Positions 1 to 48,646 of a stretch of DNA of 48,646 bases are shown piece after piece. Under the pieces are notes generated by a model. The model had not been told where the DNA came from, searched no databases, and saw only the letters and a program-made list of their open reading frames with translations. The stretch is taken from contig PWKN01000125.1 in assembly GCA_003559735.1 (NCBI GenBank), positions 1-48,646 on the forward strand. The letters run 5' to 3'. The number at the start of each line of letters is the position of its first letter. The first letter of the stretch is position 1. Source of the DNA: Bacteroidales bacterium (lineage in GTDB: Bacteria > Bacteroidota > Bacteroidia > Bacteroidales > UBA7960). The position numbers were made by a program, and so were the translations under genes.

Positions 1-1452
1 CCGCAGCAAATTCAGTTGATGAAATTGCTGCAGGTGCCCGCGCTTTTGTTGGATCAGCGTATAAAACAAGAGATTGAAGAAAATCCTGCCCTCGAAGAGG
101 GTGAGGATCTGTATGAAGAGGGGGAGATACAGGACAACAATGATGATGAGTTTGACAGTGCTATGGAAACCGGCAATGAATCTGAAATGGAAGAGGCCGA
201 GCAGAGTGCTGATGATGAGTTTGACCTGGATGACTATATAGATGACGATGAAATTCCCGACTACCGTTTAAGTGCCAACAATACGTCGGCCGACGATGAA
301 GTCAGGGAAGTCCCCTATGTCTCCGGTGCCAGTCCGCAGGAAGCACTGCACGCCCAACTGGGCCTGCGCAGCCTTACTGACCGGGAATACCTCATATCAA
401 GCCACATCATAGGAAACATCGATGAATCGGGTTATCTTCAAAGAGACATTCATTCATTGATTGACGACCTGGCGTTTAATCAGAACATAGAGACAGATTT
501 CAAGGAAGTGATTGATCTGTTGCGGATGATCCAGGAGTTTGATCCACCGGGCATTGGGGCAAGGGACCTTAAAGAGTGCCTGCTTTTGCAGATCAGGCGA
601 AAGGTACCAAAGACAAAGGCAGTTGAGGATGCACGGATGATCCTGGAAAAAAACTTCAATGACTTTACCAAAAAGCATTATGACAAAATAAAGAAGCGGC
701 ACGGACTATCGGAAGATGAACTGAAGAAAGCCATTGATGAAGTGCTCAAACTCAATCCAAAACCTGGCAGCACATTGTATGAAGCAGGCAAGGGCGCACA
801 GTATGTGGTTCCCGATTTTATCCTTACCCATAATGATGGTGAACCTGAGGTTATGCTGAACTCGCATAATGCACCTGACTTGCGAATAAACCGTACGTAC
901 TCGGAAATGTTTCAGGCCATGGCCGAATCAAAGGGCAAGGCAGACAAACGTCAGAAAGAGGCACTTAGCTTTGTAAAACAAAAGATTGACAGCGCAAAAT
1001 GGTTTATAGACGCCATCAAACAACGGCAGAATACCCTAATGGTTACAATGCAGGCCATCCTGGAGTACCAAAAAGAATATTTTGTCACCGGTGACGAGAC
1101 AAAATTGCGTCCCATGATCCTTAAAGATATTGCAGATATGGTGCAGCTGGATATATCAACCATATCGAGGGTGGCAAACAGCAAATATGTTCAGACGCCC
1201 TATGGTACTTTTTTGCTGAAGGATTTTTTCTCGGAGTCGTTGCAAACAGAAACGGGGGAAGAGGTTTCCACCCGTGAAGTAAAAAAGATCCTTCAGGATT
1301 GTATTGAATCAGAAGAAAAGAAAAAGCCGCTCACTGACGATGAGCTGGCTGGCATTTTAAAAGAAAAAGGGTATAACATTGCCCGGAGAACGGTGGCCAA
1401 ATATCGGGAGCAACTTGATATTCCCGTTGCCAGGCTAAGAAAAGAGTTGTAA
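1..1452 (+). CDS. rpoN: RNA polymerase sigma-54 factor RpoN, 5' end cut off by the window
   Basis: Sigma-54 directs RNA polymerase to -24/-12 promoters and needs an AAA+ enhancer-binding protein to open DNA. The frame is open from base 1, and the first codons read PQQIQLMKLLQVPALLLDQR, the glutamine/leucine-rich region I, so only a few N-terminal residues are missing. An internal ATG at 16 is not the true start. A long acidic linker follows, then the core-binding region, and the C-terminus holds the RpoN box (ARRTVAKYREQL), which reads the -24 element. The membrane-protein gene after it starts 5 bases past the stop, so the two are probably co-transcribed. Identification is secure; the 5' end is outside the window. 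Confidence 0.96.
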   Translation, partial: PQQIQLMKLLQVPALLLDQRIKQEIEENPALEEGEDLYEEGEIQDNNDDEFDSAMETGNESEMEEAEQSADDEFDLDDYIDDDEIPDYRLSANNTSADDEVREVPYVSGASPQEALHAQLGLRSLTDREYLISSHIIGNIDESGYLQRDIHSLIDDLAFNQNIETDFKEVIDLLRMIQEFDPPGIGARDLKECLLLQIRRKVPKTKAVEDARMILEKNFNDFTKKHYDKIKKRHGLSEDELKKAIDEVLKLNPKPGSTLYEAGKGAQYVVPDFILTHNDGEPEVMLNSHNAPDLRINRTYSEMFQAMAESKGKADKRQKEALSFVKQKIDSAKWFIDAIKQRQNTLMVTMQAILEYQKEYFVTGDETKLRPMILKDIADMVQLDISTISRVANSKYVQTPYGTFLLKDFFSESLQTETGEEVSTREVKKILQDCIESEEKKKPLTDDELAGILKEKGYNIARRTVAKYREQLDIPVARLRKEL

Positions 1453-1457
1453 GTAAT

Positions 1458-2081
1458 ATGCATGTTGCCAATGGTATTGCACGGGTGTTCTCCACGTTGT
1501 TTCACCCGTTATTTGTTCCCACTTTGGGGATGTTTGTACTTCTGCAGTTGAACACGTACATAAATTTTTCCCTGCCTGCTGCTGCCCGCCGTTTTATCAT
1601 ACTGATCATATTCATCAACACAGCCATCGTTCCGGTACTGTCTGTCCTGATCATGAAGCGCACCGGTTATGTCAGCAGTTATTTGCTTGAAAAAAGAAGC
1701 GACCGCATTTTTCCCCTCCTGGTTGCCGAGGTTATGTTTTTTATGACCTATTACCTGTTACAGCAGCTCACCATACCAAGCCTGATCTATTTTTTTATAA
1801 TGGCAGCAACAATACTTATCCTGGTGGCATTACTGGTAACACTATCGTGGAAAATTAGTCTCCATATGGTGTCGTTGGGAGGATTCACAGCTTTTCTAAT
1901 CATTGCTTCGCTGATCCTTCGTGCTGATATTGCGTGGATCGTGGCTGCCAGCTTCGTGGTGTCGGGAATAACCGCTGCATCGCGCATACAACTCGGGGCG
2001 CATACGCCCACCCAGGTATATTCGGGCTACGTGCTGGGAATGACGACCATGATCTTATTGTTTATCTTCGTCCTGGGGTAG
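1458..2081 (+). CDS. PAP2-like integral membrane protein
   Basis: A 207-residue protein with about six hydrophobic segments. Near the C-terminus lies SRIQLGAHTPTQVYSGYVLG, which resembles the last PAP2 phosphatase motif (S-R...H...D-V...G), but with threonine-glutamine where the catalytic aspartate is expected after the histidine spacing. The other two PAP2 motifs are not evident, so a phosphatase activity cannot be claimed; it may be a non-catalytic relative. It follows rpoN by 5 bases. The last codons and the TAG stop lie inside the first unit of a tandem repeat (2074 onward), so the natural C-terminus may have been altered by the repeat. Confidence 0.75.
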   Translation: MHVANGIARVFSTLFHPLFVPTLGMFVLLQLNTYINFSLPAAARRFIILIIFINTAIVPVLSVLIMKRTGYVSSYLLEKRSDRIFPLLVAEVMFFMTYYLLQQLTIPSLIYFFIMAATILILVALLVTLSWKISLHMVSLGGFTAFLIIASLILRADIAWIVAASFVVSGITAASRIQLGAHTPTQVYSGYVLGMTTMILLFIFVLG

Positions 2082-2335
2082 GGAACTTCCAGCTTGCGTC
2101 AGAGAACTTCCAGCTTGCTTTAGCAACTGGAAGCTTCTCCTTTGGAAGCTGGAAGCTTCCTTGGTTTGTCCTCCGGAAGCTGGAAGTCCCTTCGGGAGCT
2201 TCCAGTTCCTTGGGGTAGGGAACTTCCAGCTTGCGTCAGAGAACTTCCAGCTTGCTTTAGCAACTGGAAGCTTCCGTGGTTTTGTCCCCGGAAGCTGGAA
2301 GTCCCTTCGGGAGCTTCCAGTTCCTGGGAAATTTC
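2074..2335. repeat. Two-unit tandem repeat rich in GGAAGCTGGAAG hairpins
   Basis: Two adjacent units start at 2074 and 2211 with TGGGGTAGGGAACTTCCAGC; the second unit is shorter because it lacks one internal GGAAGCTGGAAGCTTCC module. Each unit ends in a hairpin: CTGGAAG-TCCC, loop TTC, GGGA-G-CTTCCAG. The repeat starts inside the last codons of the PAP2-like gene and stops just short of the stop codon of the convergent barrel gene, so it fills the whole convergent intergenic space and could act as a two-way terminator. No protein is credible within it although short frames exist in several directions. Confidence 0.85.
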
Positions 2336-2336
2336 G

Positions 2337-3011
2337 CTAAAACAATATAAACGTGATGCCCAGTGAAACAGGCACCATCTCTTCGGCACTGTTCCCATCA
2401 AAAACATCCGTTAAGGGGTAGTATGCATGGAAGTTCACGCTTCCGTAGCCAACCATGGCCGTTAACCCGATGCGATAATTTGATATGTTCGTCAGCTTGT
2501 GTTGTTTCACCTTTACGGTTATGTCGGAACTGTGAATGCTGCCGGAATATTTGGTGTGGGCGTTGACAAGATACCCCGCTTTGATGCCGGCATACAACCT
2601 GAATGTGCGGTTGATGTCGCGCGAACGGTAACGTAACTGTACAGGTACATCCAGGTAGTTAAGGCTCAACTTGTTCTTGTCATAATCCTCTTCCAGGGGG
2701 CTAAAGTCAAATATGTTTTGATGGACGTGATACTCATAGCGGTTATCGCTGTATAAATTATGACTGGTAAACGCAACACCGGCTGCTACGCTGAAATTAC
2801 TGCGTCCGAGCGGCATATCCTGCAGGGCACTCAAACTGATACCCCGCTGGATGGTCCTCAGATCAATATTGTCGGGAACATCTTGCCAGACATCCGTGAA
2901 CAGAGTCAGCAAAAAACGGTCGGAAGGATGCATCCGGGGTGGTTCAAAAGCCTGTATTGCAGGGCTCATGCAAAACAGTGCAAGCAGGGTGATCACGATG
3001 GATTGTTTCAT
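2337..3011 (-). CDS. Outer-membrane beta-barrel protein (PorT/OMP_b-brl-like)
   Basis: A 224-residue protein with a signal peptide (MKQSIVITLLALFCMSPAIQA) followed by alternating hydrophobic/polar strands, for example KLSLNYLDVPVQLRYRSRD and RLYAGIKAGYLVNAH, and a C-terminal strand ending in phenylalanine (SLGITFILF), as in proteins inserted by the BAM machinery. The phrase NYLDVPVQLRYR is typical of the Bacteroidota outer-membrane barrel families that include PorT. The ligand or role is unknown. It converges on the PAP2-like gene across a tandem repeat. Confidence 0.8.
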   Translation of the reverse strand: MKQSIVITLLALFCMSPAIQAFEPPRMHPSDRFLLTLFTDVWQDVPDNIDLRTIQRGISLSALQDMPLGRSNFSVAAGVAFTSHNLYSDNRYEYHVHQNIFDFSPLEEDYDKNKLSLNYLDVPVQLRYRSRDINRTFRLYAGIKAGYLVNAHTKYSGSIHSSDITVKVKQHKLTNISNYRIGLTAMVGYGSVNFHAYYPLTDVFDGNSAEEMVPVSLGITFILF

Positions 3012-3109
3012 GTGTCAGGTTTTTTAAGTATTCATAATCCGGTCAGATGGAGTTCGCCGCGCAATGGCCATCTGTATTGTTGCAGGCGCTCTGAAAGAGA
3101 ATACTGTAT

Positions 3110-3158
3110 CGGCGGCTTTCGACCCCTTGCATCTGACCTGAATGATAAGCATGAATAA
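3110..3158 (+). repeat. Dispersed intergenic repeat, family 2, copy 1
   Basis: The segment starting CGGCGGCTTTCGAC and continuing CCTTGCATCTGACCTGA, ending TGAATAA, recurs with few changes at 29254-29302 in the same orientation. It lies between the divergent-end of the barrel gene and the end of the PanE-like gene, with no coding potential shared between the two copies. Confidence 0.75.
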
Positions 3159-3184
3159 CACAGGTTTAAAAACAGACGATAAAG

Positions 3185-4132
3185 TTATGAAAAATCCATA
3201 TATTTTTCAAATGAGGCCCAATATGGCATGGGAATTCTGCTTTTTTGTCCGGCATACAACACATTCGCGTACTGTTTCTTTTTCTCAGCTGCGCCATATC
3301 TCATATGGGTATCCATGGCTGCCAGTTTTTCTTCATTAAGGCGTCTACTGATCCATCTGACCAGGATAAATGCAGGCAGAAATAATCTGTTGAACGGAAA
3401 TATTGACGCCGGATTGAGTCCTCTTTTGCGGCAAACCTTCATCCCTTCCTTAAGCGCATAGACATATTGTTTTACCAGGATCTTGTTTGCTGCAAACAAA
3501 CCGGCAGAGCCAGCTTTACTGATCAGTCCGGGAGTGATGGCAGACAAAAGATAGTGTGCCGCAAGCAAGTCTTTTATTGTTGGGGAGACCTTTGGTTGCA
3601 GTCCGGCTGCTTCAAAAACTGCTGCCGTTTTCTGAAGCCTTTCTGTATTGCCTCCACCGGGTTCACCCAGCCAGGTATGGCAGTTTTTGAACAGGTAGCA
3701 ATTGATGCCGTTCTCCATATGGCCACCGCTGACTATCTCCGGGAAGCCGAGAAAATATCTCCCCGATGGAAGGTGTTTTCCGGCCAGTTTCCATTCATCC
3801 CACATGTTTCCAAGAAACAGGATGTCTGCATTGCCTGAGTACTTCGCAACATAAGGGATGGCATCCTGCCACTGGTTGCTTCTTACGGCAACAATGATCA
3901 AATCGAATGCTTGCCTGGCTTCAAGTCTGTCAACAACTGCCGGTCTGTAAACGGTGTGGCCCTCTTCCCTGCGCGTATTGCGCGTGTCGGTGTAGGTGAC
4001 GGAAACGCCCGAATGGCTGTACCTTACCATACGCTGCCTTCTGACAAGCAACGTAACATCGCAGCCTGCTTCCTGCAGTTGCCATGCATAGGTCGTGCCA
4101 ATAAGCCCTGCGCCAAATACCAGTATCTTCAT
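3185..4132 (-). CDS. Ketopantoate reductase-like (ApbA/PanE family) oxidoreductase
   Basis: A 315-residue protein beginning MKILVFGAGLIGTTYAWQLQ, the Rossmann GxGxxG dinucleotide-binding site of the ApbA/PanE family. The central part has VVDRLEARQAFDLIIVAVRSNQ, the usual second strand of the NAD(P) domain, and the second half is helical as in the family's C-terminal domain. The family reduces 2-ketopantoate to pantoate in pantothenate synthesis, but many members act on other substrates. No other pan genes are nearby, so I keep the family name only. Confidence 0.8.
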   Translation of the reverse strand: MKILVFGAGLIGTTYAWQLQEAGCDVTLLVRRQRMVRYSHSGVSVTYTDTRNTRREEGHTVYRPAVVDRLEARQAFDLIIVAVRSNQWQDAIPYVAKYSGNADILFLGNMWDEWKLAGKHLPSGRYFLGFPEIVSGGHMENGINCYLFKNCHTWLGEPGGGNTERLQKTAAVFEAAGLQPKVSPTIKDLLAAHYLLSAITPGLISKAGSAGLFAANKILVKQYVYALKEGMKVCRKRGLNPASIFPFNRLFLPAFILVRWISRRLNEEKLAAMDTHMRYGAAEKKKQYANVLYAGQKSRIPMPYWASFEKYMDFS

Positions 4133-4156
4133 TTGTATTTATTTTAGTTTAACTTG

Positions 4157-4279
4157 AAAACCCACGTCCTCTGGGCGTGGTGATGTTCTGGCGGGGCTTT
4201 GCCCGCAGGCCTGTGCGGCAGAAAAAATTCGCGGTGCAAAGCAAAAATCGGGGTAAAAGCCACCTCCTTTGGGGGTGGA
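4157..4279. repeat. Pair of REP/IS200-type hairpins in a gene-free gap
   Basis: Two short hairpins of the same design lie about 98 bases apart: CCACGTCC-TCT-GGGCGTGG (4162-4180) and CCACCTCC-TTT-GGGGGTGG (4261-4278). The fifth stem pair is G-C in one and C-G in the other, so the pairing is kept while the bases change. Both follow an AAAA-C/G tract. This looks like REP elements or the ends of a non-autonomous IS200/IS605-type element. The rest of the 490-base gap (4133-4623) holds further inverted repeats around ATGAACCCGG (4326) and ACCCGGTTCAT (4408) and AT-rich DNA that probably carries the recG promoter; no gene is seen. Confidence 0.55.
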
Positions 4280-4623
4280 TAGTCCGGTTTTAGCCAATTT
4301 TTTACACATTGTATCATAACGTCAAATGAACCCGGAATTTTTTAGCTATTTGAAAGCAACCCCGCTGTATGATGATCATTTGTTTATGGTTTTTTATGGG
4401 GTCACGACCCGGTTCATCGTAACGGGGTTCAATAAAACTTCTTTTCAAAAATAAGAACACTTACGCATATTTTGCATTATTTTTACATTTTTACGCATAG
4501 TTTTTATGGCAGGTGAAACGCCTGGCCTGCATTATTTATGCGTTTAATTCGGACAGGCAGCAATTACAGGCTGTTGGCAGGAATTTTTTCTGGCACGAAG
4601 AAGACCCTTTGTAAAGATGTTAT

Positions 4624-6735
4624 ATGATGAAACGTACCCTTTACCTGGATACTCCCATTGAATATTTAAAAGGTGTCGGACCAAAACGCGCGGAACTGCT
4701 GAAGAGTGAACTGGACATACATACATTCAACGATCTGCTGGCGTTTTATCCGTTCCGGTATATCGACCGAAGTCGTTTTTATACGGTCGCAGAGATCAGG
4801 GGCGACATGCCCTATGTTCAGATAAGGGGGTTCATATCTCATGTTCAGCTGCATGGCCGGCACCGCACCACGAGGATGACTGCCCTGCTGTCTGATCAGA
4901 CCGGCAGTGCCGGACTGGTTTGGTTCAGGGGATTTAAGTGGTTAAAAGACCAGTTCAAGCCTGGTGTGGAATATATCGTTTTCGGCAAACCGGTATTGTT
5001 TGGAAACCAATACAACATTGCCCATCCGGAGGTCGAACCTGTAAGCAGTGCTGCCATCAATCAGCAGGCGGGCATGCAACCGGTATATAATTCGACGGAA
5101 AAATTAAAATCGAAAGGACTTGACAGCAGGGGGATCGGCAAGCTGTTAAAAACCCTGTTGCCCCTGGTAAAGAATGAGATCAGGGAAACACTGCCCCGAC
5201 ATATTCTTGAGCCCCTGAAACTACTGCCGCGCGACCAGGCGATGCACCATGTTCATTTCCCTGCCGAAAGTCTGTCGCTGAAAAAAGCACGAGCAAGGTT
5301 AAAATTTGAAGAATTGTTTTATCTGCAGTTGAACCTGCTGCGACACAAGTTGCTAAGGAATGAAAAGTCGAAAGGGTGTTTGTTTCCTGTTATTGGAGAC
5401 CTGTTCAATGACTTTTATCACAAGCAGCTCGCTTTTGAGTTGACCAGTGCGCAGAAGCGGGTGTTGAAGGAAATTCGCAGTGATACTTTGTCGGGCAAGC
5501 AAATGAACAGACTGTTGCAGGGTGATGTGGGGAGCGGCAAAACGGTGGTTGCTGTTATGAGCATGCTGATGGCCATTGACAATGGCTTCCAGGCTTCGTT
5601 GATGGCGCCAACAGAAGTTCTGGCTTTTCAGCACTATGAATCGGTGCGGAATATGCTTCATGGACTTGACATACAGGCAGGGTTGCTGACTGGTTCGACC
5701 CGGAAACCCGACCGGCGCGAAATACTAAATCAGTTAAAGTCGGGCGAGATGCATCTGCTGATTGGCACCCATGCCCTTATAGAGGATGTGGTCATGTTTC
5801 ATAAACTTGGGATGGTCGTGATTGACGAGCAACACAGGTTTGGGGTTGCACAGCGTGCGAAACTATGGTCGAAGAGTGATGTGCCACCCCACGTGCTGGT
5901 CATGACGGCGACACCCATACCACGCACCCTGGCAATGACCCTTTATGGTGACCTTGATGTGTCGGTGATCAATGAAATGCCCCCTGGCAGAAAGCCGGTC
6001 AAAACCGTTCATCAGTATGACCGCAACAGGTTGAAGGTTTTTGGTTTCATGCGTGATCAGATCAAGGCAGGGCGGCAGATATATGTGGTATACCCCTTGA
6101 TCCAGGAATCGGAAAAGCTCGACCTGAAAGACCTGACTGACGGATATGAAAGCATAGTCAGGGAGTTCCCACCGCCCCGGTATGCTGTAAGCATAGTGCA
6201 TGGTAAGATGAAAACCGCTGACAAGGACTATGAGATGCAGGCTTTTGTCAGGGGGCAGACACATATTATGGTTGCCACTACCGTAATTGAAGTAGGGATT
6301 GATGTGCCCAATGCAACGGTAATGGTGATAGAGAGTGCCGAACGTTTTGGGTTGTCGCAGCTGCATCAGCTTCGTGGACGTGTTGGCCGGGGCGGCGGAC
6401 AGTCATATTGCATTCTGATGTCGAAAGACAACCTGAGTGCCGACGCACGAAAACGGCTTGAGGTAATGGTGTCGACAAATGATGGTTTTGAGATTGCAGA
6501 AACCGATCTGAGGCTGCGCGGACCCGGAGACATACAGGGTACCCGTCAGAGCGGGTTGCTTGACCTGAAGATCGCTGACATTGCCCAGGATGAGAACATT
6601 CTGAAATTTGCAAGGGAACAGGCAATTCAATTACTAAAAGAGGATCCTTCGCTGGGTATGGCGGAAAATAAGATCATCAGACAACGCCTGCATGAAATGT
6701 ATCGCGACCGGCTTTTCTGGAGCCGGATAAGCTGA
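4624..6735 (+). CDS. recG: ATP-dependent DNA helicase RecG
   Basis: RecG regresses stalled replication forks and migrates branched DNA. The 703-residue length is normal. The N-terminal wedge (OB-fold) domain starts with DTPIEYLKGVGPKRAELL; the helicase core has Walker A GDVGSGKT (300-307), a DEQH box (401-404), the TATPIPRT motif and QLRGRVGRG, and the C-terminus has the TRQSG region of the family. Two ATG codons (4624 and 4627) adjoin; either could be used. It stands alone, followed by a bidirectional terminator shared with tonB. Confidence 0.97.
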   Translation: MMKRTLYLDTPIEYLKGVGPKRAELLKSELDIHTFNDLLAFYPFRYIDRSRFYTVAEIRGDMPYVQIRGFISHVQLHGRHRTTRMTALLSDQTGSAGLVWFRGFKWLKDQFKPGVEYIVFGKPVLFGNQYNIAHPEVEPVSSAAINQQAGMQPVYNSTEKLKSKGLDSRGIGKLLKTLLPLVKNEIRETLPRHILEPLKLLPRDQAMHHVHFPAESLSLKKARARLKFEELFYLQLNLLRHKLLRNEKSKGCLFPVIGDLFNDFYHKQLAFELTSAQKRVLKEIRSDTLSGKQMNRLLQGDVGSGKTVVAVMSMLMAIDNGFQASLMAPTEVLAFQHYESVRNMLHGLDIQAGLLTGSTRKPDRREILNQLKSGEMHLLIGTHALIEDVVMFHKLGMVVIDEQHRFGVAQRAKLWSKSDVPPHVLVMTATPIPRTLAMTLYGDLDVSVINEMPPGRKPVKTVHQYDRNRLKVFGFMRDQIKAGRQIYVVYPLIQESEKLDLKDLTDGYESIVREFPPPRYAVSIVHGKMKTADKDYEMQAFVRGQTHIMVATTVIEVGIDVPNATVMVIESAERFGLSQLHQLRGRVGRGGGQSYCILMSKDNLSADARKRLEVMVSTNDGFEIAETDLRLRGPGDIQGTRQSGLLDLKIADIAQDENILKFAREQAIQLLKEDPSLGMAENKIIRQRLHEMYRDRLFWSRIS

Positions 6736-6772
6736 CAGTGCCGGTGAACCGGCCGGATGATGGCCATCCATA

Positions 6773-6818
6773 AAAAAAACTGCCATGAAAACATTGCTGT
6801 TAACAAGGCAGTTTTTTG
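6773..6818. terminator. Bidirectional intrinsic terminator between recG and tonB
   Basis: AAAAAAACTGCC and GGCAGTTTTTT form an inverted repeat around a 22-base loop, with A-tract on one side and T-tract on the other, placed between the convergent recG and tonB genes. Confidence 0.8.
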
Positions 6819-6867
6819 TGTTTTTTCAAATCCCCGGCACGCACATCATGGCGTACTGTTCACTGAA

Positions 6868-7545
6868 CTAGTTCAGCCTGAAACGTATGGGCATGTTAAA
6901 CTGAACCCTTACCGGCTGTCCTCTTTGCCGGCCAGGTTCCCAGCGTGGCATCATGCTGACCACCCTGATGGCTTCTTCATCACAGCCCCCGCCAATACCG
7001 CGCAGAATGCGGACATCGGTAACGCTGCCGTCGGTTTCCACGACAAAGGTTACAAACACGGTTCCCTGGATACCAGCTTCCCGTGCCATTTGAGGATACC
7101 TGAGGTTTTCTTCCAGGAAGCGCTGGCGTGCAGCTTCACCACCCGGAAATTCAGGTTGATCTTCAACAACGGTGAAGATCACATCCTCATCCACCTCCTC
7201 TTCCTCCTCAATCATGATGGGAGTAAACTCCTGTACTTCAGTGAACACATCAGCATCCACATCAATAGTGAACTCCTCCTCAAGCTCCACATCATCATCA
7301 ACGATGATCAGCTCTTGCGAAGGCTCGGGCGGCGGTGGTGGTGGTGGCTGTTCCTGCCGTGTGATCGGGATATCTTCCTCTTCGATAAAATCTATTTCGA
7401 GGGTGCCCAGGTCAAAATCCGGACGTTCGTAATGTCTCCATTCAAAAGCAACCAGTGCGGCACCCAGCGCAACGGCTATCCCTATCTGCAAAAAGATGCG
7501 CCTTTTGCTTTCAAGGTCTGCTTTTGGTGTTTTTTTTGCTTCCAT
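6868..7545 (-). CDS. tonB: Energy transducer TonB
   Basis: TonB links the inner-membrane proton motive force to TonB-dependent outer-membrane transporters. This 225-residue protein has a short cytoplasmic start, one membrane segment (about residues 20-38), an acidic stretch, a PPPPPPPEP run near residue 66, another strongly acidic spacer, and the C-terminal TonB domain (LRYPQMAREAGIQGTVFVTF ... GGGCDEEAIRVVSMMPRWEPG). This layout is the usual Bacteroidota form. No ExbB/ExbD genes are in the window. It follows the vanZ-like gene but has its own promoter at 7603-7634. Confidence 0.95.
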   Translation of the reverse strand: MEAKKTPKADLESKRRIFLQIGIAVALGAALVAFEWRHYERPDFDLGTLEIDFIEEEDIPITRQEQPPPPPPPEPSQELIIVDDDVELEEEFTIDVDADVFTEVQEFTPIMIEEEEEVDEDVIFTVVEDQPEFPGGEAARQRFLEENLRYPQMAREAGIQGTVFVTFVVETDGSVTDVRILRGIGGGCDEEAIRVVSMMPRWEPGRQRGQPVRVQFNMPIRFRLN

Positions 7546-7602
7546 AATGTTTATCTGTGGTTGGTTTTTAGCTTATTCCAGTTGTGTGTCCGAAAGAGCG
7601 CG

Positions 7603-7634
7603 CTAATATACAAAGAATTTTGATACCAATCAAA
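7603..7634 (-). promoter_or_regulatory. Bacteroidota-type promoter of tonB
   Basis: Reading the minus strand: TTTG (7634-7631), 20 bases, then TATATTAG (7610-7603), close to the TTTG/TAnnTTTG consensus. It lies about 60 bases before the tonB ATG. Confidence 0.5.
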
Positions 7635-7740
7635 AACAGTCGCCCATATTCTGTATTTTATCCTTTTTTCATCAGTGTGTTCCTTCTGCCAGCATTAATA
7701 ACTCTGGTTTTTTGTTATGTCCGGAACACATCCCCGTATG

Positions 7741-8121
7741 CTATGGACGTATCCGGGATTGAAACAGCATGGCAATAATAAATACCCCAAAAACCGTTCC
7801 AAAACAATTTGCCAGCACATCAGGAATATTGCCATACCGGCCGTCCAGGCAACAATACTGATAATACTCTGTGATCCCCCCATATATAAAGCCTGTAAAC
7901 AGGCTGATGAGGATTGTTGCTTTATGGTGCTGTTGTGTTTTGGAGCTGATCATGAATGCGCCTGCCAGCAAGCTTCCGAAAACGGCAAACATTGAAAAAT
8001 GGATCACCTTGTCGATATGTGGCAGTTGCAACAATCCTGATTCAGGAATGCTGCCCGGTGGGATGCTGATTATGTAAAAAATTACCGCCCCCCACACCAG
8101 GACAGGCAGAAAAAACAACAA
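7741..8121 (-). CDS. VanZ-like membrane protein
   Basis: A small membrane protein with about four hydrophobic segments and the VanZ-type phrases HIDKVIHFSMFAVFGSLL and YGNIPDVLANCFGTVFG, which carry the family's conserved aspartate and asparagine positions. The family is named for teicoplanin resistance but most members have no known role. The start is uncertain: the frame has an ATG at 8226, but that would overlap gcvH by 62 bases and add a non-family N-terminus. The similarity to the family begins around KLLFFLPVLVWG, where only TTG codons (8121, 8118) are available, so I give the TTG. A mutated start codon is also possible. Confidence 0.7.
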   Translation of the reverse strand: MLFFLPVLVWGAVIFYIISIPPGSIPESGLLQLPHIDKVIHFSMFAVFGSLLAGAFMISSKTQQHHKATILISLFTGFIYGGITEYYQYCCLDGRYGNIPDVLANCFGTVFGVFIIAMLFQSRIRP

Positions 8122-8164
8122 CTTTATGATGTCTGAACAGATTGGTTTACAGGCAATGTGACTG

Positions 8165-8545
8165 TCAGGCGCCGACCAGGTCCATATAATCGCTGGCGCT
8201 GAGCAGATCGTCGACCTCTGAAACATCCGACAATTTCACTTTGATGATCCAGCCTTTTCCGTATGGGTCTTTGTTGATGATGTCTGGTGTCGATTCCAGA
8301 TCATCGTTGAACTCAGTAATTTCTCCGCTGACAGGCATAAAAAGATCGGAAACGGTTTTTACAGCTTCAATGGTTCCGAAGGTTTCTTCCCTGTCGAGTG
8401 TCTCTCCCTCGGTATCAACTTCCACAAATACAATGTCTCCGAGTTCATTTTGGGCAAAATCTGTAATGCCGATGGTTGCGGTTCCCCCTTCCAACTTGAC
8501 CCATTCATGGTCTTTTGTGTACTTCAGGTTTTCTGGAATATTCAT
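8165..8545 (-). CDS. gcvH: Glycine cleavage system H protein
   Basis: The H protein carries the lipoyl arm that shuttles the aminomethyl group between the P, T and L proteins of glycine cleavage. The 126-residue length is normal. The lipoylation site is K63 in [18 protein letters not shown], and the C-terminus carries [17 protein letters not shown] as expected. It lies 100 bases after sufE in the same direction with a -7-like box (8595-8602) in between. No gcvP or gcvT is in the window. H protein can also serve as a lipoyl relay, and lipoyl synthase needs Fe-S clusters, which gives a plausible tie to the suf genes. Confidence 0.96.
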
Positions 8546-8594
8546 TGCTCATACGGTTTGGTGAATATTTTCGACACGATGATCATTAAAGGGT

Positions 8595-8602
8595 CAAATG
8601 TA
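8595..8602 (-). promoter_or_regulatory. Candidate -7 box for gcvH
   Basis: TACATTTG on the minus strand, matching TAnnTTTG, about 50 bases before the gcvH start. No well-spaced TTTG partner is seen, so gcvH may be read both from here and from the suf transcript. Confidence 0.4.
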
Positions 8603-8646
8603 ATAAAATTTTTTTATGCGAAAATACACAAACCGACAGTCTTTTT

Positions 8647-9072
8647 TTATTGTTTGGTTTTTTGAAATGCCAGTGCATACAATTTCATCTGCCTGATCAT
8701 ATTCAACAGTCCGTTTGACCGTGTTTGGGAGAGATGCTCCCTGAGTCCGATGCGGTCAATGAAATCCATATCAGCATCAATGATGTCCTGTGGTGGCTGA
8801 TCACTAAGCACCCTGATGAGCAGTGCAACGATCCCTTTGGTGATCAGGGCATCACTGTCGGCCGAAAACACCACCTTGCCGTCCCTGTAATCTGCGTGCA
8901 GCCACACACGTGCCTGGCAGCCCTTTATAAGGAACTGTTCAGTTTTATAGGTGTCATCTATGGGTTGCAGCGACTTCCCCAATTCGATCAGGTAGTTATA
9001 TTTGTCCATCCAGTCGTCAAAGCGATCAAACTCATTGGTAACCAGTTGTTCTTTTTCCCTTATCGTTTTCAT
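8647..9072 (-). CDS. sufE: SufE-type sulfur acceptor protein
   Basis: SufE takes the persulfide sulfur from the SufS cysteine desulfurase and hands it to the SufBCD scaffold. The 141-residue protein has the family cysteine at C52 in FLIKGCQARVWL, and the usual start with DWMDKYNYLIELGKSL. It follows sufS by 100 bases in the same direction. Confidence 0.95.
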   Translation of the reverse strand: MKTIREKEQLVTNEFDRFDDWMDKYNYLIELGKSLQPIDDTYKTEQFLIKGCQARVWLHADYRDGKVVFSADSDALITKGIVALLIRVLSDQPPQDIIDADMDFIDRIGLREHLSQTRSNGLLNMIRQMKLYALAFQKTKQ

Positions 9073-9172
9073 GTTTCTATGTTGTCAATCGTTTTGCGGT
9101 GCTGTAATAATGATCTTCCTGTTGTTGTTTAAGACCATTGTTTATCAGAAGTGGCCGGGGACCTGCCTTTAT

Positions 9173-10393
9173 TTATTCGAACATTTTTCTAACCCGTGTC
9201 AATGCGTTGGCAAGGGCATCTATTTCTTCGTGTGTATTGTATGCTGCGAACGAAACCCTGATTGTGCCGGGAATCTGGAAAAAATCCATAACAGGTTGTG
9301 CGCAATGGTGACCGGTACGTACGGCTATGCCCATTTTATCAAGCAAGGTTCCTGCATCGTAGGGATGGATATCTTCAAAAAGGAATGACAGTACACTGGT
9401 TTTATTGGTTGCGGTGCCTATTAAGCGGACCTTTTCTGTTTTTTTAAGTTTGTCAGTGGCATATTGCAACAGGTCATCTTCGTGCCGGGCAATGGCATCT
9501 GGTCCGGTATCCCTGATGAAGCGAACGGCTTCTTCCATACCCAGCACATCAGCCACGTTTGGCGTGCCTGCCTCAAATTTATAGGGCAGCTCATTAAAAA
9601 AGGTTTCTTCAAAACGAACTTCCTTGATCATTTCTCCGCCACTCTGGTAGGGAGGCATTTGATTCAGCCATTCTTCCTTGCCATACAGGACTCCTGCACC
9701 CATTGGCCCATACATTTTATGTCCGGAAAAGCAATAAAAGTCGCAATCAAGATCCTGCACGTTAACCGGGATATGCGGTGCGGCTTGTGCACCATCTATC
9801 AGAACGGGTATGTTCTTTTTATGTGCAGCGGCTATGATCTCTTTCACCGGGTTGATGGTCCCCAGAGCGTTGCTTACGTGCGTAATGGCCACCAGTTTGG
9901 TTTTCTCACCCAGCATTTGTTCATATGCGTTTGGGGCCAGTTCACCCTGTTCGTTGATTGGGATCACTTTTAGTGTTGCCTTATGGTCATTACAGGCGAT
10001 TTGCCAGGGTACAATGTTGGAATGATGTTCCATGGCCGAGATAAGGATCTCATCACCGGCTGAAAGAAACTTTTTACAAAAAGAATGGGCGACCAGGTTG
10101 ATGGCTTCGGTGGCTCCCCTGGTAAATATGATTTCATGGTGATGCCGGGCATTGATGAACGACTGAAATGTGCCTCTTGCCTTTTCATATGCCTCTGTCG
10201 CCTTATGGCTCAGGTAGTGAGCGCCACGGTGGATGTTGCTGTTCTCTTGTGCATAGTAGTTGCGTAACCGTTCAAGCACCCGTTCTGGTTTTTGTGTTGT
10301 GGCGGCATTGTCGAAATAGACCAGGGGGTTATCGTTCACCGTTCTGTGCAGAATAGGAAATTGTTTGCGGATTTTTTCCGTGAATGTAGCCAT
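9173..10393 (-). CDS. sufS: Cysteine desulfurase SufS
   Basis: SufS is the PLP enzyme that turns cysteine into alanine and an enzyme-bound persulfide for Fe-S assembly. The 406-residue protein has the PLP lysine K226 in CFSGHKMYGPMG, the EHHSNIVPWQ motif typical of group II desulfurases, and the catalytic cysteine C364 in RTGHHCAQP. It starts 14 bases after sufD ends. Confidence 0.97.
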   Translation of the reverse strand: MATFTEKIRKQFPILHRTVNDNPLVYFDNAATTQKPERVLERLRNYYAQENSNIHRGAHYLSHKATEAYEKARGTFQSFINARHHHEIIFTRGATEAINLVAHSFCKKFLSAGDEILISAMEHHSNIVPWQIACNDHKATLKVIPINEQGELAPNAYEQMLGEKTKLVAITHVSNALGTINPVKEIIAAAHKKNIPVLIDGAQAAPHIPVNVQDLDCDFYCFSGHKMYGPMGAGVLYGKEEWLNQMPPYQSGGEMIKEVRFEETFFNELPYKFEAGTPNVADVLGMEEAVRFIRDTGPDAIARHEDDLLQYATDKLKKTEKVRLIGTATNKTSVLSFLFEDIHPYDAGTLLDKMGIAVRTGHHCAQPVMDFFQIPGTIRVSFAAYNTHEEIDALANALTRVRKMFE

Positions 10394-10407
10394 GGTGCTG
10401 ACTGTAT

Positions 10408-11814
10408 TTATAATTTACTCAGGTCTATATTGAATGAAGTGGGTTCTTTGCTGTTACAATGCAACACACATTGTTCACAGATCGACAGTTCGCCTTTGAG
10501 CCGTTTTTCCACCATATTCCCAATTCTGTTGTTGAGTGCATCAATAGTAATTTTATCTACTATTTCGCTTGCGAAAGCGATCATCATCATCTGGCGTGCG
10601 CTTCTTTCACAAAGACCCCTCGAACGCAGGTAAAACATTGCTTCAGGATCAAGTTGTCCGACGGTAGCCCCATGCGAACACTTCACATCGTCGGCATATA
10701 TTTCAAGGTGTGGCTGGGTGTTTGCCCTGGCATCGTCGGTAAGCAGGATGTTTTTGTTGTTCTGAAAGGCCTGGGTTTGCTGGGCATGTCTTCTTACAAG
10801 GACTTTTCCGGAGAACACAGCCTTGGCCTGGTCATCAAGCAACCCTTTATACAACTGGTTGCTGGTGGAGCATTCTCTCATATGGTCAATGTTTACCAGG
10901 TTGTCGACATGCTGATTGCTGTCTGCCAGGTAAAGGCCATAATGTTCCGACCGGCAGTTTGTTCCGTCAATACTTACATCCAGCATGTTTTTTGTGAATC
11001 CCCCATTAAGCGTGATGATGTTGCTTTGGATCATGCTGCCTTTTTTCTGGTAAAAAAAGTTGTTTGTGACCAGCGCGGAGTTTCTCCCCTTGTTTTGTAT
11101 TTTGTAATGATCAACGGATGACTGCTCATCGGCATAAAGCTCCATTACCGTATTGGTAAAGCTTACGTTATGTGTGAGCGAATGGTCGCAGTGTACCAGT
11201 TTGAGCGACGACCCATTTCCGGCAATGACAAGATGCCGTGGCTGCAAAAACAGGGGTTGTTCTGCATTCACAATGTTTATCAGCTGAACGGGTTTTTCCA
11301 TCACAACACCGTCAGGCACATAGATAAAGAGGCCGTCCTGAAAAAATGCCGTATTCAGGGCAGCCATTTCATACTGTTCTGTTTTTACTGCTTTACCGAT
11401 GTATTCATCAACGATCTCCGGGTATACTTCCATGGCTTTTGCCAGGCTTCCGATGATTGTTCCGTTGGCCAGTTGTGTTAATGGTGCATTTTGATAAACA
11501 AACCAGCCATTCAGCAGGGTAATGCTGTACGTGTCGAGGTCTTGCACTTCGCAGGTAAAGATCCGCTCAATATCGACATTTCGGCTTTTGTTTGTGAAGT
11601 CAAAAGCAAACTCCGTATTGAGCAGGGGTGTCAGATCGGTAAAGCGCCAGCTTTCTTGTTTTGTTGTGGGGAAGCCGTTAAGGCTAAACCGGGAAAAGGC
11701 ATGTTGCCTTATCCTGTTTACCATCGGGGTGGCATTTCCCCGGATGGCATCCTGTTCCTTATGATAGATGTCAAGGAGCTTATCTTTTGTCAGGTCGGAA
11801 TGTATTGTTTTCAT
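10408..11814 (-). CDS. sufD: Fe-S cluster assembly protein SufD
   Basis: SufD pairs with SufB to form the scaffold of the SufBC2D complex. The 468-residue protein shows the SufBD core: a beta-helix rich middle, then NIDHMRECSTSNQLYKGLLD and the end region SHGATVGQLDPEAMFYLRSR with the conserved histidine (KCSHGAT). It lies between sufC and sufS in the same direction. Confidence 0.96.
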   Translation of the reverse strand: MKTIHSDLTKDKLLDIYHKEQDAIRGNATPMVNRIRQHAFSRFSLNGFPTTKQESWRFTDLTPLLNTEFAFDFTNKSRNVDIERIFTCEVQDLDTYSITLLNGWFVYQNAPLTQLANGTIIGSLAKAMEVYPEIVDEYIGKAVKTEQYEMAALNTAFFQDGLFIYVPDGVVMEKPVQLINIVNAEQPLFLQPRHLVIAGNGSSLKLVHCDHSLTHNVSFTNTVMELYADEQSSVDHYKIQNKGRNSALVTNNFFYQKKGSMIQSNIITLNGGFTKNMLDVSIDGTNCRSEHYGLYLADSNQHVDNLVNIDHMRECSTSNQLYKGLLDDQAKAVFSGKVLVRRHAQQTQAFQNNKNILLTDDARANTQPHLEIYADDVKCSHGATVGQLDPEAMFYLRSRGLCERSARQMMMIAFASEIVDKITIDALNNRIGNMVEKRLKGELSICEQCVLHCNSKEPTSFNIDLSKL

Positions 11815-11849
11815 TTTGATATGGCATAACAGGTGAACAAACAGGTACC

Positions 11850-12611
11850 TTACGGGTTTGTGCTGACAGTGGCTTTTTTCACCCAGTCGTACCCTTTTTC
11901 TTCAAGATGCAGGGCCAGTTCCTTGCCACCACTTTTAATGATCCGTCCATCATAAAGCACATGAACATAGTCAGGGACAATATAGTCGAGTAACCGCTGG
12001 TAGTGGGTAATGACGATGGTGGCATTGTCTTTTCTTCGCAGCTTGTTCACGCCATGGGCCACCACTTTCAGGGCATCAATATCAAGTCCGCTGTCCGTTT
12101 CATCCAGGATTGCCAGGCGTGGTTCGAGCATTGCCATTTGAAAAATTTCATTTTTTTTCTTTTCACCACCCGAAAATCCCTCATTGACAGAACGATCTGT
12201 CAGCTTAGAGTGAATGTCAACCATTTTTTTCTTTTCTTCCATCAGTTCCATGAACTCTGCGATTGTAAGGGGGTCGAGCGAAAGGTATTTCCTTTTTTCG
12301 TTGATGGCTGTCCGCATGAAGTTTGTAATGGTCACGCCGGGAATTTCAACAGGGTATTGAAAACCCAGGAAGATCCCTTCCCTGGCCCTGGTTTCGGCAG
12401 AGAGTTCAAAGATGTCCCGCCCCATATAGGTGATCTCCCCATGGTCGACATCAAACAGTTCACGTCCGGCTATGACCGATGCCAGCGTACTTTTTCCCGA
12501 TCCGTTAGGACCCATGATGGCGTGTACTTCACCCTCTTTTACCTCCAGGTTCAGTCCTTTGATGATCTGTTTTTTGTTGATTGATACGGTCAGGTCTTTT
12601 ATGGTCAGCAT
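11850..12611 (-). CDS. sufC: Fe-S cluster assembly ATPase SufC
   Basis: SufC is the ABC-type ATPase that drives shape changes of the SufBD scaffold. The 253-residue protein has Walker A GPNGSGKST (34-42), the Suf-type signature FSGGEKKKNEIFQMAML and Walker B LAILDETDSGLDIDAL. No membrane part, as expected for a soluble ABC ATPase. Confidence 0.97.
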   Translation of the reverse strand: MLTIKDLTVSINKKQIIKGLNLEVKEGEVHAIMGPNGSGKSTLASVIAGRELFDVDHGEITYMGRDIFELSAETRAREGIFLGFQYPVEIPGVTITNFMRTAINEKRKYLSLDPLTIAEFMELMEEKKKMVDIHSKLTDRSVNEGFSGGEKKKNEIFQMAMLEPRLAILDETDSGLDIDALKVVAHGVNKLRRKDNATIVITHYQRLLDYIVPDYVHVLYDGRIIKSGGKELALHLEEKGYDWVKKATVSTNP

Positions 12612-12686
12612 TTGTTCCGGGTATTATATGGTGGATGATATGTATGATCATTCTTAAAAAGTCAGGTGCCTGCGTGCAGCATTTTG

Positions 12687-14135
12687 TTATCCTACACTGC
12701 CTTCCAGGCTTATTGACAATAATTTTTGTGCCTCCACGGCAAATTCCATCGGAAGTTTTGACAGCACTTCTTTTGCATAGCCATTCACGATCAGTCCGAT
12801 GGCCCCTTCCATGTCGATGCCCCGTTGCAGACAATAGAACAGCTGGTCTTCCGATATTTTGCTGGTGGTGGCTTCATGTTCAACGATTGATGAGCGGTTT
12901 CCCACGTCGATATATGGGAACGTATGTGCCCCGCACTGGTTGCCCAGCAGCAGTGAATCGCACTGGGAGAAGTTCCGGGCATTTTCTGCATTGCGTGTCG
13001 TCTTCACCAGTCCGCGATAACTGTTGTTGCTTCTGCCGCCTGAAATCCCTTTGCTGATGATGGTGCTTTTGGTGTTTTTGCCGACATGGATCATTTTGGT
13101 ACCTGTGTCGGCCTGTTGCCTGTTGTTGGTTACGGCAACGGAATAGAATTCACCTGTACTGTTGTCCCCTTTCAAAGTCAGGCTTGGATATTTCCAGGTG
13201 ATGGCAGATCCGGTTTCAACCTGTGTCCAGGAAATTTTTGCGTTTTCTCCGGCACAAATGCCCCTTTTGGTAACAAAATTATACACGCCCCCCTTACCTT
13301 CCTTGTCGCCCGGCCACCAGTTTTGAACCGTTGAATATTTTACTTCGGCATCCTTGTTTGCGATAACTTCAACGATGGCTGCATGCAGCTGATGTTCGTC
13401 CCGAATGGGTGCGGTGCATCCCTCCATATAGCTGACGTAGCTCCCCTCTTCAGCGATAATGAGTGTACGTTCAAACTGTCCTGTGTTTGCCGCATTGATA
13501 CGGAAGTAAGTGGACAATTCGAGCGGACATTTTACCCCTTTGGGGATATAGGCAAAGGAACCGTCGCTGAAGACAGCTGAGTTGAGGGCTGCAAAATAAT
13601 TGTCGGTATAGGGTACCACTGTGCCCATATGTTTTTTTATCAGCTCCGGATGTTTTTGCAGCGCTTCACTGAACGAGCAAAAGATGATTCCCTCATCGGC
13701 CAGCGTTTTTTTAAATGTAGACCCTACCGATACACTGTCCATTACGGCATCTACCGCAACACCTGCAAGCATCTTTTGTTCTTCAAGCGGAATGCCCAGC
13801 TTCTCGAATGTTTCAAGAAGCTCAGGATCAACCTCATCGATGCTGTCGTACTTTGGCCGCTTTCTGGGGGCTGAATAATATATCAGACTTTGGTAGTTGA
13901 TGGGCGGATAGTTGACATGAGCCCAGGCAGGCTCCTGCAATGTTTGCCAGTGCCTGAAGGCCTTGAGGCGGAACTCCAGCATAAAGTCGGGCTCATTTTT
14001 TTTTGCCGAAATGAAGCGGACCGTATCTTCGGTCAGGCCGGGTGGCGCCTGATCCATTTCAATATCGGTATAGAACCCGTATTTATAATCGGATTTGCCT
14101 ACTTCCTCAAGTATTTGGTTGTTTTTGTCTGCCAT
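12687..14135 (-). CDS. sufB: Fe-S cluster assembly protein SufB
   Basis: SufB is the main scaffold on which the new cluster is built. The 482-residue length is normal. Recognisable blocks are [20 protein letters not shown], the [20 protein letters not shown] segment, [20 protein letters not shown] and the C-terminal [20 protein letters not shown]. It is the first gene of the suf run (B-C-D-S-E), with a promoter about 90 bases upstream and a dispersed repeat further up at 14285. Confidence 0.97.
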
Positions 14136-14221
14136 TTCTGTAAAAATCGGACCTTTTTGCCTATTGACCGTGTCCAGGGGGCCTCTTCTGTTTCGTTATC
14201 AAAGAATGCCAAAAGGGCACA

Positions 14222-14253
14222 CAAAGATATGAAAGATGCTCCTCATTCCACAA
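14222..14253 (-). promoter_or_regulatory. Promoter of the suf operon
   Basis: On the minus strand TTG (14253-14251), 21 bases, then TATCTTTG (14229-14222), a perfect TAnnTTTG -7 box. About 86 bases of leader follow before sufB. No Fe-S or iron regulator site is obvious to me. Confidence 0.6.
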
Positions 14254-14284
14254 TATCGTATAACAAGCCTTGAGGGTACATTGT

Positions 14285-14428
14285 TTAGTGTCTGTCTCTG
14301 CTACCCGGTTTCTGCGTTATGCTTGTTTTGAAAACAGCCATTAACAAGAGCAAACTCCATGGTTTTCAAAACTGCGCAGGCCTTGAACCCGAACAATATA
14401 GTTCAGTCACCTGGCTATATGGACAGAC
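14285..14428. repeat. Dispersed repeat family 1, full copy A
   Basis: Starts TTAGTGTCTGTCTCT and ends near GGACAGACTC. It holds an inverted pair GTTTTGAAAAC / GTTTTCAAAAC flanking about 30 bases, then CTGCGCAGGCCTTGAACCCG. About 130 bases are near-identical (roughly nine in ten bases) to 27241-27372. The ends carry GTCTGTC in opposite orientation, so it looks like a small non-autonomous inverted-repeat element. It sits in the 336-base gap between the tocopherol-cyclase-like gene and the suf promoter; nothing else is seen there. Confidence 0.85.
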
Positions 14429-14471
14429 TCTGTTAAGCCTGTATCATTCATGCTATTATTCATGATGCAGT

Positions 14472-15518
14472 TCAGGGTGCCAGTAAAGAGGTATCCCCAA
14501 CCATTTCGAGTCCGGCACTGGTTCCAACGCCCTCAAACAGCGGCTTCCCCTGTTTGTCTGTCAGGACCAGGGATATCCTGGAATCAACGCTCTCGTGGAT
14601 AACCCTGTTCATTTGTCCGTCGTTCGGAGCTTTTAAGCCCCCCTTGTTGCGTGCCGATGCTTCTTTTTCTCCCCTGACGTGCAGGTAGTAATTTTTTCCA
14701 GCTATGGTAAGTGTAAGTTGGGTGTCCTCATGTTCCAGATGGCTGATACGGGCACCGGTATAGGTGCCAAAATGGATCGTCTGGTCCTTGTTGATAAAAA
14801 AGCCCAGGAAGCCGGTAAAATAACTGCGCAGCCAGGGGATCCTGGCCACAGACAGCATAAAGGACGTTTTATCCTGGTCAAAGTTATTTGACTGCATCCA
14901 TATCCAGGACTCCGGCATCGACCTGCCCCAGTCTTTTTCAATGTATCCTTTTCCGCCATCAAAACTTCTTTTTTTACCATTTATTTCAATGGTGCCCGTG
15001 ATGTCATGGTCGAGGCTCACCACCCCATGGTAGCACTCCATAAAGGGAACATACCGGTACCAGCCCATGATGCCCGGTCTTCTGAAGGATGCAGGATAGC
15101 GCACCTGGTTTTTAAATGAAAGACTACCGCAGATATGGTTGTTGTCATCTTTCAGGTCTACATTGATATGGGAGGCGGAAAAGGAACTCCTGTTTATCGT
15201 GGCAGCGAACCGGTCTGTTGCAAACCTGAAGTCGCCCAGGGGGTATTTGAAATACCAGGGTTTGTCTGTCTTATTGCTGATAACCTGAACAAAGGCATGA
15301 GCGTCATGTTCATTGAACGACACACCCGGAATGAAAGAGAGGGTTTCATTCTCTGCAATGCTTACATTTTTGATATACCAGCCTTCGAAGAAGTTTTTTC
15401 GTTTACGGTTGCTTTGAAACCACTCGGGGTGCCACAATTTTTTCAGGTCGTACAGGTCGGGCCACCTCTTTTGGCCTGCCTGCAGCATGCGGGGTGTAGT
15501 GTTCGTATGTATGGTCAA
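14472..15518 (-). CDS. Tocopherol-cyclase-like protein
   Basis: A 348-residue protein with the blocks that define the tocopherol cyclase family (lipocalin-like double barrel): FFEGWYIKNV, MGWYRYVPFMECYHGVVSLD, GGKGYIEKDWGRSMPESWIW and MQSNNF. In plants and cyanobacteria the family closes the chromanol ring of vitamin E; bacterial relatives outside phototrophs are widespread with unknown substrates. No tocopherol-pathway genes are nearby, so an activity on another prenyl or lipid substrate is as likely. The second ATG (M11, before LQAGQKRW) may be the true start. It lies 44 bases after the response regulator gene, in the same direction. Confidence 0.8.
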   Translation of the reverse strand: MTIHTNTTPRMLQAGQKRWPDLYDLKKLWHPEWFQSNRKRKNFFEGWYIKNVSIAENETLSFIPGVSFNEHDAHAFVQVISNKTDKPWYFKYPLGDFRFATDRFAATINRSSFSASHINVDLKDDNNHICGSLSFKNQVRYPASFRRPGIMGWYRYVPFMECYHGVVSLDHDITGTIEINGKKRSFDGGKGYIEKDWGRSMPESWIWMQSNNFDQDKTSFMLSVARIPWLRSYFTGFLGFFINKDQTIHFGTYTGARISHLEHEDTQLTLTIAGKNYYLHVRGEKEASARNKGGLKAPNDGQMNRVIHESVDSRISLVLTDKQGKPLFEGVGTSAGLEMVGDTSLLAP

Positions 15519-15562
15519 GGAGTAGCGGGTTTTTGTGAATCGAAATGGTCAACGCAATGATT

Positions 15563-16270
15563 TTATTCTTGTTCTGACACCAGCAGTTTAAATCCTTTGC
15601 CGTGTACATTCAGCAGCTCGATAGACGGGTCTTTTCTGAGGTATTTACGGAGCTTGGCGATATACACGTCCATGCTTCTGGCATTAAAGTAATTGTCGTC
15701 CAGCCAGATTTTTTTCAGCGCGTCTGAACGATCAAGCACATTGTTTACACGGTCACAAAGCATTTTGAGCAGTTGTGCTTCCTTTGAAGTAAGCTTCAGT
15801 TCCTCATCTTTATGCTTGAGTACTTGGCGCGCATAGTCAAAGGTATATTGTCCCACCCTGAACAGGGTTTTTTCCGTATCGCCTATTTCCCCTGGATACG
15901 TGCGGCGGTATATTGCATTGATCCGCAACAGCAGCTCTTCCATGCTGAAAGGTTTGGTGAGGTAATCATCAGCACCAATTTTCAGTCCCTCAAGAATGTC
16001 TTCCTGCATGTTCTTTGCCGTGAGAAAGAGGATGGGCACCTTTTTGTCAATTTTTCGAATGTCTTTGGCCAGGTCGAATCCGTCCTTGACCGGCATCATC
16101 ACATCAAGAATGCAAAAATTAAAGTTTTGTTCCAGGAACGCATCGTGTGCTTCCTGTCCGTCTACGCACAGGGTTGTAGGAAACCCTTTTGCTTCAAGGT
16201 ACGCCTTCAGTATGGTGCCCAGGTTGGTGTCGTCTTCGGCCAGTAAGATCTTTATGTTGGGTGTTTCCAT
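15563..16270 (-). CDS. OmpR-family response regulator (RprY-like)
   Basis: A 235-residue two-domain regulator. The receiver domain has the acidic pair AEDD near residues 11-14, phosphoacceptor D56 in FCILDVMMPVKDGFD, and the switch lysine in LTKPFSMEELLLR. The C-terminal winged helix ends with ARSMDVYIAKLRKYLRKDPS and NVHGKGFKL. The kinase gene lies immediately upstream, with 3 bases between them. Length and context match the RprXY pair of Bacteroides, but the stimulus is unknown. Confidence 0.92.
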   Translation of the reverse strand: METPNIKILLAEDDTNLGTILKAYLEAKGFPTTLCVDGQEAHDAFLEQNFNFCILDVMMPVKDGFDLAKDIRKIDKKVPILFLTAKNMQEDILEGLKIGADDYLTKPFSMEELLLRINAIYRRTYPGEIGDTEKTLFRVGQYTFDYARQVLKHKDEELKLTSKEAQLLKMLCDRVNNVLDRSDALKKIWLDDNYFNARSMDVYIAKLRKYLRKDPSIELLNVHGKGFKLLVSEQE

Positions 16271-16273
16271 AAT

Positions 16274-17920
16274 TTAATTATGTTGGGTTTTCTTTTGTGC
16301 AGCCTGCTTGTTTCTGCCATCATATCCGAAAGGAATAAACACACTGAAGCGCGACCCTTTCATGGGTTCACTTTCAAGAGAAATGGTACCACCATGTTTT
16401 TCTGCAATTGCTTTCACGTAACTCAGGCCAAGTCCAAAGCCTTTTACATCATGTATGTTGCCGGTGGAAACACGGTAGAGGTTCTCAAATATTTTTTTCT
16501 GATTGGCACGGCTGATGCCAACCCCATTATCATCAACGTGAATCAGCACTCCCTGGCTGGTGTTTTCGGTGGTGACAGTGATCTCGGGTGCATGCGGCGA
16601 ATATTTGTTTGCGTTGTCGAGCAGGTTGGAAAGGACATTGGTAAGATGAATTTTGTCGCCCTGTATATAGCTGTAGTCGGCATTAAAACATGTGTGTACA
16701 GTTCCGTGCCTTTTTTTCACTTGCAGGCCGATCTTTTCGATCGCGTCGTTGATCAGCTCGTGCAGATCGATCCCGGTAATATTGAGCCGTATTCTCGCTT
16801 TTTCGATCAGGGCTGTTTGCAGCACCTTTTCCGTCAGCAAACCAAGGCGTTCGTTTTCCTCATTGATCACATTGATATAGCTTTGGTAGAGTGTTTCTGA
16901 TTTTTTCACGTCCTGATCGCTTAGTGCCTGGCAGGCAAGAGAAATTGTTGATATGGGTGTTTTCAGCTCATGGGTCATGTTGTTGATAAAATCATTCTTC
17001 ATCACCGACAGTTTCTTTTGCCTGAAAATTGTCAGAATGGTGAATGCAAAAGAGGAGATGATAATGAGAATAAGCACAATGGAGGTTGCCAGCATCGCAT
17101 TCATTTGCGACAGTATATATCTTTCCTGTTGAGGAAAGTGGAGGAGGAGGTATTCAGGGTTGACAAAGATGTCGTTGGGGAAAAGGTGGAATGCATAATG
17201 GCTTTTCAGCAATTCATTGGTATGGGCTCCTGTTTTTTCCTTGACCAGGGCGTGTTGCACCGGATTGTACACACCGAACTCATAGGGTGTTTTTAATCCC
17301 TGACTTTGCAATTCGTATCCAAGCAGTGAGTCAAGGGTTGCGATGCTTTGCTCGTCAGATACCTGGAAGCTGTATCTAGCGGAAAACAGGTCATCAAAAA
17401 GGTCATTGATGATCCTGCTTCTTTCAAAAAAAGCACTGAAAGGATCCTCTTGGACAGTCCGGCCAGCCCCGGGCAGATAGCCCCTGTCTGGTCTCTGATG
17501 GCCTTCAGCCTGCCATGCATAACTTGTGTCATACATGGTGATGTTGTGATCAGATCCGAACTGTTCGCTGTAGCTGAATTCGAAGTCCTGCCACAGAAAC
17601 CCCAGTCCGGCATCCCTGTGTATATTTTGTTCGGCTTGCTGTGAAAATATTTGATTGTAGTAGGCCCTGTTGAGCGAATCAAGTATGCTGCTCAATTGAT
17701 TCAGATGGATGCCCCGGTCTTGCTGCCTGATGATTTTTCGTGTCAGCTCATACTTGTTGAACTTATATATTGCCCGGGAAGCTGCTTCGCTAACACCCCG
17801 GTCAAAATTTATCTCTTTGATTGCAACGGCATTGTGTATCCAGTACAACTGGATGCCCACCAAGCCCATCAGTGAAATGGTAATGGCAATGATAACCAGT
17901 ATGATAAACCTTTTTTTCAT
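16274..17920 (-). CDS. Sensor histidine kinase (RprX-like)
   Basis: A 548-residue kinase with a first membrane helix (about 5-28), a periplasmic sensor of about 240 residues without a motif I know, a second helix (about 276-299), then the HisKA domain with phosphoacceptor H317 in NNMTHELKTPIS. The ATP-binding domain shows the N box (LLDNANKYSPH), G1 (VDDNGVGIS) and G2 (GFGLGLSYVK). There is no HAMP or PAS domain visible between helix and H box. It is co-transcribed with the response regulator. A triple direct repeat lies 236-263 bases upstream. Confidence 0.92.
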   Translation of the reverse strand: MKKRFIILVIIAITISLMGLVGIQLYWIHNAVAIKEINFDRGVSEAASRAIYKFNKYELTRKIIRQQDRGIHLNQLSSILDSLNRAYYNQIFSQQAEQNIHRDAGLGFLWQDFEFSYSEQFGSDHNITMYDTSYAWQAEGHQRPDRGYLPGAGRTVQEDPFSAFFERSRIINDLFDDLFSARYSFQVSDEQSIATLDSLLGYELQSQGLKTPYEFGVYNPVQHALVKEKTGAHTNELLKSHYAFHLFPNDIFVNPEYLLLHFPQQERYILSQMNAMLATSIVLILIIISSFAFTILTIFRQKKLSVMKNDFINNMTHELKTPISTISLACQALSDQDVKKSETLYQSYINVINEENERLGLLTEKVLQTALIEKARIRLNITGIDLHELINDAIEKIGLQVKKRHGTVHTCFNADYSYIQGDKIHLTNVLSNLLDNANKYSPHAPEITVTTENTSQGVLIHVDDNGVGISRANQKKIFENLYRVSTGNIHDVKGFGLGLSYVKAIAEKHGGTISLESEPMKGSRFSVFIPFGYDGRNKQAAQKKTQHN

Positions 17921-18155
17921 ATGTATGAACGATAATCCTTGTACATTGGGGTCATATAAACCATACTTTTTTGAGATCGCCGCAGATCAGCCGCATCATG
18001 CGATCATCATCAGCCATGCCTAACAACGTAGCGGCCTGGAATGTTCATTATCAGCCTGCCTGCTATGAACGGAAGGCTGAAAAAACCGAACGGCCAGGTA
18101 GCTTCGTTGAATGCCCTGTTACAAAAATATATTGGAAAAGGAGACAACGGGTGTG

Positions 18156-18183
18156 TTTAACAGACTTTAACACACCGTTTAAC
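18156..18183 (-). promoter_or_regulatory. Three direct GTTAAA repeats upstream of the two-component genes
   Basis: On the minus strand GTTAAA appears three times in 28 bases (plus-strand TTTAAC at 18156, 18166 and 18178), about one helical turn apart. OmpR-family regulators usually bind such direct repeats. The outer GGTGTGTT/AACACACC also form an inverted repeat. The site is in the 307-base gap between the superoxide dismutase stop and the kinase start; the rest of that gap shows no gene and no clear promoter box. Confidence 0.45.
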
Positions 18184-18227
18184 GTTTTTTAAACCATTGA
18201 AAAACAGGCAGGTGTCAAAACAGCAGA

Positions 18228-18803
18228 TCACATTCTGTCTTCCACCTTTTGCCAGTTAATGATCTTAAAGAAGGCATTGATGTATTCCGGACGACGATTT
18301 TGATAATCCAGGTAGTAGGCATGTTCCCATACGTCGCAGGTCAGGAGAGGGGTTTTCCCTTGTTGCAGGGGATTGCCGGCATTCCCGGTCTGAACAATGT
18401 CGAGTTTCCCTTCCTGGTCTTTTACCAGCCAGGCCCATCCTGAACCAAACAGTGTGGCTGCAGCGTTTGCAAATTCATCCCTGAACTTTTCGAAGGAGCC
18501 AAAAGTCCCGTTAATCGCTTCGAGAATCTTCCCCCCGGGTTCGCCCCGGCTGTCGGGCGAAAATCCTTCCCAGTAGAATGTGTGGTTCCAGACCTGAGCG
18601 CTGTTGTTGAAAATACCACCATCTGACCGCAGCATGATGTCTTCGAGCGGGGCATGTTCAAACTCTGTCCCCACAATCAGATCATTAAGCTTTTGTACGT
18701 AGGTCATGTGATGCTTGCCATAATGATACTCGATCGTCTTTTTTGAGATGTTTGGTTCCAGTGCTTCCGGTGAATAGGGTAGTTTTGGTAAAATATGTGC
18801 CAT
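18228..18803 (-). CDS. sodB: Superoxide dismutase, iron type
   Basis: Converts superoxide to oxygen and hydrogen peroxide. The 191-residue protein has the metal ligand H27 (IEYHYGKHH), the second histidine and the iron-type glutamine in NNSAQVWNHTFYW, and the last ligands in DVWEHAYYLDY. FGSGWAWLV and GNPLQQGKTPLL also fit the Fe form. Cambialistic use of manganese cannot be excluded from sequence. No signal peptide, so cytoplasmic. Confidence 0.95.
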   Translation of the reverse strand: MAHILPKLPYSPEALEPNISKKTIEYHYGKHHMTYVQKLNDLIVGTEFEHAPLEDIMLRSDGGIFNNSAQVWNHTFYWEGFSPDSRGEPGGKILEAINGTFGSFEKFRDEFANAAATLFGSGWAWLVKDQEGKLDIVQTGNAGNPLQQGKTPLLTCDVWEHAYYLDYQNRRPEYINAFFKIINWQKVEDRM

Positions 18804-18833
18804 ATCGATACAGGTTTTGTTGAATGCGTGTGG

Positions 18834-18865
18834 CTAAATTATGCAAAAAATATTTTGTTTGCAAA
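18834..18865 (-). promoter_or_regulatory. Promoter of the superoxide dismutase gene
   Basis: On the minus strand TTTG (18865-18862), 20 bases, then TAATTTAG (18841-18834), one base off the TAnnTTTG consensus. The leader is about 30 bases. Confidence 0.5.
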
Positions 18866-19000
18866 CCGGGCTGGCAGAAATGGTGAAAAAACACCGTTTT
18901 GTATCAGCAGGGAGTGTTCATAAAAACAACTATCTTCACCGCCGGAAAAAGAAATCTGGCGGATGGTTGCATCAGCAAACTGCACCATGTGATACGAGGT

Positions 19001-19951
19001 ATGGATGTAAACATGAAGAGAATCATTTTATTGATCATTGGGGGAGTTTTTCTGGTTGTGGATGCAACGGATGTCCATCCTTCCCCGGTTGCCGGTGCTG
19101 GCATCGACATTCCGGACAATGGGCTGGTGGCTGAACAGCTGATGGAGCTGAGCATGGTTGCCCTGTATGATTTTCATTTCAAAAAGGCCGATTCAATTAC
19201 TGGTTTGTTGATAAAGGAGCATCCTGACCATTACTTATCCTATTTTGCCCGTGCAAACTATTACTGGTGGGTGATGGTTACCCATCCACCTTCCGCACAG
19301 AGGTCTGAGGAGTTCAGTAAAATGATTGATCGTGCACGGAAACAATTTGACAAACAGGCAGCATTCTCTGAAAACCCATCCCTTCCCTTGCTTTTTCATG
19401 CCATTGGCTTGTATGCCATGAGCATCAGGTATGACCTGTCGGCGGGAAATTATTTCAGGGCCGCCGCACCAGGCCGGCGCCTTGTGTCGGTCATACATAT
19501 GGCCAAAGGGAGAGAAGATGATTTCAAGGGTCTGTATATTGCTACCGGACTGTACAATTACCTGGCTGCTGCAGCGATTCAAAGATATCCGCTGATGCAC
19601 CTGTACCGGTTGTTCTATTCTTCCGGAGATAAAATGCTTGGATTGTCGCAGCTGCAGCAGGCTGCTGATTCAGGTCACGAATTATGGCAAACAGAGGCAG
19701 ACTATTTTTTGATGCGTATATACCTTGACATGGAGATGGATGTCACGCAGTCGTTGGCACATGCAGAAAGGCTCACCAGCCGGTTTCCCGGCAACCTGAT
19801 TTATCAGTATTACCATCTGCAGGCTCTGAAAACAGGGGGGTACAAACAAGCAGCTACAGAAAAAGCAGAGGAAATACGAAGGCTCACAAAAACAAACCCG
19901 GAAATCCACCAGGATCAGAAGGGATATTTTATTTCATTGATTGATCAGTAG
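19001..19951 (+). CDS. Secreted helical-repeat protein of unknown function
   Basis: I do not recognise a specific family. The chosen start gives MDVNMKRIILLIIGGVFLVV, a signal peptide; the inner ATG at 19013 would serve as well, and the upstream ATG at 18899 would put 34 unlikely residues before it. The mature part is mostly amphipathic helices resembling tetratricopeptide repeats: LSMVALYDFHFKKADSITGL, ADYFLMRIYLDMEMDVTQSL and HAERLTSRFPGNLIYQYYHL. It may be a periplasmic TPR-like adaptor. It runs opposite to its neighbours, between sodB and pth, and has no operon partner. Confidence 0.7.
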   Translation: MDVNMKRIILLIIGGVFLVVDATDVHPSPVAGAGIDIPDNGLVAEQLMELSMVALYDFHFKKADSITGLLIKEHPDHYLSYFARANYYWWVMVTHPPSAQRSEEFSKMIDRARKQFDKQAAFSENPSLPLLFHAIGLYAMSIRYDLSAGNYFRAAAPGRRLVSVIHMAKGREDDFKGLYIATGLYNYLAAAAIQRYPLMHLYRLFYSSGDKMLGLSQLQQAADSGHELWQTEADYFLMRIYLDMEMDVTQSLAHAERLTSRFPGNLIYQYYHLQALKTGGYKQAATEKAEEIRRLTKTNPEIHQDQKGYFISLIDQ

Positions 19952-20067
19952 CACAACAGATCACAGGATTGACGTGAAGCCAGGCACCCATATGGCAGAG
20001 GTCTTTTTCAAGGCCAGGGTTGCATTTCTCAGCAAGATGCATTTCCGGACACCCAACGGTTTCCGTT

Positions 20068-20652
20068 TTACTGCAGGTTTGCTTGTGATGATCGGCGGTT
20101 GTACTCGTTCATGGTCTGCTGAACACCCTGCAGTCCAAAACTGACAACCATATCACAGGCTGTTCGCATATGGGGGGTGATCAGTTTTTTCTCTTCTTCT
20201 GTCCATTTACCGAGCACATACTGCGATTGAAATCCGGTGGGATAGTCACTGCCGATGCCAAAGCGCAGCCGGGCAAAATGATTGGTTCCCAGTGTTTCGA
20301 TGATGTCTGACAAACCATTGTGTCCGCCGGGACCACCCTTTGGCCGCATCCGGAGCATTCCAAGGGGGAGTGCCACGTCGTCAGCAACAACAAGCAGGTT
20401 CTCAAGGGGGATCTTTTCTTTGTTAAGCCAGTACAGAACCGGTCGTCCGCTTCTGTTCATGTAGGTAGAAGGCTTCAGCAGTGTAAACATACGGCCTTTC
20501 CAGCGGAATGAGGCCATATCTCCGTACCGGGCAGGCGAAAAGGAAACCTCTTTAATGGCGGCCAAAGCATCCACCACCATAAACCCGATATTGTGGCGGG
20601 TGTCGGCATAATCAGGTCCAATATTTCCGAGTCCGGCGATCAGGTACTTCAT
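20068..20652 (-). CDS. pth: Peptidyl-tRNA hydrolase
   Basis: Releases tRNA from peptidyl-tRNAs that fall off the ribosome. Starting at MKYLIAGLGNIGPDYADTRH gives the standard N-terminus, with catalytic H20 in TRHNIGF; an in-frame ATG 7 codons upstream is not needed. Further family blocks are PSTYMNRSGRPV and DDVALPLGMLRMRPKGGPGGHNGLSDI. It follows rplY in the same direction, a common pairing in bacteria. Confidence 0.96.
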   Translation of the reverse strand: MKYLIAGLGNIGPDYADTRHNIGFMVVDALAAIKEVSFSPARYGDMASFRWKGRMFTLLKPSTYMNRSGRPVLYWLNKEKIPLENLLVVADDVALPLGMLRMRPKGGPGGHNGLSDIIETLGTNHFARLRFGIGSDYPTGFQSQYVLGKWTEEEKKLITPHMRTACDMVVSFGLQGVQQTMNEYNRRSSQANLQ

Positions 20653-20800
20653 GGTATTCAGCCATTCGAGCATTCCGGCAGCCCATTGGGTGAGTCCGCC
20701 GGAAGAGACAGGCGGTCACGCGTCTGATCAGTTGACACGTGCCGGTTCTATCTGTTTATGGTGTTTTTTGAAAAAGCCACCAGTCGGTTGTTCTTGTGGG

Positions 20801-21472
20801 TTATTCCTCTTTGGGTGCATCTCCCCCCTCTGCAGCATCGGCACCTGCTTCGCCTTCAGCTGCTTCACCTTCAGCTGCTTCGCCTTCGGCTTCTTCACCC
20901 TCTTCAAGGTCGACCGGAGCCATCATGGCAGCCCTGGCAGATTTGACGAGGACGACAACGGCGTTGGCGGGATCGGCAAACTCAACGTCGTCGACCGACA
21001 GCTCACCAACAACGACTGAATCCCCGATCTCAAGTGCGGAGATATCCACTTCTATTTCATCAGGCAGGTGCTTGGGAAGGGCGATTACATCGAGACGGCG
21101 ACGTTTGATCAGCATTTTACCACCTGCCAGTACACCCGGACTGTCGCCGGTAATCTTTATGGGGATGCCGATCTTCACTGGTTTATCGGGGAATATTTCA
21201 AGGAAATCGGCATGCAGGATCCTGTCCGTTACCGGGTGATACTGGATGTCCTGAAGGACCGACTCCATCTTCTCACCTTTGATATCAAGTTGTACAATAC
21301 AGGCATCAGGGGTATACACAACATCCTTAAAGCTTTTTTCCGAAGCAAAAAAGTGGATTTGTTTTTCCCCGCCATAGACAACACAGGGTACATTTCCTTC
21401 CCTGCGCAGTCTTCTCGCATCTTTTTTCCCTACGTTCTCGCGTGGAGAACCGCTCACAGATACTTTTTTCAT
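20801..21472 (-). CDS. rplY: Ribosomal protein L25, general stress protein Ctc form
   Basis: L25 binds 5S rRNA in the large subunit. The 223-residue protein has the L25 domain (VGKKDARRLRREGNVPCVVYGG) and the longer C-terminal beta domain of the Ctc form, with PVKIGIPIKITGDSPGVLAGG. The tail is extended and low in complexity, built from EGEAAEGEAAEGEAG-type units and ending KEE. It leads a two-gene run with pth. Confidence 0.95.
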   Translation of the reverse strand: MKKVSVSGSPRENVGKKDARRLRREGNVPCVVYGGEKQIHFFASEKSFKDVVYTPDACIVQLDIKGEKMESVLQDIQYHPVTDRILHADFLEIFPDKPVKIGIPIKITGDSPGVLAGGKMLIKRRRLDVIALPKHLPDEIEVDISALEIGDSVVVGELSVDDVEFADPANAVVVLVKSARAAMMAPVDLEEGEEAEGEAAEGEAAEGEAGADAAEGGDAPKEE

Positions 21473-21540
21473 GACTTGGACGATTAAAAAATGTTTGAAT
21501 ATGAAGGGGTTAAAATATCTGACCCCATTAAAACAGCGTG

Positions 21541-21548
21541 CAAAGATA
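21541..21548 (-). promoter_or_regulatory. -7 box of rplY-pth, with a leader hairpin
   Basis: TATCTTTG on the minus strand, a perfect TAnnTTTG match, about 70 bases before rplY. The leader contains GGGGT...ACCCC, a short hairpin at 21503-21525. Confidence 0.5.
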
Positions 21549-21591
21549 CTACTTTGCCATTAAAAAGGGAGCATGATCACGGAAAAATTAT

Positions 21592-22536
21592 TCAGAGTAT
21601 GGTTGAAAATTCGAAGTGGGAACTGATCGATGCATGGTTATGTACCCTTTGTATGACATCTGCAAACAGCTTGGAACTTGTTAGCACGGTGACTTTAGGG
21701 CATTCTTTATCCAATGGGATGGTATCGGATACGATGACCTCTTCAAACACACTGTTTGCTATCCTGTCATGGGCTTTACAGCTAAACACGGCATGTGTGC
21801 ACATAGCCCTGACGCTTTTGGCCCCTTTTTCCATGATCATGGAGCCTGCCCTTGTAATGGAACCAGCCGTGTCGATGATGTCGTCAACAAGCACCACATC
21901 TTTGTCTTTAACATCGCCGATAAGGGTCATTCGATCGATCTCATTGGCCTTGATCCGTTGTTTGTAGCAGATGACCAGTTCGCTGTTGAGAAACTTTGCA
22001 TAGGCACCTGCCCTCCGGGTTCCCCCGGTGTCGGGCGAAGCCATTACCAGGTTTGAAAGGCTGAGCTTTTTCAGATAAGGCACAAAGATTGCAGAAGCAT
22101 ACATATGGTCGACCGGCACATCAAAAAAACCCTGGATCTGGTCGGCGTGGAGGTCCATCGTAATGATACGGTTCACCCCGGCAGCCATCAACAGGTTGGC
22201 GATCAGCTTGGCACCGATCGACACCCTTGGCTTGTCCTTGCGATCCTGCCGGGCAAATCCAAAATAAGGAATTACAGCCACCACTTGTTTTGCAGATGCA
22301 CGGCGTGCCGCATCGATCATGAGCAACAACTCCATCAGGTTGTCTGATGGCGCATTGGTACTTTGAATAATAAACACATCATTGCCCCTCAGGGTCTCTT
22401 CATATGACGGCTGAAACTCCCCGTCGGCGAAAAACTCAACAATTTCTTTTCCCAAGGGTTTTCCGTAACTTTCAGCTATTTTCTCAGCCAGAGTCCGGGA
22501 AGCAGAACCAGAAAAGATCTTTACTACGGAAGCCAT
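21592..22536 (-). CDS. prs: Ribose-phosphate pyrophosphokinase (PRPP synthetase)
   Basis: Makes PRPP from ribose 5-phosphate and ATP for nucleotide, histidine and NAD synthesis. The 314-residue protein has the ATP-loop region FADGEFQPSYEETLRGNDVF, PYFGFARQDRKDKPR, the DLHADQIQGFFDVPVDH block, and the PRPP loop VVLVDDIIDTAGSITRAG. Standard length for the class I enzyme. Confidence 0.97.
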   Translation of the reverse strand: MASVVKIFSGSASRTLAEKIAESYGKPLGKEIVEFFADGEFQPSYEETLRGNDVFIIQSTNAPSDNLMELLLMIDAARRASAKQVVAVIPYFGFARQDRKDKPRVSIGAKLIANLLMAAGVNRIITMDLHADQIQGFFDVPVDHMYASAIFVPYLKKLSLSNLVMASPDTGGTRRAGAYAKFLNSELVICYKQRIKANEIDRMTLIGDVKDKDVVLVDDIIDTAGSITRAGSMIMEKGAKSVRAMCTHAVFSCKAHDRIANSVFEEVIVSDTIPLDKECPKVTVLTSSKLFADVIQRVHNHASISSHFEFSTIL

Positions 22537-22576
22537 AGCAATGTTTTAAATGTCAGAAAAATCATCTTGATAAGAA

Positions 22577-22584
22577 CAAATATA
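22577..22584 (-). promoter_or_regulatory. -7 box of prs
   Basis: TATATTTG on the minus strand, a full TAnnTTTG match, about 40 bases before the prs start. The upstream box is weak. Confidence 0.45.
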
Positions 22585-22633
22585 GTTAATATCACAACAC
22601 CTTGCAGAATCAACAAGGAATTATATTGTTTTT

Positions 22634-22665
22634 TTTGTCAGGAAACAGGGAAATGGTTACATTTG
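22634..22665 (+). promoter_or_regulatory. Promoter of the tRNA-Leu gene
   Basis: TTTG (22634-22637), 20 bases, then TACATTTG (22658-22665), a full match to TTTG/TAnnTTTG, 35 bases before the tRNA. Confidence 0.6.
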
Positions 22666-22700
22666 CACCCTGGAAAGTCCGGTCCTTTCCTTCAGTCAAC

Positions 22701-22784
22701 GCCCGGGTGGCGGAATTGGTAGACGCGTTGGTCTCAAACACCAATGATAGCAATATCGTGCCGGTTCGATCCCGGCCCCGGGTA
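22701..22784 (+). tRNA. tRNA-Leu, anticodon CAA
   Basis: Acceptor stem GCCCGGG pairs with CCCGGGT, followed by A73. The D arm has TGGCGGAATTGGTAGACGCG, the anticodon stem-loop TTGGT-CTCAAAC-ACCAA gives CAA, a long variable arm follows (TGATAGCAATATCG), and the T arm is GCCGG-TTCGATC-CCGGC. The large variable arm is right for leucine. CCA is not encoded. A strong terminator follows directly. Confidence 0.96.
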
Positions 22785-22792
22785 CCTGGCAG

Positions 22793-22827
22793 CCCATTAC
22801 AGGCAATCATCTGTAATGGGTTTTTTT
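22793..22827 (+). terminator. Intrinsic terminator after tRNA-Leu
   Basis: CCCATTACAG, loop GCAATCAT, CTGTAATGGG, then seven T: a perfect 10-base-pair stem with T-tract, 8 bases past the tRNA. Confidence 0.9.
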
Positions 22828-22841
22828 GTGTGCCGTAATTC

Positions 22842-22904
22842 GTGTCTGTCCATAAAGTCGAGTGTCTGTCTCTACTATCCGGTTTCTGCGTTATGCTTGT
22901 TTTG
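22842..22904. repeat. Dispersed repeat family 1, partial copy B
   Basis: GTGTCTGTCCATA (the opposite end of the element as seen in copy A) is followed by GTGTCTGTCTCTAC and about 30 further bases matching copies A and C up to GCTTGTTTTG, where the match breaks off into pnuC. The last 11 codons and the TAG stop of pnuC lie within or at the edge of this copy. Confidence 0.75.
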
Positions 22905-23576
22905 TCCGCCTTCCCAGAGATCTTCAATAAATTTTTGCTCCCTGGCACGACCCTCGTTATACATATTCACCCACCGTATCAGTCCCATGATGGCAAGAAC
23001 AAGAAAAACAGAGAACTGAAAGCTTGTAAAAACCAGTCCTTTGACAAAATAGAGGGGTATGGAGATCGTGTTTCCGATGATCCAGTAGATCCAGTGTTCG
23101 ATCTTTTTGCGGGCCATATACCACATCCCGATGAGGAAGATGGAGGTGGTGAAGGAGTCGATATAAGGGATGGCCGATTGAATATAGGCGGTGTCGTCTT
23201 GTTTGAAAACGTATATCAGAAGGTATATCACCAGGTACAGCAGGGGTACCAGGGCGATACCCAGCGCTTGTTCCCGTTTAGTGTTCCACCTGATGGGACG
23301 TACACGTTGCCGGTCGTCGCGCCGGGTCCATAAGTACCACCCATAAATGCTCATGGTGGTGTAAAACATGTTGATCCCCATGTCGGCATACAGCTGTATG
23401 GAATAGCAGATATAGATGTAGATCACTGTGCTGACGATCCCGGTGGGATATACCAGCAGGTTGGCCTGTCGGGCAAACCACACGCTCAGTATGCCAAAAA
23501 GCACCGCCACCAGCTCCAGCCAGGTGGTTGCAGCAAGATTCTCTAAGAACAACTGGAAAAAAGATAAGGGAATCAT
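22875..23576 (-). CDS. pnuC: PnuC-family nicotinamide riboside transporter
   Basis: PnuC carries nicotinamide riboside (or related vitamins) by facilitated diffusion for NAD salvage. The 233-residue protein has about seven membrane segments, with the family's tryptophan-rich patches (YGWYLWTRRDD, HWIYWIIGNTISIPLYFVKG). The C-terminal tail GGQNKHNAETG and its stop codon are encoded by the dispersed repeat (copy B), so the original C-terminus has been replaced or trimmed. As the tail lies beyond the last helix, function may be unaffected. Confidence 0.9.
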   Translation of the reverse strand: MIPLSFFQLFLENLAATTWLELVAVLFGILSVWFARQANLLVYPTGIVSTVIYIYICYSIQLYADMGINMFYTTMSIYGWYLWTRRDDRQRVRPIRWNTKREQALGIALVPLLYLVIYLLIYVFKQDDTAYIQSAIPYIDSFTTSIFLIGMWYMARKKIEHWIYWIIGNTISIPLYFVKGLVFTSFQFSVFLVLAIMGLIRWVNMYNEGRAREQKFIEDLWEGGQNKHNAETG

Positions 23577-23621
23577 TCGGCTAAAAGAAGTTACATATGA
23601 AGATTGCCGTAAATGTCACGA

Positions 23622-24884
23622 TCAGTTGCTTATTTCTGGCAGGGACAGCTTTTCTGCAACAGCTTCCACTTCCCTGAACACCCGCATAAAGTTCCCTGAC
23701 CATATTTTTTCAATCTCCTCTTCGGAGTAGCCTCTTCTGACCAGTTCGCGGGTGATGTTGCCCATTTCAGATACGTCGAAGCAGTCTTTCAGCACACCAC
23801 CACCGTCAAAGTCGGTGCCAATGCCTATGTATTCAATCCCTACGAGTTCGGCCACATGGTCGACATGGTCGACAAAGTCGGCCACTGTAGCCAGTGGAGC
23901 CGGGTACTCCCTGTTCAGAGTCCACCATTCTTCTCTTGCCTGCTCCATCTCTTCATCGGTGAGGTCCTGGAAGTTGTTCCATTTTTCACGCAGAGTGGCA
24001 AATGCAGCCTGGCGTTCCGGACAAGGTTCGAGTTCTTTGACATATGCACTCAGCACGCATAGTTGTATAACACCTCCATTATTGGCAAGGGCAACGATCA
24101 TGTCGTCGTCGAGGTTGCGGGGGTGGTCACAAATTGCCCGTGCATTTGAATGGGAAGCAATAATTGGTGCCTGGGTTACTTCCAGCACATCATAGAATGC
24201 ATCGTCAGAGATGTGGGTCACATCCACGATCATGCCCAGCCGGTTCAGTTCGCGGACCACCTCCTCGCCAAACCCTGACAGTCCGCCATGCAACGGAGGC
24301 GCCGAATCGGTAGAGGAATCACATATCTGGTTATGACGGGAGTGTGACAGTCCCATATAGCGGCTCCCCTTGTCATAATATACCTGGAGCAGTTCGAGGT
24401 CTTTCCCTATCGGGTATCCGTTCTCATTTCCTATATAAATGGCAAACCGTCCTTCATCGCGCAGCCTGTATGCATCGTCGGGTGTCAGGGCCAATCCGGC
24501 AACATCCTGATGTGCATCCAGTGTCTCGTGGATTAGCTCGAAAATGGATAGCGCCCGTTGGTGGTTTTGCCGGTAGGCTTCGTCAGTCAATGCCCCTTGT
24601 CCAACGAACACAGCAAAGAAAGCGGCATCAAGGCCACCTTCCTCCATTCGCGGAAAATCGAGCTTGCTGCCCGTTTCATGTGGGTCGTTTCGCTTACCGA
24701 TGTCGAAACTGCCACGCGACAGCAACATGGGTGTATCTACGTGGGAGTCGAGGGTCAGTACTTGTTCATGGATGGCATCGGCACGTTGCTTTAACCGCTC
24801 TTCGGGGGTGATGTTTGCACAGGAGGCAAGAAACAGGGAAACGATCAGGACAGAAAGGTAACGCAGAATATAAACAGAACGCAT
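23622..24884 (-). CDS. Membrane dipeptidase, peptidase M19 family, lipoprotein
   Basis: A 420-residue zinc dipeptidase relative of renal dipeptidase. The start at MRSVYILRYLSVLIVSLFLA gives a lipoprotein signal with lipobox LASC; an ATG seven codons upstream is less likely. Family motifs: DSHVDTPM (first zinc histidine), YIGNENGYPIG, SRYMGLSHSRHNQ, VDVTHISDDAFYDVL, APIIASHSNARAICDHPRN and EYIGIGTDFDGG. It probably acts in the periplasm on dipeptides, including those with D-residues. It follows pnuC's start by 45 bases but is likely read from its own promoter. Confidence 0.93.
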   Translation of the reverse strand: MRSVYILRYLSVLIVSLFLASCANITPEERLKQRADAIHEQVLTLDSHVDTPMLLSRGSFDIGKRNDPHETGSKLDFPRMEEGGLDAAFFAVFVGQGALTDEAYRQNHQRALSIFELIHETLDAHQDVAGLALTPDDAYRLRDEGRFAIYIGNENGYPIGKDLELLQVYYDKGSRYMGLSHSRHNQICDSSTDSAPPLHGGLSGFGEEVVRELNRLGMIVDVTHISDDAFYDVLEVTQAPIIASHSNARAICDHPRNLDDDMIVALANNGGVIQLCVLSAYVKELEPCPERQAAFATLREKWNNFQDLTDEEMEQAREEWWTLNREYPAPLATVADFVDHVDHVAELVGIEYIGIGTDFDGGGVLKDCFDVSEMGNITRELVRRGYSEEEIEKIWSGNFMRVFREVEAVAEKLSLPEISN

Positions 24885-24978
24885 GGTACAGTATTTATTA
24901 AACAAACAGTTGAATTTAGCGGATTGCTGTTTCCCGGCTATTGCTCCTTACAACATGGCTGACGGGTCACAAGCTGTG

Positions 24979-24986
24979 CAAAGATA
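24979..24986 (-). promoter_or_regulatory. -7 box of the M19 dipeptidase gene
   Basis: TATCTTTG on the minus strand, a full TAnnTTTG match, about 95 bases before the ATG. Confidence 0.45.
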
Positions 24987-25204
24987 TATATTTTTCGGGG
25001 TTTATGCAGCCGCCGGCGCATAAACCGGTTCTGTTTGTTTTTTAAGAAAAGGCCACACCGGCACGGCGATGAACCCCTTTTTGGTGTGTGGTCATACAGT
25101 GAACAAATTATTTACCAGGTTTATTTCCAATAATGGTTTTATTTTGCCATATTTGCAGCGAAAATTCAACTATTCCATATTCATTCACCACTAAATCAAA
25201 CATT

Positions 25205-26278
25205 ATGAAAAAACATAACTTTAGTGCCGGTCCGTCGATTTTAGCAAAGGAAGTCATTGAAAACACTGCCAGGGCGGTGCTTGACCTGAATGGTATTGGC
25301 TTGTCGGTAATGGAGATCTCACACCGGGGCAAGGACTTTCAGGCGGTCATTGACGAAACAGTGGAGCTCTTCAGGGAGTTACTGGATATTCCATCCAACT
25401 ACCACGTGCTTTTTCTTGGCGGGGGTGCCAGCTTACAGTTTTGCATGGTGCCTTTTAACCTGATGAATAAAAAAGCTGCCTACCTGGAAACAGGATCGTG
25501 GGCGAAGAAAGCCATAAAGGAAGCCAAAGGCTTTGGCGAGGTGGACGTGGTCGCATCGTCGGCCGACAAGAACTTCAACTACATACCCAAAGGGTTTACC
25601 ATTCCGCAGGATGCGGATTATTTTCATATTACCACCAACAACACCATCTTTGGCACCGAGATCCTGGAAGACTATGACAGTCCGGTACCCCTGGTAGCAG
25701 ATATGAGTTCCGACATGTTCAGCCGTCCGGTTGATGTGTCGAAATACGCAATCATATATGGCGGCGCCCAGAAGAACCTCGGTCCGGCGGGCGTTACGTT
25801 TGTCATTATCCGTGACGACATCCTTGGCAAGGTCGACAGGCATATCCCCACCATGCTCGATTACCGGACACATATTGAAAACGGATCGATGTTTAATACA
25901 CCACCGTGTTTGCCCATCTACACCTGTCTGGAAACCCTTCGCTGGCTGAAGAAACTGGGCGGCGTTGAAGTGATGCAGAAAATGAACAAGGAAAAGGCTG
26001 ACTTGCTGTATAAAGAAATTGAAAGAAATTCATTGTTCAGGACTACTGCGGAGAAGGACAGCCGTTCGTTGATGAACATCTGTTTTGTGATGGAGGAAGC
26101 ATACCAGGATCTTGAAAAGGACTTCCTCACGTTTGCCACCTCAAAAGGGATGACAGGCATCAAGGGGCACCGTTCCGTTGGCGGGTTCAGGGCATCTGTA
26201 TACAATGCCATGCCCAAAGAGAGTGTGGTTGCCCTGATTGACACCATGCAGGAATTTGAGAAAGCAAATGCAAGGTAA
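25205..26278 (+). CDS. serC: Phosphoserine aminotransferase
   Basis: Second step of serine synthesis: 3-phosphohydroxypyruvate plus glutamate to phosphoserine; also used in pyridoxal phosphate synthesis. The start [20 protein letters not shown] is the family N-terminus; 24 extra codons upstream are not needed. The PLP lysine is K190 in [12 protein letters not shown], and [17 protein letters not shown] is the C-terminal substrate-binding block. It leads a serC-serA-DUF1015 run. Confidence 0.97.
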
Positions 26279-26323
26279 TTTATGATCGTATAACCGAACA
26301 AAAAAATATCAAAACATATCATT

Positions 26324-27244
26324 ATGAAAAAAGTATTGGTTGCTACTGAAAAGCCTTTTGCCCCGGTGGCTGTGAATGGCATCAGGGAGGTTTTGGACAA
26401 GGCAGGTTATGAACTGGTCCTGCTCGAAAAGTATACTTCAGCAGATGAGTGGAAACAGGCTGCGGCAGATGTTGACGCGATGATCATTCGCAGCGACAAA
26501 GCCACGGCAGAGATTTTTGAGGCCGCAAAAAAATTAAAGATCATTGTCAGGGCAGGTGCCGGTTACGACAACATTGACCTGGAAGCAGCTACCGGAAAAG
26601 GGGTGGTGGCCATGAACACGCCCGGACAAAATTCCAATGCTGTGGCAGAGCTGGCCTTCGGAATGATGTTGTACCACGTAAGAAAAGGCTTTAATGGCTC
26701 GTCAGGTAGTGAGCTGCGTGGAAAAAAGCTCGGCATTCATGCTTATGGAAATGTAGGCAGGTACATTGCAGAGATCGCGAAAGGATTCAGGATGGATTTG
26801 TATGCGTTTGATCCGTTTGTCGACAATGCAGTTATTGAAAAGGACGGGGTAAAGCCATTGGAAACAGAAAAGGAACTATACAAGAACTGTGATTTTGTGT
26901 CCCTGAACATCCCATCCAACGAAAACACAAAAAACAGCATCGGGTATGAACTGCTGTCCCTGATGCCAAAAAACGGAACGCTGGTCAATACTGCCCGCAA
27001 AGAGGTCATTGATGAAGAAGGTTTGCTCAGGGTGATGGCAGAGCGCGACGACTTTAGCTATTTATCTGACCTGGCACCCAACTGCCATGAAGAGATTAAA
27101 AACGACTACCCCGGCCGGGTTGTGTTTACTGCAAAGAAGATGGGTGCACAGACTGCCGAGGCAAACATCAATGCCGGCATTGCTGCCGCCACACAGATCG
27201 TACAATTTCTTGAGCATGGCGATACCACCTTCAAGGTTAATTAG
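26324..27244 (+). CDS. serA: D-3-phosphoglycerate dehydrogenase, short form
   Basis: First step of serine synthesis: 3-phosphoglycerate to 3-phosphohydroxypyruvate. A 306-residue 2-hydroxyacid dehydrogenase with RAGAGYDNIDLEAA, AELAFGMMLYHVR, the Rossmann segment GKKLGIHAYGNVGRYIAEIA and the catalytic region up to CHEEIKNDYPG. It lacks the C-terminal ACT/ASB domains, so serine feedback through an ACT domain is not expected. The TAG stop is the first part of dispersed repeat copy C. Confidence 0.93.
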   Translation: MKKVLVATEKPFAPVAVNGIREVLDKAGYELVLLEKYTSADEWKQAAADVDAMIIRSDKATAEIFEAAKKLKIIVRAGAGYDNIDLEAATGKGVVAMNTPGQNSNAVAELAFGMMLYHVRKGFNGSSGSELRGKKLGIHAYGNVGRYIAEIAKGFRMDLYAFDPFVDNAVIEKDGVKPLETEKELYKNCDFVSLNIPSNENTKNSIGYELLSLMPKNGTLVNTARKEVIDEEGLLRVMAERDDFSYLSDLAPNCHEEIKNDYPGRVVFTAKKMGAQTAEANINAGIAAATQIVQFLEHGDTTFKVN

Positions 27245-27372
27245 TGTCTGTCTCTAATGTCCGGTTTCTGCGTTATGCTTGTTTTGAAAACAGTCATTTA
27301 CAAGAGTAAACTCCCTGGTTTTCAAAACTGCGCAAGCCTTGAACCCGAACATTATAGTTCAGACACCTGACT
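27241..27372. repeat. Dispersed repeat family 1, full copy C
   Basis: Begins TTAGTGTCTGTCTCTAATG, with its TTAG supplying the serA stop codon, and carries the same GTTTTGAAAAC / GTTTTCAAAAC inverted pair and CGCAAGCCTTGAACCCG as copy A. It ends in CAGACACCTG; GGTGTCTGGCTATGTGG at 27401 looks like a displaced further end piece. The repeat fills the serA-DUF1015 gap. Confidence 0.85.
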
Positions 27373-27438
27373 TTACCAGACTTAATGCAAAGACACAATT
27401 GGTGTCTGGCTATGTGGAATAATTAAAAAACATAACAT

Positions 27439-28683
27439 ATGGCAATATTTAAACCGTTCAGGGGACTTCGTCCCCCAAAAGAGATCGTGAAGCTTCTGGC
27501 TTCAAGACCTTATGATGTACTGAACTCGGAAGAGGCCCGTACAGAGGCCGGAGACAACCCCTATTGTTTTTTGCGGGTGGTGAAGCCTGAAATTGAGCTG
27601 CCGGCTGACATCGATCTGTATTCGCAGCAGGTTTATGAAAAGGCCAGGGAGAACCTGGCCAAATTCATTGACAAAGGGTATCTTGTCAGGGATAAAGATT
27701 CTCATTTCTATGTGTATGCGCAGACCTGGGGAGACAAGACACAATATGGCATTGTAGGTTGTGCGGGTGTGGAAGACTACCTGAACGACCGGATAAAAAA
27801 GCACGAGTTGACCCGTCCAGACAAAGAGGAAGACCGCATGAAGCATGTGCGCATAACCAATGCCAACGCAGAACCGGTCTTCTTTACATACCGTCAGGAG
27901 CAAGCCATTGACGACATCGTTGCTCAGGTAGTACAGGCACCCGCCCTGTATGACTTTGTGGCCGATGATGGTTTCGGACATCATTTTTGGGTTATTGATG
28001 ACCCTCAGCTGACAGTCAGGCTTGAAGACCTGTTTGCCAGGGTGCCCGACTTTTATGTAGCCGACGGTCATCACCGAACCGCGGCTGCAGCACTGGTTGG
28101 GAATGAGAAGAAGAAAACCAACCCGAACCATAAAGGAGACGAGCCCTACAATTATTTTATGGCTGTACTTTTTCCCGACAATCAGCTCACCATTATTGAT
28201 TACAACCGGGTGGTAAAGGACCTGAACGGGTTAAGCAAAGGGGAATTTCTCGAAAGGCTGGAAAAAGACTTTGAAGTGGAGAAGAAGGGTGCGGCTGGTT
28301 ATAAGCCGCAATCACTGCATACCATGAGCATGTACCTTGAGGGTGAGTGGTATGCGCTGAAAGCCAGGGATCATGCGTACAACGATGACGACCCCATTGG
28401 CGTACTTGATGTGACGATACTTTCGCGCTCGGTGCTGGAGCCTGTTCTGGGCATCAGGAACCTGCGTACCGATAAACGGATTGATTTTGTGGGAGGCATA
28501 CGCGGACTGGATGAGCTTAAGCGCAGGGTTGACAGTGGTGAAATGCAGGTGGCATTTGCACTCTATCCGGTTACCATGAAGCAGTTGATGGATATCGCAG
28601 ACACCGGGAACATCATGCCACCAAAGACAACCTGGTTTGAACCCAAACTAAGAAGCGGACTCGTTGTGAATTTGCTTGACTAG
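27439..28683 (+). CDS. DUF1015 family protein
   Basis: A 414-residue protein of a widespread family with no settled biochemical role, often beside serC and serA in Bacteroidota, as here. The N-terminus FKPFRGLRPPKEIVKLLASR (N-terminal Pro-Tyr-Asp follows: SRPYDVLNSEEA) and the central YVADGHHRTAAAALVGNEKK are family hallmarks. The histidine-rich ADGHHR suggests a phosphate- or nucleotide-binding site, and the link with serine synthesis (a serine kinase-like role has been shown for an archaeal relative) is inference. Separated from serA by repeat copy C. Confidence 0.9.
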   Translation: MAIFKPFRGLRPPKEIVKLLASRPYDVLNSEEARTEAGDNPYCFLRVVKPEIELPADIDLYSQQVYEKARENLAKFIDKGYLVRDKDSHFYVYAQTWGDKTQYGIVGCAGVEDYLNDRIKKHELTRPDKEEDRMKHVRITNANAEPVFFTYRQEQAIDDIVAQVVQAPALYDFVADDGFGHHFWVIDDPQLTVRLEDLFARVPDFYVADGHHRTAAAALVGNEKKKTNPNHKGDEPYNYFMAVLFPDNQLTIIDYNRVVKDLNGLSKGEFLERLEKDFEVEKKGAAGYKPQSLHTMSMYLEGEWYALKARDHAYNDDDPIGVLDVTILSRSVLEPVLGIRNLRTDKRIDFVGGIRGLDELKRRVDSGEMQVAFALYPVTMKQLMDIADTGNIMPPKTTWFEPKLRSGLVVNLLD

Positions 28684-28733
28684 CCTGCATATCCTTCAGG
28701 CCAGCCAGGGAAACAAAACTTTGCGGCAAAAAC

Positions 28734-28763
28734 TTTGGTTTTAAAATATTATTGCTATCTTTG
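28734..28763 (+). promoter_or_regulatory. Promoter of the L31 gene
   Basis: TTTG (28734-28737), 18 bases, then TATCTTTG (28756-28763): one of the best consensus promoters in the window, about 100 bases before the L31 start. Confidence 0.65.
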
Positions 28764-28789
28764 CAGTCCGAAAAAAAAATTGGAATGCA

Positions 28790-28832
28790 CCGTTGGAGGG
28801 ACCCAAAGTGCGTGTCGCACGGGTTAGAACGG
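28790..28832 (+). promoter_or_regulatory. Structured leader of the L31 mRNA
   Basis: Three nested stems: CCGTT (28790) with AACGG (28828), ACCC (28801) with GGGT (28821), and GTGCG (28808) with CGCAC (28816) closed by loop TGT. It lies between promoter and start codon, where self-regulating ribosomal protein leaders sit. There is no T-tract, so it is not an intrinsic terminator. Confidence 0.55.
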
Positions 28833-28866
28833 GGCAAAAAGACAAACATTAAAAACACGCAAGCTG

Positions 28867-29130
28867 ATGAGGAAAGATATCCATCCGGAGAATTACCGTT
28901 ACGTTGTCTTTAAAGACATGTCGAACGAGTACAGTTTCATTACCCGGTCTACTGCTACCAGTAAAGAGACCATCAAGTGGGAGGACGGGAATGAATACCC
29001 ACTGGTTAAGCTCGAGATCTCTCACACGTCGCATCCGTTCTATACCGGGAAACAGCAGCTGGTTGACACTGCCGGGCGTGTTGACAAGTTCAGGACAAAA
29101 TACCAGAAGCACCTGAAGAAAGACAAATAA
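28867..29130 (+). CDS. rpmE2: 50S ribosomal protein L31, type B
   Basis: An 87-residue L31 starting [20 protein letters not shown] and holding [21 protein letters not shown], the family signature. The N-terminus lacks the CxxC zinc site, so it is the zinc-free B form. It has its own promoter, structured leader and terminator. Confidence 0.96.
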
Positions 29131-29153
29131 TGGTTATTCGTTGAAAAAAGCAG

Positions 29154-29179
29154 AAAAGCCCTCCCATGAGGGCTTTTTT
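29154..29179 (+). terminator. Intrinsic terminator of the L31 gene
   Basis: AAAAGCCCTC, loop CCAT, GAGGGCTTTTTT: a tight stem with T-tract, 24 bases after the stop. Confidence 0.9.
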
Positions 29180-29252
29180 ATTTATTTTTATTCTCTGAAA
29201 AGATCATCAGGCCATTTGCTTCGTTGTGAAAACCCTCAAACAGAACATTATG

Positions 29253-29302
29253 CCGGCGGCTTTCGACGCCTTGCATCTGACCTGAGCGATGTGCGTGAAT
29301 AA
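29253..29302 (+). repeat. Dispersed intergenic repeat, family 2, copy 2
   Basis: Matches 3110-3158: CGGCGGCTTTCGAC, one changed base, CCTTGCATCTGACCTGA, a variable stretch, then TGAATAA. Lies between the L31 terminator and the GlmU-like gene. Confidence 0.75.
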
Positions 29303-29397
29303 TAGAGTCCCGCCAAAAGCGCGGCTTTTTCCTTTTGAGGGAAATACTTTATGTATAAGGTAGGATAAATTATGTAACCATTATAAAACGTTCTGTG

Positions 29398-30582
29398 ATG
29401 AATTATATCTTGTTTGGTGCCCAGGCAAGGGATCATATGCTCCCCTTCACGTTTATTCGTCCGCTCGCCGACATACGGGTTGGCATCCTCACCATCAGGC
29501 AAAAGTGGGAGGCCTGGTTGCAGCAGGAGACCTCCACGCTGACCATGCCTTACCTGTCGGAAAAGTATCCTTTGGTGAAGGAGTCCGACAACATCCTGAT
29601 CAATTCGAGTGTCTTGCCTGATGAGGTTTTGCTGGCAGAGATTGATCGCCTGCAGCCCAATCAGACCCTTGTTTCGGGTGATGTGTTAATTGCCCACAGG
29701 GTGAAGGAAGAGGACATAGGGAATATGGCCCAAGAGTTGCTGGACCATGTTGAGCCATTGCATACGCGGTGCAATATCAGGAAGCTGTCGCGCTTATGGG
29801 ATATTGTCACCCTCAATGAAAGTGAAATAGCTGTTGACCACAAGATGATCACAAAGGGGCGGGAGGGACAGCCTTTACCGGCACATGCCCGGGCCCTGGC
29901 GCCGGAGAACATTTTTATTGAAGCCGGGGCAAAAATTGATATGGCCATGATCAATGCATCAGAGGGACCTGTTTACATCGGTGAAGGCGCCCATGTGATG
30001 GATGGTGCCATGATAAAAGGGCCTGCTGGTATCGGATCTGGAGCAACCGTGCGGATGGGTGCAAAAATATATGGTGGCTCATCGGTCGGACCCCAATCAA
30101 AGGTGGGGGGAGAAATGCATTCGTCTGTAATTTTCGGATATTCGAACAAAGCGCATGAGGGGTTCCTGGGCCACAGCGTTATTGGTGAATGGTGCAATAT
30201 CGGTGCAGATACGAACACAAGCAACTTAAAGATCAATTATGACAAGATCCGCCTGTGGGATTATGTTGAACAGAGCTTTATCCGGTCAGACCGCACATTT
30301 TGCGGCACGTTTATGGGTGACCACAGCAAGTGTGGCATTGATACCATGTTCAATACCGGCACGGTGATTGGGGTGGGGGCACAGGTGTTTGGCACAGGCT
30401 ATATGCGCAACTTTATCCCCTCTTTTGCACGTGGTTCGGGGTTTGATGTGGTTGCCATTGACAAAGCCATTGAGGTGGCAAAACGAGTGTATGCAAGAAG
30501 AAACATGACTTTTTCTGCCATGGACGAAAAAATACTCAGGCACGTCTTTGATGAGACGGCCTCTTTTCGGAAGGACCGTTAA
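29398..30582 (+). CDS. GlmU-like sugar-phosphate nucleotidyltransferase with hexapeptide domain
   Basis: A 394-residue protein of the alternative GlmU type found in Bacteroidota. The N-terminus MNYILFGAQARDHMLPFTFI replaces the usual G-G-x-G-T-R loop, and the first half is a reduced nucleotidyltransferase domain. The second half is a left-handed beta-helix of hexapeptide repeats (VYIGEGAHVMDGAMIKGPAG, IGSGATVRMGAKIYGGSSVG). The closest role is joining UDP to N-acetylglucosamine 1-phosphate for peptidoglycan and LPS, but the true substrate is uncertain. A GTG at 29395 is an alternative start. Lon follows on the same strand after a terminator. Confidence 0.85.
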   Translation: MNYILFGAQARDHMLPFTFIRPLADIRVGILTIRQKWEAWLQQETSTLTMPYLSEKYPLVKESDNILINSSVLPDEVLLAEIDRLQPNQTLVSGDVLIAHRVKEEDIGNMAQELLDHVEPLHTRCNIRKLSRLWDIVTLNESEIAVDHKMITKGREGQPLPAHARALAPENIFIEAGAKIDMAMINASEGPVYIGEGAHVMDGAMIKGPAGIGSGATVRMGAKIYGGSSVGPQSKVGGEMHSSVIFGYSNKAHEGFLGHSVIGEWCNIGADTNTSNLKINYDKIRLWDYVEQSFIRSDRTFCGTFMGDHSKCGIDTMFNTGTVIGVGAQVFGTGYMRNFIPSFARGSGFDVVAIDKAIEVAKRVYARRNMTFSAMDEKILRHVFDETASFRKDR

Positions 30583-30765
30583 TCAGTGAAACAGGGTCAT
30601 TAAGTAATTTGATGCCGGTAAAACAATATATGGCACGTTGCTTGCGGTAATAACACCAGACAATACAGCAAGGCCCTTGTCACAGGCACGAACAGATGAT
30701 GAAACGAGCGACATCCGAAAAGAACGAACATTGTTTGCTGTTCAGGGTTTGTGTACTCAGCCGCC

Positions 30766-30795
30766 AGGCCATAGCCAATATGGCTTGTTTTTTTA
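30766..30795 (+). terminator. Terminator upstream of lon
   Basis: GCCATA, loop GCCAA, TATGGC, then TTGTTTTTTT. It closes the GlmU-like transcript; the 243-base gap otherwise holds no gene, and lon must start downstream or read through. Confidence 0.65.
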
Positions 30796-30825
30796 TTAAT
30801 CAATGACAATTTGACACAACGTTAT

Positions 30826-33285
30826 ATGGGAAACTTATTTGATGATCTGTTTTTATCACAGGAAGGTTCAGACGCCGACAGTGAGTTCATTCCCCTTCTT
30901 TCGGCCGAGGAGGAACAACAAATGGCCATGGAAGACATTCCGGAAGAGCTGGCCATTTTACCCTTAAAGAATACTGTTCTGTTTCCCGGGGTAGTCATCC
31001 CAATTACTGTAAGCAGGGATAAATCCATTAAGCTGGTGCGTGAAGTATACAAGCAATCGCGCATCATAGGGGTCGTTTCGCAGAAGGATGCCTCGGTTGA
31101 AGATCCTGATTATAAGGATTTGAACCGGATTGGCACGGCAGCCTATATCATCAAGATATTGCAGATGCCCGACGGGAATACCACGGTGATCATCCAGGGA
31201 AAAAAACGGTTTGAGCTGCAGGAGCTGACACAGGAAGATCCCTATTTCATGGCCAGGGTGAAGGCTTATGAATCGGGCGAGGAGATCGGCGGGAACGACA
31301 AGTTCAAAGCCCTGATATCGACCATAAAAGACATGGCCATCCAGATCGTGAAGTTATCACCCAACGTGCCCAGTGAAGCTGCTTTTGCCCTCAGAAATAT
31401 TGAGAGTCCGGTGTTCCTGGTAAACTTCATATCGTCCAATCTGCATATTGACGTACCTGACAAGCAGAAGCTGCTTGAGATAAAGGATGTGGATACCCGT
31501 GCCAATGTGGTGCTCGGACACCTCAAGCGCGAGTTGCAGGTGGTGGAGCTGAAAAACCAGATCCAGTCGAAGGTAAAGGTCGACATTGACAAGCAGCAGC
31601 GCGATTACATTTTGGGACAGCAACTGAAAACCATCCAGGAAGAGCTGGGTGTGAATCCTCACGAGCAGCAGATCAGCAACCTGAAGGAGAGGGCGGGAAA
31701 AAAGAAGTGGGCGAAACAGATAAAGGAGGTTTTTGAAAAAGAACTCTCCAGGATGCAGCGGATGAATCCGGCTGCTATGGAGTATACGGTGCACATGCAT
31801 TACCTGGAAACGCTGCTGGATCTGCCCTGGGATGAATTCACCCCCGACAATTTTGACCTCAGGAAAGCACAGCGTATCCTTGACAAGGATCATTATGGTT
31901 TGGAGAAGATTAAGGAGCGGATCATTGAATACCTGGCCGTGCTGAAGTTAAAGGGCGACATGAAATCACCCATTCTTTGTTTCGTCGGACCGCCCGGGGT
32001 TGGAAAAACGTCACTTGGAAAGTCGATTGCCAGGGCGATTGGCAGAAAATACATACGCATGTCGCTTGGCGGACTCCGGGATGAGGCTGAGATAAGGGGG
32101 CACAGGAAGACTTATGTGGGAGCCATGCCAGGCCGTATCATCCAGAGCCTGAAAAAGGCAGGGTCATCGAATCCGGTGTTTGTGCTGGATGAGGTAGACA
32201 AGGTGGGACACAAGAACTTTGGCGGGGATCCCTCTTCGGCATTGCTTGAAGTGCTCGACCCCGAACAGAACAATACGTTTTACGACAACTACCTCGAGGT
32301 GGAGTATGATCTGTCGAACATCATGTTCATTGCCACTGCCAACACCCTTGCGGGCATACAGCCTGCGCTGCGCGACAGGATGGAAGTGATCGACCTGAGC
32401 GGCTATATTGTTGAGGAAAAACAGGAGATTGCACGCCGGCATCTGATCCCGAAACAGCTCGACGCACACGGACTGAAAAGGAACGAGCTTAAGTTCAGCA
32501 AAAAGGCACTGGAAAGGATCATACAGGATTATACCCGCGAATCGGGTGTGCGCAGTCTTGAAAAGACCATTGCCAAGATCATCAGGGCACGTGCACGCGA
32601 CATTGTGCTGGACAATGAAGTGGATGGTTCACTGAAAGTGGAGGATTTAAAAGAGATACTCGGTGCACCCAAATATACCCGTGATCAGACGATACTCAAA
32701 GACATCGCAGGAGTGATGACAGGTCTGGCGTGGACGTTCACCGGTGGAGAGGTGTTGTTTGTGGAAGTGAGTCTGAGCAAAGGGAAGGGGACGCTCTCCC
32801 TTACCGGAAACCTCGGAGACGTGATGAAAGAATCGGCAACCCTGGCTTATGAGTACCTGAAGGCACATGCTGCGACCCTTGGCATCGCCCCGGAAGTCTT
32901 TTCAAAGTGTCATGTGCATATGCATATTCCTGAAGGGGCCACCCCAAAAGACGGTCCGTCGGCAGGGATCACCATGTTTGCCGCATTGGCCTCCGCATTT
33001 ACACAAAGGAAAGTACGACCCGGTGTGGCAATGACAGGAGAAATTACGCTCAGGGGCAAAACCTTACCGGTTGGAGGCATCAAGGAAAAAATCCTTGCAG
33101 CGAAGCGTGCAGGAATGCATACGATCATCTTATCGGCAGAGAACCGAAAAGATGTTGAAGAGATCAACCCCATCTATCTCAAGGGCGTTGAATTTAAATA
33201 TATTACAGACATGATTGAAGTCGTTGACCTGAGCATGACGGATCAGAAAGTGAAGCAGCCCCTGGTTTTTGATATGGCACAATAA
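30826..33285 (+). CDS. lon: ATP-dependent protease Lon
   Basis: Lon unfolds and degrades damaged and regulatory proteins in the cytoplasm. From ATG 30826 the protein has 819 residues; an in-frame TTG at 30811 would add five. The N-terminal substrate-binding domain starts around [20 protein letters not shown], the AAA+ domain has Walker A GPPGVGKT (388-395) and Walker [11 protein letters not shown], and the protease domain has the catalytic pair S712 (KDGPSAGI) and K755 (GGIKEK). Complete and normal. Confidence 0.97.
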
Positions 33286-33328
33286 GCTGAATTCCTGAAA
33301 ACTAATTTTCTGTTTACCATTTTTTTTC

Positions 33329-33336
33329 TAATTTTG
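33329..33336 (+). promoter_or_regulatory. -7 box of rpsA
   Basis: TAATTTTG, a full TAnnTTTG match, 135 bases before the S1 start, leaving a long leader. Confidence 0.5.
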
Positions 33337-33372
33337 CAGTCCCGTTTGCGGGCCCTGTACAGTTATTTTATT

Positions 33373-33452
33373 AACCAGGTGCACCGGAAGCATACGGTAC
33401 TTGCTGTTATTCAGTGACAAACGCTGGTTGAATGGCGGTCATCCGGTACACC
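33373..33452 (+). promoter_or_regulatory. Possible pseudoknotted leader of the S1 mRNA
   Basis: AACCA (33373) can pair with TGGTT (33425), and GGTGCACCGG (33378) with CCGGTACACC (33443), nine pairs with one mismatch. The two helices cross, as in a pseudoknot. A local hairpin ACCG/CGGT (33383/33395) would compete with the second. The leader lies just before the S1 start at 33472, where autoregulation of rpsA occurs in other phyla. Confidence 0.4.
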
Positions 33453-33471
33453 ACAGAAGATCATTTATTTA

Positions 33472-35859
33472 ATGTCAGAAGAACAAAAGCAATCCGGTAC
33501 GCCGGAAGAAAAGCCGGTCATAAAAACCACTGATCAGGCTGAAGAGCCAAAAGCCAATACGGAAGAGGTAAAGATTGAAGACCCCCAGAAGCCCATTGGC
33601 ATGGAAGAACATCCCGGAACAAAAGAGCAACATTTCCAGGAGCAGATCCCAGGGGAGTTTGACTGGGATGCCGTTGACAAAAAACAGGAGTTGTACTCCG
33701 ATACGGAGCGCAAACGGATGGAGGACATGTATGAGGAGACCCTGAAATCAATTGGCGAGGGAGAGGTCATTGACGGAACGGTGGTTTCAATCAGCACCCG
33801 CGAAATTGTCGTAAACATTGGTTTTAAGTCAGACGGCGTTATTCCGGCAGCTGAACTGCGCTATAATCCTGACCTGAAAATTGGTGATTCCATTGAAGTG
33901 TATGTGGAGAGCCAGGAAGACAGTACCGGACAACTCGTGCTTTCGCACAAGAAAGCGCGCACCCTTCGTTCGTGGGAACGCATCAACCAGGCGAGAGACA
34001 ATGATGAGATCATCCAGGGCTACGTCAAGTGCCGTACCAAAGGAGGATTGATCGTTGACGTGTTTGGCATAGAGGCCTTCCTGCCCGGATCACAGATCGA
34101 TGTGAAGCCCATACGCGACTATGATATCTATGTTGGGAAGACCATGGATTTTAAAGTGGTGAAGATCAACCACGAATACAAAAATGTGGTTGTTTCACAC
34201 AAAGCGCTCATTGAAGCGGAGCTGGAGATACAGAAGGCAGAGATCATTGCAAAGCTTGAGAAGGGCCAGATTCTGGAAGGAACAGTGAAAAACATCACCT
34301 CGTATGGTGTCTTCGTTGACCTTGGAGGTGTTGACGGACTGATACACATTACGGATCTTTCGTGGGGACGTATCAACCATCCCGAAGAGATTGTCAAGCT
34401 GGATGAAAAGATCAACGTGGTCATTCTTGACTTTGATGAGAATAAAAAACGTATTGCACTCGGACTGAAACAGCTGACACCCCATCCGTGGGATTCGCTT
34501 GATCCGGAACTGAAGGTGGGTGACAAGGTAAAAGGCAAGGTTGTTGTCATTGCTGATTATGGCGCATTCATTGAAATTGCATCGGGCGTGGAGGGACTCA
34601 TTCACGTTTCAGAAATGTCGTGGTCCCAGCACCTGCGTACCGCCCAGGATTTCCTCAAGGTCGGTGATGAAGTGGAGGCGGTGATATTGACGCTCGATCG
34701 CGAAGACAGAAAGATGTCGCTTGGCATCAAACAGTTGATCCCCGATCCGTGGGAAAACATCCATGAAAAATATGCGGTGGGCAGTAAAACCACGGCCACA
34801 GTACGTAACTTTACCAACTTTGGCATATTTGTGGAGCTGGAAGAAGGTGTTGACGGCCTGATCCATATCAGTGACCTGTCGTGGAGCAAAAAGATCAAAC
34901 ACCCGGCAGAGTTCACCAAGATCGGCGAAAGCATTGAAGTGGTGGTGCTGGATGTGGATAAGGAAAACCGCCGGTTGAGTCTCGGACACAAGCAGCTGGA
35001 AGAGAACCCCTGGGATGTGTTCGAATCGGTGTTCACCATCGACTCTGTGCACCAGGGCACCATTGTCGGCACTTCCGAAAAAGGGGTTATTGTTGCCCTC
35101 CCATATGGTGTTGAAGGCTTTGCACCCACAAGGCATATCGTCAAGGAGGACGGCAGTGCGGCAAAGATGGACGAAACGCTTGAATTTAAGGTGATAGAGT
35201 TCAACAAGGAAAGCAAAAAGATTGTTGTTTCCCACACCAAGGTGTTCCAGGACGAAAAATATGCCCAAAGGGCATCAGAGGCTGCCGACAGGAAAACAAA
35301 ACAGAAGGCGACCAAAAAGGCCGTCAAGAAGATGCAGGACAGTCTGGAGAAAACAACCCTTGGAGACCTTGATGTATTGGCCAACCTGAAGTCTGAAATA
35401 GAAAAATCGGAACAGACCACCCGTACGGCAAAAAAGGAGGAGGCGATCAAGAAGCTGGAAGCCATGGAGGAAGAAGAGAAGAAGAAAGAAGAGAAGAAGA
35501 AAGAGGAGAAAGCACCTGAAAAGAAAGCAACGGCCAAAAAGAAGACTGCCGCTGAGACTGAAGAAAAGACTGAAGAAAAGTCTGAAGAAAAGACTGAAGA
35601 AAAGACTGAAGAAAAGACTGAAGAAAAGACTGAAGAGGAAGCCGCAGAAATAAAAGAAGAGGCAAAAGAAAAACCGGCTGCCAAAGCCAAACCGGCTGAA
35701 AAGAAGGAAGAGACAAAAACCGGGAAAGAGGAAGATGAAGGAGCTGAGAAAGAAAAACCAGCTCCGAAGGCGAAGAAAGCAACTGCCAGGAAAGAACCGG
35801 ATGATAAAGAAGGGTCAGACGAATCGGACGCGAAGGAAGAAGAAAAGACAGACGACTGA
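33472..35859 (+). CDS. rpsA: 30S ribosomal protein S1 with long charged C-terminal tail
   Basis: S1 helps the ribosome bind structured mRNA. The 795-residue protein has six S1 (OB-fold) repeats, e.g. GTVVSISTREIVVNIGFKSD, GTVKNITSYGVFVDLGGVDG, GKVVVIADYGAFIEIASGVE and ATVRNFTNFGIFVELEEGVD. It is longer than usual because of a tail of about 190 residues after the last domain, made of lysine, glutamate, alanine and threonine, with TEEK repeats and KKATAKK-type blocks resembling histone H1 tails. It converges on the next gene with only 7 bases between, and no terminator is seen there. Confidence 0.95.
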   Translation: MSEEQKQSGTPEEKPVIKTTDQAEEPKANTEEVKIEDPQKPIGMEEHPGTKEQHFQEQIPGEFDWDAVDKKQELYSDTERKRMEDMYEETLKSIGEGEVIDGTVVSISTREIVVNIGFKSDGVIPAAELRYNPDLKIGDSIEVYVESQEDSTGQLVLSHKKARTLRSWERINQARDNDEIIQGYVKCRTKGGLIVDVFGIEAFLPGSQIDVKPIRDYDIYVGKTMDFKVVKINHEYKNVVVSHKALIEAELEIQKAEIIAKLEKGQILEGTVKNITSYGVFVDLGGVDGLIHITDLSWGRINHPEEIVKLDEKINVVILDFDENKKRIALGLKQLTPHPWDSLDPELKVGDKVKGKVVVIADYGAFIEIASGVEGLIHVSEMSWSQHLRTAQDFLKVGDEVEAVILTLDREDRKMSLGIKQLIPDPWENIHEKYAVGSKTTATVRNFTNFGIFVELEEGVDGLIHISDLSWSKKIKHPAEFTKIGESIEVVVLDVDKENRRLSLGHKQLEENPWDVFESVFTIDSVHQGTIVGTSEKGVIVALPYGVEGFAPTRHIVKEDGSAAKMDETLEFKVIEFNKESKKIVVSHTKVFQDEKYAQRASEAADRKTKQKATKKAVKKMQDSLEKTTLGDLDVLANLKSEIEKSEQTTRTAKKEEAIKKLEAMEEEEKKKEEKKKEEKAPEKKATAKKKTAAETEEKTEEKSEEKTEEKTEEKTEEKTEEEAAEIKEEAKEKPAAKAKPAEKKEETKTGKEEDEGAEKEKPAPKAKKATARKEPDDKEGSDESDAKEEEKTDD
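35556..35639 (+). repeat. 12-bp tandem repeat inside rpsA
   Basis: Seven units of GACTGAAGAAAA (third unit GTCTGAAGAAAA, last unit GACTGAAGAGGA), encoding repeated KTEE. Being a multiple of three, gain or loss of units keeps the frame. Confidence 0.9.
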
Positions 35860-35866
35860 TCATGAG

Positions 35867-38794
35867 TTAGTGTTGCTTCAGGGACAGATACAGAGCTTCG
35901 GCCGGGTGTATTGCCTTACGGCCGGTGCCATCGAGGATCTGTTGCCGGCAGCTTGTCCCTGAAGCTACAATCATCGTATCTTCACCTGCCTTGCGTATTG
36001 CCGGGAACAACGACAGCTCACCGATCTGCATGCTGAGGGAGTAGTGGTTTTTTTCATAACCGAAAGAACCGGCCATTCCGCAGCACCCGCAGTCAATCTC
36101 TGTGATGTCGTTATTTGGCGGAACAGACAACATTGTCGCCAGGTGATGGGCAGATGACAGTGCCTTCTGATGGCAATGTGTGTGAAACAGGATGTTTCGG
36201 TGCCGTTCGTCGAACAGCGACCGGTCGATGTTTCCCGCCAGGTATTCGCCTGCAACAAACTCTTCCAGTGTATCAGAATTTTTTGCCAGGCTTAGTGCCT
36301 GGTTTTTTGTTTCCCCTTTTAACAGTTCGGGATATTCATCGCGAAGGCAAAGGATGGCCGACGGTTCAATGCCCACCAGCCGGCAAGTGCCGTTGATAAG
36401 GGGTGAGAGTGCCCTGGTGTTTTTTTCAGCGATAGCTGTAGCTTTCTTCAGCAGACCTTTCGACAGGCAGGCCCTGCCACTTTCTGTATGTTTGGGTATT
36501 TCAATGCGGTAACCCAGGTGATGGAGCAGCAGGCACGAGTATATGCCCGTTTGCGTGTCGCCATAATTGGTAAACTCGTCGCAGAACAGGTACACTTTCT
36601 TGTTTGTCTGTATGGCACTGTTCAGGTCCGGCAGGTTTTTTTCTGCCCACGCGGCAAGGCTTTGCCTGCTGATAAGTGGCAGCCTCCTTTGCTGTGCAAA
36701 CCCGAGAATATGTTTGATGATGGTGCCGGTGACCCTGTTTTTTGAGAAAAAGTTAAACAGTTTGGGTACCTTGCTGCCCGCCTTGTTCAGGGTCGCAAAG
36801 GCACCGGTGATCCTGGCACTTAACGGTGTGCCGTTTGCATCGTAGTAATGCTGCAGCACTTCGGCTTTGAGTTTTCCCATATCAACACTCGCAGGACATT
36901 CTGATTTGCATCCCTTGCACGAAAGGCACAGGTCGAGGACGTTGATGAGCTCCTTGTGGTCGAACGGATTTTTTTTAGGGGTACTGATGATCATTTCGCG
37001 GAGCAGGTTTGCCCTGCCGCGCGTACTGTCATATTCGTCGAGGGTGGCCTGGTACGATGGACACATAACGCCACCTGCCGAATGAGGTTTCCGGCAATCG
37101 CCCGAGCCGTTGCATTGTTCAGTTGCCCTGATAAAGCCCAGGGTTTTTTCAAAGTCGAAGTATGTCTTGATCTTTTGCCGGTGGGGTGCCGGCATATAGC
37201 GAAAATTGTCCTTTATGGAGCCGGTATTCACGATCTTGCCCGGGTTCAGGAGGTTTTCCGGATCCCAGGTCTGTTTCACCTCCTGCAGCATGGCGTGGCA
37301 TTTTTCTCCCAGCACGACAGGGATGAATGCACCACGGAGCCGGCCGTCGCCATGCTCACCGCTCAGCGACCCACGGTATTTTTTCACCAGGAGGGCCATC
37401 CCTTCGGCCACCTGGTAAAAACGTTCAATGTCGGTCCGGTTCTTCAGGTTCAGCAATGGGCGCAAGTGCAACTCCCCGCTGCCGATATGGGCATGAAACA
37501 CGCATTGCAGTCCGAGACTCCCGAGTAGTGCCATTACATCACTGATAAAGCCGGGGAGTGCTGTTACGTGTACGGCGGTATCTTCGATCACAGACACCGG
37601 CCTGGCGTCTCCCGGCATGTTCGACAACAATCCCAGTCCGGCCTTCCTCAGCGCCCATACTTTTCCGATGTCGTTTTCAAAAAGAACCGGGTAGTGAGAC
37701 CCCAGCTGATTTTTTCTCAGGCTCTCTTCAAGCTTTGTCGTTTGTCTGACTGCTTCCTCCCTGGTGTTGCAGGCAAATTCGACCAGCAGGACCGCACCAG
37801 GGTTGCCCTGGATGAAAAAGCGGTTTTTCGCATGCTGCAGGTTGTCTTTGGTACAGTCGAGGATATGCTTATCCATCAGCTCTACGGCAGTGGGCTTGTG
37901 TTCCAATGCAACCAGATTGGCTTTGAGGGCCTCCTGCACACTGCCGAGGTGCACGCACATTAATGCTTTGACCGGTGGTGGCAGCGGGACAAGATTCAGC
38001 ATGATGTCGCAATAGATGGCCAGAGTCCCTTCTGCGCCGCACAGGATCCGGCACATATTAAAATCCTCCCGGCCACCAAAGGGGGCAGACTTTAACAGCA
38101 GGTCGAGTGCATATCCCGTATTGCGCCTGTTGATGCGCTGATCAGGATAGTTTTCGCTGATCTCTTTCTGGTTCTCCCTGTTGGAGAGCATCTGAAACAA
38201 ATGGTGGTATATTCTGTTCTCAAGTCCGCTCCCCACGCACTTGTTTCTGAATTCCTGCTGGTTCAGCGGACCAAAGACAGCCATTGTGCCGTCTGAGAGC
38301 AGTGCATTTATTTCAAGGGTATGGTCGCGGGTGCTGCCATAAATAAGGGAGTGGGACCCGCACGCGTTGTTTGCCGCCATGCCGCCGATCATACACCGGT
38401 TACCGGTGGAGGTTTCCGGACCAAAAAACAGTCCGAAGGGCTCCAGATACCGGTTCAGGTCATCAAGGATCACCCCCGGCTGAACCCTTACCCACCGTTC
38501 GGTTGTGTTGAGTTCAATGATCTTGTTCATGTGGCGTGAGAAGTCGACCACCAATCCATGCCCCACCACTTGTCCGGCGAGCGATGTCCCCGCCGTGCGC
38601 GGAATCAGCGGAAGCTGATGGGTTTTACAGAAAGAGAGGATCTTTTTCAGGTCACCGGTGCCGGCCGGACAAACGACGGCTGCAGGCACTTCCCTGTAGA
38701 CCGATGCGTCTGTGGCATACATCAGCCGGTAGCTATGGTCATCATAAAGATCACCTTCAAGTTGTTGTCTTAATGTGTTGAATGGGAAAGTCAT
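35867..38794 (-). CDS. GlcD-GlcF-type fusion: FAD-linked oxidase with iron-sulfur and cysteine-rich domains
   Basis: A 975-residue fusion. The first half is an FAD-binding PCMH oxidase (PAAVVCPAGTGDLKKILSF, PRTAGTSLAGQVVGHGLVVD, GTFNACGSHS-like MAANNACGSHSLIYGST) with the FAD-linked C-terminal domain (LSGEHGDGRLRGAF). The second half is a ferredoxin-like domain (CLSCKGCKSECP plus a second partial cluster) and a CCG domain (HTHCHQKALS, DCGCCGMAGSFGYEKNH). Such proteins oxidise D-lactate, glycolate or D-2-hydroxy acids and pass electrons to the quinone pool. The substrate is unknown. Its ATG overlaps the stop of the EEP gene in an ATGA, so the two are translationally coupled. Confidence 0.92.
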   Translation of the reverse strand: MTFPFNTLRQQLEGDLYDDHSYRLMYATDASVYREVPAAVVCPAGTGDLKKILSFCKTHQLPLIPRTAGTSLAGQVVGHGLVVDFSRHMNKIIELNTTERWVRVQPGVILDDLNRYLEPFGLFFGPETSTGNRCMIGGMAANNACGSHSLIYGSTRDHTLEINALLSDGTMAVFGPLNQQEFRNKCVGSGLENRIYHHLFQMLSNRENQKEISENYPDQRINRRNTGYALDLLLKSAPFGGREDFNMCRILCGAEGTLAIYCDIMLNLVPLPPPVKALMCVHLGSVQEALKANLVALEHKPTAVELMDKHILDCTKDNLQHAKNRFFIQGNPGAVLLVEFACNTREEAVRQTTKLEESLRKNQLGSHYPVLFENDIGKVWALRKAGLGLLSNMPGDARPVSVIEDTAVHVTALPGFISDVMALLGSLGLQCVFHAHIGSGELHLRPLLNLKNRTDIERFYQVAEGMALLVKKYRGSLSGEHGDGRLRGAFIPVVLGEKCHAMLQEVKQTWDPENLLNPGKIVNTGSIKDNFRYMPAPHRQKIKTYFDFEKTLGFIRATEQCNGSGDCRKPHSAGGVMCPSYQATLDEYDSTRGRANLLREMIISTPKKNPFDHKELINVLDLCLSCKGCKSECPASVDMGKLKAEVLQHYYDANGTPLSARITGAFATLNKAGSKVPKLFNFFSKNRVTGTIIKHILGFAQQRRLPLISRQSLAAWAEKNLPDLNSAIQTNKKVYLFCDEFTNYGDTQTGIYSCLLLHHLGYRIEIPKHTESGRACLSKGLLKKATAIAEKNTRALSPLINGTCRLVGIEPSAILCLRDEYPELLKGETKNQALSLAKNSDTLEEFVAGEYLAGNIDRSLFDERHRNILFHTHCHQKALSSAHHLATMLSVPPNNDITEIDCGCCGMAGSFGYEKNHYSLSMQIGELSLFPAIRKAGEDTMIVASGTSCRQQILDGTGRKAIHPAEALYLSLKQH

Positions 38795-39876
38795 CGGCCA
38801 ATATACTTCGCTGCCGGGACGGAATGGGGTCCCAACAGTCTGAATTCTGCCACCACCGGATTGTGGTCAGAATATTTGAAGTCGAGATGAAACCCTTTAA
38901 CATCCAACGGTTTAATGTTGGGTGATGCGATGAAGAAGTCGATAAGCGTTGTTGCTGTGGTGGCTGCATCGTAGGGTGTTACTGCGCGGCGGTTGGTAGG
39001 CACGGTCGCATCATACACGAAATGCCACTCCGGAAGGTAATTTGCCGGGATATACATGAGTTCCTGCTCATCAAACACATTAAAAAAGAAGTCGGGTTGA
39101 AAGTCAGGCGGACACTGATTGAAGTCGCCACCGGCAATTACGTAGTTCCCCTTTTCATATTCACTGACCAGCATTGTACGCAGATAGTCCATTTGCTTCC
39201 TGCGCAGTCCGCCATCATCAAAAGCAGAATTATGGGTGTTGATGATCACCAGTTCTTTTCCGTTATCGACAGGGTACCTGTTCAGGAGAAAGCACCGTTG
39301 CAGGTTGAACAGCTTTTCAGGCCAGGGGTAGTTGCCGGGATAGCTGACCCTTTTCACTGTATGCGGCACAAATCCCCCTGCAGTGATCAGTCCGGAGGTG
39401 ACCCTCCCCATGGGTGCATACCATGGTACCGGCACGAAGCGGACATCATAGTTTTTGGCAAATGTATGGTGTGCACCGGGCAGGATTTTTCTGATGCTGT
39501 CGGGCATATTGATATAGTAAGACCGCCTGGCACTGCTGTCGGCCTCCTGCAACAGGAAAAAGCCGGCATGACGGTGTTTTTCCAAAAACGACAGTATCCC
39601 GCTCAGGTTTTCCAGTGTCCGCTCGCGGCTCGTACGCACCTGCCTCCCTCCGTCATAGAAAAAGTCCATATCGTCGCCCATTCCTGCATATCCAAGGTTC
39701 CAGGTCAATATGGAAATAGTTGCGGTACTGCTCAATACAGAGGGTTGGTCGCTCTGATCCATGATGGTATACTCACCGGGTTCATAAAAAGTGATTTGCG
39801 CGTATAACAAAATAATGCCCAATGCAGCTGCCAGTGTCAGCAGTAAGATGCCGATAAGTTTCAAGAGTTTTAGCAT
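38791..39876 (-). CDS. Endonuclease/exonuclease/phosphatase-family protein with N-terminal membrane anchor
   Basis: The start MLKLLKLIGILLLTLAAALG gives a membrane anchor; the ATG 18 codons upstream is not needed. The catalytic fold shows ISILTWNLGYAG, FFLLQEADSSARRSYYIN, INTHNSAFDDGG, YVIAGGDFNQCPPDF and a final YSDHNPVVAEF, matching the EEP (exonuclease III/DNase I-like) active-site pattern. The position, likely facing the periplasm, suggests a lipid or phosphodiester substrate rather than DNA. It is the first gene of a two-gene operon with the oxidase. Confidence 0.85.
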   Translation of the reverse strand: MLKLLKLIGILLLTLAAALGIILLYAQITFYEPGEYTIMDQSDQPSVLSSTATISILTWNLGYAGMGDDMDFFYDGGRQVRTSRERTLENLSGILSFLEKHRHAGFFLLQEADSSARRSYYINMPDSIRKILPGAHHTFAKNYDVRFVPVPWYAPMGRVTSGLITAGGFVPHTVKRVSYPGNYPWPEKLFNLQRCFLLNRYPVDNGKELVIINTHNSAFDDGGLRRKQMDYLRTMLVSEYEKGNYVIAGGDFNQCPPDFQPDFFFNVFDEQELMYIPANYLPEWHFVYDATVPTNRRAVTPYDAATTATTLIDFFIASPNIKPLDVKGFHLDFKYSDHNPVVAEFRLLGPHSVPAAKYIGR

Positions 39877-39897
39877 CGTCCGGACCCCTTTTTTGAT

Positions 39898-39905
39898 CAA
39901 AATTA
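39898..39905 (-). promoter_or_regulatory. -7 box of the EEP-oxidase operon
   Basis: TAATTTTG on the minus strand, a full TAnnTTTG match, about 22 bases before the chosen start; this supports the shorter start, since the upstream ATG at 39930 would lie before the promoter. Confidence 0.4.
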
Positions 39906-40100
39906 CATGATAATTTCCAATTTCCAGCATTTGAAAGAAAAAAAGCCAGCTTGCCGGGGAACGCCTACGCTAAAGGTGTTCTGTGAGCACCTGCATTTGC
40001 AAAAAATAATGCCGGGTTGCCGGGAGGTTCAGCACTCACAGCCAACAAATTGTTCTGTTGTTGTCATCAAATAAAATGGATTACACCATTGTTTTTTATT

Positions 40101-40108
40101 TATCTTCG
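40101..40108 (+). promoter_or_regulatory. -7 box of lolD
   Basis: TATCTTCG, one base off TAnnTTTG and a frequent variant, 8 bases before the first ATG, so the leader is very short. Confidence 0.4.
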
Positions 40109-40116
40109 CATTTTCT

Positions 40117-40770
40117 ATGATGATCATAGCAGACAACATACACAAATCGTATGGCAGCCTGAAGGTATTGCAGGGGGTCACCCTTCGGGTGGCCCAGGGA
40201 GAGATTGTGTCTGTTGTGGGCGCCTCCGGGGCTGGCAAGACCACCCTGCTGCACATACTGGGCACACTTGACCGTTTTGACAAGGGGCAGGTACTGATCA
40301 ACCAGCACGACACATCGGGATTCAACGACAGGCAGTTGTCGGCGTTTCGCAACCGGCACATCGGGTTTGTTTTTCAGTTTCATCACCTGTTGCCCGAATT
40401 TACAGCATTGGAGAATGTGGGCATTCCTGCGTTTATTGGAGGAAAATCGAAGAAGGAAGGGGAGCGTCGGGCGACCAGGCTTCTTGCCATGATGGGGCTC
40501 GAAGACAGGATGGATCACAAGCCTGCCGAACTCAGTGGCGGTGAGCAGCAACGTGTTGCCGTTGCCCGTGCACTGGTCAACGACCCATCGGTTGTGCTGG
40601 CAGATGAGCCCAGCGGTAATCTCGACTCCAGATCCTCAGAAGAGCTGCACCGTCTGTTTTTCGACCTCAGGGAGCAGATCAATCAAACCTTTGTGATTGT
40701 CACCCATAATGAAGCCTTTGCTGACTTGGCCGACCGGAAACTCACCATTCACGACGGGGTCATTCTCTGA
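40117..40770 (+). CDS. lolD: ABC transporter ATP-binding protein, LolD/MacB-like
   Basis: A 217-residue ABC ATPase of the LolD/MacB class. Walker A GASGAGKT (35-42), Q-loop [18 protein letters not shown] (the [14 protein letters not shown] is typical of LolD), signature LSGGEQQ (139-145), Walker [13 protein letters not shown] with D163 and E164, and H-loop VIVTHN. LolD powers release of lipoproteins from the inner membrane to LolA. The LolCE permease is not in the window, so a MacB-type role is possible. Confidence 0.88.
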
Positions 40771-40786
40771 TAAGGCATTCTTCCCA

Positions 40787-40816
40787 TTACTTTTTTGTCT
40801 TGATACAAAAAAGTAA
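40787..40816 (+). terminator. Perfect palindrome after lolD
   Basis: TTACTTTTTTGT, loop CTTGAT, ACAAAAAAGTAA: a perfect 12-pair stem 16 bases after the stop. It can terminate lolD or serve both strands, since fic ends at 40951 on the minus strand. Confidence 0.7.
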
Positions 40817-40950
40817 CCAACACAGGCAAATCTGAAGCTGAATTAATGTAAAAATACACCTATTATGAATGCATCGGATTTTATTACTTTTCTGGTTTAA
40901 GAGCGTTTATTAAAATATTTCCCCGGACAAAGGTTAGTTACGAGTCGTAC

Positions 40951-42504
40951 TCATTTTAGTCCGGCAACAGGTTTGCCTTTAAGGCCGGCATCAATGAGCC
41001 AGGCCATAAACTCAGCAAATGGTTTTATGTCTTGCTGCACAGAAGCGCTTTCAAGGGCTTTCATATATGTGTCCCTTTCCTGCACCGGGATTACTGTCCA
41101 CGGAAAACCACCCGAAGCCAGCATGGCATTCATCAGGAACCGGCCCATGCGACCATTTCCATCCATATAAGGATGAATATATACAAAAACAAAATGACCG
41201 AGTACCGCCCGCACTCCCGCGTTCTCTTCTTTTTCCAAAAGCTCAAAAAACACTTCCATTGCCTCAGGAAGTGCCTCTTTGTGGATGGGGATATGCCTTG
41301 ACCTGGCAATGTAAACATGGTTATTCCGGTATCCGGCCAGATCAGAAGGTTTCAAAATGCCGGCACTTACACTGGGGGCAAACATCTCCCTGTACCACTG
41401 CTCATGATCGATACTTACAACTTTTCCTGCATTATCTCCATCAAAGATTTTATGTATGCTGTTTTTCACAGCCTTAAACGCTTGCCAATAGCCGCGGGCA
41501 GCGAGAGCATCGCGTTGTTGTTTATCTTCCTCATTACCACGCACAACCCAATTGCCTGACTTTACACGCTCAATCAAAGCGGGAGTTACAGAGTACTTCT
41601 CTATGGACAAAGAGTGATAAGCATCGGTAGTGTAAAGCTCTTCCATCTGCTCAAGGTAGGCTGCCCTGTTTCCAGGGATACCGGGCGAATCTGGCAGAAG
41701 CCTGGCTACCAAATGCCTCATGCTGTGCCATAAAAGTTTTATGCGATGTACATAAGGCGATTTTTCCTGCCTGTTCAATGTTGCTGTTGGCAGGATACGG
41801 AACGGGTTGGTTTCCCTTACATCATAACCGGCAGCTTTCATGATTTTCATGATGTTATCTGCAGTTTCCTCCTGCCCCATACGCCTGTATGCACCGGTAA
41901 TCCGGCCGGCAATTTGTGAATGCCCCCCATCAAGGAGCATCCGAAGCAAGTCCTGTTGATTATTTAAGATCATCGTCAGGGCTATCTGAGCTGACTTGGG
42001 ATGTTTTTCGAAAAAAGACGGACTAACATGTATAATGGATGAAAGCAGACTTACAAGACGCAATCCGTGTTTCATTTCGATCTCTGCCTTATGAGGCAAT
42101 GTCGATTTCATTGCAAATAAAGAGGTGTTGAACAACAAGCTTGTAGGAAGGTTGTTGCCTTTTGAGCTTCTGATAATCAGCTGCCGGGGCACGGTGTGAT
42201 CACCGGTATGCAACAAAAGAGATTGTTCGGCAGAGATACAGTACTCTTCACCATAACGGTCATGAAGGTACCCGGCACAAAAGCCCCAGAAAGAAACATA
42301 CCACGAAGTGCTATCGCCGGGTTGTTCATTTGGCGGAACAGATACATACCATCCCTTCACAACCTCGCGAATGAAACCTGAGTCTGCAAGTCTTTCGCGG
42401 TGCACCCTCGAAAGCTTTCCGGCCTTAATGGCAATAACTCCCCTGTCCTGAAGTTCTTTGAGTTTTTCAAGGGATTCGGATAGTTTTTGTCCAGGTGTTC
42501 CCAT
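40951..42504 (-). CDS. Fic-domain protein with AbiEi-like N-terminal half
   Basis: A 517-residue protein. The C-terminal Fic domain carries HPYMDGNGR (444-452), the full HxFx(D/E)GNGR AMP-transfer motif, so it is probably active; it would attach AMP (or similar) to a target hydroxyl. No clear [S/T]xxxE[G/N] inhibitory motif is visible. The N-terminal half starts with a winged-helix-like segment (LSRVHRERLADSGFIREVVKGWY) and EEYCISAEQSLLLHTGDHTVP, which recall the AbiEi antitoxin plan. The family with this layout is widespread, but its target is unknown to me. It follows an abiEi/abiEii pair on the same strand, with its own -7 box. Confidence 0.88.
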   Translation of the reverse strand: MGTPGQKLSESLEKLKELQDRGVIAIKAGKLSRVHRERLADSGFIREVVKGWYVSVPPNEQPGDSTSWYVSFWGFCAGYLHDRYGEEYCISAEQSLLLHTGDHTVPRQLIIRSSKGNNLPTSLLFNTSLFAMKSTLPHKAEIEMKHGLRLVSLLSSIIHVSPSFFEKHPKSAQIALTMILNNQQDLLRMLLDGGHSQIAGRITGAYRRMGQEETADNIMKIMKAAGYDVRETNPFRILPTATLNRQEKSPYVHRIKLLWHSMRHLVARLLPDSPGIPGNRAAYLEQMEELYTTDAYHSLSIEKYSVTPALIERVKSGNWVVRGNEEDKQQRDALAARGYWQAFKAVKNSIHKIFDGDNAGKVVSIDHEQWYREMFAPSVSAGILKPSDLAGYRNNHVYIARSRHIPIHKEALPEAMEVFFELLEKEENAGVRAVLGHFVFVYIHPYMDGNGRMGRFLMNAMLASGGFPWTVIPVQERDTYMKALESASVQQDIKPFAEFMAWLIDAGLKGKPVAGLK

Positions 42505-42509
42505 TGGGC

Positions 42510-42565
42510 TATTTTTATTGTTTTACGCTGTGGTATTTTTATTTTTAAACGTTGTGGCAAAGTTA
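42510..42565 (-). promoter_or_regulatory. 24-bp tandem repeat abutting the -7 box of fic
   Basis: Plus-strand units at 42510-42533 and 42534-42557 both start TATTTTTATT and end CG-T/C-TGTGG, with 20 of 24 positions equal. The -7 box TAACTTTG (minus strand, 42565-42558) directly adjoins the second unit. The repeats therefore cover the start site and leader, a place where a repressor would block transcription. The fic ATG follows 5 bases beyond the first unit. Confidence 0.65.
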
Positions 42566-42647
42566 TTAATTTATGCCGTGATAATGATATTACTTGCTGT
42601 TTTTAAACAATAGTCCCCAGGAGCTAAAAGTCCAAGCTTAAACAAAA

Positions 42648-43454
42648 TTAGATCGCGCACAACGCATCAAAATCCAAACCGTTTACATAATCATAAAACG
42701 ACGATACACGCACAGCGTTTTCCCTGTTGATTAAAAACAAGCTTATTTCATGCTCTTTTTCGCGCATGTCTGCCGTTTCAACAGTGCGAAGTATCATTTG
42801 CTTTAAATTCTCGGGCGTGGAAACATGAACCCCCCTTTGTGCCATTACCTGTTTCAGGTAAGAAAAGTCAATTTTTGCCCGTTGGCACAAAAAACTAAAG
42901 TCGTACATATCACGTGCCTTTGCCCTTTGTGTTATAACAATGGCTTTCATTGATAACAACACATTGATCACAGGCAGGTAAACAGGAAAAAACTGCCCAA
43001 AACGATTTACGTAATGCAGCTGCTTTTCATAAGGCGTTTTATTTTTTTGAATGTCGATCTTTACCCATATTTTTTTTCTCGGATCATCGAGCGTGTAGCT
43101 TTTGCTGATGTCCGGAAACTGCATCTTACAAAAGTTGTCGCTGTTGCGATAATCATGTGCTACGCTGCAAGGCAGGCCTTCATTGGAAACATGCCCGGCA
43201 ATCGCTTCAAATTGACCCCTTAACATTTCGCGATCTGCACCAAAGTAATCAAAATCCAGGTCTTCGCTGAAACGGTCAAGCCCATGGCAAAAGCGCATGC
43301 TCGTGCCACCAATAAAGACAAGTTCCTGGGCAAATCCGCTTTTGGATATCCTGTTCAACAACAGGGTTTGCAAATACTCCTTGATCACGTGCACTTTGAA
43401 GGCAGCAGGTACATGATCAGGATAATGGGCACGAAGTTGCTCAAAAGACATCAT
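42648..43454 (-). CDS. abiEii: AbiEii-type nucleotidyltransferase toxin
   Basis: A 268-residue member of the AbiEii/AbiGii toxin family. The nucleotidyltransferase core shows LVFIGGTSMRFCHGLDRFSEDLDFDY (broken here only by length), with G-G-T-S and the D-L-D metal ligands, followed by WVKIDIQKN for the third acidic residue and DMYDFSFLCQ in the helical part. AbiEii proteins transfer nucleotides to targets such as tRNA and stop growth until neutralised by AbiEi. The start overlaps the abiEi end by 14 bases, as is normal for the pair. Confidence 0.9.
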   Translation of the reverse strand: MMSFEQLRAHYPDHVPAAFKVHVIKEYLQTLLLNRISKSGFAQELVFIGGTSMRFCHGLDRFSEDLDFDYFGADREMLRGQFEAIAGHVSNEGLPCSVAHDYRNSDNFCKMQFPDISKSYTLDDPRKKIWVKIDIQKNKTPYEKQLHYVNRFGQFFPVYLPVINVLLSMKAIVITQRAKARDMYDFSFLCQRAKIDFSYLKQVMAQRGVHVSTPENLKQMILRTVETADMREKEHEISLFLINRENAVRVSSFYDYVNGLDFDALCAI

Positions 43455-44079
43455 GATGTTTAAAGATATTTGTTAGTGTTGATTCGAGGCTTTTTCGTCC
43501 TGCCTGCTGTACATATCCATACAAACGGTCTTTATCCATAGCATCAAGCATTTCATTATCAAAACGATAATCCGCAATTTGATCACCGGAAAGCTGCTGT
43601 TTGCCAAAATAAATAAAATCAAAAAAAGCCTTCTCCAGGGAGGCTATTCTTATCTGGCGCTCTGTTTGCTTTCCGGCAAGATGCAAGGTTATCTTCTTCA
43701 TGTCGTACCCGGTAAACAGCTCACGCTTTATGCGCCTATAGGAATATTCTCCGGCAGCAGTGCTGAAATGATTGGTTTTCCGTGTGCTCACCGCCGTAAT
43801 GGTATAAACGGCCTCAGGTATCAGGCTGTATTCTGACATTACAAACTCAGTGCTAATGTAGGAAGACTCATATATCTTGTTGGATATCAGCAGCTCCACC
43901 CCCTCATTACCCAGAAACTCCGAAAAAATGAAATGACCCTTGATCAGTGGGGTCACATAGCTCTTTTTAGCCCATTCGTGCAGCCTGCGCCTGTCGACCG
44001 AGCCAAATACGCCCCTGGCATCTTCATAAGAAAACACCACAAATGGATGCATTGCTTTGTAAAACTCCCGGTAGGTCAT
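43441..44079 (-). CDS. abiEi: AbiEi-type antitoxin and repressor
   Basis: A 212-residue protein. The N-terminal winged helix includes GSVDRRRLHEWAKKSYVTPL and IKGHFIFSEF; the C-terminal antitoxin domain includes SSYISTEFVMSEYSLIPEAV and RIASLEKAFFDFIYFG. AbiEi proteins repress their own operon and block AbiEii toxicity (type IV). It is the first gene of the operon, with its -7 box only 4 bases before the ATG, so the mRNA may be leaderless. Confidence 0.88.
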   Translation of the reverse strand: MTYREFYKAMHPFVVFSYEDARGVFGSVDRRRLHEWAKKSYVTPLIKGHFIFSEFLGNEGVELLISNKIYESSYISTEFVMSEYSLIPEAVYTITAVSTRKTNHFSTAAGEYSYRRIKRELFTGYDMKKITLHLAGKQTERQIRIASLEKAFFDFIYFGKQQLSGDQIADYRFDNEMLDAMDKDRLYGYVQQAGRKSLESTLTNIFKHHDVF

Positions 44080-44083
44080 ACCA

Positions 44084-44091
44084 CAAAGATA
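44084..44091 (-). promoter_or_regulatory. -7 box of abiEi, 4 bases from the start codon
   Basis: TATCTTTG on the minus strand, full TAnnTTTG match, followed by TGGT and then ATG. Transcription would begin at or within a few bases of the start codon. Confidence 0.6.
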
Positions 44092-44299
44092 GCATTTGTT
44101 TCTTTATGTTGTTGTTTTTAATGACAATGTGACGCCACAATCCTTACCTTCCTCCCCGCTGAGCTTTTTATCAGCTTTTGGCATTTAGTGGATCTCCCAT
44201 ACAGCTCAAAGATGAATCACTGAGAAAAAACAAATCCAAATAATCATAAAGCAAGGGCAACGAATGCATATGAAAACCCCAGGTGAATGATTGTAATAA

Positions 44300-44337
44300 T
44301 CAATATGCCCGGAATGGGGGGTCAGTATCACCGGAAT
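44300..44337. mobile_element. Possible IS21-type terminal repeat remnant
   Basis: Two direct repeats 22 bases apart, TCAATATGCCCGGAAT (44300) and TCAGTATCACCGGAAT (44322), resemble the multiple terminal repeats of IS21-family elements (TCAxTATxxCCGGAAT). No istA/istB gene is seen. The surrounding 332-base gap (44080-44411) is otherwise without a gene, apart from the two promoters. Confidence 0.35.
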
Positions 44338-44399
44338 ATCCAGGCACAACATGTCCGAGACAGGTGGCGGCAAAAATCGCCGGATAATTCAAATAATTG

Positions 44400-44407
44400 T
44401 ATCTTTG
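44400..44407 (+). promoter_or_regulatory. -7 box of the MNT gene, 4 bases from the start codon
   Basis: TATCTTTG followed by AATC and ATG (44412): the same arrangement as abiEi, on the opposite strand. Confidence 0.6.
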
Positions 44408-44411
44408 AATC

Positions 44412-44747
44412 ATGATAGTTAAAGATGAAATACTAAAACATCTAGCTGATTTTAAGACATTATGCCAAAATCATAATGTCAAATATCTATATGCTTTTGG
44501 TTCATCTACCGCTAAAAATTTCAATCCGGAAAAAAGCGATATTGATTTACTGGTTGAAATTGACTCATCTGACCCGCTGGATAGAGGGGAAAAACTGATG
44601 TCGCTTTGGGATAATTTTGAAAGCTTCTTTGGGAGAAAAGTCGATTTGCTCACCGATTCGTCAATAACAAATCCGTACTTAAGGAAAAGCATTGATTCAA
44701 CAAAGGTTCTAATCTATGACGGAAAAAGGACTCAAATATTTGTATGA
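44412..44747 (+). CDS. MNT-type nucleotidyltransferase (MntA-like antitoxin)
   Basis: A 111-residue minimal nucleotidyltransferase: YLYAFGSSTAKNFNPEKSDI continues into DLLVEID, giving the GSx(9-10)DxD active site. Proteins of this size pair with HEPN toxins; some modify the HEPN protein by adding AMP to a tyrosine and so silence it. The gene is intact. Its partner overlaps it by 32 bases and is internally deleted. Confidence 0.85.
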   Translation: MIVKDEILKHLADFKTLCQNHNVKYLYAFGSSTAKNFNPEKSDIDLLVEIDSSDPLDRGEKLMSLWDNFESFFGRKVDLLTDSSITNPYLRKSIDSTKVLIYDGKRTQIFV

Positions 44748-44847
44748 CATTCATGCTTACGATGCTATTGATGCTTCTATGATCTGGGCAATAATCAAAA
44801 ACCATTTAATACCCCTGAAACAGGAAATCAATCAAAGAATAAGATAA
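44716..44847 (+). pseudogene. Internally deleted HEPN (DUF86/HepT-like) toxin remnant
   Basis: A 43-residue frame reads MTEKGLKYLYDIHAYDAIDA, then SMIWAIIKNHLIPLKQEINQ and RIR. The first 11 residues match the usual N-terminus of HepT-like toxins and the rest matches their C-terminal end, starting at the histidine of the R-x4-6-H-x-Y RNase motif. The ~70 residues between, including the arginine, are missing. The frame is kept, pointing to a clean deletion. It cannot be an active HEPN RNase. Confidence 0.75.
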
Positions 44848-45365
44848 AGAATTCAGCGGCAGTCAAAAAAACTGTCACAGACTGGCACTCTCACTATCTT
44901 TTGTTTTTCACTTTTTGCACTCCTCCCACCACTCAACCCCGCCCCCCAATCGCTCTGGGAGTCGGGGCAAGACGGGGCAATGAACAATGGGAAGTGCTCA
45001 AAGCCAATTGGAAGCCTTTGACGGGGAAGGAAATACGGGCCATTCTCGCGGGGGCAAAGGTGTTGGCTGTGTGGCGGACTGGCCGGTGTTTTGGCCGGGC
45101 TGGTGTATTTATTTAAGGAAACTGCGGCGTTTTTCGTGCTTGGTCTTGTCTTGTTTTTTATTTATGAACCGGCTTTGCACTTTCAGTTTCTTCATAGTGT
45201 TTCAGAATGATATAAATATAACCCAAGAATGAGACTTTTGTAACTGCTGTTTTGTCTGCGTTTCCATATTTTTATCGCAAAAACATTAATGTCCGGAAAA
45301 ACCCCCGTTACGGGCACTGATTACCGGTCTCACAGTCATTCATATGTTACGAAAAACGCCAAACC
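44848..45365. other. Gene-free stretch between island and sugar operon
   Basis: About 500 bases without a convincing gene. A short GC-rich stretch (44930-45100) carries frames with no family resemblance. The segment around 45080-45237 could encode a hydrophobic tail (LAGLVYLFKETAAFFVLGL) ending at TGA 45231-45233, but has no start codon, so it may be a decayed membrane-protein remnant. The promoter of the sugar operon must lie before 45366, but no clear box is seen. Confidence 0.4.
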
Positions 45366-46046
45366 ATGAACCGTTCCGAAATCAACCAGATCATCATCGA
45401 TGCCAAGGAGTTTCTTAAAGAAAATCAATTTTTCCTGCCGCCATGGGCACACTGGAGTGTTGCTGACTGGCAGGCCAACAAGGAGAAAGCCAATAAGGTC
45501 ATTGACAACATGCTGGGATGGGATATCACCGACTTTGGCTCGGGCGATTTCCACAACTGCGGACTGTTCCTGTTTACCATCCGCAATGGGAAGTACCAGG
45601 TCGACAAAAAGCCATATGCCGAAAAGATCATGGTCGTCGAAGAGCACCAGGAAACTCCCATGCACCATCACTGGACAAAAATGGAAGACATCATCAACCG
45701 TGGTGGCGGCAACCTGGTCATTGAGTTGTACAAGGCCACGCCCGATAACCAGCCCGACCCTGATGAGCCAGTGGTTGCAGAGGTCAATGGTATCTGGACA
45801 GAAGTGGCTCCTGGTGGAAATGTCGTGCTCACACCCGGAGAGAGCATCTGCCTTGAACAGGGTGTGTTTCATCGTTTTTACGGAGAACCGGAAAAAGGGA
45901 AGGTGCTCGTGGGAGAGGTCAGCACCGTGAACGACGACACCTCCGACAATTGTTTCCACGAACCTGTGGGCAGATTCCCCGACATCATTGAAGACGAACC
46001 CCCACTGCATTTGCTGGTGTCGGATTATAAAAAGTTTTTGGGATGA
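45366..46046 (+). CDS. D-lyxose isomerase-like cupin enzyme
   Basis: A 226-residue protein of the D-lyxose ketol-isomerase family, a cupin with a divalent metal. The metal site is seen in ETPMHHHWTKMEDIINRGGG (two histidines and a glutamate) and the later histidine in LEQGVFHRFYGEP. Members turn D-lyxose into D-xylulose and D-mannose into D-fructose. It is the first of three genes on the plus strand, with 85 bases before the PfkB gene. Confidence 0.88.
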   Translation: MNRSEINQIIIDAKEFLKENQFFLPPWAHWSVADWQANKEKANKVIDNMLGWDITDFGSGDFHNCGLFLFTIRNGKYQVDKKPYAEKIMVVEEHQETPMHHHWTKMEDIINRGGGNLVIELYKATPDNQPDPDEPVVAEVNGIWTEVAPGGNVVLTPGESICLEQGVFHRFYGEPEKGKVLVGEVSTVNDDTSDNCFHEPVGRFPDIIEDEPPLHLLVSDYKKFLG

Positions 46047-46131
46047 GTTGGATGACAAACGGGTCGTGATGAATCGCGTTACGGCAAAGGACATCAATTC
46101 ATGCTGCATTTTTCAATTAACAACGTCTTCC

Positions 46132-47346
46132 ATGCCAAAACCTTTCAAAATATCTGGCACCGGCTGTGCCCTGGTTGACTACCTCTACAAGCCGGTTGAT
46201 TTCAGCAGCCATACATTCGGACATTACCTGTCGCAGCAGCCGGGCGATGGAGGCCTCTCACCCGGCAAGCTGGTGTTTACTGAAGAACTTGAGCAGTTTG
46301 CCGGGAAGCGCTATCCCACCATTCGCGAGGAAATAACCGAAGAAATGGACCCCGTTGCCGTAAATATCGGTGGACCATCGATCGTGTCGCTGATACACGT
46401 TGCACAGATGCTCAGAGGCAGCAGACCAGATACAGTAGTCAGGTTTTACGGCTGCCGCGGTAACGACCATGCGGGACGATTCATTGAAAAGAAGCTTTCC
46501 TCCACGCCATTGCAAACCGGATCCTATAAAGTTGTTGACAAGTATACCCCCTTTACCGATGTGCTGGTTGACCCGGCATATGATGCAGGTTACGGCGAAC
46601 GTATCTTTATCAATAACATCGGGGCGGCGTGGGAACTGTATCCTGACGATCTGGATGATGAATTTTTTGACAGCCAGATGGTTGTTTTTGGTGCTACTGC
46701 ACTGGTACCCAACATTCATCGCTCTTTGAAGGAACTGTTGATGAAGGCGAAGGGGAAGGGGGCCATCACCATAGTCAATACGGTCTTCGACTTTTTGAAT
46801 GAAAAGAAGGATCCGGACAAGCCCTGGCCAATGGGTGGTTCATCAGACAGCTACCCTTATATCGATTTGCTTATCACTGACCATGAAGAGGCCCTGAGGC
46901 ATAGCGGATGCAAATCGACCGAAGAAGCATTGGCTTTTTTCAGGGAACAAGGGACCAGGGCCACCATCGTGACCCACGGCCCAAATCCGGTACAGTACTT
47001 CAGCCAGGGTGGATTATTCAGTCATTGCGACATCAGCCGGTTGCCGGTTTCAGAAAGAGCGATCAGCGAGATCAGGCAAAATCCCGCACTTGCCGGTGAC
47101 ACCACCGGCTGTGGCGACAACTTCGCCGGTGGCGTGATCGCCTCCGTTGCATCACAACTCATAGAAAACAACCAAATGCCGATCGATATGGTGAAGGCCA
47201 TTGCTCTGGGCGTTGCCTCGGGTGGGTTCGCCTGTTTTTTCCACGGTGGGACATACTTCGAACAACACCCTGGTGAAAAAGCGCAACTGGTAATGGGCTA
47301 TTTTGATGAGTATATGAAACAGATAGGTGGCAATGGGCAGGGATAA
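46132..47346 (+). CDS. PfkB-family sugar kinase
   Basis: A 404-residue kinase. The start MPKPFKISGTGCALVDYLYK gives the usual first strand; 48 extra codons upstream overlap the isomerase gene and are unlikely. The PfkB signature is AGDTTGCGDNFAGGV with catalytic D329, and NIGGPSIVSLIHVAQML plus VVRFYGCRGNDHAGRFI form the sugar-binding part. It is longer than ribokinase (about 310), with extra segments in the N-terminal half. The neighbours suggest fructose or xylulose as substrate. Confidence 0.88.
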   Translation: MPKPFKISGTGCALVDYLYKPVDFSSHTFGHYLSQQPGDGGLSPGKLVFTEELEQFAGKRYPTIREEITEEMDPVAVNIGGPSIVSLIHVAQMLRGSRPDTVVRFYGCRGNDHAGRFIEKKLSSTPLQTGSYKVVDKYTPFTDVLVDPAYDAGYGERIFINNIGAAWELYPDDLDDEFFDSQMVVFGATALVPNIHRSLKELLMKAKGKGAITIVNTVFDFLNEKKDPDKPWPMGGSSDSYPYIDLLITDHEEALRHSGCKSTEEALAFFREQGTRATIVTHGPNPVQYFSQGGLFSHCDISRLPVSERAISEIRQNPALAGDTTGCGDNFAGGVIASVASQLIENNQMPIDMVKAIALGVASGGFACFFHGGTYFEQHPGEKAQLVMGYFDEYMKQIGGNGQG

Positions 47347-48523
47347 AAATAGTCTGTCAAAGACCATCCTCATTTTTGGTGCCGGAAAGATCGGGCGGTC
47401 CTTCATCGGACCGCTTTTTGGGCAGGCTGGCTACGAGCTGGTATTTGTGGATGTGGACCGTGAGCTCGTTGACCTGATCAACCTCCATCAGCAATACAAG
47501 GTGGTGATCAAAAGCGATGAGGGTGATGAGGATGTCATCGTGAAAGGTGTCCGGGGTATCCACCTGGACGACTCCAACTCCATAGTGGAAGAACTGTCCG
47601 GTGTCTCCATCGTGGCGGTGTCGGTCGGTCAGCAGGGATTGCGGAGATTGATGCCCCTGCTGGCAAGAGGATTGGTGAGGCGAATAACGCGGCATGGCAT
47701 GCAGCCTCTCGACATCATCATTGCTGAGAACATGCGGCGTGCAGGTGGGTTCTTCACAGCACATCTTGCCACGATGCTGCCAGCAGACTTTCCGCTTTCA
47801 GATATGTGCGGACTGATCGAGACCAGCATTGGCAAGATGGTGCCCTTTATGACGGCACAGGATCTGACCAAAGATCCACTGCAGGTGTTTGCCGAACCAT
47901 ACAATACCCTGATCGTGGACCGCAAGGGGTTCAAAAATCCAATCCCGGAGGTAACGGGACTGGCTCCGAAAGAAAATATAAAGGCCTGGGTCGACCGCAA
48001 GCTGTTTGTCCACAACCTGGGGCACGCTGCCGGTGCCTACATCGGATACCGGAACAATCCTGCACACACGTTTATGTACCAGGCACTTAATGACCGAGGT
48101 GTGTTCCTTGCCACAAGAAGTGCCATGGTTGAATCAGCCAACATCCTGCTGGCAATGTATCCCAATGATTTCTCCGGCAATGACCTGACCGGCCACATAA
48201 ACGACTTGCTTGACCGTTTCATGAACCGGGCCCTGGGCGACACCATCTACAGGGTAGGCTGCGACCTTTGCAGGAAACTGGGTCCCGACGACCGTTTTGC
48301 AGCGCCACTGAAGGCGGCCCTTGCGCTGGGGTTGCCATATGATCACATCCTGAAAGCCATGGAAGCCGCACTGTCATTCCGTGCCACAGACCACGCAGGA
48401 CAGCAACTGGAATCGGACAAGGCATTCCTTGCAGCGGCCGAAAACGGTCTGGCCAATGTGCTGCAGCACATTTCAGGGTTTACCCCTGATGAAGTCAGGC
48501 AGATCATTAGCGTCTGTCCCTAA
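47333..48523 (+). CDS. Mannitol-1-phosphate 5-dehydrogenase-like enzyme
   Basis: A 396-residue member of the long-chain mannitol dehydrogenase family. ILIFGAGKIGRSFIGPLFG is the NAD site of MtlD (GxGxIGRxFIG), and KLFVHNLGHAAGAYIGYRNN matches the MtlD catalytic segment. MtlD interconverts mannitol 1-phosphate and fructose 6-phosphate. A GTG at 47327 is an alternative start; either way it overlaps the kinase gene by a few codons. The last codons ISVCP and the TAA stop lie in a degenerate copy of dispersed repeat family 1. Confidence 0.87.
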   Translation: MGRDKNSLSKTILIFGAGKIGRSFIGPLFGQAGYELVFVDVDRELVDLINLHQQYKVVIKSDEGDEDVIVKGVRGIHLDDSNSIVEELSGVSIVAVSVGQQGLRRLMPLLARGLVRRITRHGMQPLDIIIAENMRRAGGFFTAHLATMLPADFPLSDMCGLIETSIGKMVPFMTAQDLTKDPLQVFAEPYNTLIVDRKGFKNPIPEVTGLAPKENIKAWVDRKLFVHNLGHAAGAYIGYRNNPAHTFMYQALNDRGVFLATRSAMVESANILLAMYPNDFSGNDLTGHINDLLDRFMNRALGDTIYRVGCDLCRKLGPDDRFAAPLKAALALGLPYDHILKAMEAALSFRATDHAGQQLESDKAFLAAAENGLANVLQHISGFTPDEVRQIISVCP

Positions 48524-48533
48524 TGTCTGATTC
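48504..48533. repeat. Dispersed repeat family 1, degenerate end copy D
   Basis: ATTAGCGTCTGTCCCTAATG then TCTGATTCCTGC matches the left end of copy C (TTAGTGTCTGTCTCTAATG, TCCGGTTTCTGC) with few changes. The match ends there. It overlaps the stop codon of the mannitol-phosphate dehydrogenase gene. The remaining bases up to 48646 show no gene. Confidence 0.55.
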
Positions 48534-48646
48534 CTGCCAATATGATTTCTTGTCCTCCATCACGCGTATAGCTGGAAGCATGGTGTCTTTATGATTTGCA
48601 TTCATTGAAAAAGACGTCCCCATTATTACTTGTCTATTGTGGATAA

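Follow-up and report, generated by a model that had tools for sequence, protein, structure and literature searches.

Does the long leader in front of the L31 gene of an uncultured Bacteroidales bacterium hold a structure by which the ribosomal protein could regulate its own message? The locus lies in a 48,646-nucleotide stretch of DNA, referred to here as the window. An earlier note on this DNA had pointed to a compact, nested three-stem fold between a strong promoter and the L31 start codon, and had suggested that it might be a self-regulating leader. The reading that we tentatively put forward is a different one. The single-gene L31 leader of one uncultured Bacteroidales family may control L31 dosage post-transcriptionally, with the second of its hairpins kept, if at all, as a shape.

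The L31 message of the window

The features of the message are all located on the forward strand.

28734..28763 (+): promoter of Bacteroidota type, TTTG at 28734-28737 and TATCTTTG at 28756-28763 (sequence and published consensus)
28767..28784 (+): H1, a hairpin at the 5' end of the message (predicted fold; transcript start inferred and uncertain by about 2 nt)
28782..28793 (+): box, GGAATGCACCGT in the window and GGATTCAACAAA in most congeners (alignment A2), overlapping the 3' arm of H1
28786..28836 (+): H2, three nested stems enclosed by a TGC/GCA helix (predicted fold; not common to congeners)
28790-28794 with 28828-28832 (+): H2 stem 1, CCGTT with AACGG (sequence and predicted fold)
28801-28804 with 28821-28824 (+): H2 stem 2, ACCC with GGGT, plus the pair G28800-U28825 (sequence and predicted fold)
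28808-28820 (+): H2 stem 3, GTGCG-TGT-CGCAC (sequence and predicted fold)
28837..28866 (+): A-rich translation start region, unpaired (sequence and fold; congener commonest-base share 0.75)
28867..29130 (+): rpmE2, type B ribosomal protein L31 (NF002462, 133 bits)
29152..29179 (+): terminator-like hairpin with a T-run (pattern scan; shuffles also yield such sites, mean 1.4)

A promoter of the Bacteroidota type and the L31 start codon (28867) are found where the earlier note had implied, and the gene downstream of the stems is indeed a type B L31. The promoter follows the consensus TAnnTTTG / TTTG given for Bacteroidota in the available part of PMC7366714, and this portion of the leader region is well kept in congeners (mean commonest-base share 0.92 in an alignment of 19 leaders). 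The message probably holds one gene, because the terminator-like hairpin and T-run at 29152-29179 follow the coding region. rpmE2 is the sole L31 gene of its own genome (single match), and PF01197 has exactly one match in 91 of 98 related genomes and two matches in none.

At about 100 nt, the L31 leader of the window is long, since the median 5' UTR of Bacteroides thetaiotaomicron is 32 nt and only 13.5% of its messages exceed 100 nt, according to the same portion of PMC7366714. L31 leaders elsewhere in the Bacteroidota are mostly short, with 62 of the 67 named loci that have a promoter match measuring 63 nt or less.

Comparisons draw on 91 L31 places in the 98 related genomes, 70 of which were read as loci L001-L070; the 21 left out include three that are cut at contig ends (in G001, G035 and G060). 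A further set of 80 named loci contains 11 duplicates of these 70. The test for 5' hairpins described below uses 64 of the other 69, two having been dropped for want of a promoter match and three for being under 20 nt.

Three nested stems and their distribution

All three stems proposed in the earlier note are present before the L31 gene, and the minimum-energy fold holds every one of them. This predicted fold adds an outer helix between TGC (28786-28788) and GCA (28834-28836) and contains an asymmetric inner loop with 5 nt on one side and 2 nt on the other. The fold strength of H2 in the window is moderately beyond chance, for a site that was picked by eye. The segment 28783-28838 has a z of -2.52 (5 of 200 shuffles are as good) and the longer segment 28769-28880 has a z of -1.81 (12 of 200), while the whole leader of the window gives p 0.06 against shuffles.

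The conservation that a shared regulatory structure would entail is lacking. Both of the closest relatives, L002 and L003, encode an L31 that is 98% identical to that of the window, and neither has the stems: L002 carries a 90-nt leader with a hairpin of unrelated sequence, and L003 has a 40-nt leader with no hairpin. No convincing covariation is found in the three stems across 19 congener leaders. In this alignment the window stems are paired in 48.7% of cells versus 43.0% (sd 2.1) in shuffles, a value reached by 5 of 500; 11 of 500 shuffles attain their covariation score, and the middle helix is paired in 39.7% of cells. A small excess of pairing of this kind can arise from relatedness combined with a structure taken from one row. 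RNAalifold predicts zero pairs from the 19-congener alignment, and the consensus fold of 15 long congener leaders is empty.

The two outcomes that the earlier note had named as refuting, absent covariation and stems that close relatives lack, are both seen. A conserved three-stem, self-regulating L31 leader is rejected on these grounds: the stems are unshared with L002 and L003, they lack convincing covariation, and RNAalifold returns no structure. The wider notion of a non-random leader on the L31 message gains some ground from a 5' hairpin and box that the family conserves in association with L31, and from the unusually structured leaders of congeners.

A hairpin and box at the 5' end of the message

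In H1, the first bases of the message, GTCC, can pair with the beginning of the box, GGAT. The box has a mean commonest-base share of 0.77 in the congener alignment, compared to 0.35 for the columns of H2. By sequence, the box of the window is a diverged form of the GGATTCAACAAA found in congeners. A scan for rRNA mimicry, in which the box was compared with four 5S loci and their flanks, gave one match with 2 mismatches that is taken as incidental.

In a set of 18 leaders, comprising 16 congeners and two other members of the same family, the six pairs of H1 are formed in 82.4% of cells versus 77.6% in shuffles (reached by 7 of 500), and five standard pair types occur at one position. Sliding the alignment by +1 column retains a covariation score of 0.200 versus 0.244. 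In alignment A1 the row of the window is shifted by one column within H1, and for this reason it is counted there as mostly unpaired. Other genera of the family remake the hairpin with other letters, for example, CTCCCGAAAAATA/TATTTTTCGGGAG in L030, GTCCTGA/TCAGGAT in L021 and CCCTCA/TGAGGG in L024.

A shuffle test, in which the 5' arm is kept, the remainder is shuffled and the results are Fisher-combined, provides a measure of H1 across loci. H1 is weak in the window itself (p 0.33). With 45 nt and a 6-nt arm, the 19 congeners combine to a Fisher value of 0.0015 and 21 further family members to 3.1e-5; with 60 nt and an 8-nt arm, it is 0.006 for 19 congeners and 6.4e-7 for 22 others, the family set including L029 only under these latter settings. 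All of these values are too small, as related species are treated as independent. For L31 leaders, the Fisher value is about 1 both in the order's other families (27 of 30 loci) and in the 64 named Bacteroidota. Leaders of other genes yield 1 (L21, 18 leaders) and 0.58 (L19, 18 leaders), L215 being too short for an L19 leader.

A different arrangement is seen in genus g6 (L021, L022 and L025), where the box, GGGATTCAACA, lies within a second long hairpin and not directly after the 5' hairpin. This placement hints that the box itself, rather than its place, may be what is kept.

Association of the hairpin and box with L31

A pattern combining the promoter, the 5' arm and the box occurs once each in 8 of 21 congener genomes and never in a reversed control. 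Seven of the eight matches stop 56-70 nt upstream of the L31 start codon, and the eighth is located at a contig end. The exact pattern is missing from 13 congener genomes, that of the window included. Like r-protein leaders in general, this one resides in the 5' UTR of an r-protein gene and is tied to that gene (the pattern, in 7 of 8 cases). At the level of sequence comparison, the family conserves the 5' hairpin and the box next to it, and both go with L31.

A covariance model of the promoter, H1 and box portion, designated R1, has matches at E<=0.01 in 124 of 393 genomes of the order, many of them weak. Among 30 R1 loci that were fetched, 6 adjoin an L31 gene. The others, with genes named by eye in other Bacteroidales, include five with rpsL, two with rpmH and three with a tRNA downstream. 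Matches at these other genes are partly due to promoter likeness because R1 contains the promoter, and some of the starts also have CCC...GGG pairs. A second, weak R1 match is present in the window at 33329-33376 (20.7 bits, E 0.021).

The rpsL leaders L225, L239, L245, L246 and L247, again judged by eye and from other Bacteroidales, begin with an H1-like CAGTCC(C), A-run and GG(G). Such starts may represent a broader group of growth-gene hairpins located at the 5' end, and H1 may belong to this group. Within the genus, the 5'-end hairpin does not look general. Of 30 promoter-like sites in 460 kb, a single one carries such a hairpin at p<=0.05, and inspection of S12 leaders from the genus by eye finds such hairpins only sporadically.

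Hairpins at the extreme 5' end protect some long-lived bacterial messages from decay. H1 might likewise shield its message, with H2 holding the start region open as a spacer and with no binding of L31. The location of H1 at the inferred transcript start favors this explanation, as do the similar CCC...GGG starts seen by eye before rpsL and tRNA genes, which are unrelated to L31 binding. However, the box is tied to L31 within the genus, and the hairpins are not general there, being found at few promoter-like sites and in none to few of the L21 and L19 leaders. Simple protection of the 5' end is judged to be rather unlikely.

The second hairpin slot

The region occupied by H2 in the window forms a stable hairpin of unrelated sequence in most congener leaders; L003, L008 and L014 have none, and L013 has a small one. 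The mean z of whole-leader folds is -1.42 for L31 (n 19); the comparison genes give +0.19 (L21, n 18), -0.50 (L19, n 18) and +0.22 (S12, n 15). When only sequences after nt 30 are folded, congener L31 leaders have a mean z of -1.45, with p<0.05 in 8 of 18. The value of 0.11 obtained for the window in this calculation is not meaningful, because the cut at nt 30 runs through its own H2. In the rest of the family, the part beyond nt 30 shows no folding excess (mean z 0.14, n 21).

In L005, L152 and L018, the stem in the slot survives one compensatory exchange of G-C to A-U. This stem-preserving exchange, together with the folding excess among congeners, suggests that there is selection for some hairpin in the slot, and not for the particular one seen here. 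The H2 stems are the filling of this slot in the species that contributed the window.

H2 could instead be a chance fold in free spacer, with only the promoter, the box and the start region being of consequence. The low base conservation of the H2 columns, the congeners that dispense with the hairpin and the merely moderate rise of the window fold above shuffles are what such a neutral filler would produce. Neutrality is nevertheless unlikely given that most congeners have a stable hairpin in this place, with the excess after nt 30 given above, and that the exchange in L005, L152 and L018 preserves pairing.

Comparison with known L31 leaders

Five L31 leaders, each limited to one phylum, are described in the available part of Eckert and Weinberg 2020 (PMC7247131). 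None is from the Bacteroidota, as the earlier note had supposed, although the same portion of that paper lists leaders for L13, S4, S15 and S16 from Bacteroidia or Flavobacteria. The literature found on L31 or rpmE2 leaders, in which subscription journals are thinly covered, describes none for the Bacteroidota. Like the five leaders in that part of PMC7247131, the leader of the window has a hairpin directly before an L31 gene; unlike them, its stems lack convincing covariation and an Rfam match. No Rfam 15 family scores above its gathering threshold in the window or in 20 related loci, and nothing L31-like is matched in the window at E up to 10.

The S15-Flavobacteria leader (RF03161) matches 28756-28787 with 26.7 bits (E 0.075), well short of its gathering score of 46.5 bits. 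The aligned part consists of promoter and A-run, and the inner 36 positions of the model are skipped. This candidate is rejected because of its low score and the omission of its structured part, and a search of 15 related loci with RF03161 is empty at E up to 1.

A precedent exists in E. coli, where L31 represses its own rpmE message and the zinc-free L31p represses via an asymmetric stem-loop in the 5' UTR, as described in the available part of PMC9825181. The sequence of the stem in the rpmE leader can be exchanged if the structure is kept, according to the same part of this source. A stem-loop that is long and asymmetric lies in the L31 5' UTR in both cases, the one here being predicted, and this is a likeness of form only. 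In contrast to the two L31 genes and conserved 5' UTR covered in that part of PMC9825181, the bacterium studied here has a single L31, of type B, and its second hairpin varies between species.

Another known device is very improbable: Zur represses zinc-free L31 genes elsewhere among bacteria (PMC9825181, available part), but a Zur-controlled zinc-free paralogue is opposed by the absence of a second, zinc-type L31 (PF01197, 98 genomes), a transcription attenuator is opposed by the lack of a T-run after H2 and by a terminator scan that finds sites only after the gene (29152-29179), and a leader peptide is opposed by the upstream ATG at 28785, which is not kept in congeners.

Elements in related leaders

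Several other leaders carry elements of their own. The L31 leaders of genus g5 (L026, L030, L042, L045 and L046) keep a near-perfect palindrome, AAACAGGCCTGTTT, shortly before the start codon, and those of genus g6 have the related GGGCTGTTTAA. In L067, from one genome of another family, a tRNA-like sequence is located between the promoter and the L31 gene. A tRNA-like sequence with anticodon TTC (assigned by eye) also resides directly before the S20 gene in 19 of 19 loci (L160-L178), an arrangement that suggests that the two may be transcribed jointly. S12 leaders from the genus and family (L291-L316) contain a well-conserved AAAACGAAGTTTTTAC in most genus members and several other genera. 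This sequence might fold into a small hairpin with GAA as its loop and is a possible leader element of the S12 operon.

Possible control of L31 by its leader

Under the reading that we tentatively prefer, free L31 would bind the leader through the 5' hairpin and box, and perhaps through the second hairpin as a shape. Binding would lower either translation or the lifetime of the message. Because H2 stops 30 nt short of the start codon, repression would have to operate by blocked ribosome loading or by faster decay. Autogenous control of L31 by this leader is plausible and would resemble that of the E. coli rpmE leader. Several observations count against it: H1 is weak in the window, which also departs from the exact pattern; R1 has matches at other growth genes; L003, L008 and L014 lack H2; the rest of the family has no folding excess beyond nt 30; and most L31 leaders of Bacteroidota are short. 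A 5' end shielded with no L31 bound, or an H2 that is neutral, would fit the data nearly as well as control by L31, and the leader of the window is at most a candidate gene-control leader.

A bolder version of this proposal is improbable. It holds that this leader, the first for a Bacteroidota L31, is read by shape alone, combining a fixed 5' hairpin and box with a second hairpin that stays in its place before the start region although sister species have entirely different sequences for it.

Outside the Bacteroidota, leaders for L31 have arisen repeatedly in various phyla; the literature found describes none for the Bacteroidota. If the leader does not work in this way, it serves as a caution that a fold with the looks of a good leader can be confined to a single genome. 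If the proposal is true, the family would have made an invention of its own whose visible hairpin turns over between sister species, and discovery methods based on covariation would miss shape-only leaders of this kind.

Follow-up and report, generated by a model that had tools for sequence, protein, structure and literature searches.

A head-to-tail array of 24-bp repeats at the promoter of an AbiEi-Fic fusion gene, a putative operator private to the gene

The window analysed here is the whole 48,646-nucleotide contig PWKN01000125.1 of a Bacteroidales bacterium. It carries, on the minus strand, a fic gene whose product joins an AbiEi-like half to a Fic domain, an array of direct repeats just upstream of this gene and, further upstream, an abiE toxin-antitoxin pair (Table 1). 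The abiE genes are neighbours of the repeat system and not part of it. Across about 28 loci we found no conserved partner gene of fic, which looks stand-alone.

Table 1. Features of the fic locus, in window coordinates
Feature	Position	Strand	Sequence	Evidence
fic, 517 aa: AbiEi-like half (residues 1-225) and class II-like Fic domain (about 270-510)	40951..42504	-		Pfam, models, Foldseek, alignment
Array unit 1 (family phase), nearest the ATG	42509..42532	-	CACAGCGTAAAACAATAAAAATAG	Repeat searches and family phasing
Array unit 2 (family phase)	42533..42556	-	CACAACGTTTAAAAATAAAAATAC	Repeat searches and family phasing
Array unit 3, diverged, -7 box inside	42557..42580	-	CACGGCATAAATTAATAACTTTGC	13 matches to locus consensus (20 defined positions)
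Possible unit 4, weak, doubtful	42581..42604	-	AAAAACAGCAAGTAATATCATTAT	11 matches to locus consensus
-7 box	42558..42565	-	TAACTTTG	Matches Bacteroidota -7 box TAnnTTTG
abiEii toxin gene, neighbour upstream of fic	42648..43454	-		Pfam AbiEii E 3e-24, PADLOC AbiEii E 1e-57
abiEi antitoxin gene, neighbour; own promoter without 24-bp array	43441..44079	-		PADLOC AbiEi E 2e-47

Some observations concern the neighbouring genes themselves. The same genome holds a second abiEi start (L086, G000:C181:37481-37567). Its first 29 codons match at about 83-86% identity and its promoter (TATCTTTG) is similar, but its frame stops after 64 aa and it is a remnant. Bacteroidota abiEi genes (L069, L071, L083-L085) often have one palindrome just 5' of the ATG, e.g. 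GCATAGATAATCGA-N-TCGATTATCTATGC, which is likely an AbiEi operator of the inverted type. Beyond abiEi, an MNT-type nucleotidyltransferase gene (44412-44747, plus strand) is followed by an ORF of 43 aa (44716-44847, plus strand) that matches only the end of a HepT-like family (PF01934, E 2e-5). The two form a HEPN/MNT pair in which the toxin gene seems to have lost its middle.

An earlier note on this DNA had described two adjacent 24-base units, equal at 20 of 24 positions, between TAACTTTG and the ATG of fic. Tandem Repeats Finder recovers exactly this pair at 42510-42557 (period 24, 2.0 copies, no indels), as does a second repeat search. On the coding (minus) strand the units read CCACAACGTTTAAAAATAAAAATA and CCACAGCGTAAAACAATAAAAATA, and the one nearest fic is separated from the ATG (42504) by five bases (42505-42509). 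The position of the pair is thus as described, but the array is larger: in the phase of its relatives, the -7 box falls within a third unit, and there is a questionable fourth. The position of the third unit is also a unit in two relatives, L031 and L038. The box matches a consensus for Bacteroidota that PMC7366714 cites. A clear -33 box was not seen in the fic promoter of the window, and no Sigma-70 promoter was found in the region. When the sequence upstream of fic is matched to itself the best lag is 24: 27 of 36 positions agree, whereas in shuffled sequences the maximum over all lags averages 19.0 (p = 0.005, the floor of 200 dinucleotide shuffles). A pattern search allowing three mismatches found no further copy of the 24-mer elsewhere in the 3.66 Mb genome. 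A regulon reading was dropped, since by this search the 24-mer stands at the fic promoter only.

In the protein of the window, Pfam identifies the Fic domain only (residues 390-462, E 4e-12). A ColabFold model built from 16 homologues has a mean pLDDT of 89.5, and a model of residues 1-235, built from 36 homologues, reaches 94.6. Two Foldseek matches of this N-terminal model fall below 1e-3: AbiEi of Streptococcus agalactiae (6y8q, E 3e-4) and Rv2827c of Mycobacterium tuberculosis (1zel, E 4e-4). VIA-align gives Z 10.1 over 218 residues with the latter and Z 8.1 with the former. According to the predicted model, residues 1-225 are a whole AbiEi fold fused to a Fic enzyme, which bears out and enlarges the AbiEi-like N-terminal segment proposed in the earlier note. 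The link to AbiEi rests on fold comparison, since the N-terminal profile searched against the sequences of solved structures gave only helical-repeat noise. Curated AbiEi models (Pfam, NCBIfam, PADLOC) have no match in the fusion protein, and the profile of the fusion protein aligned to Bacteroidota AbiEi yields an hhalign probability of 56. The AbiEi-like antitoxin domain of the fusion (residues 66-225, window 41800-42300) also resembles the nucleotidyltransferase folds MenT1 and JHP933 (Z 7-8), hinting that the AbiEi C-terminal domain may derive from a nucleotidyltransferase.

Among solved folds, Foldseek places the Fic half nearest to FICD and to bacterial Fic proteins of class II. The active-site motif HPFx(D/E)GNGRxxR is present, as HPYMDGNGRMGR in the window, with Y for F, and HPYxDGNGRxxR is kept in all 16 aligned members. 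Residues H444, D448, N450, R452 and R455 are invariant among the 16 homologues, every one of which scores above the Pfam Fic cut-off. Equally invariant in these proteins is SLSIE (298-302), to be compared with the inhibitory motif that class II proteins have N-terminal to the Fic motif, (S/T)xxxE(G/N); the position that follows is G in about half of them and K or R in the others, K in the window.

Homologues of the fusion were taken from Bacteroidota genomes, GTDB contigs and plasmids, the GTDB contigs including MAGs of Krumholzibacteriota, Dadabacteria and Fibrobacter, where binning may err. Their upstream regions were scored for self-match at lags 14-40 in a 36-nt window. Averaged over 47 homologous loci, z reaches 4.0 at lag 24 and does not exceed 0.9 at any other lag. 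Forty of the 47 loci have their best lag at 23 or 24, and in 37 p is at most 0.05; the set includes some near-duplicates, without which the count is 32 of 40. Once this pattern had been recognised, a second, independent set of 20 homologues was drawn from plasmids, most of them proteobacterial (Alpha-, Beta- and Gammaproteobacteria plus Bacteroides). It gives a mean z of 4.5 at lag 24, a best lag of 23 or 24 in all 20 and p ≤ 0.05 in 19. Hence the repeats, whose absence from homologous fic upstream regions would have told against the earlier note, are found as a 23-24 bp array in the great majority of them. By a simple chain rule the head-to-tail units number two in 7 loci, three in 26, four in 18 and five in 2. 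The period of 23-24 is constant among homologues while the motif diverges, each lineage having its own wording. About 15% of non-redundant homologues have no clear array (e.g. L003, L035, L051, L053, L055); some of these may be cases of array loss or of a different start codon, or their units may have diverged. No phage or viral homologues were found.

Stops or frameshifts interrupt several homologues (L015, L016, L018, L038, L048, L060), three of which (L038, L048, L060) retain an intact array. Gene decay is thus frequent in the family, as a costly or mobile defence-like gene would be expected to show.

The window alone, with just two well-matched copies in AT-rich surroundings, might suggest a chance duplication. 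The shuffles of the window's own sequence tell against this explanation, the family-wide peak at exactly 24 bp refutes it, and we give it practically no weight. The periodicity is also specific. At lag 24 the mean z is 0.2 for 144 promoters of neighbouring genes, where the one positive is a divergent gene sharing the array of L034, and 0.29 for nine Fic genes without an AbiEi half. Twenty bona fide abiEi promoters, including that of the window (L065), have a mean z of 0.01 and lack the 24-bp array. Since these controls lack the periodicity, the array belongs to the fusion family and not to Fic genes, to AbiEi genes or to the neighbourhood.

The abiEi control also bears on the suggestion, made in the earlier note, that the array could be an operator of the neighbouring AbiEi antitoxin, which would then cross-control fic. 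AbiEi proteins do bind 23-bp sites (PMC3985639), and an abiEi-abiEii pair lies directly upstream of fic in the window and directly downstream in another locus (L087, genome G045). But of about 28 loci only 2 have such a pair beside fic, whereas the array is found in nearly all, and many of the array-less abiEi promoters have a single palindrome instead. Cross-control is thus unsupported and we regard it as very improbable. As the identity of the operator is deduced from comparison, one might also speculate that the array binds some other host protein, an activator or a nucleoid protein, unrelated to the Fic fusion. But the array tracks the gene family over Bacteroidota and Alpha-, Beta- and Gammaproteobacteria, whether on a plasmid or on a chromosome; these hosts have no single regulator in common. 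It is also missing from the promoters of neighbouring genes. This makes a role of such a protein just as hard to credit.

The mapping of promoter positions covered the Bacteroidota arrays. In the Bacteroidota members the units fit one phase, with a skeleton near CAC(A/G)-C--AATAA--TA---T-G. Of 29 arrays, 16 contain TAnnTTTG where shuffling predicts 2, and most of these 16 boxes end at one phase of the first unit, with the array downstream. Many Bacteroidota arrays thus begin at the -7 box and extend across the predicted start site. A different phase is seen in L031, L038 and the window, where the box sits within unit three. In many members the predicted -7 box precedes most of the units, which would therefore be transcribed; the array might then act at the RNA level, controlling translation or attenuation from the leader, rather than as a DNA operator. 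Yet the leaders fold no better than shuffled sequences (z -0.49 in the window, 0.21 in L033, 0.25 in L113 and -1.24 in L115), the fusion protein has a winged-helix DNA-binding fold, and in the window the -7 box itself is inside a unit. We thus find a function in RNA quite improbable.

The array is most probably the operator of fic, bound by the AbiEi-like winged helix of the fusion protein in an autorepression private to the gene; we put the probability of this reading at about 0.8. Autorepression is the simplest interpretation for a protein that includes an AbiEi module and whose own promoter bears a 24-bp array, and the distinct operator wording of each lineage argues that the control is private. 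The AbiEi-like winged helix would bind the 24-bp units. Most simply, each unit would take up a single protomer, and neighbouring protomers would sit next to one another in the same orientation, as suggested by the head-to-tail order and the constant spacing. The array lies across the -7 box or immediately downstream of it, so that the bound protein would block RNA polymerase or its escape, keeping the enzyme scarce. The array, its conservation and its position are observed, and the AbiEi fold is predicted by modelling; binding, the ratio of one protomer per unit and repression are what we infer. Self-repression by the Fic protein, as the earlier note had proposed, is strongly supported by this comparison, through the arrays found in most homologues and the AbiEi fold. 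A specific co-variation of operator and winged helix was considered and dropped: the correlation with operator wording is r 0.38 for the winged helix and r 0.49 for the Fic domain, and operator similarity, which follows the general relatedness of the proteins, has no significant further association with the winged helix (r 0.15, p 0.056 in a partial Mantel test).

One might go further and see here a one-gene, toxin-antitoxin-like family crossing phyla, in which the array is also a DNA-borne brake that holds the head-to-tail bound protein inactive. If this were true, loss or replacement of the DNA, as in plasmid loss or phage attack, would derepress the gene and free the enzyme. We consider this extension rather unlikely.

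Class II is the largest class of Fic proteins. Almost nothing is known of the function and control of its members (PMC9755527). The fusion forms a widespread subfamily. Conjugative plasmids of Bacteroides and Rhizobium carry members of it, as do the chromosomes of many Bacteroidota, and each lineage has a readable putative operator of its own. Neither the fusion family nor the arrays turned up in a search of open-licence papers. Dozens of matched protein-operator pairs would provide a direct and cheap test of DNA recognition of the AbiEi type, and the array is a promoter signature by which the fusion family might be annotated. A family member is within reach in a model commensal: BT_RS24275 (L116), on the conjugative plasmid p5482 (NC_004703.1) of Bacteroides thetaiotaomicron VPI-5482, whose array units AAAAACGAGTATTTGCAC adjoin TATTTTTG.

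AbiEi binds 23-bp sites as a monomer and represses its own promoter, and its operators are inverted 23-bp repeats (PMC3985639, PMC7319586). The earlier note had invoked this precedent of paired repeats of about 23 bases. The size of the sites agrees, but the repeats are inverted there and direct here, and number three to four in most relatives. If our reading is correct, AbiEi operators would extend from inverted pairs to direct-repeat arrays. AbiEi of S. agalactiae (type IV abiE, PMC3985639, 6y8q) shares with the fusion the fold over the N-terminal 225 residues, as modelled, including the N-terminal winged helix, and the promoter-overlapping sites, of 23 bp there and 24 here; it is an autorepressor, as we infer the fusion to be. 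In the fusion family, by contrast, the AbiEi half is joined to a Fic enzyme, most loci have no AbiEii partner, and head-to-tail direct repeats of 23-24 bp, usually three or four, take the place of the inverted pair. Words shared between the arrays and the S. agalactiae AbiEi repeats are not above shuffled controls (p 0.73; a few 8-mers do match, e.g. ATACCACA), and a common operator word was rejected. Rv2827c (PMC7319586, 1zel), the best structural match to the N-terminal model by VIA-align and likewise a known autorepressor, has four 23-bp sites overlapping its own promoter, each bound singly. Unlike in the fusion family, these sites form two inverted-repeat pairs with gaps of 13 and 4 bp, and the partner toxin is a DUF1814 protein, not Fic.

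On the Fic side, class II proteins SO_4266 and BT_2513 (3eqx, 3cuc) and FICD have the same Fic core and an N-terminal inhibitory helix in the position of the putative one here, but they lack the AbiEi half, and no 24-bp array is known for them. CccR of Yersinia pseudotuberculosis, which belongs to class II and represses its own promoter, sets a precedent: a Fic protein carrying a DNA-binding domain can repress its own gene (PMC9755527). Its HTH is of another kind and C-terminal, with Fic N-terminal, whereas the fusion has the AbiEi half first and Fic last. CccR also differs in its operator, two 10-bp inverted repeats 26 bp apart, and in being a T6SS effector.
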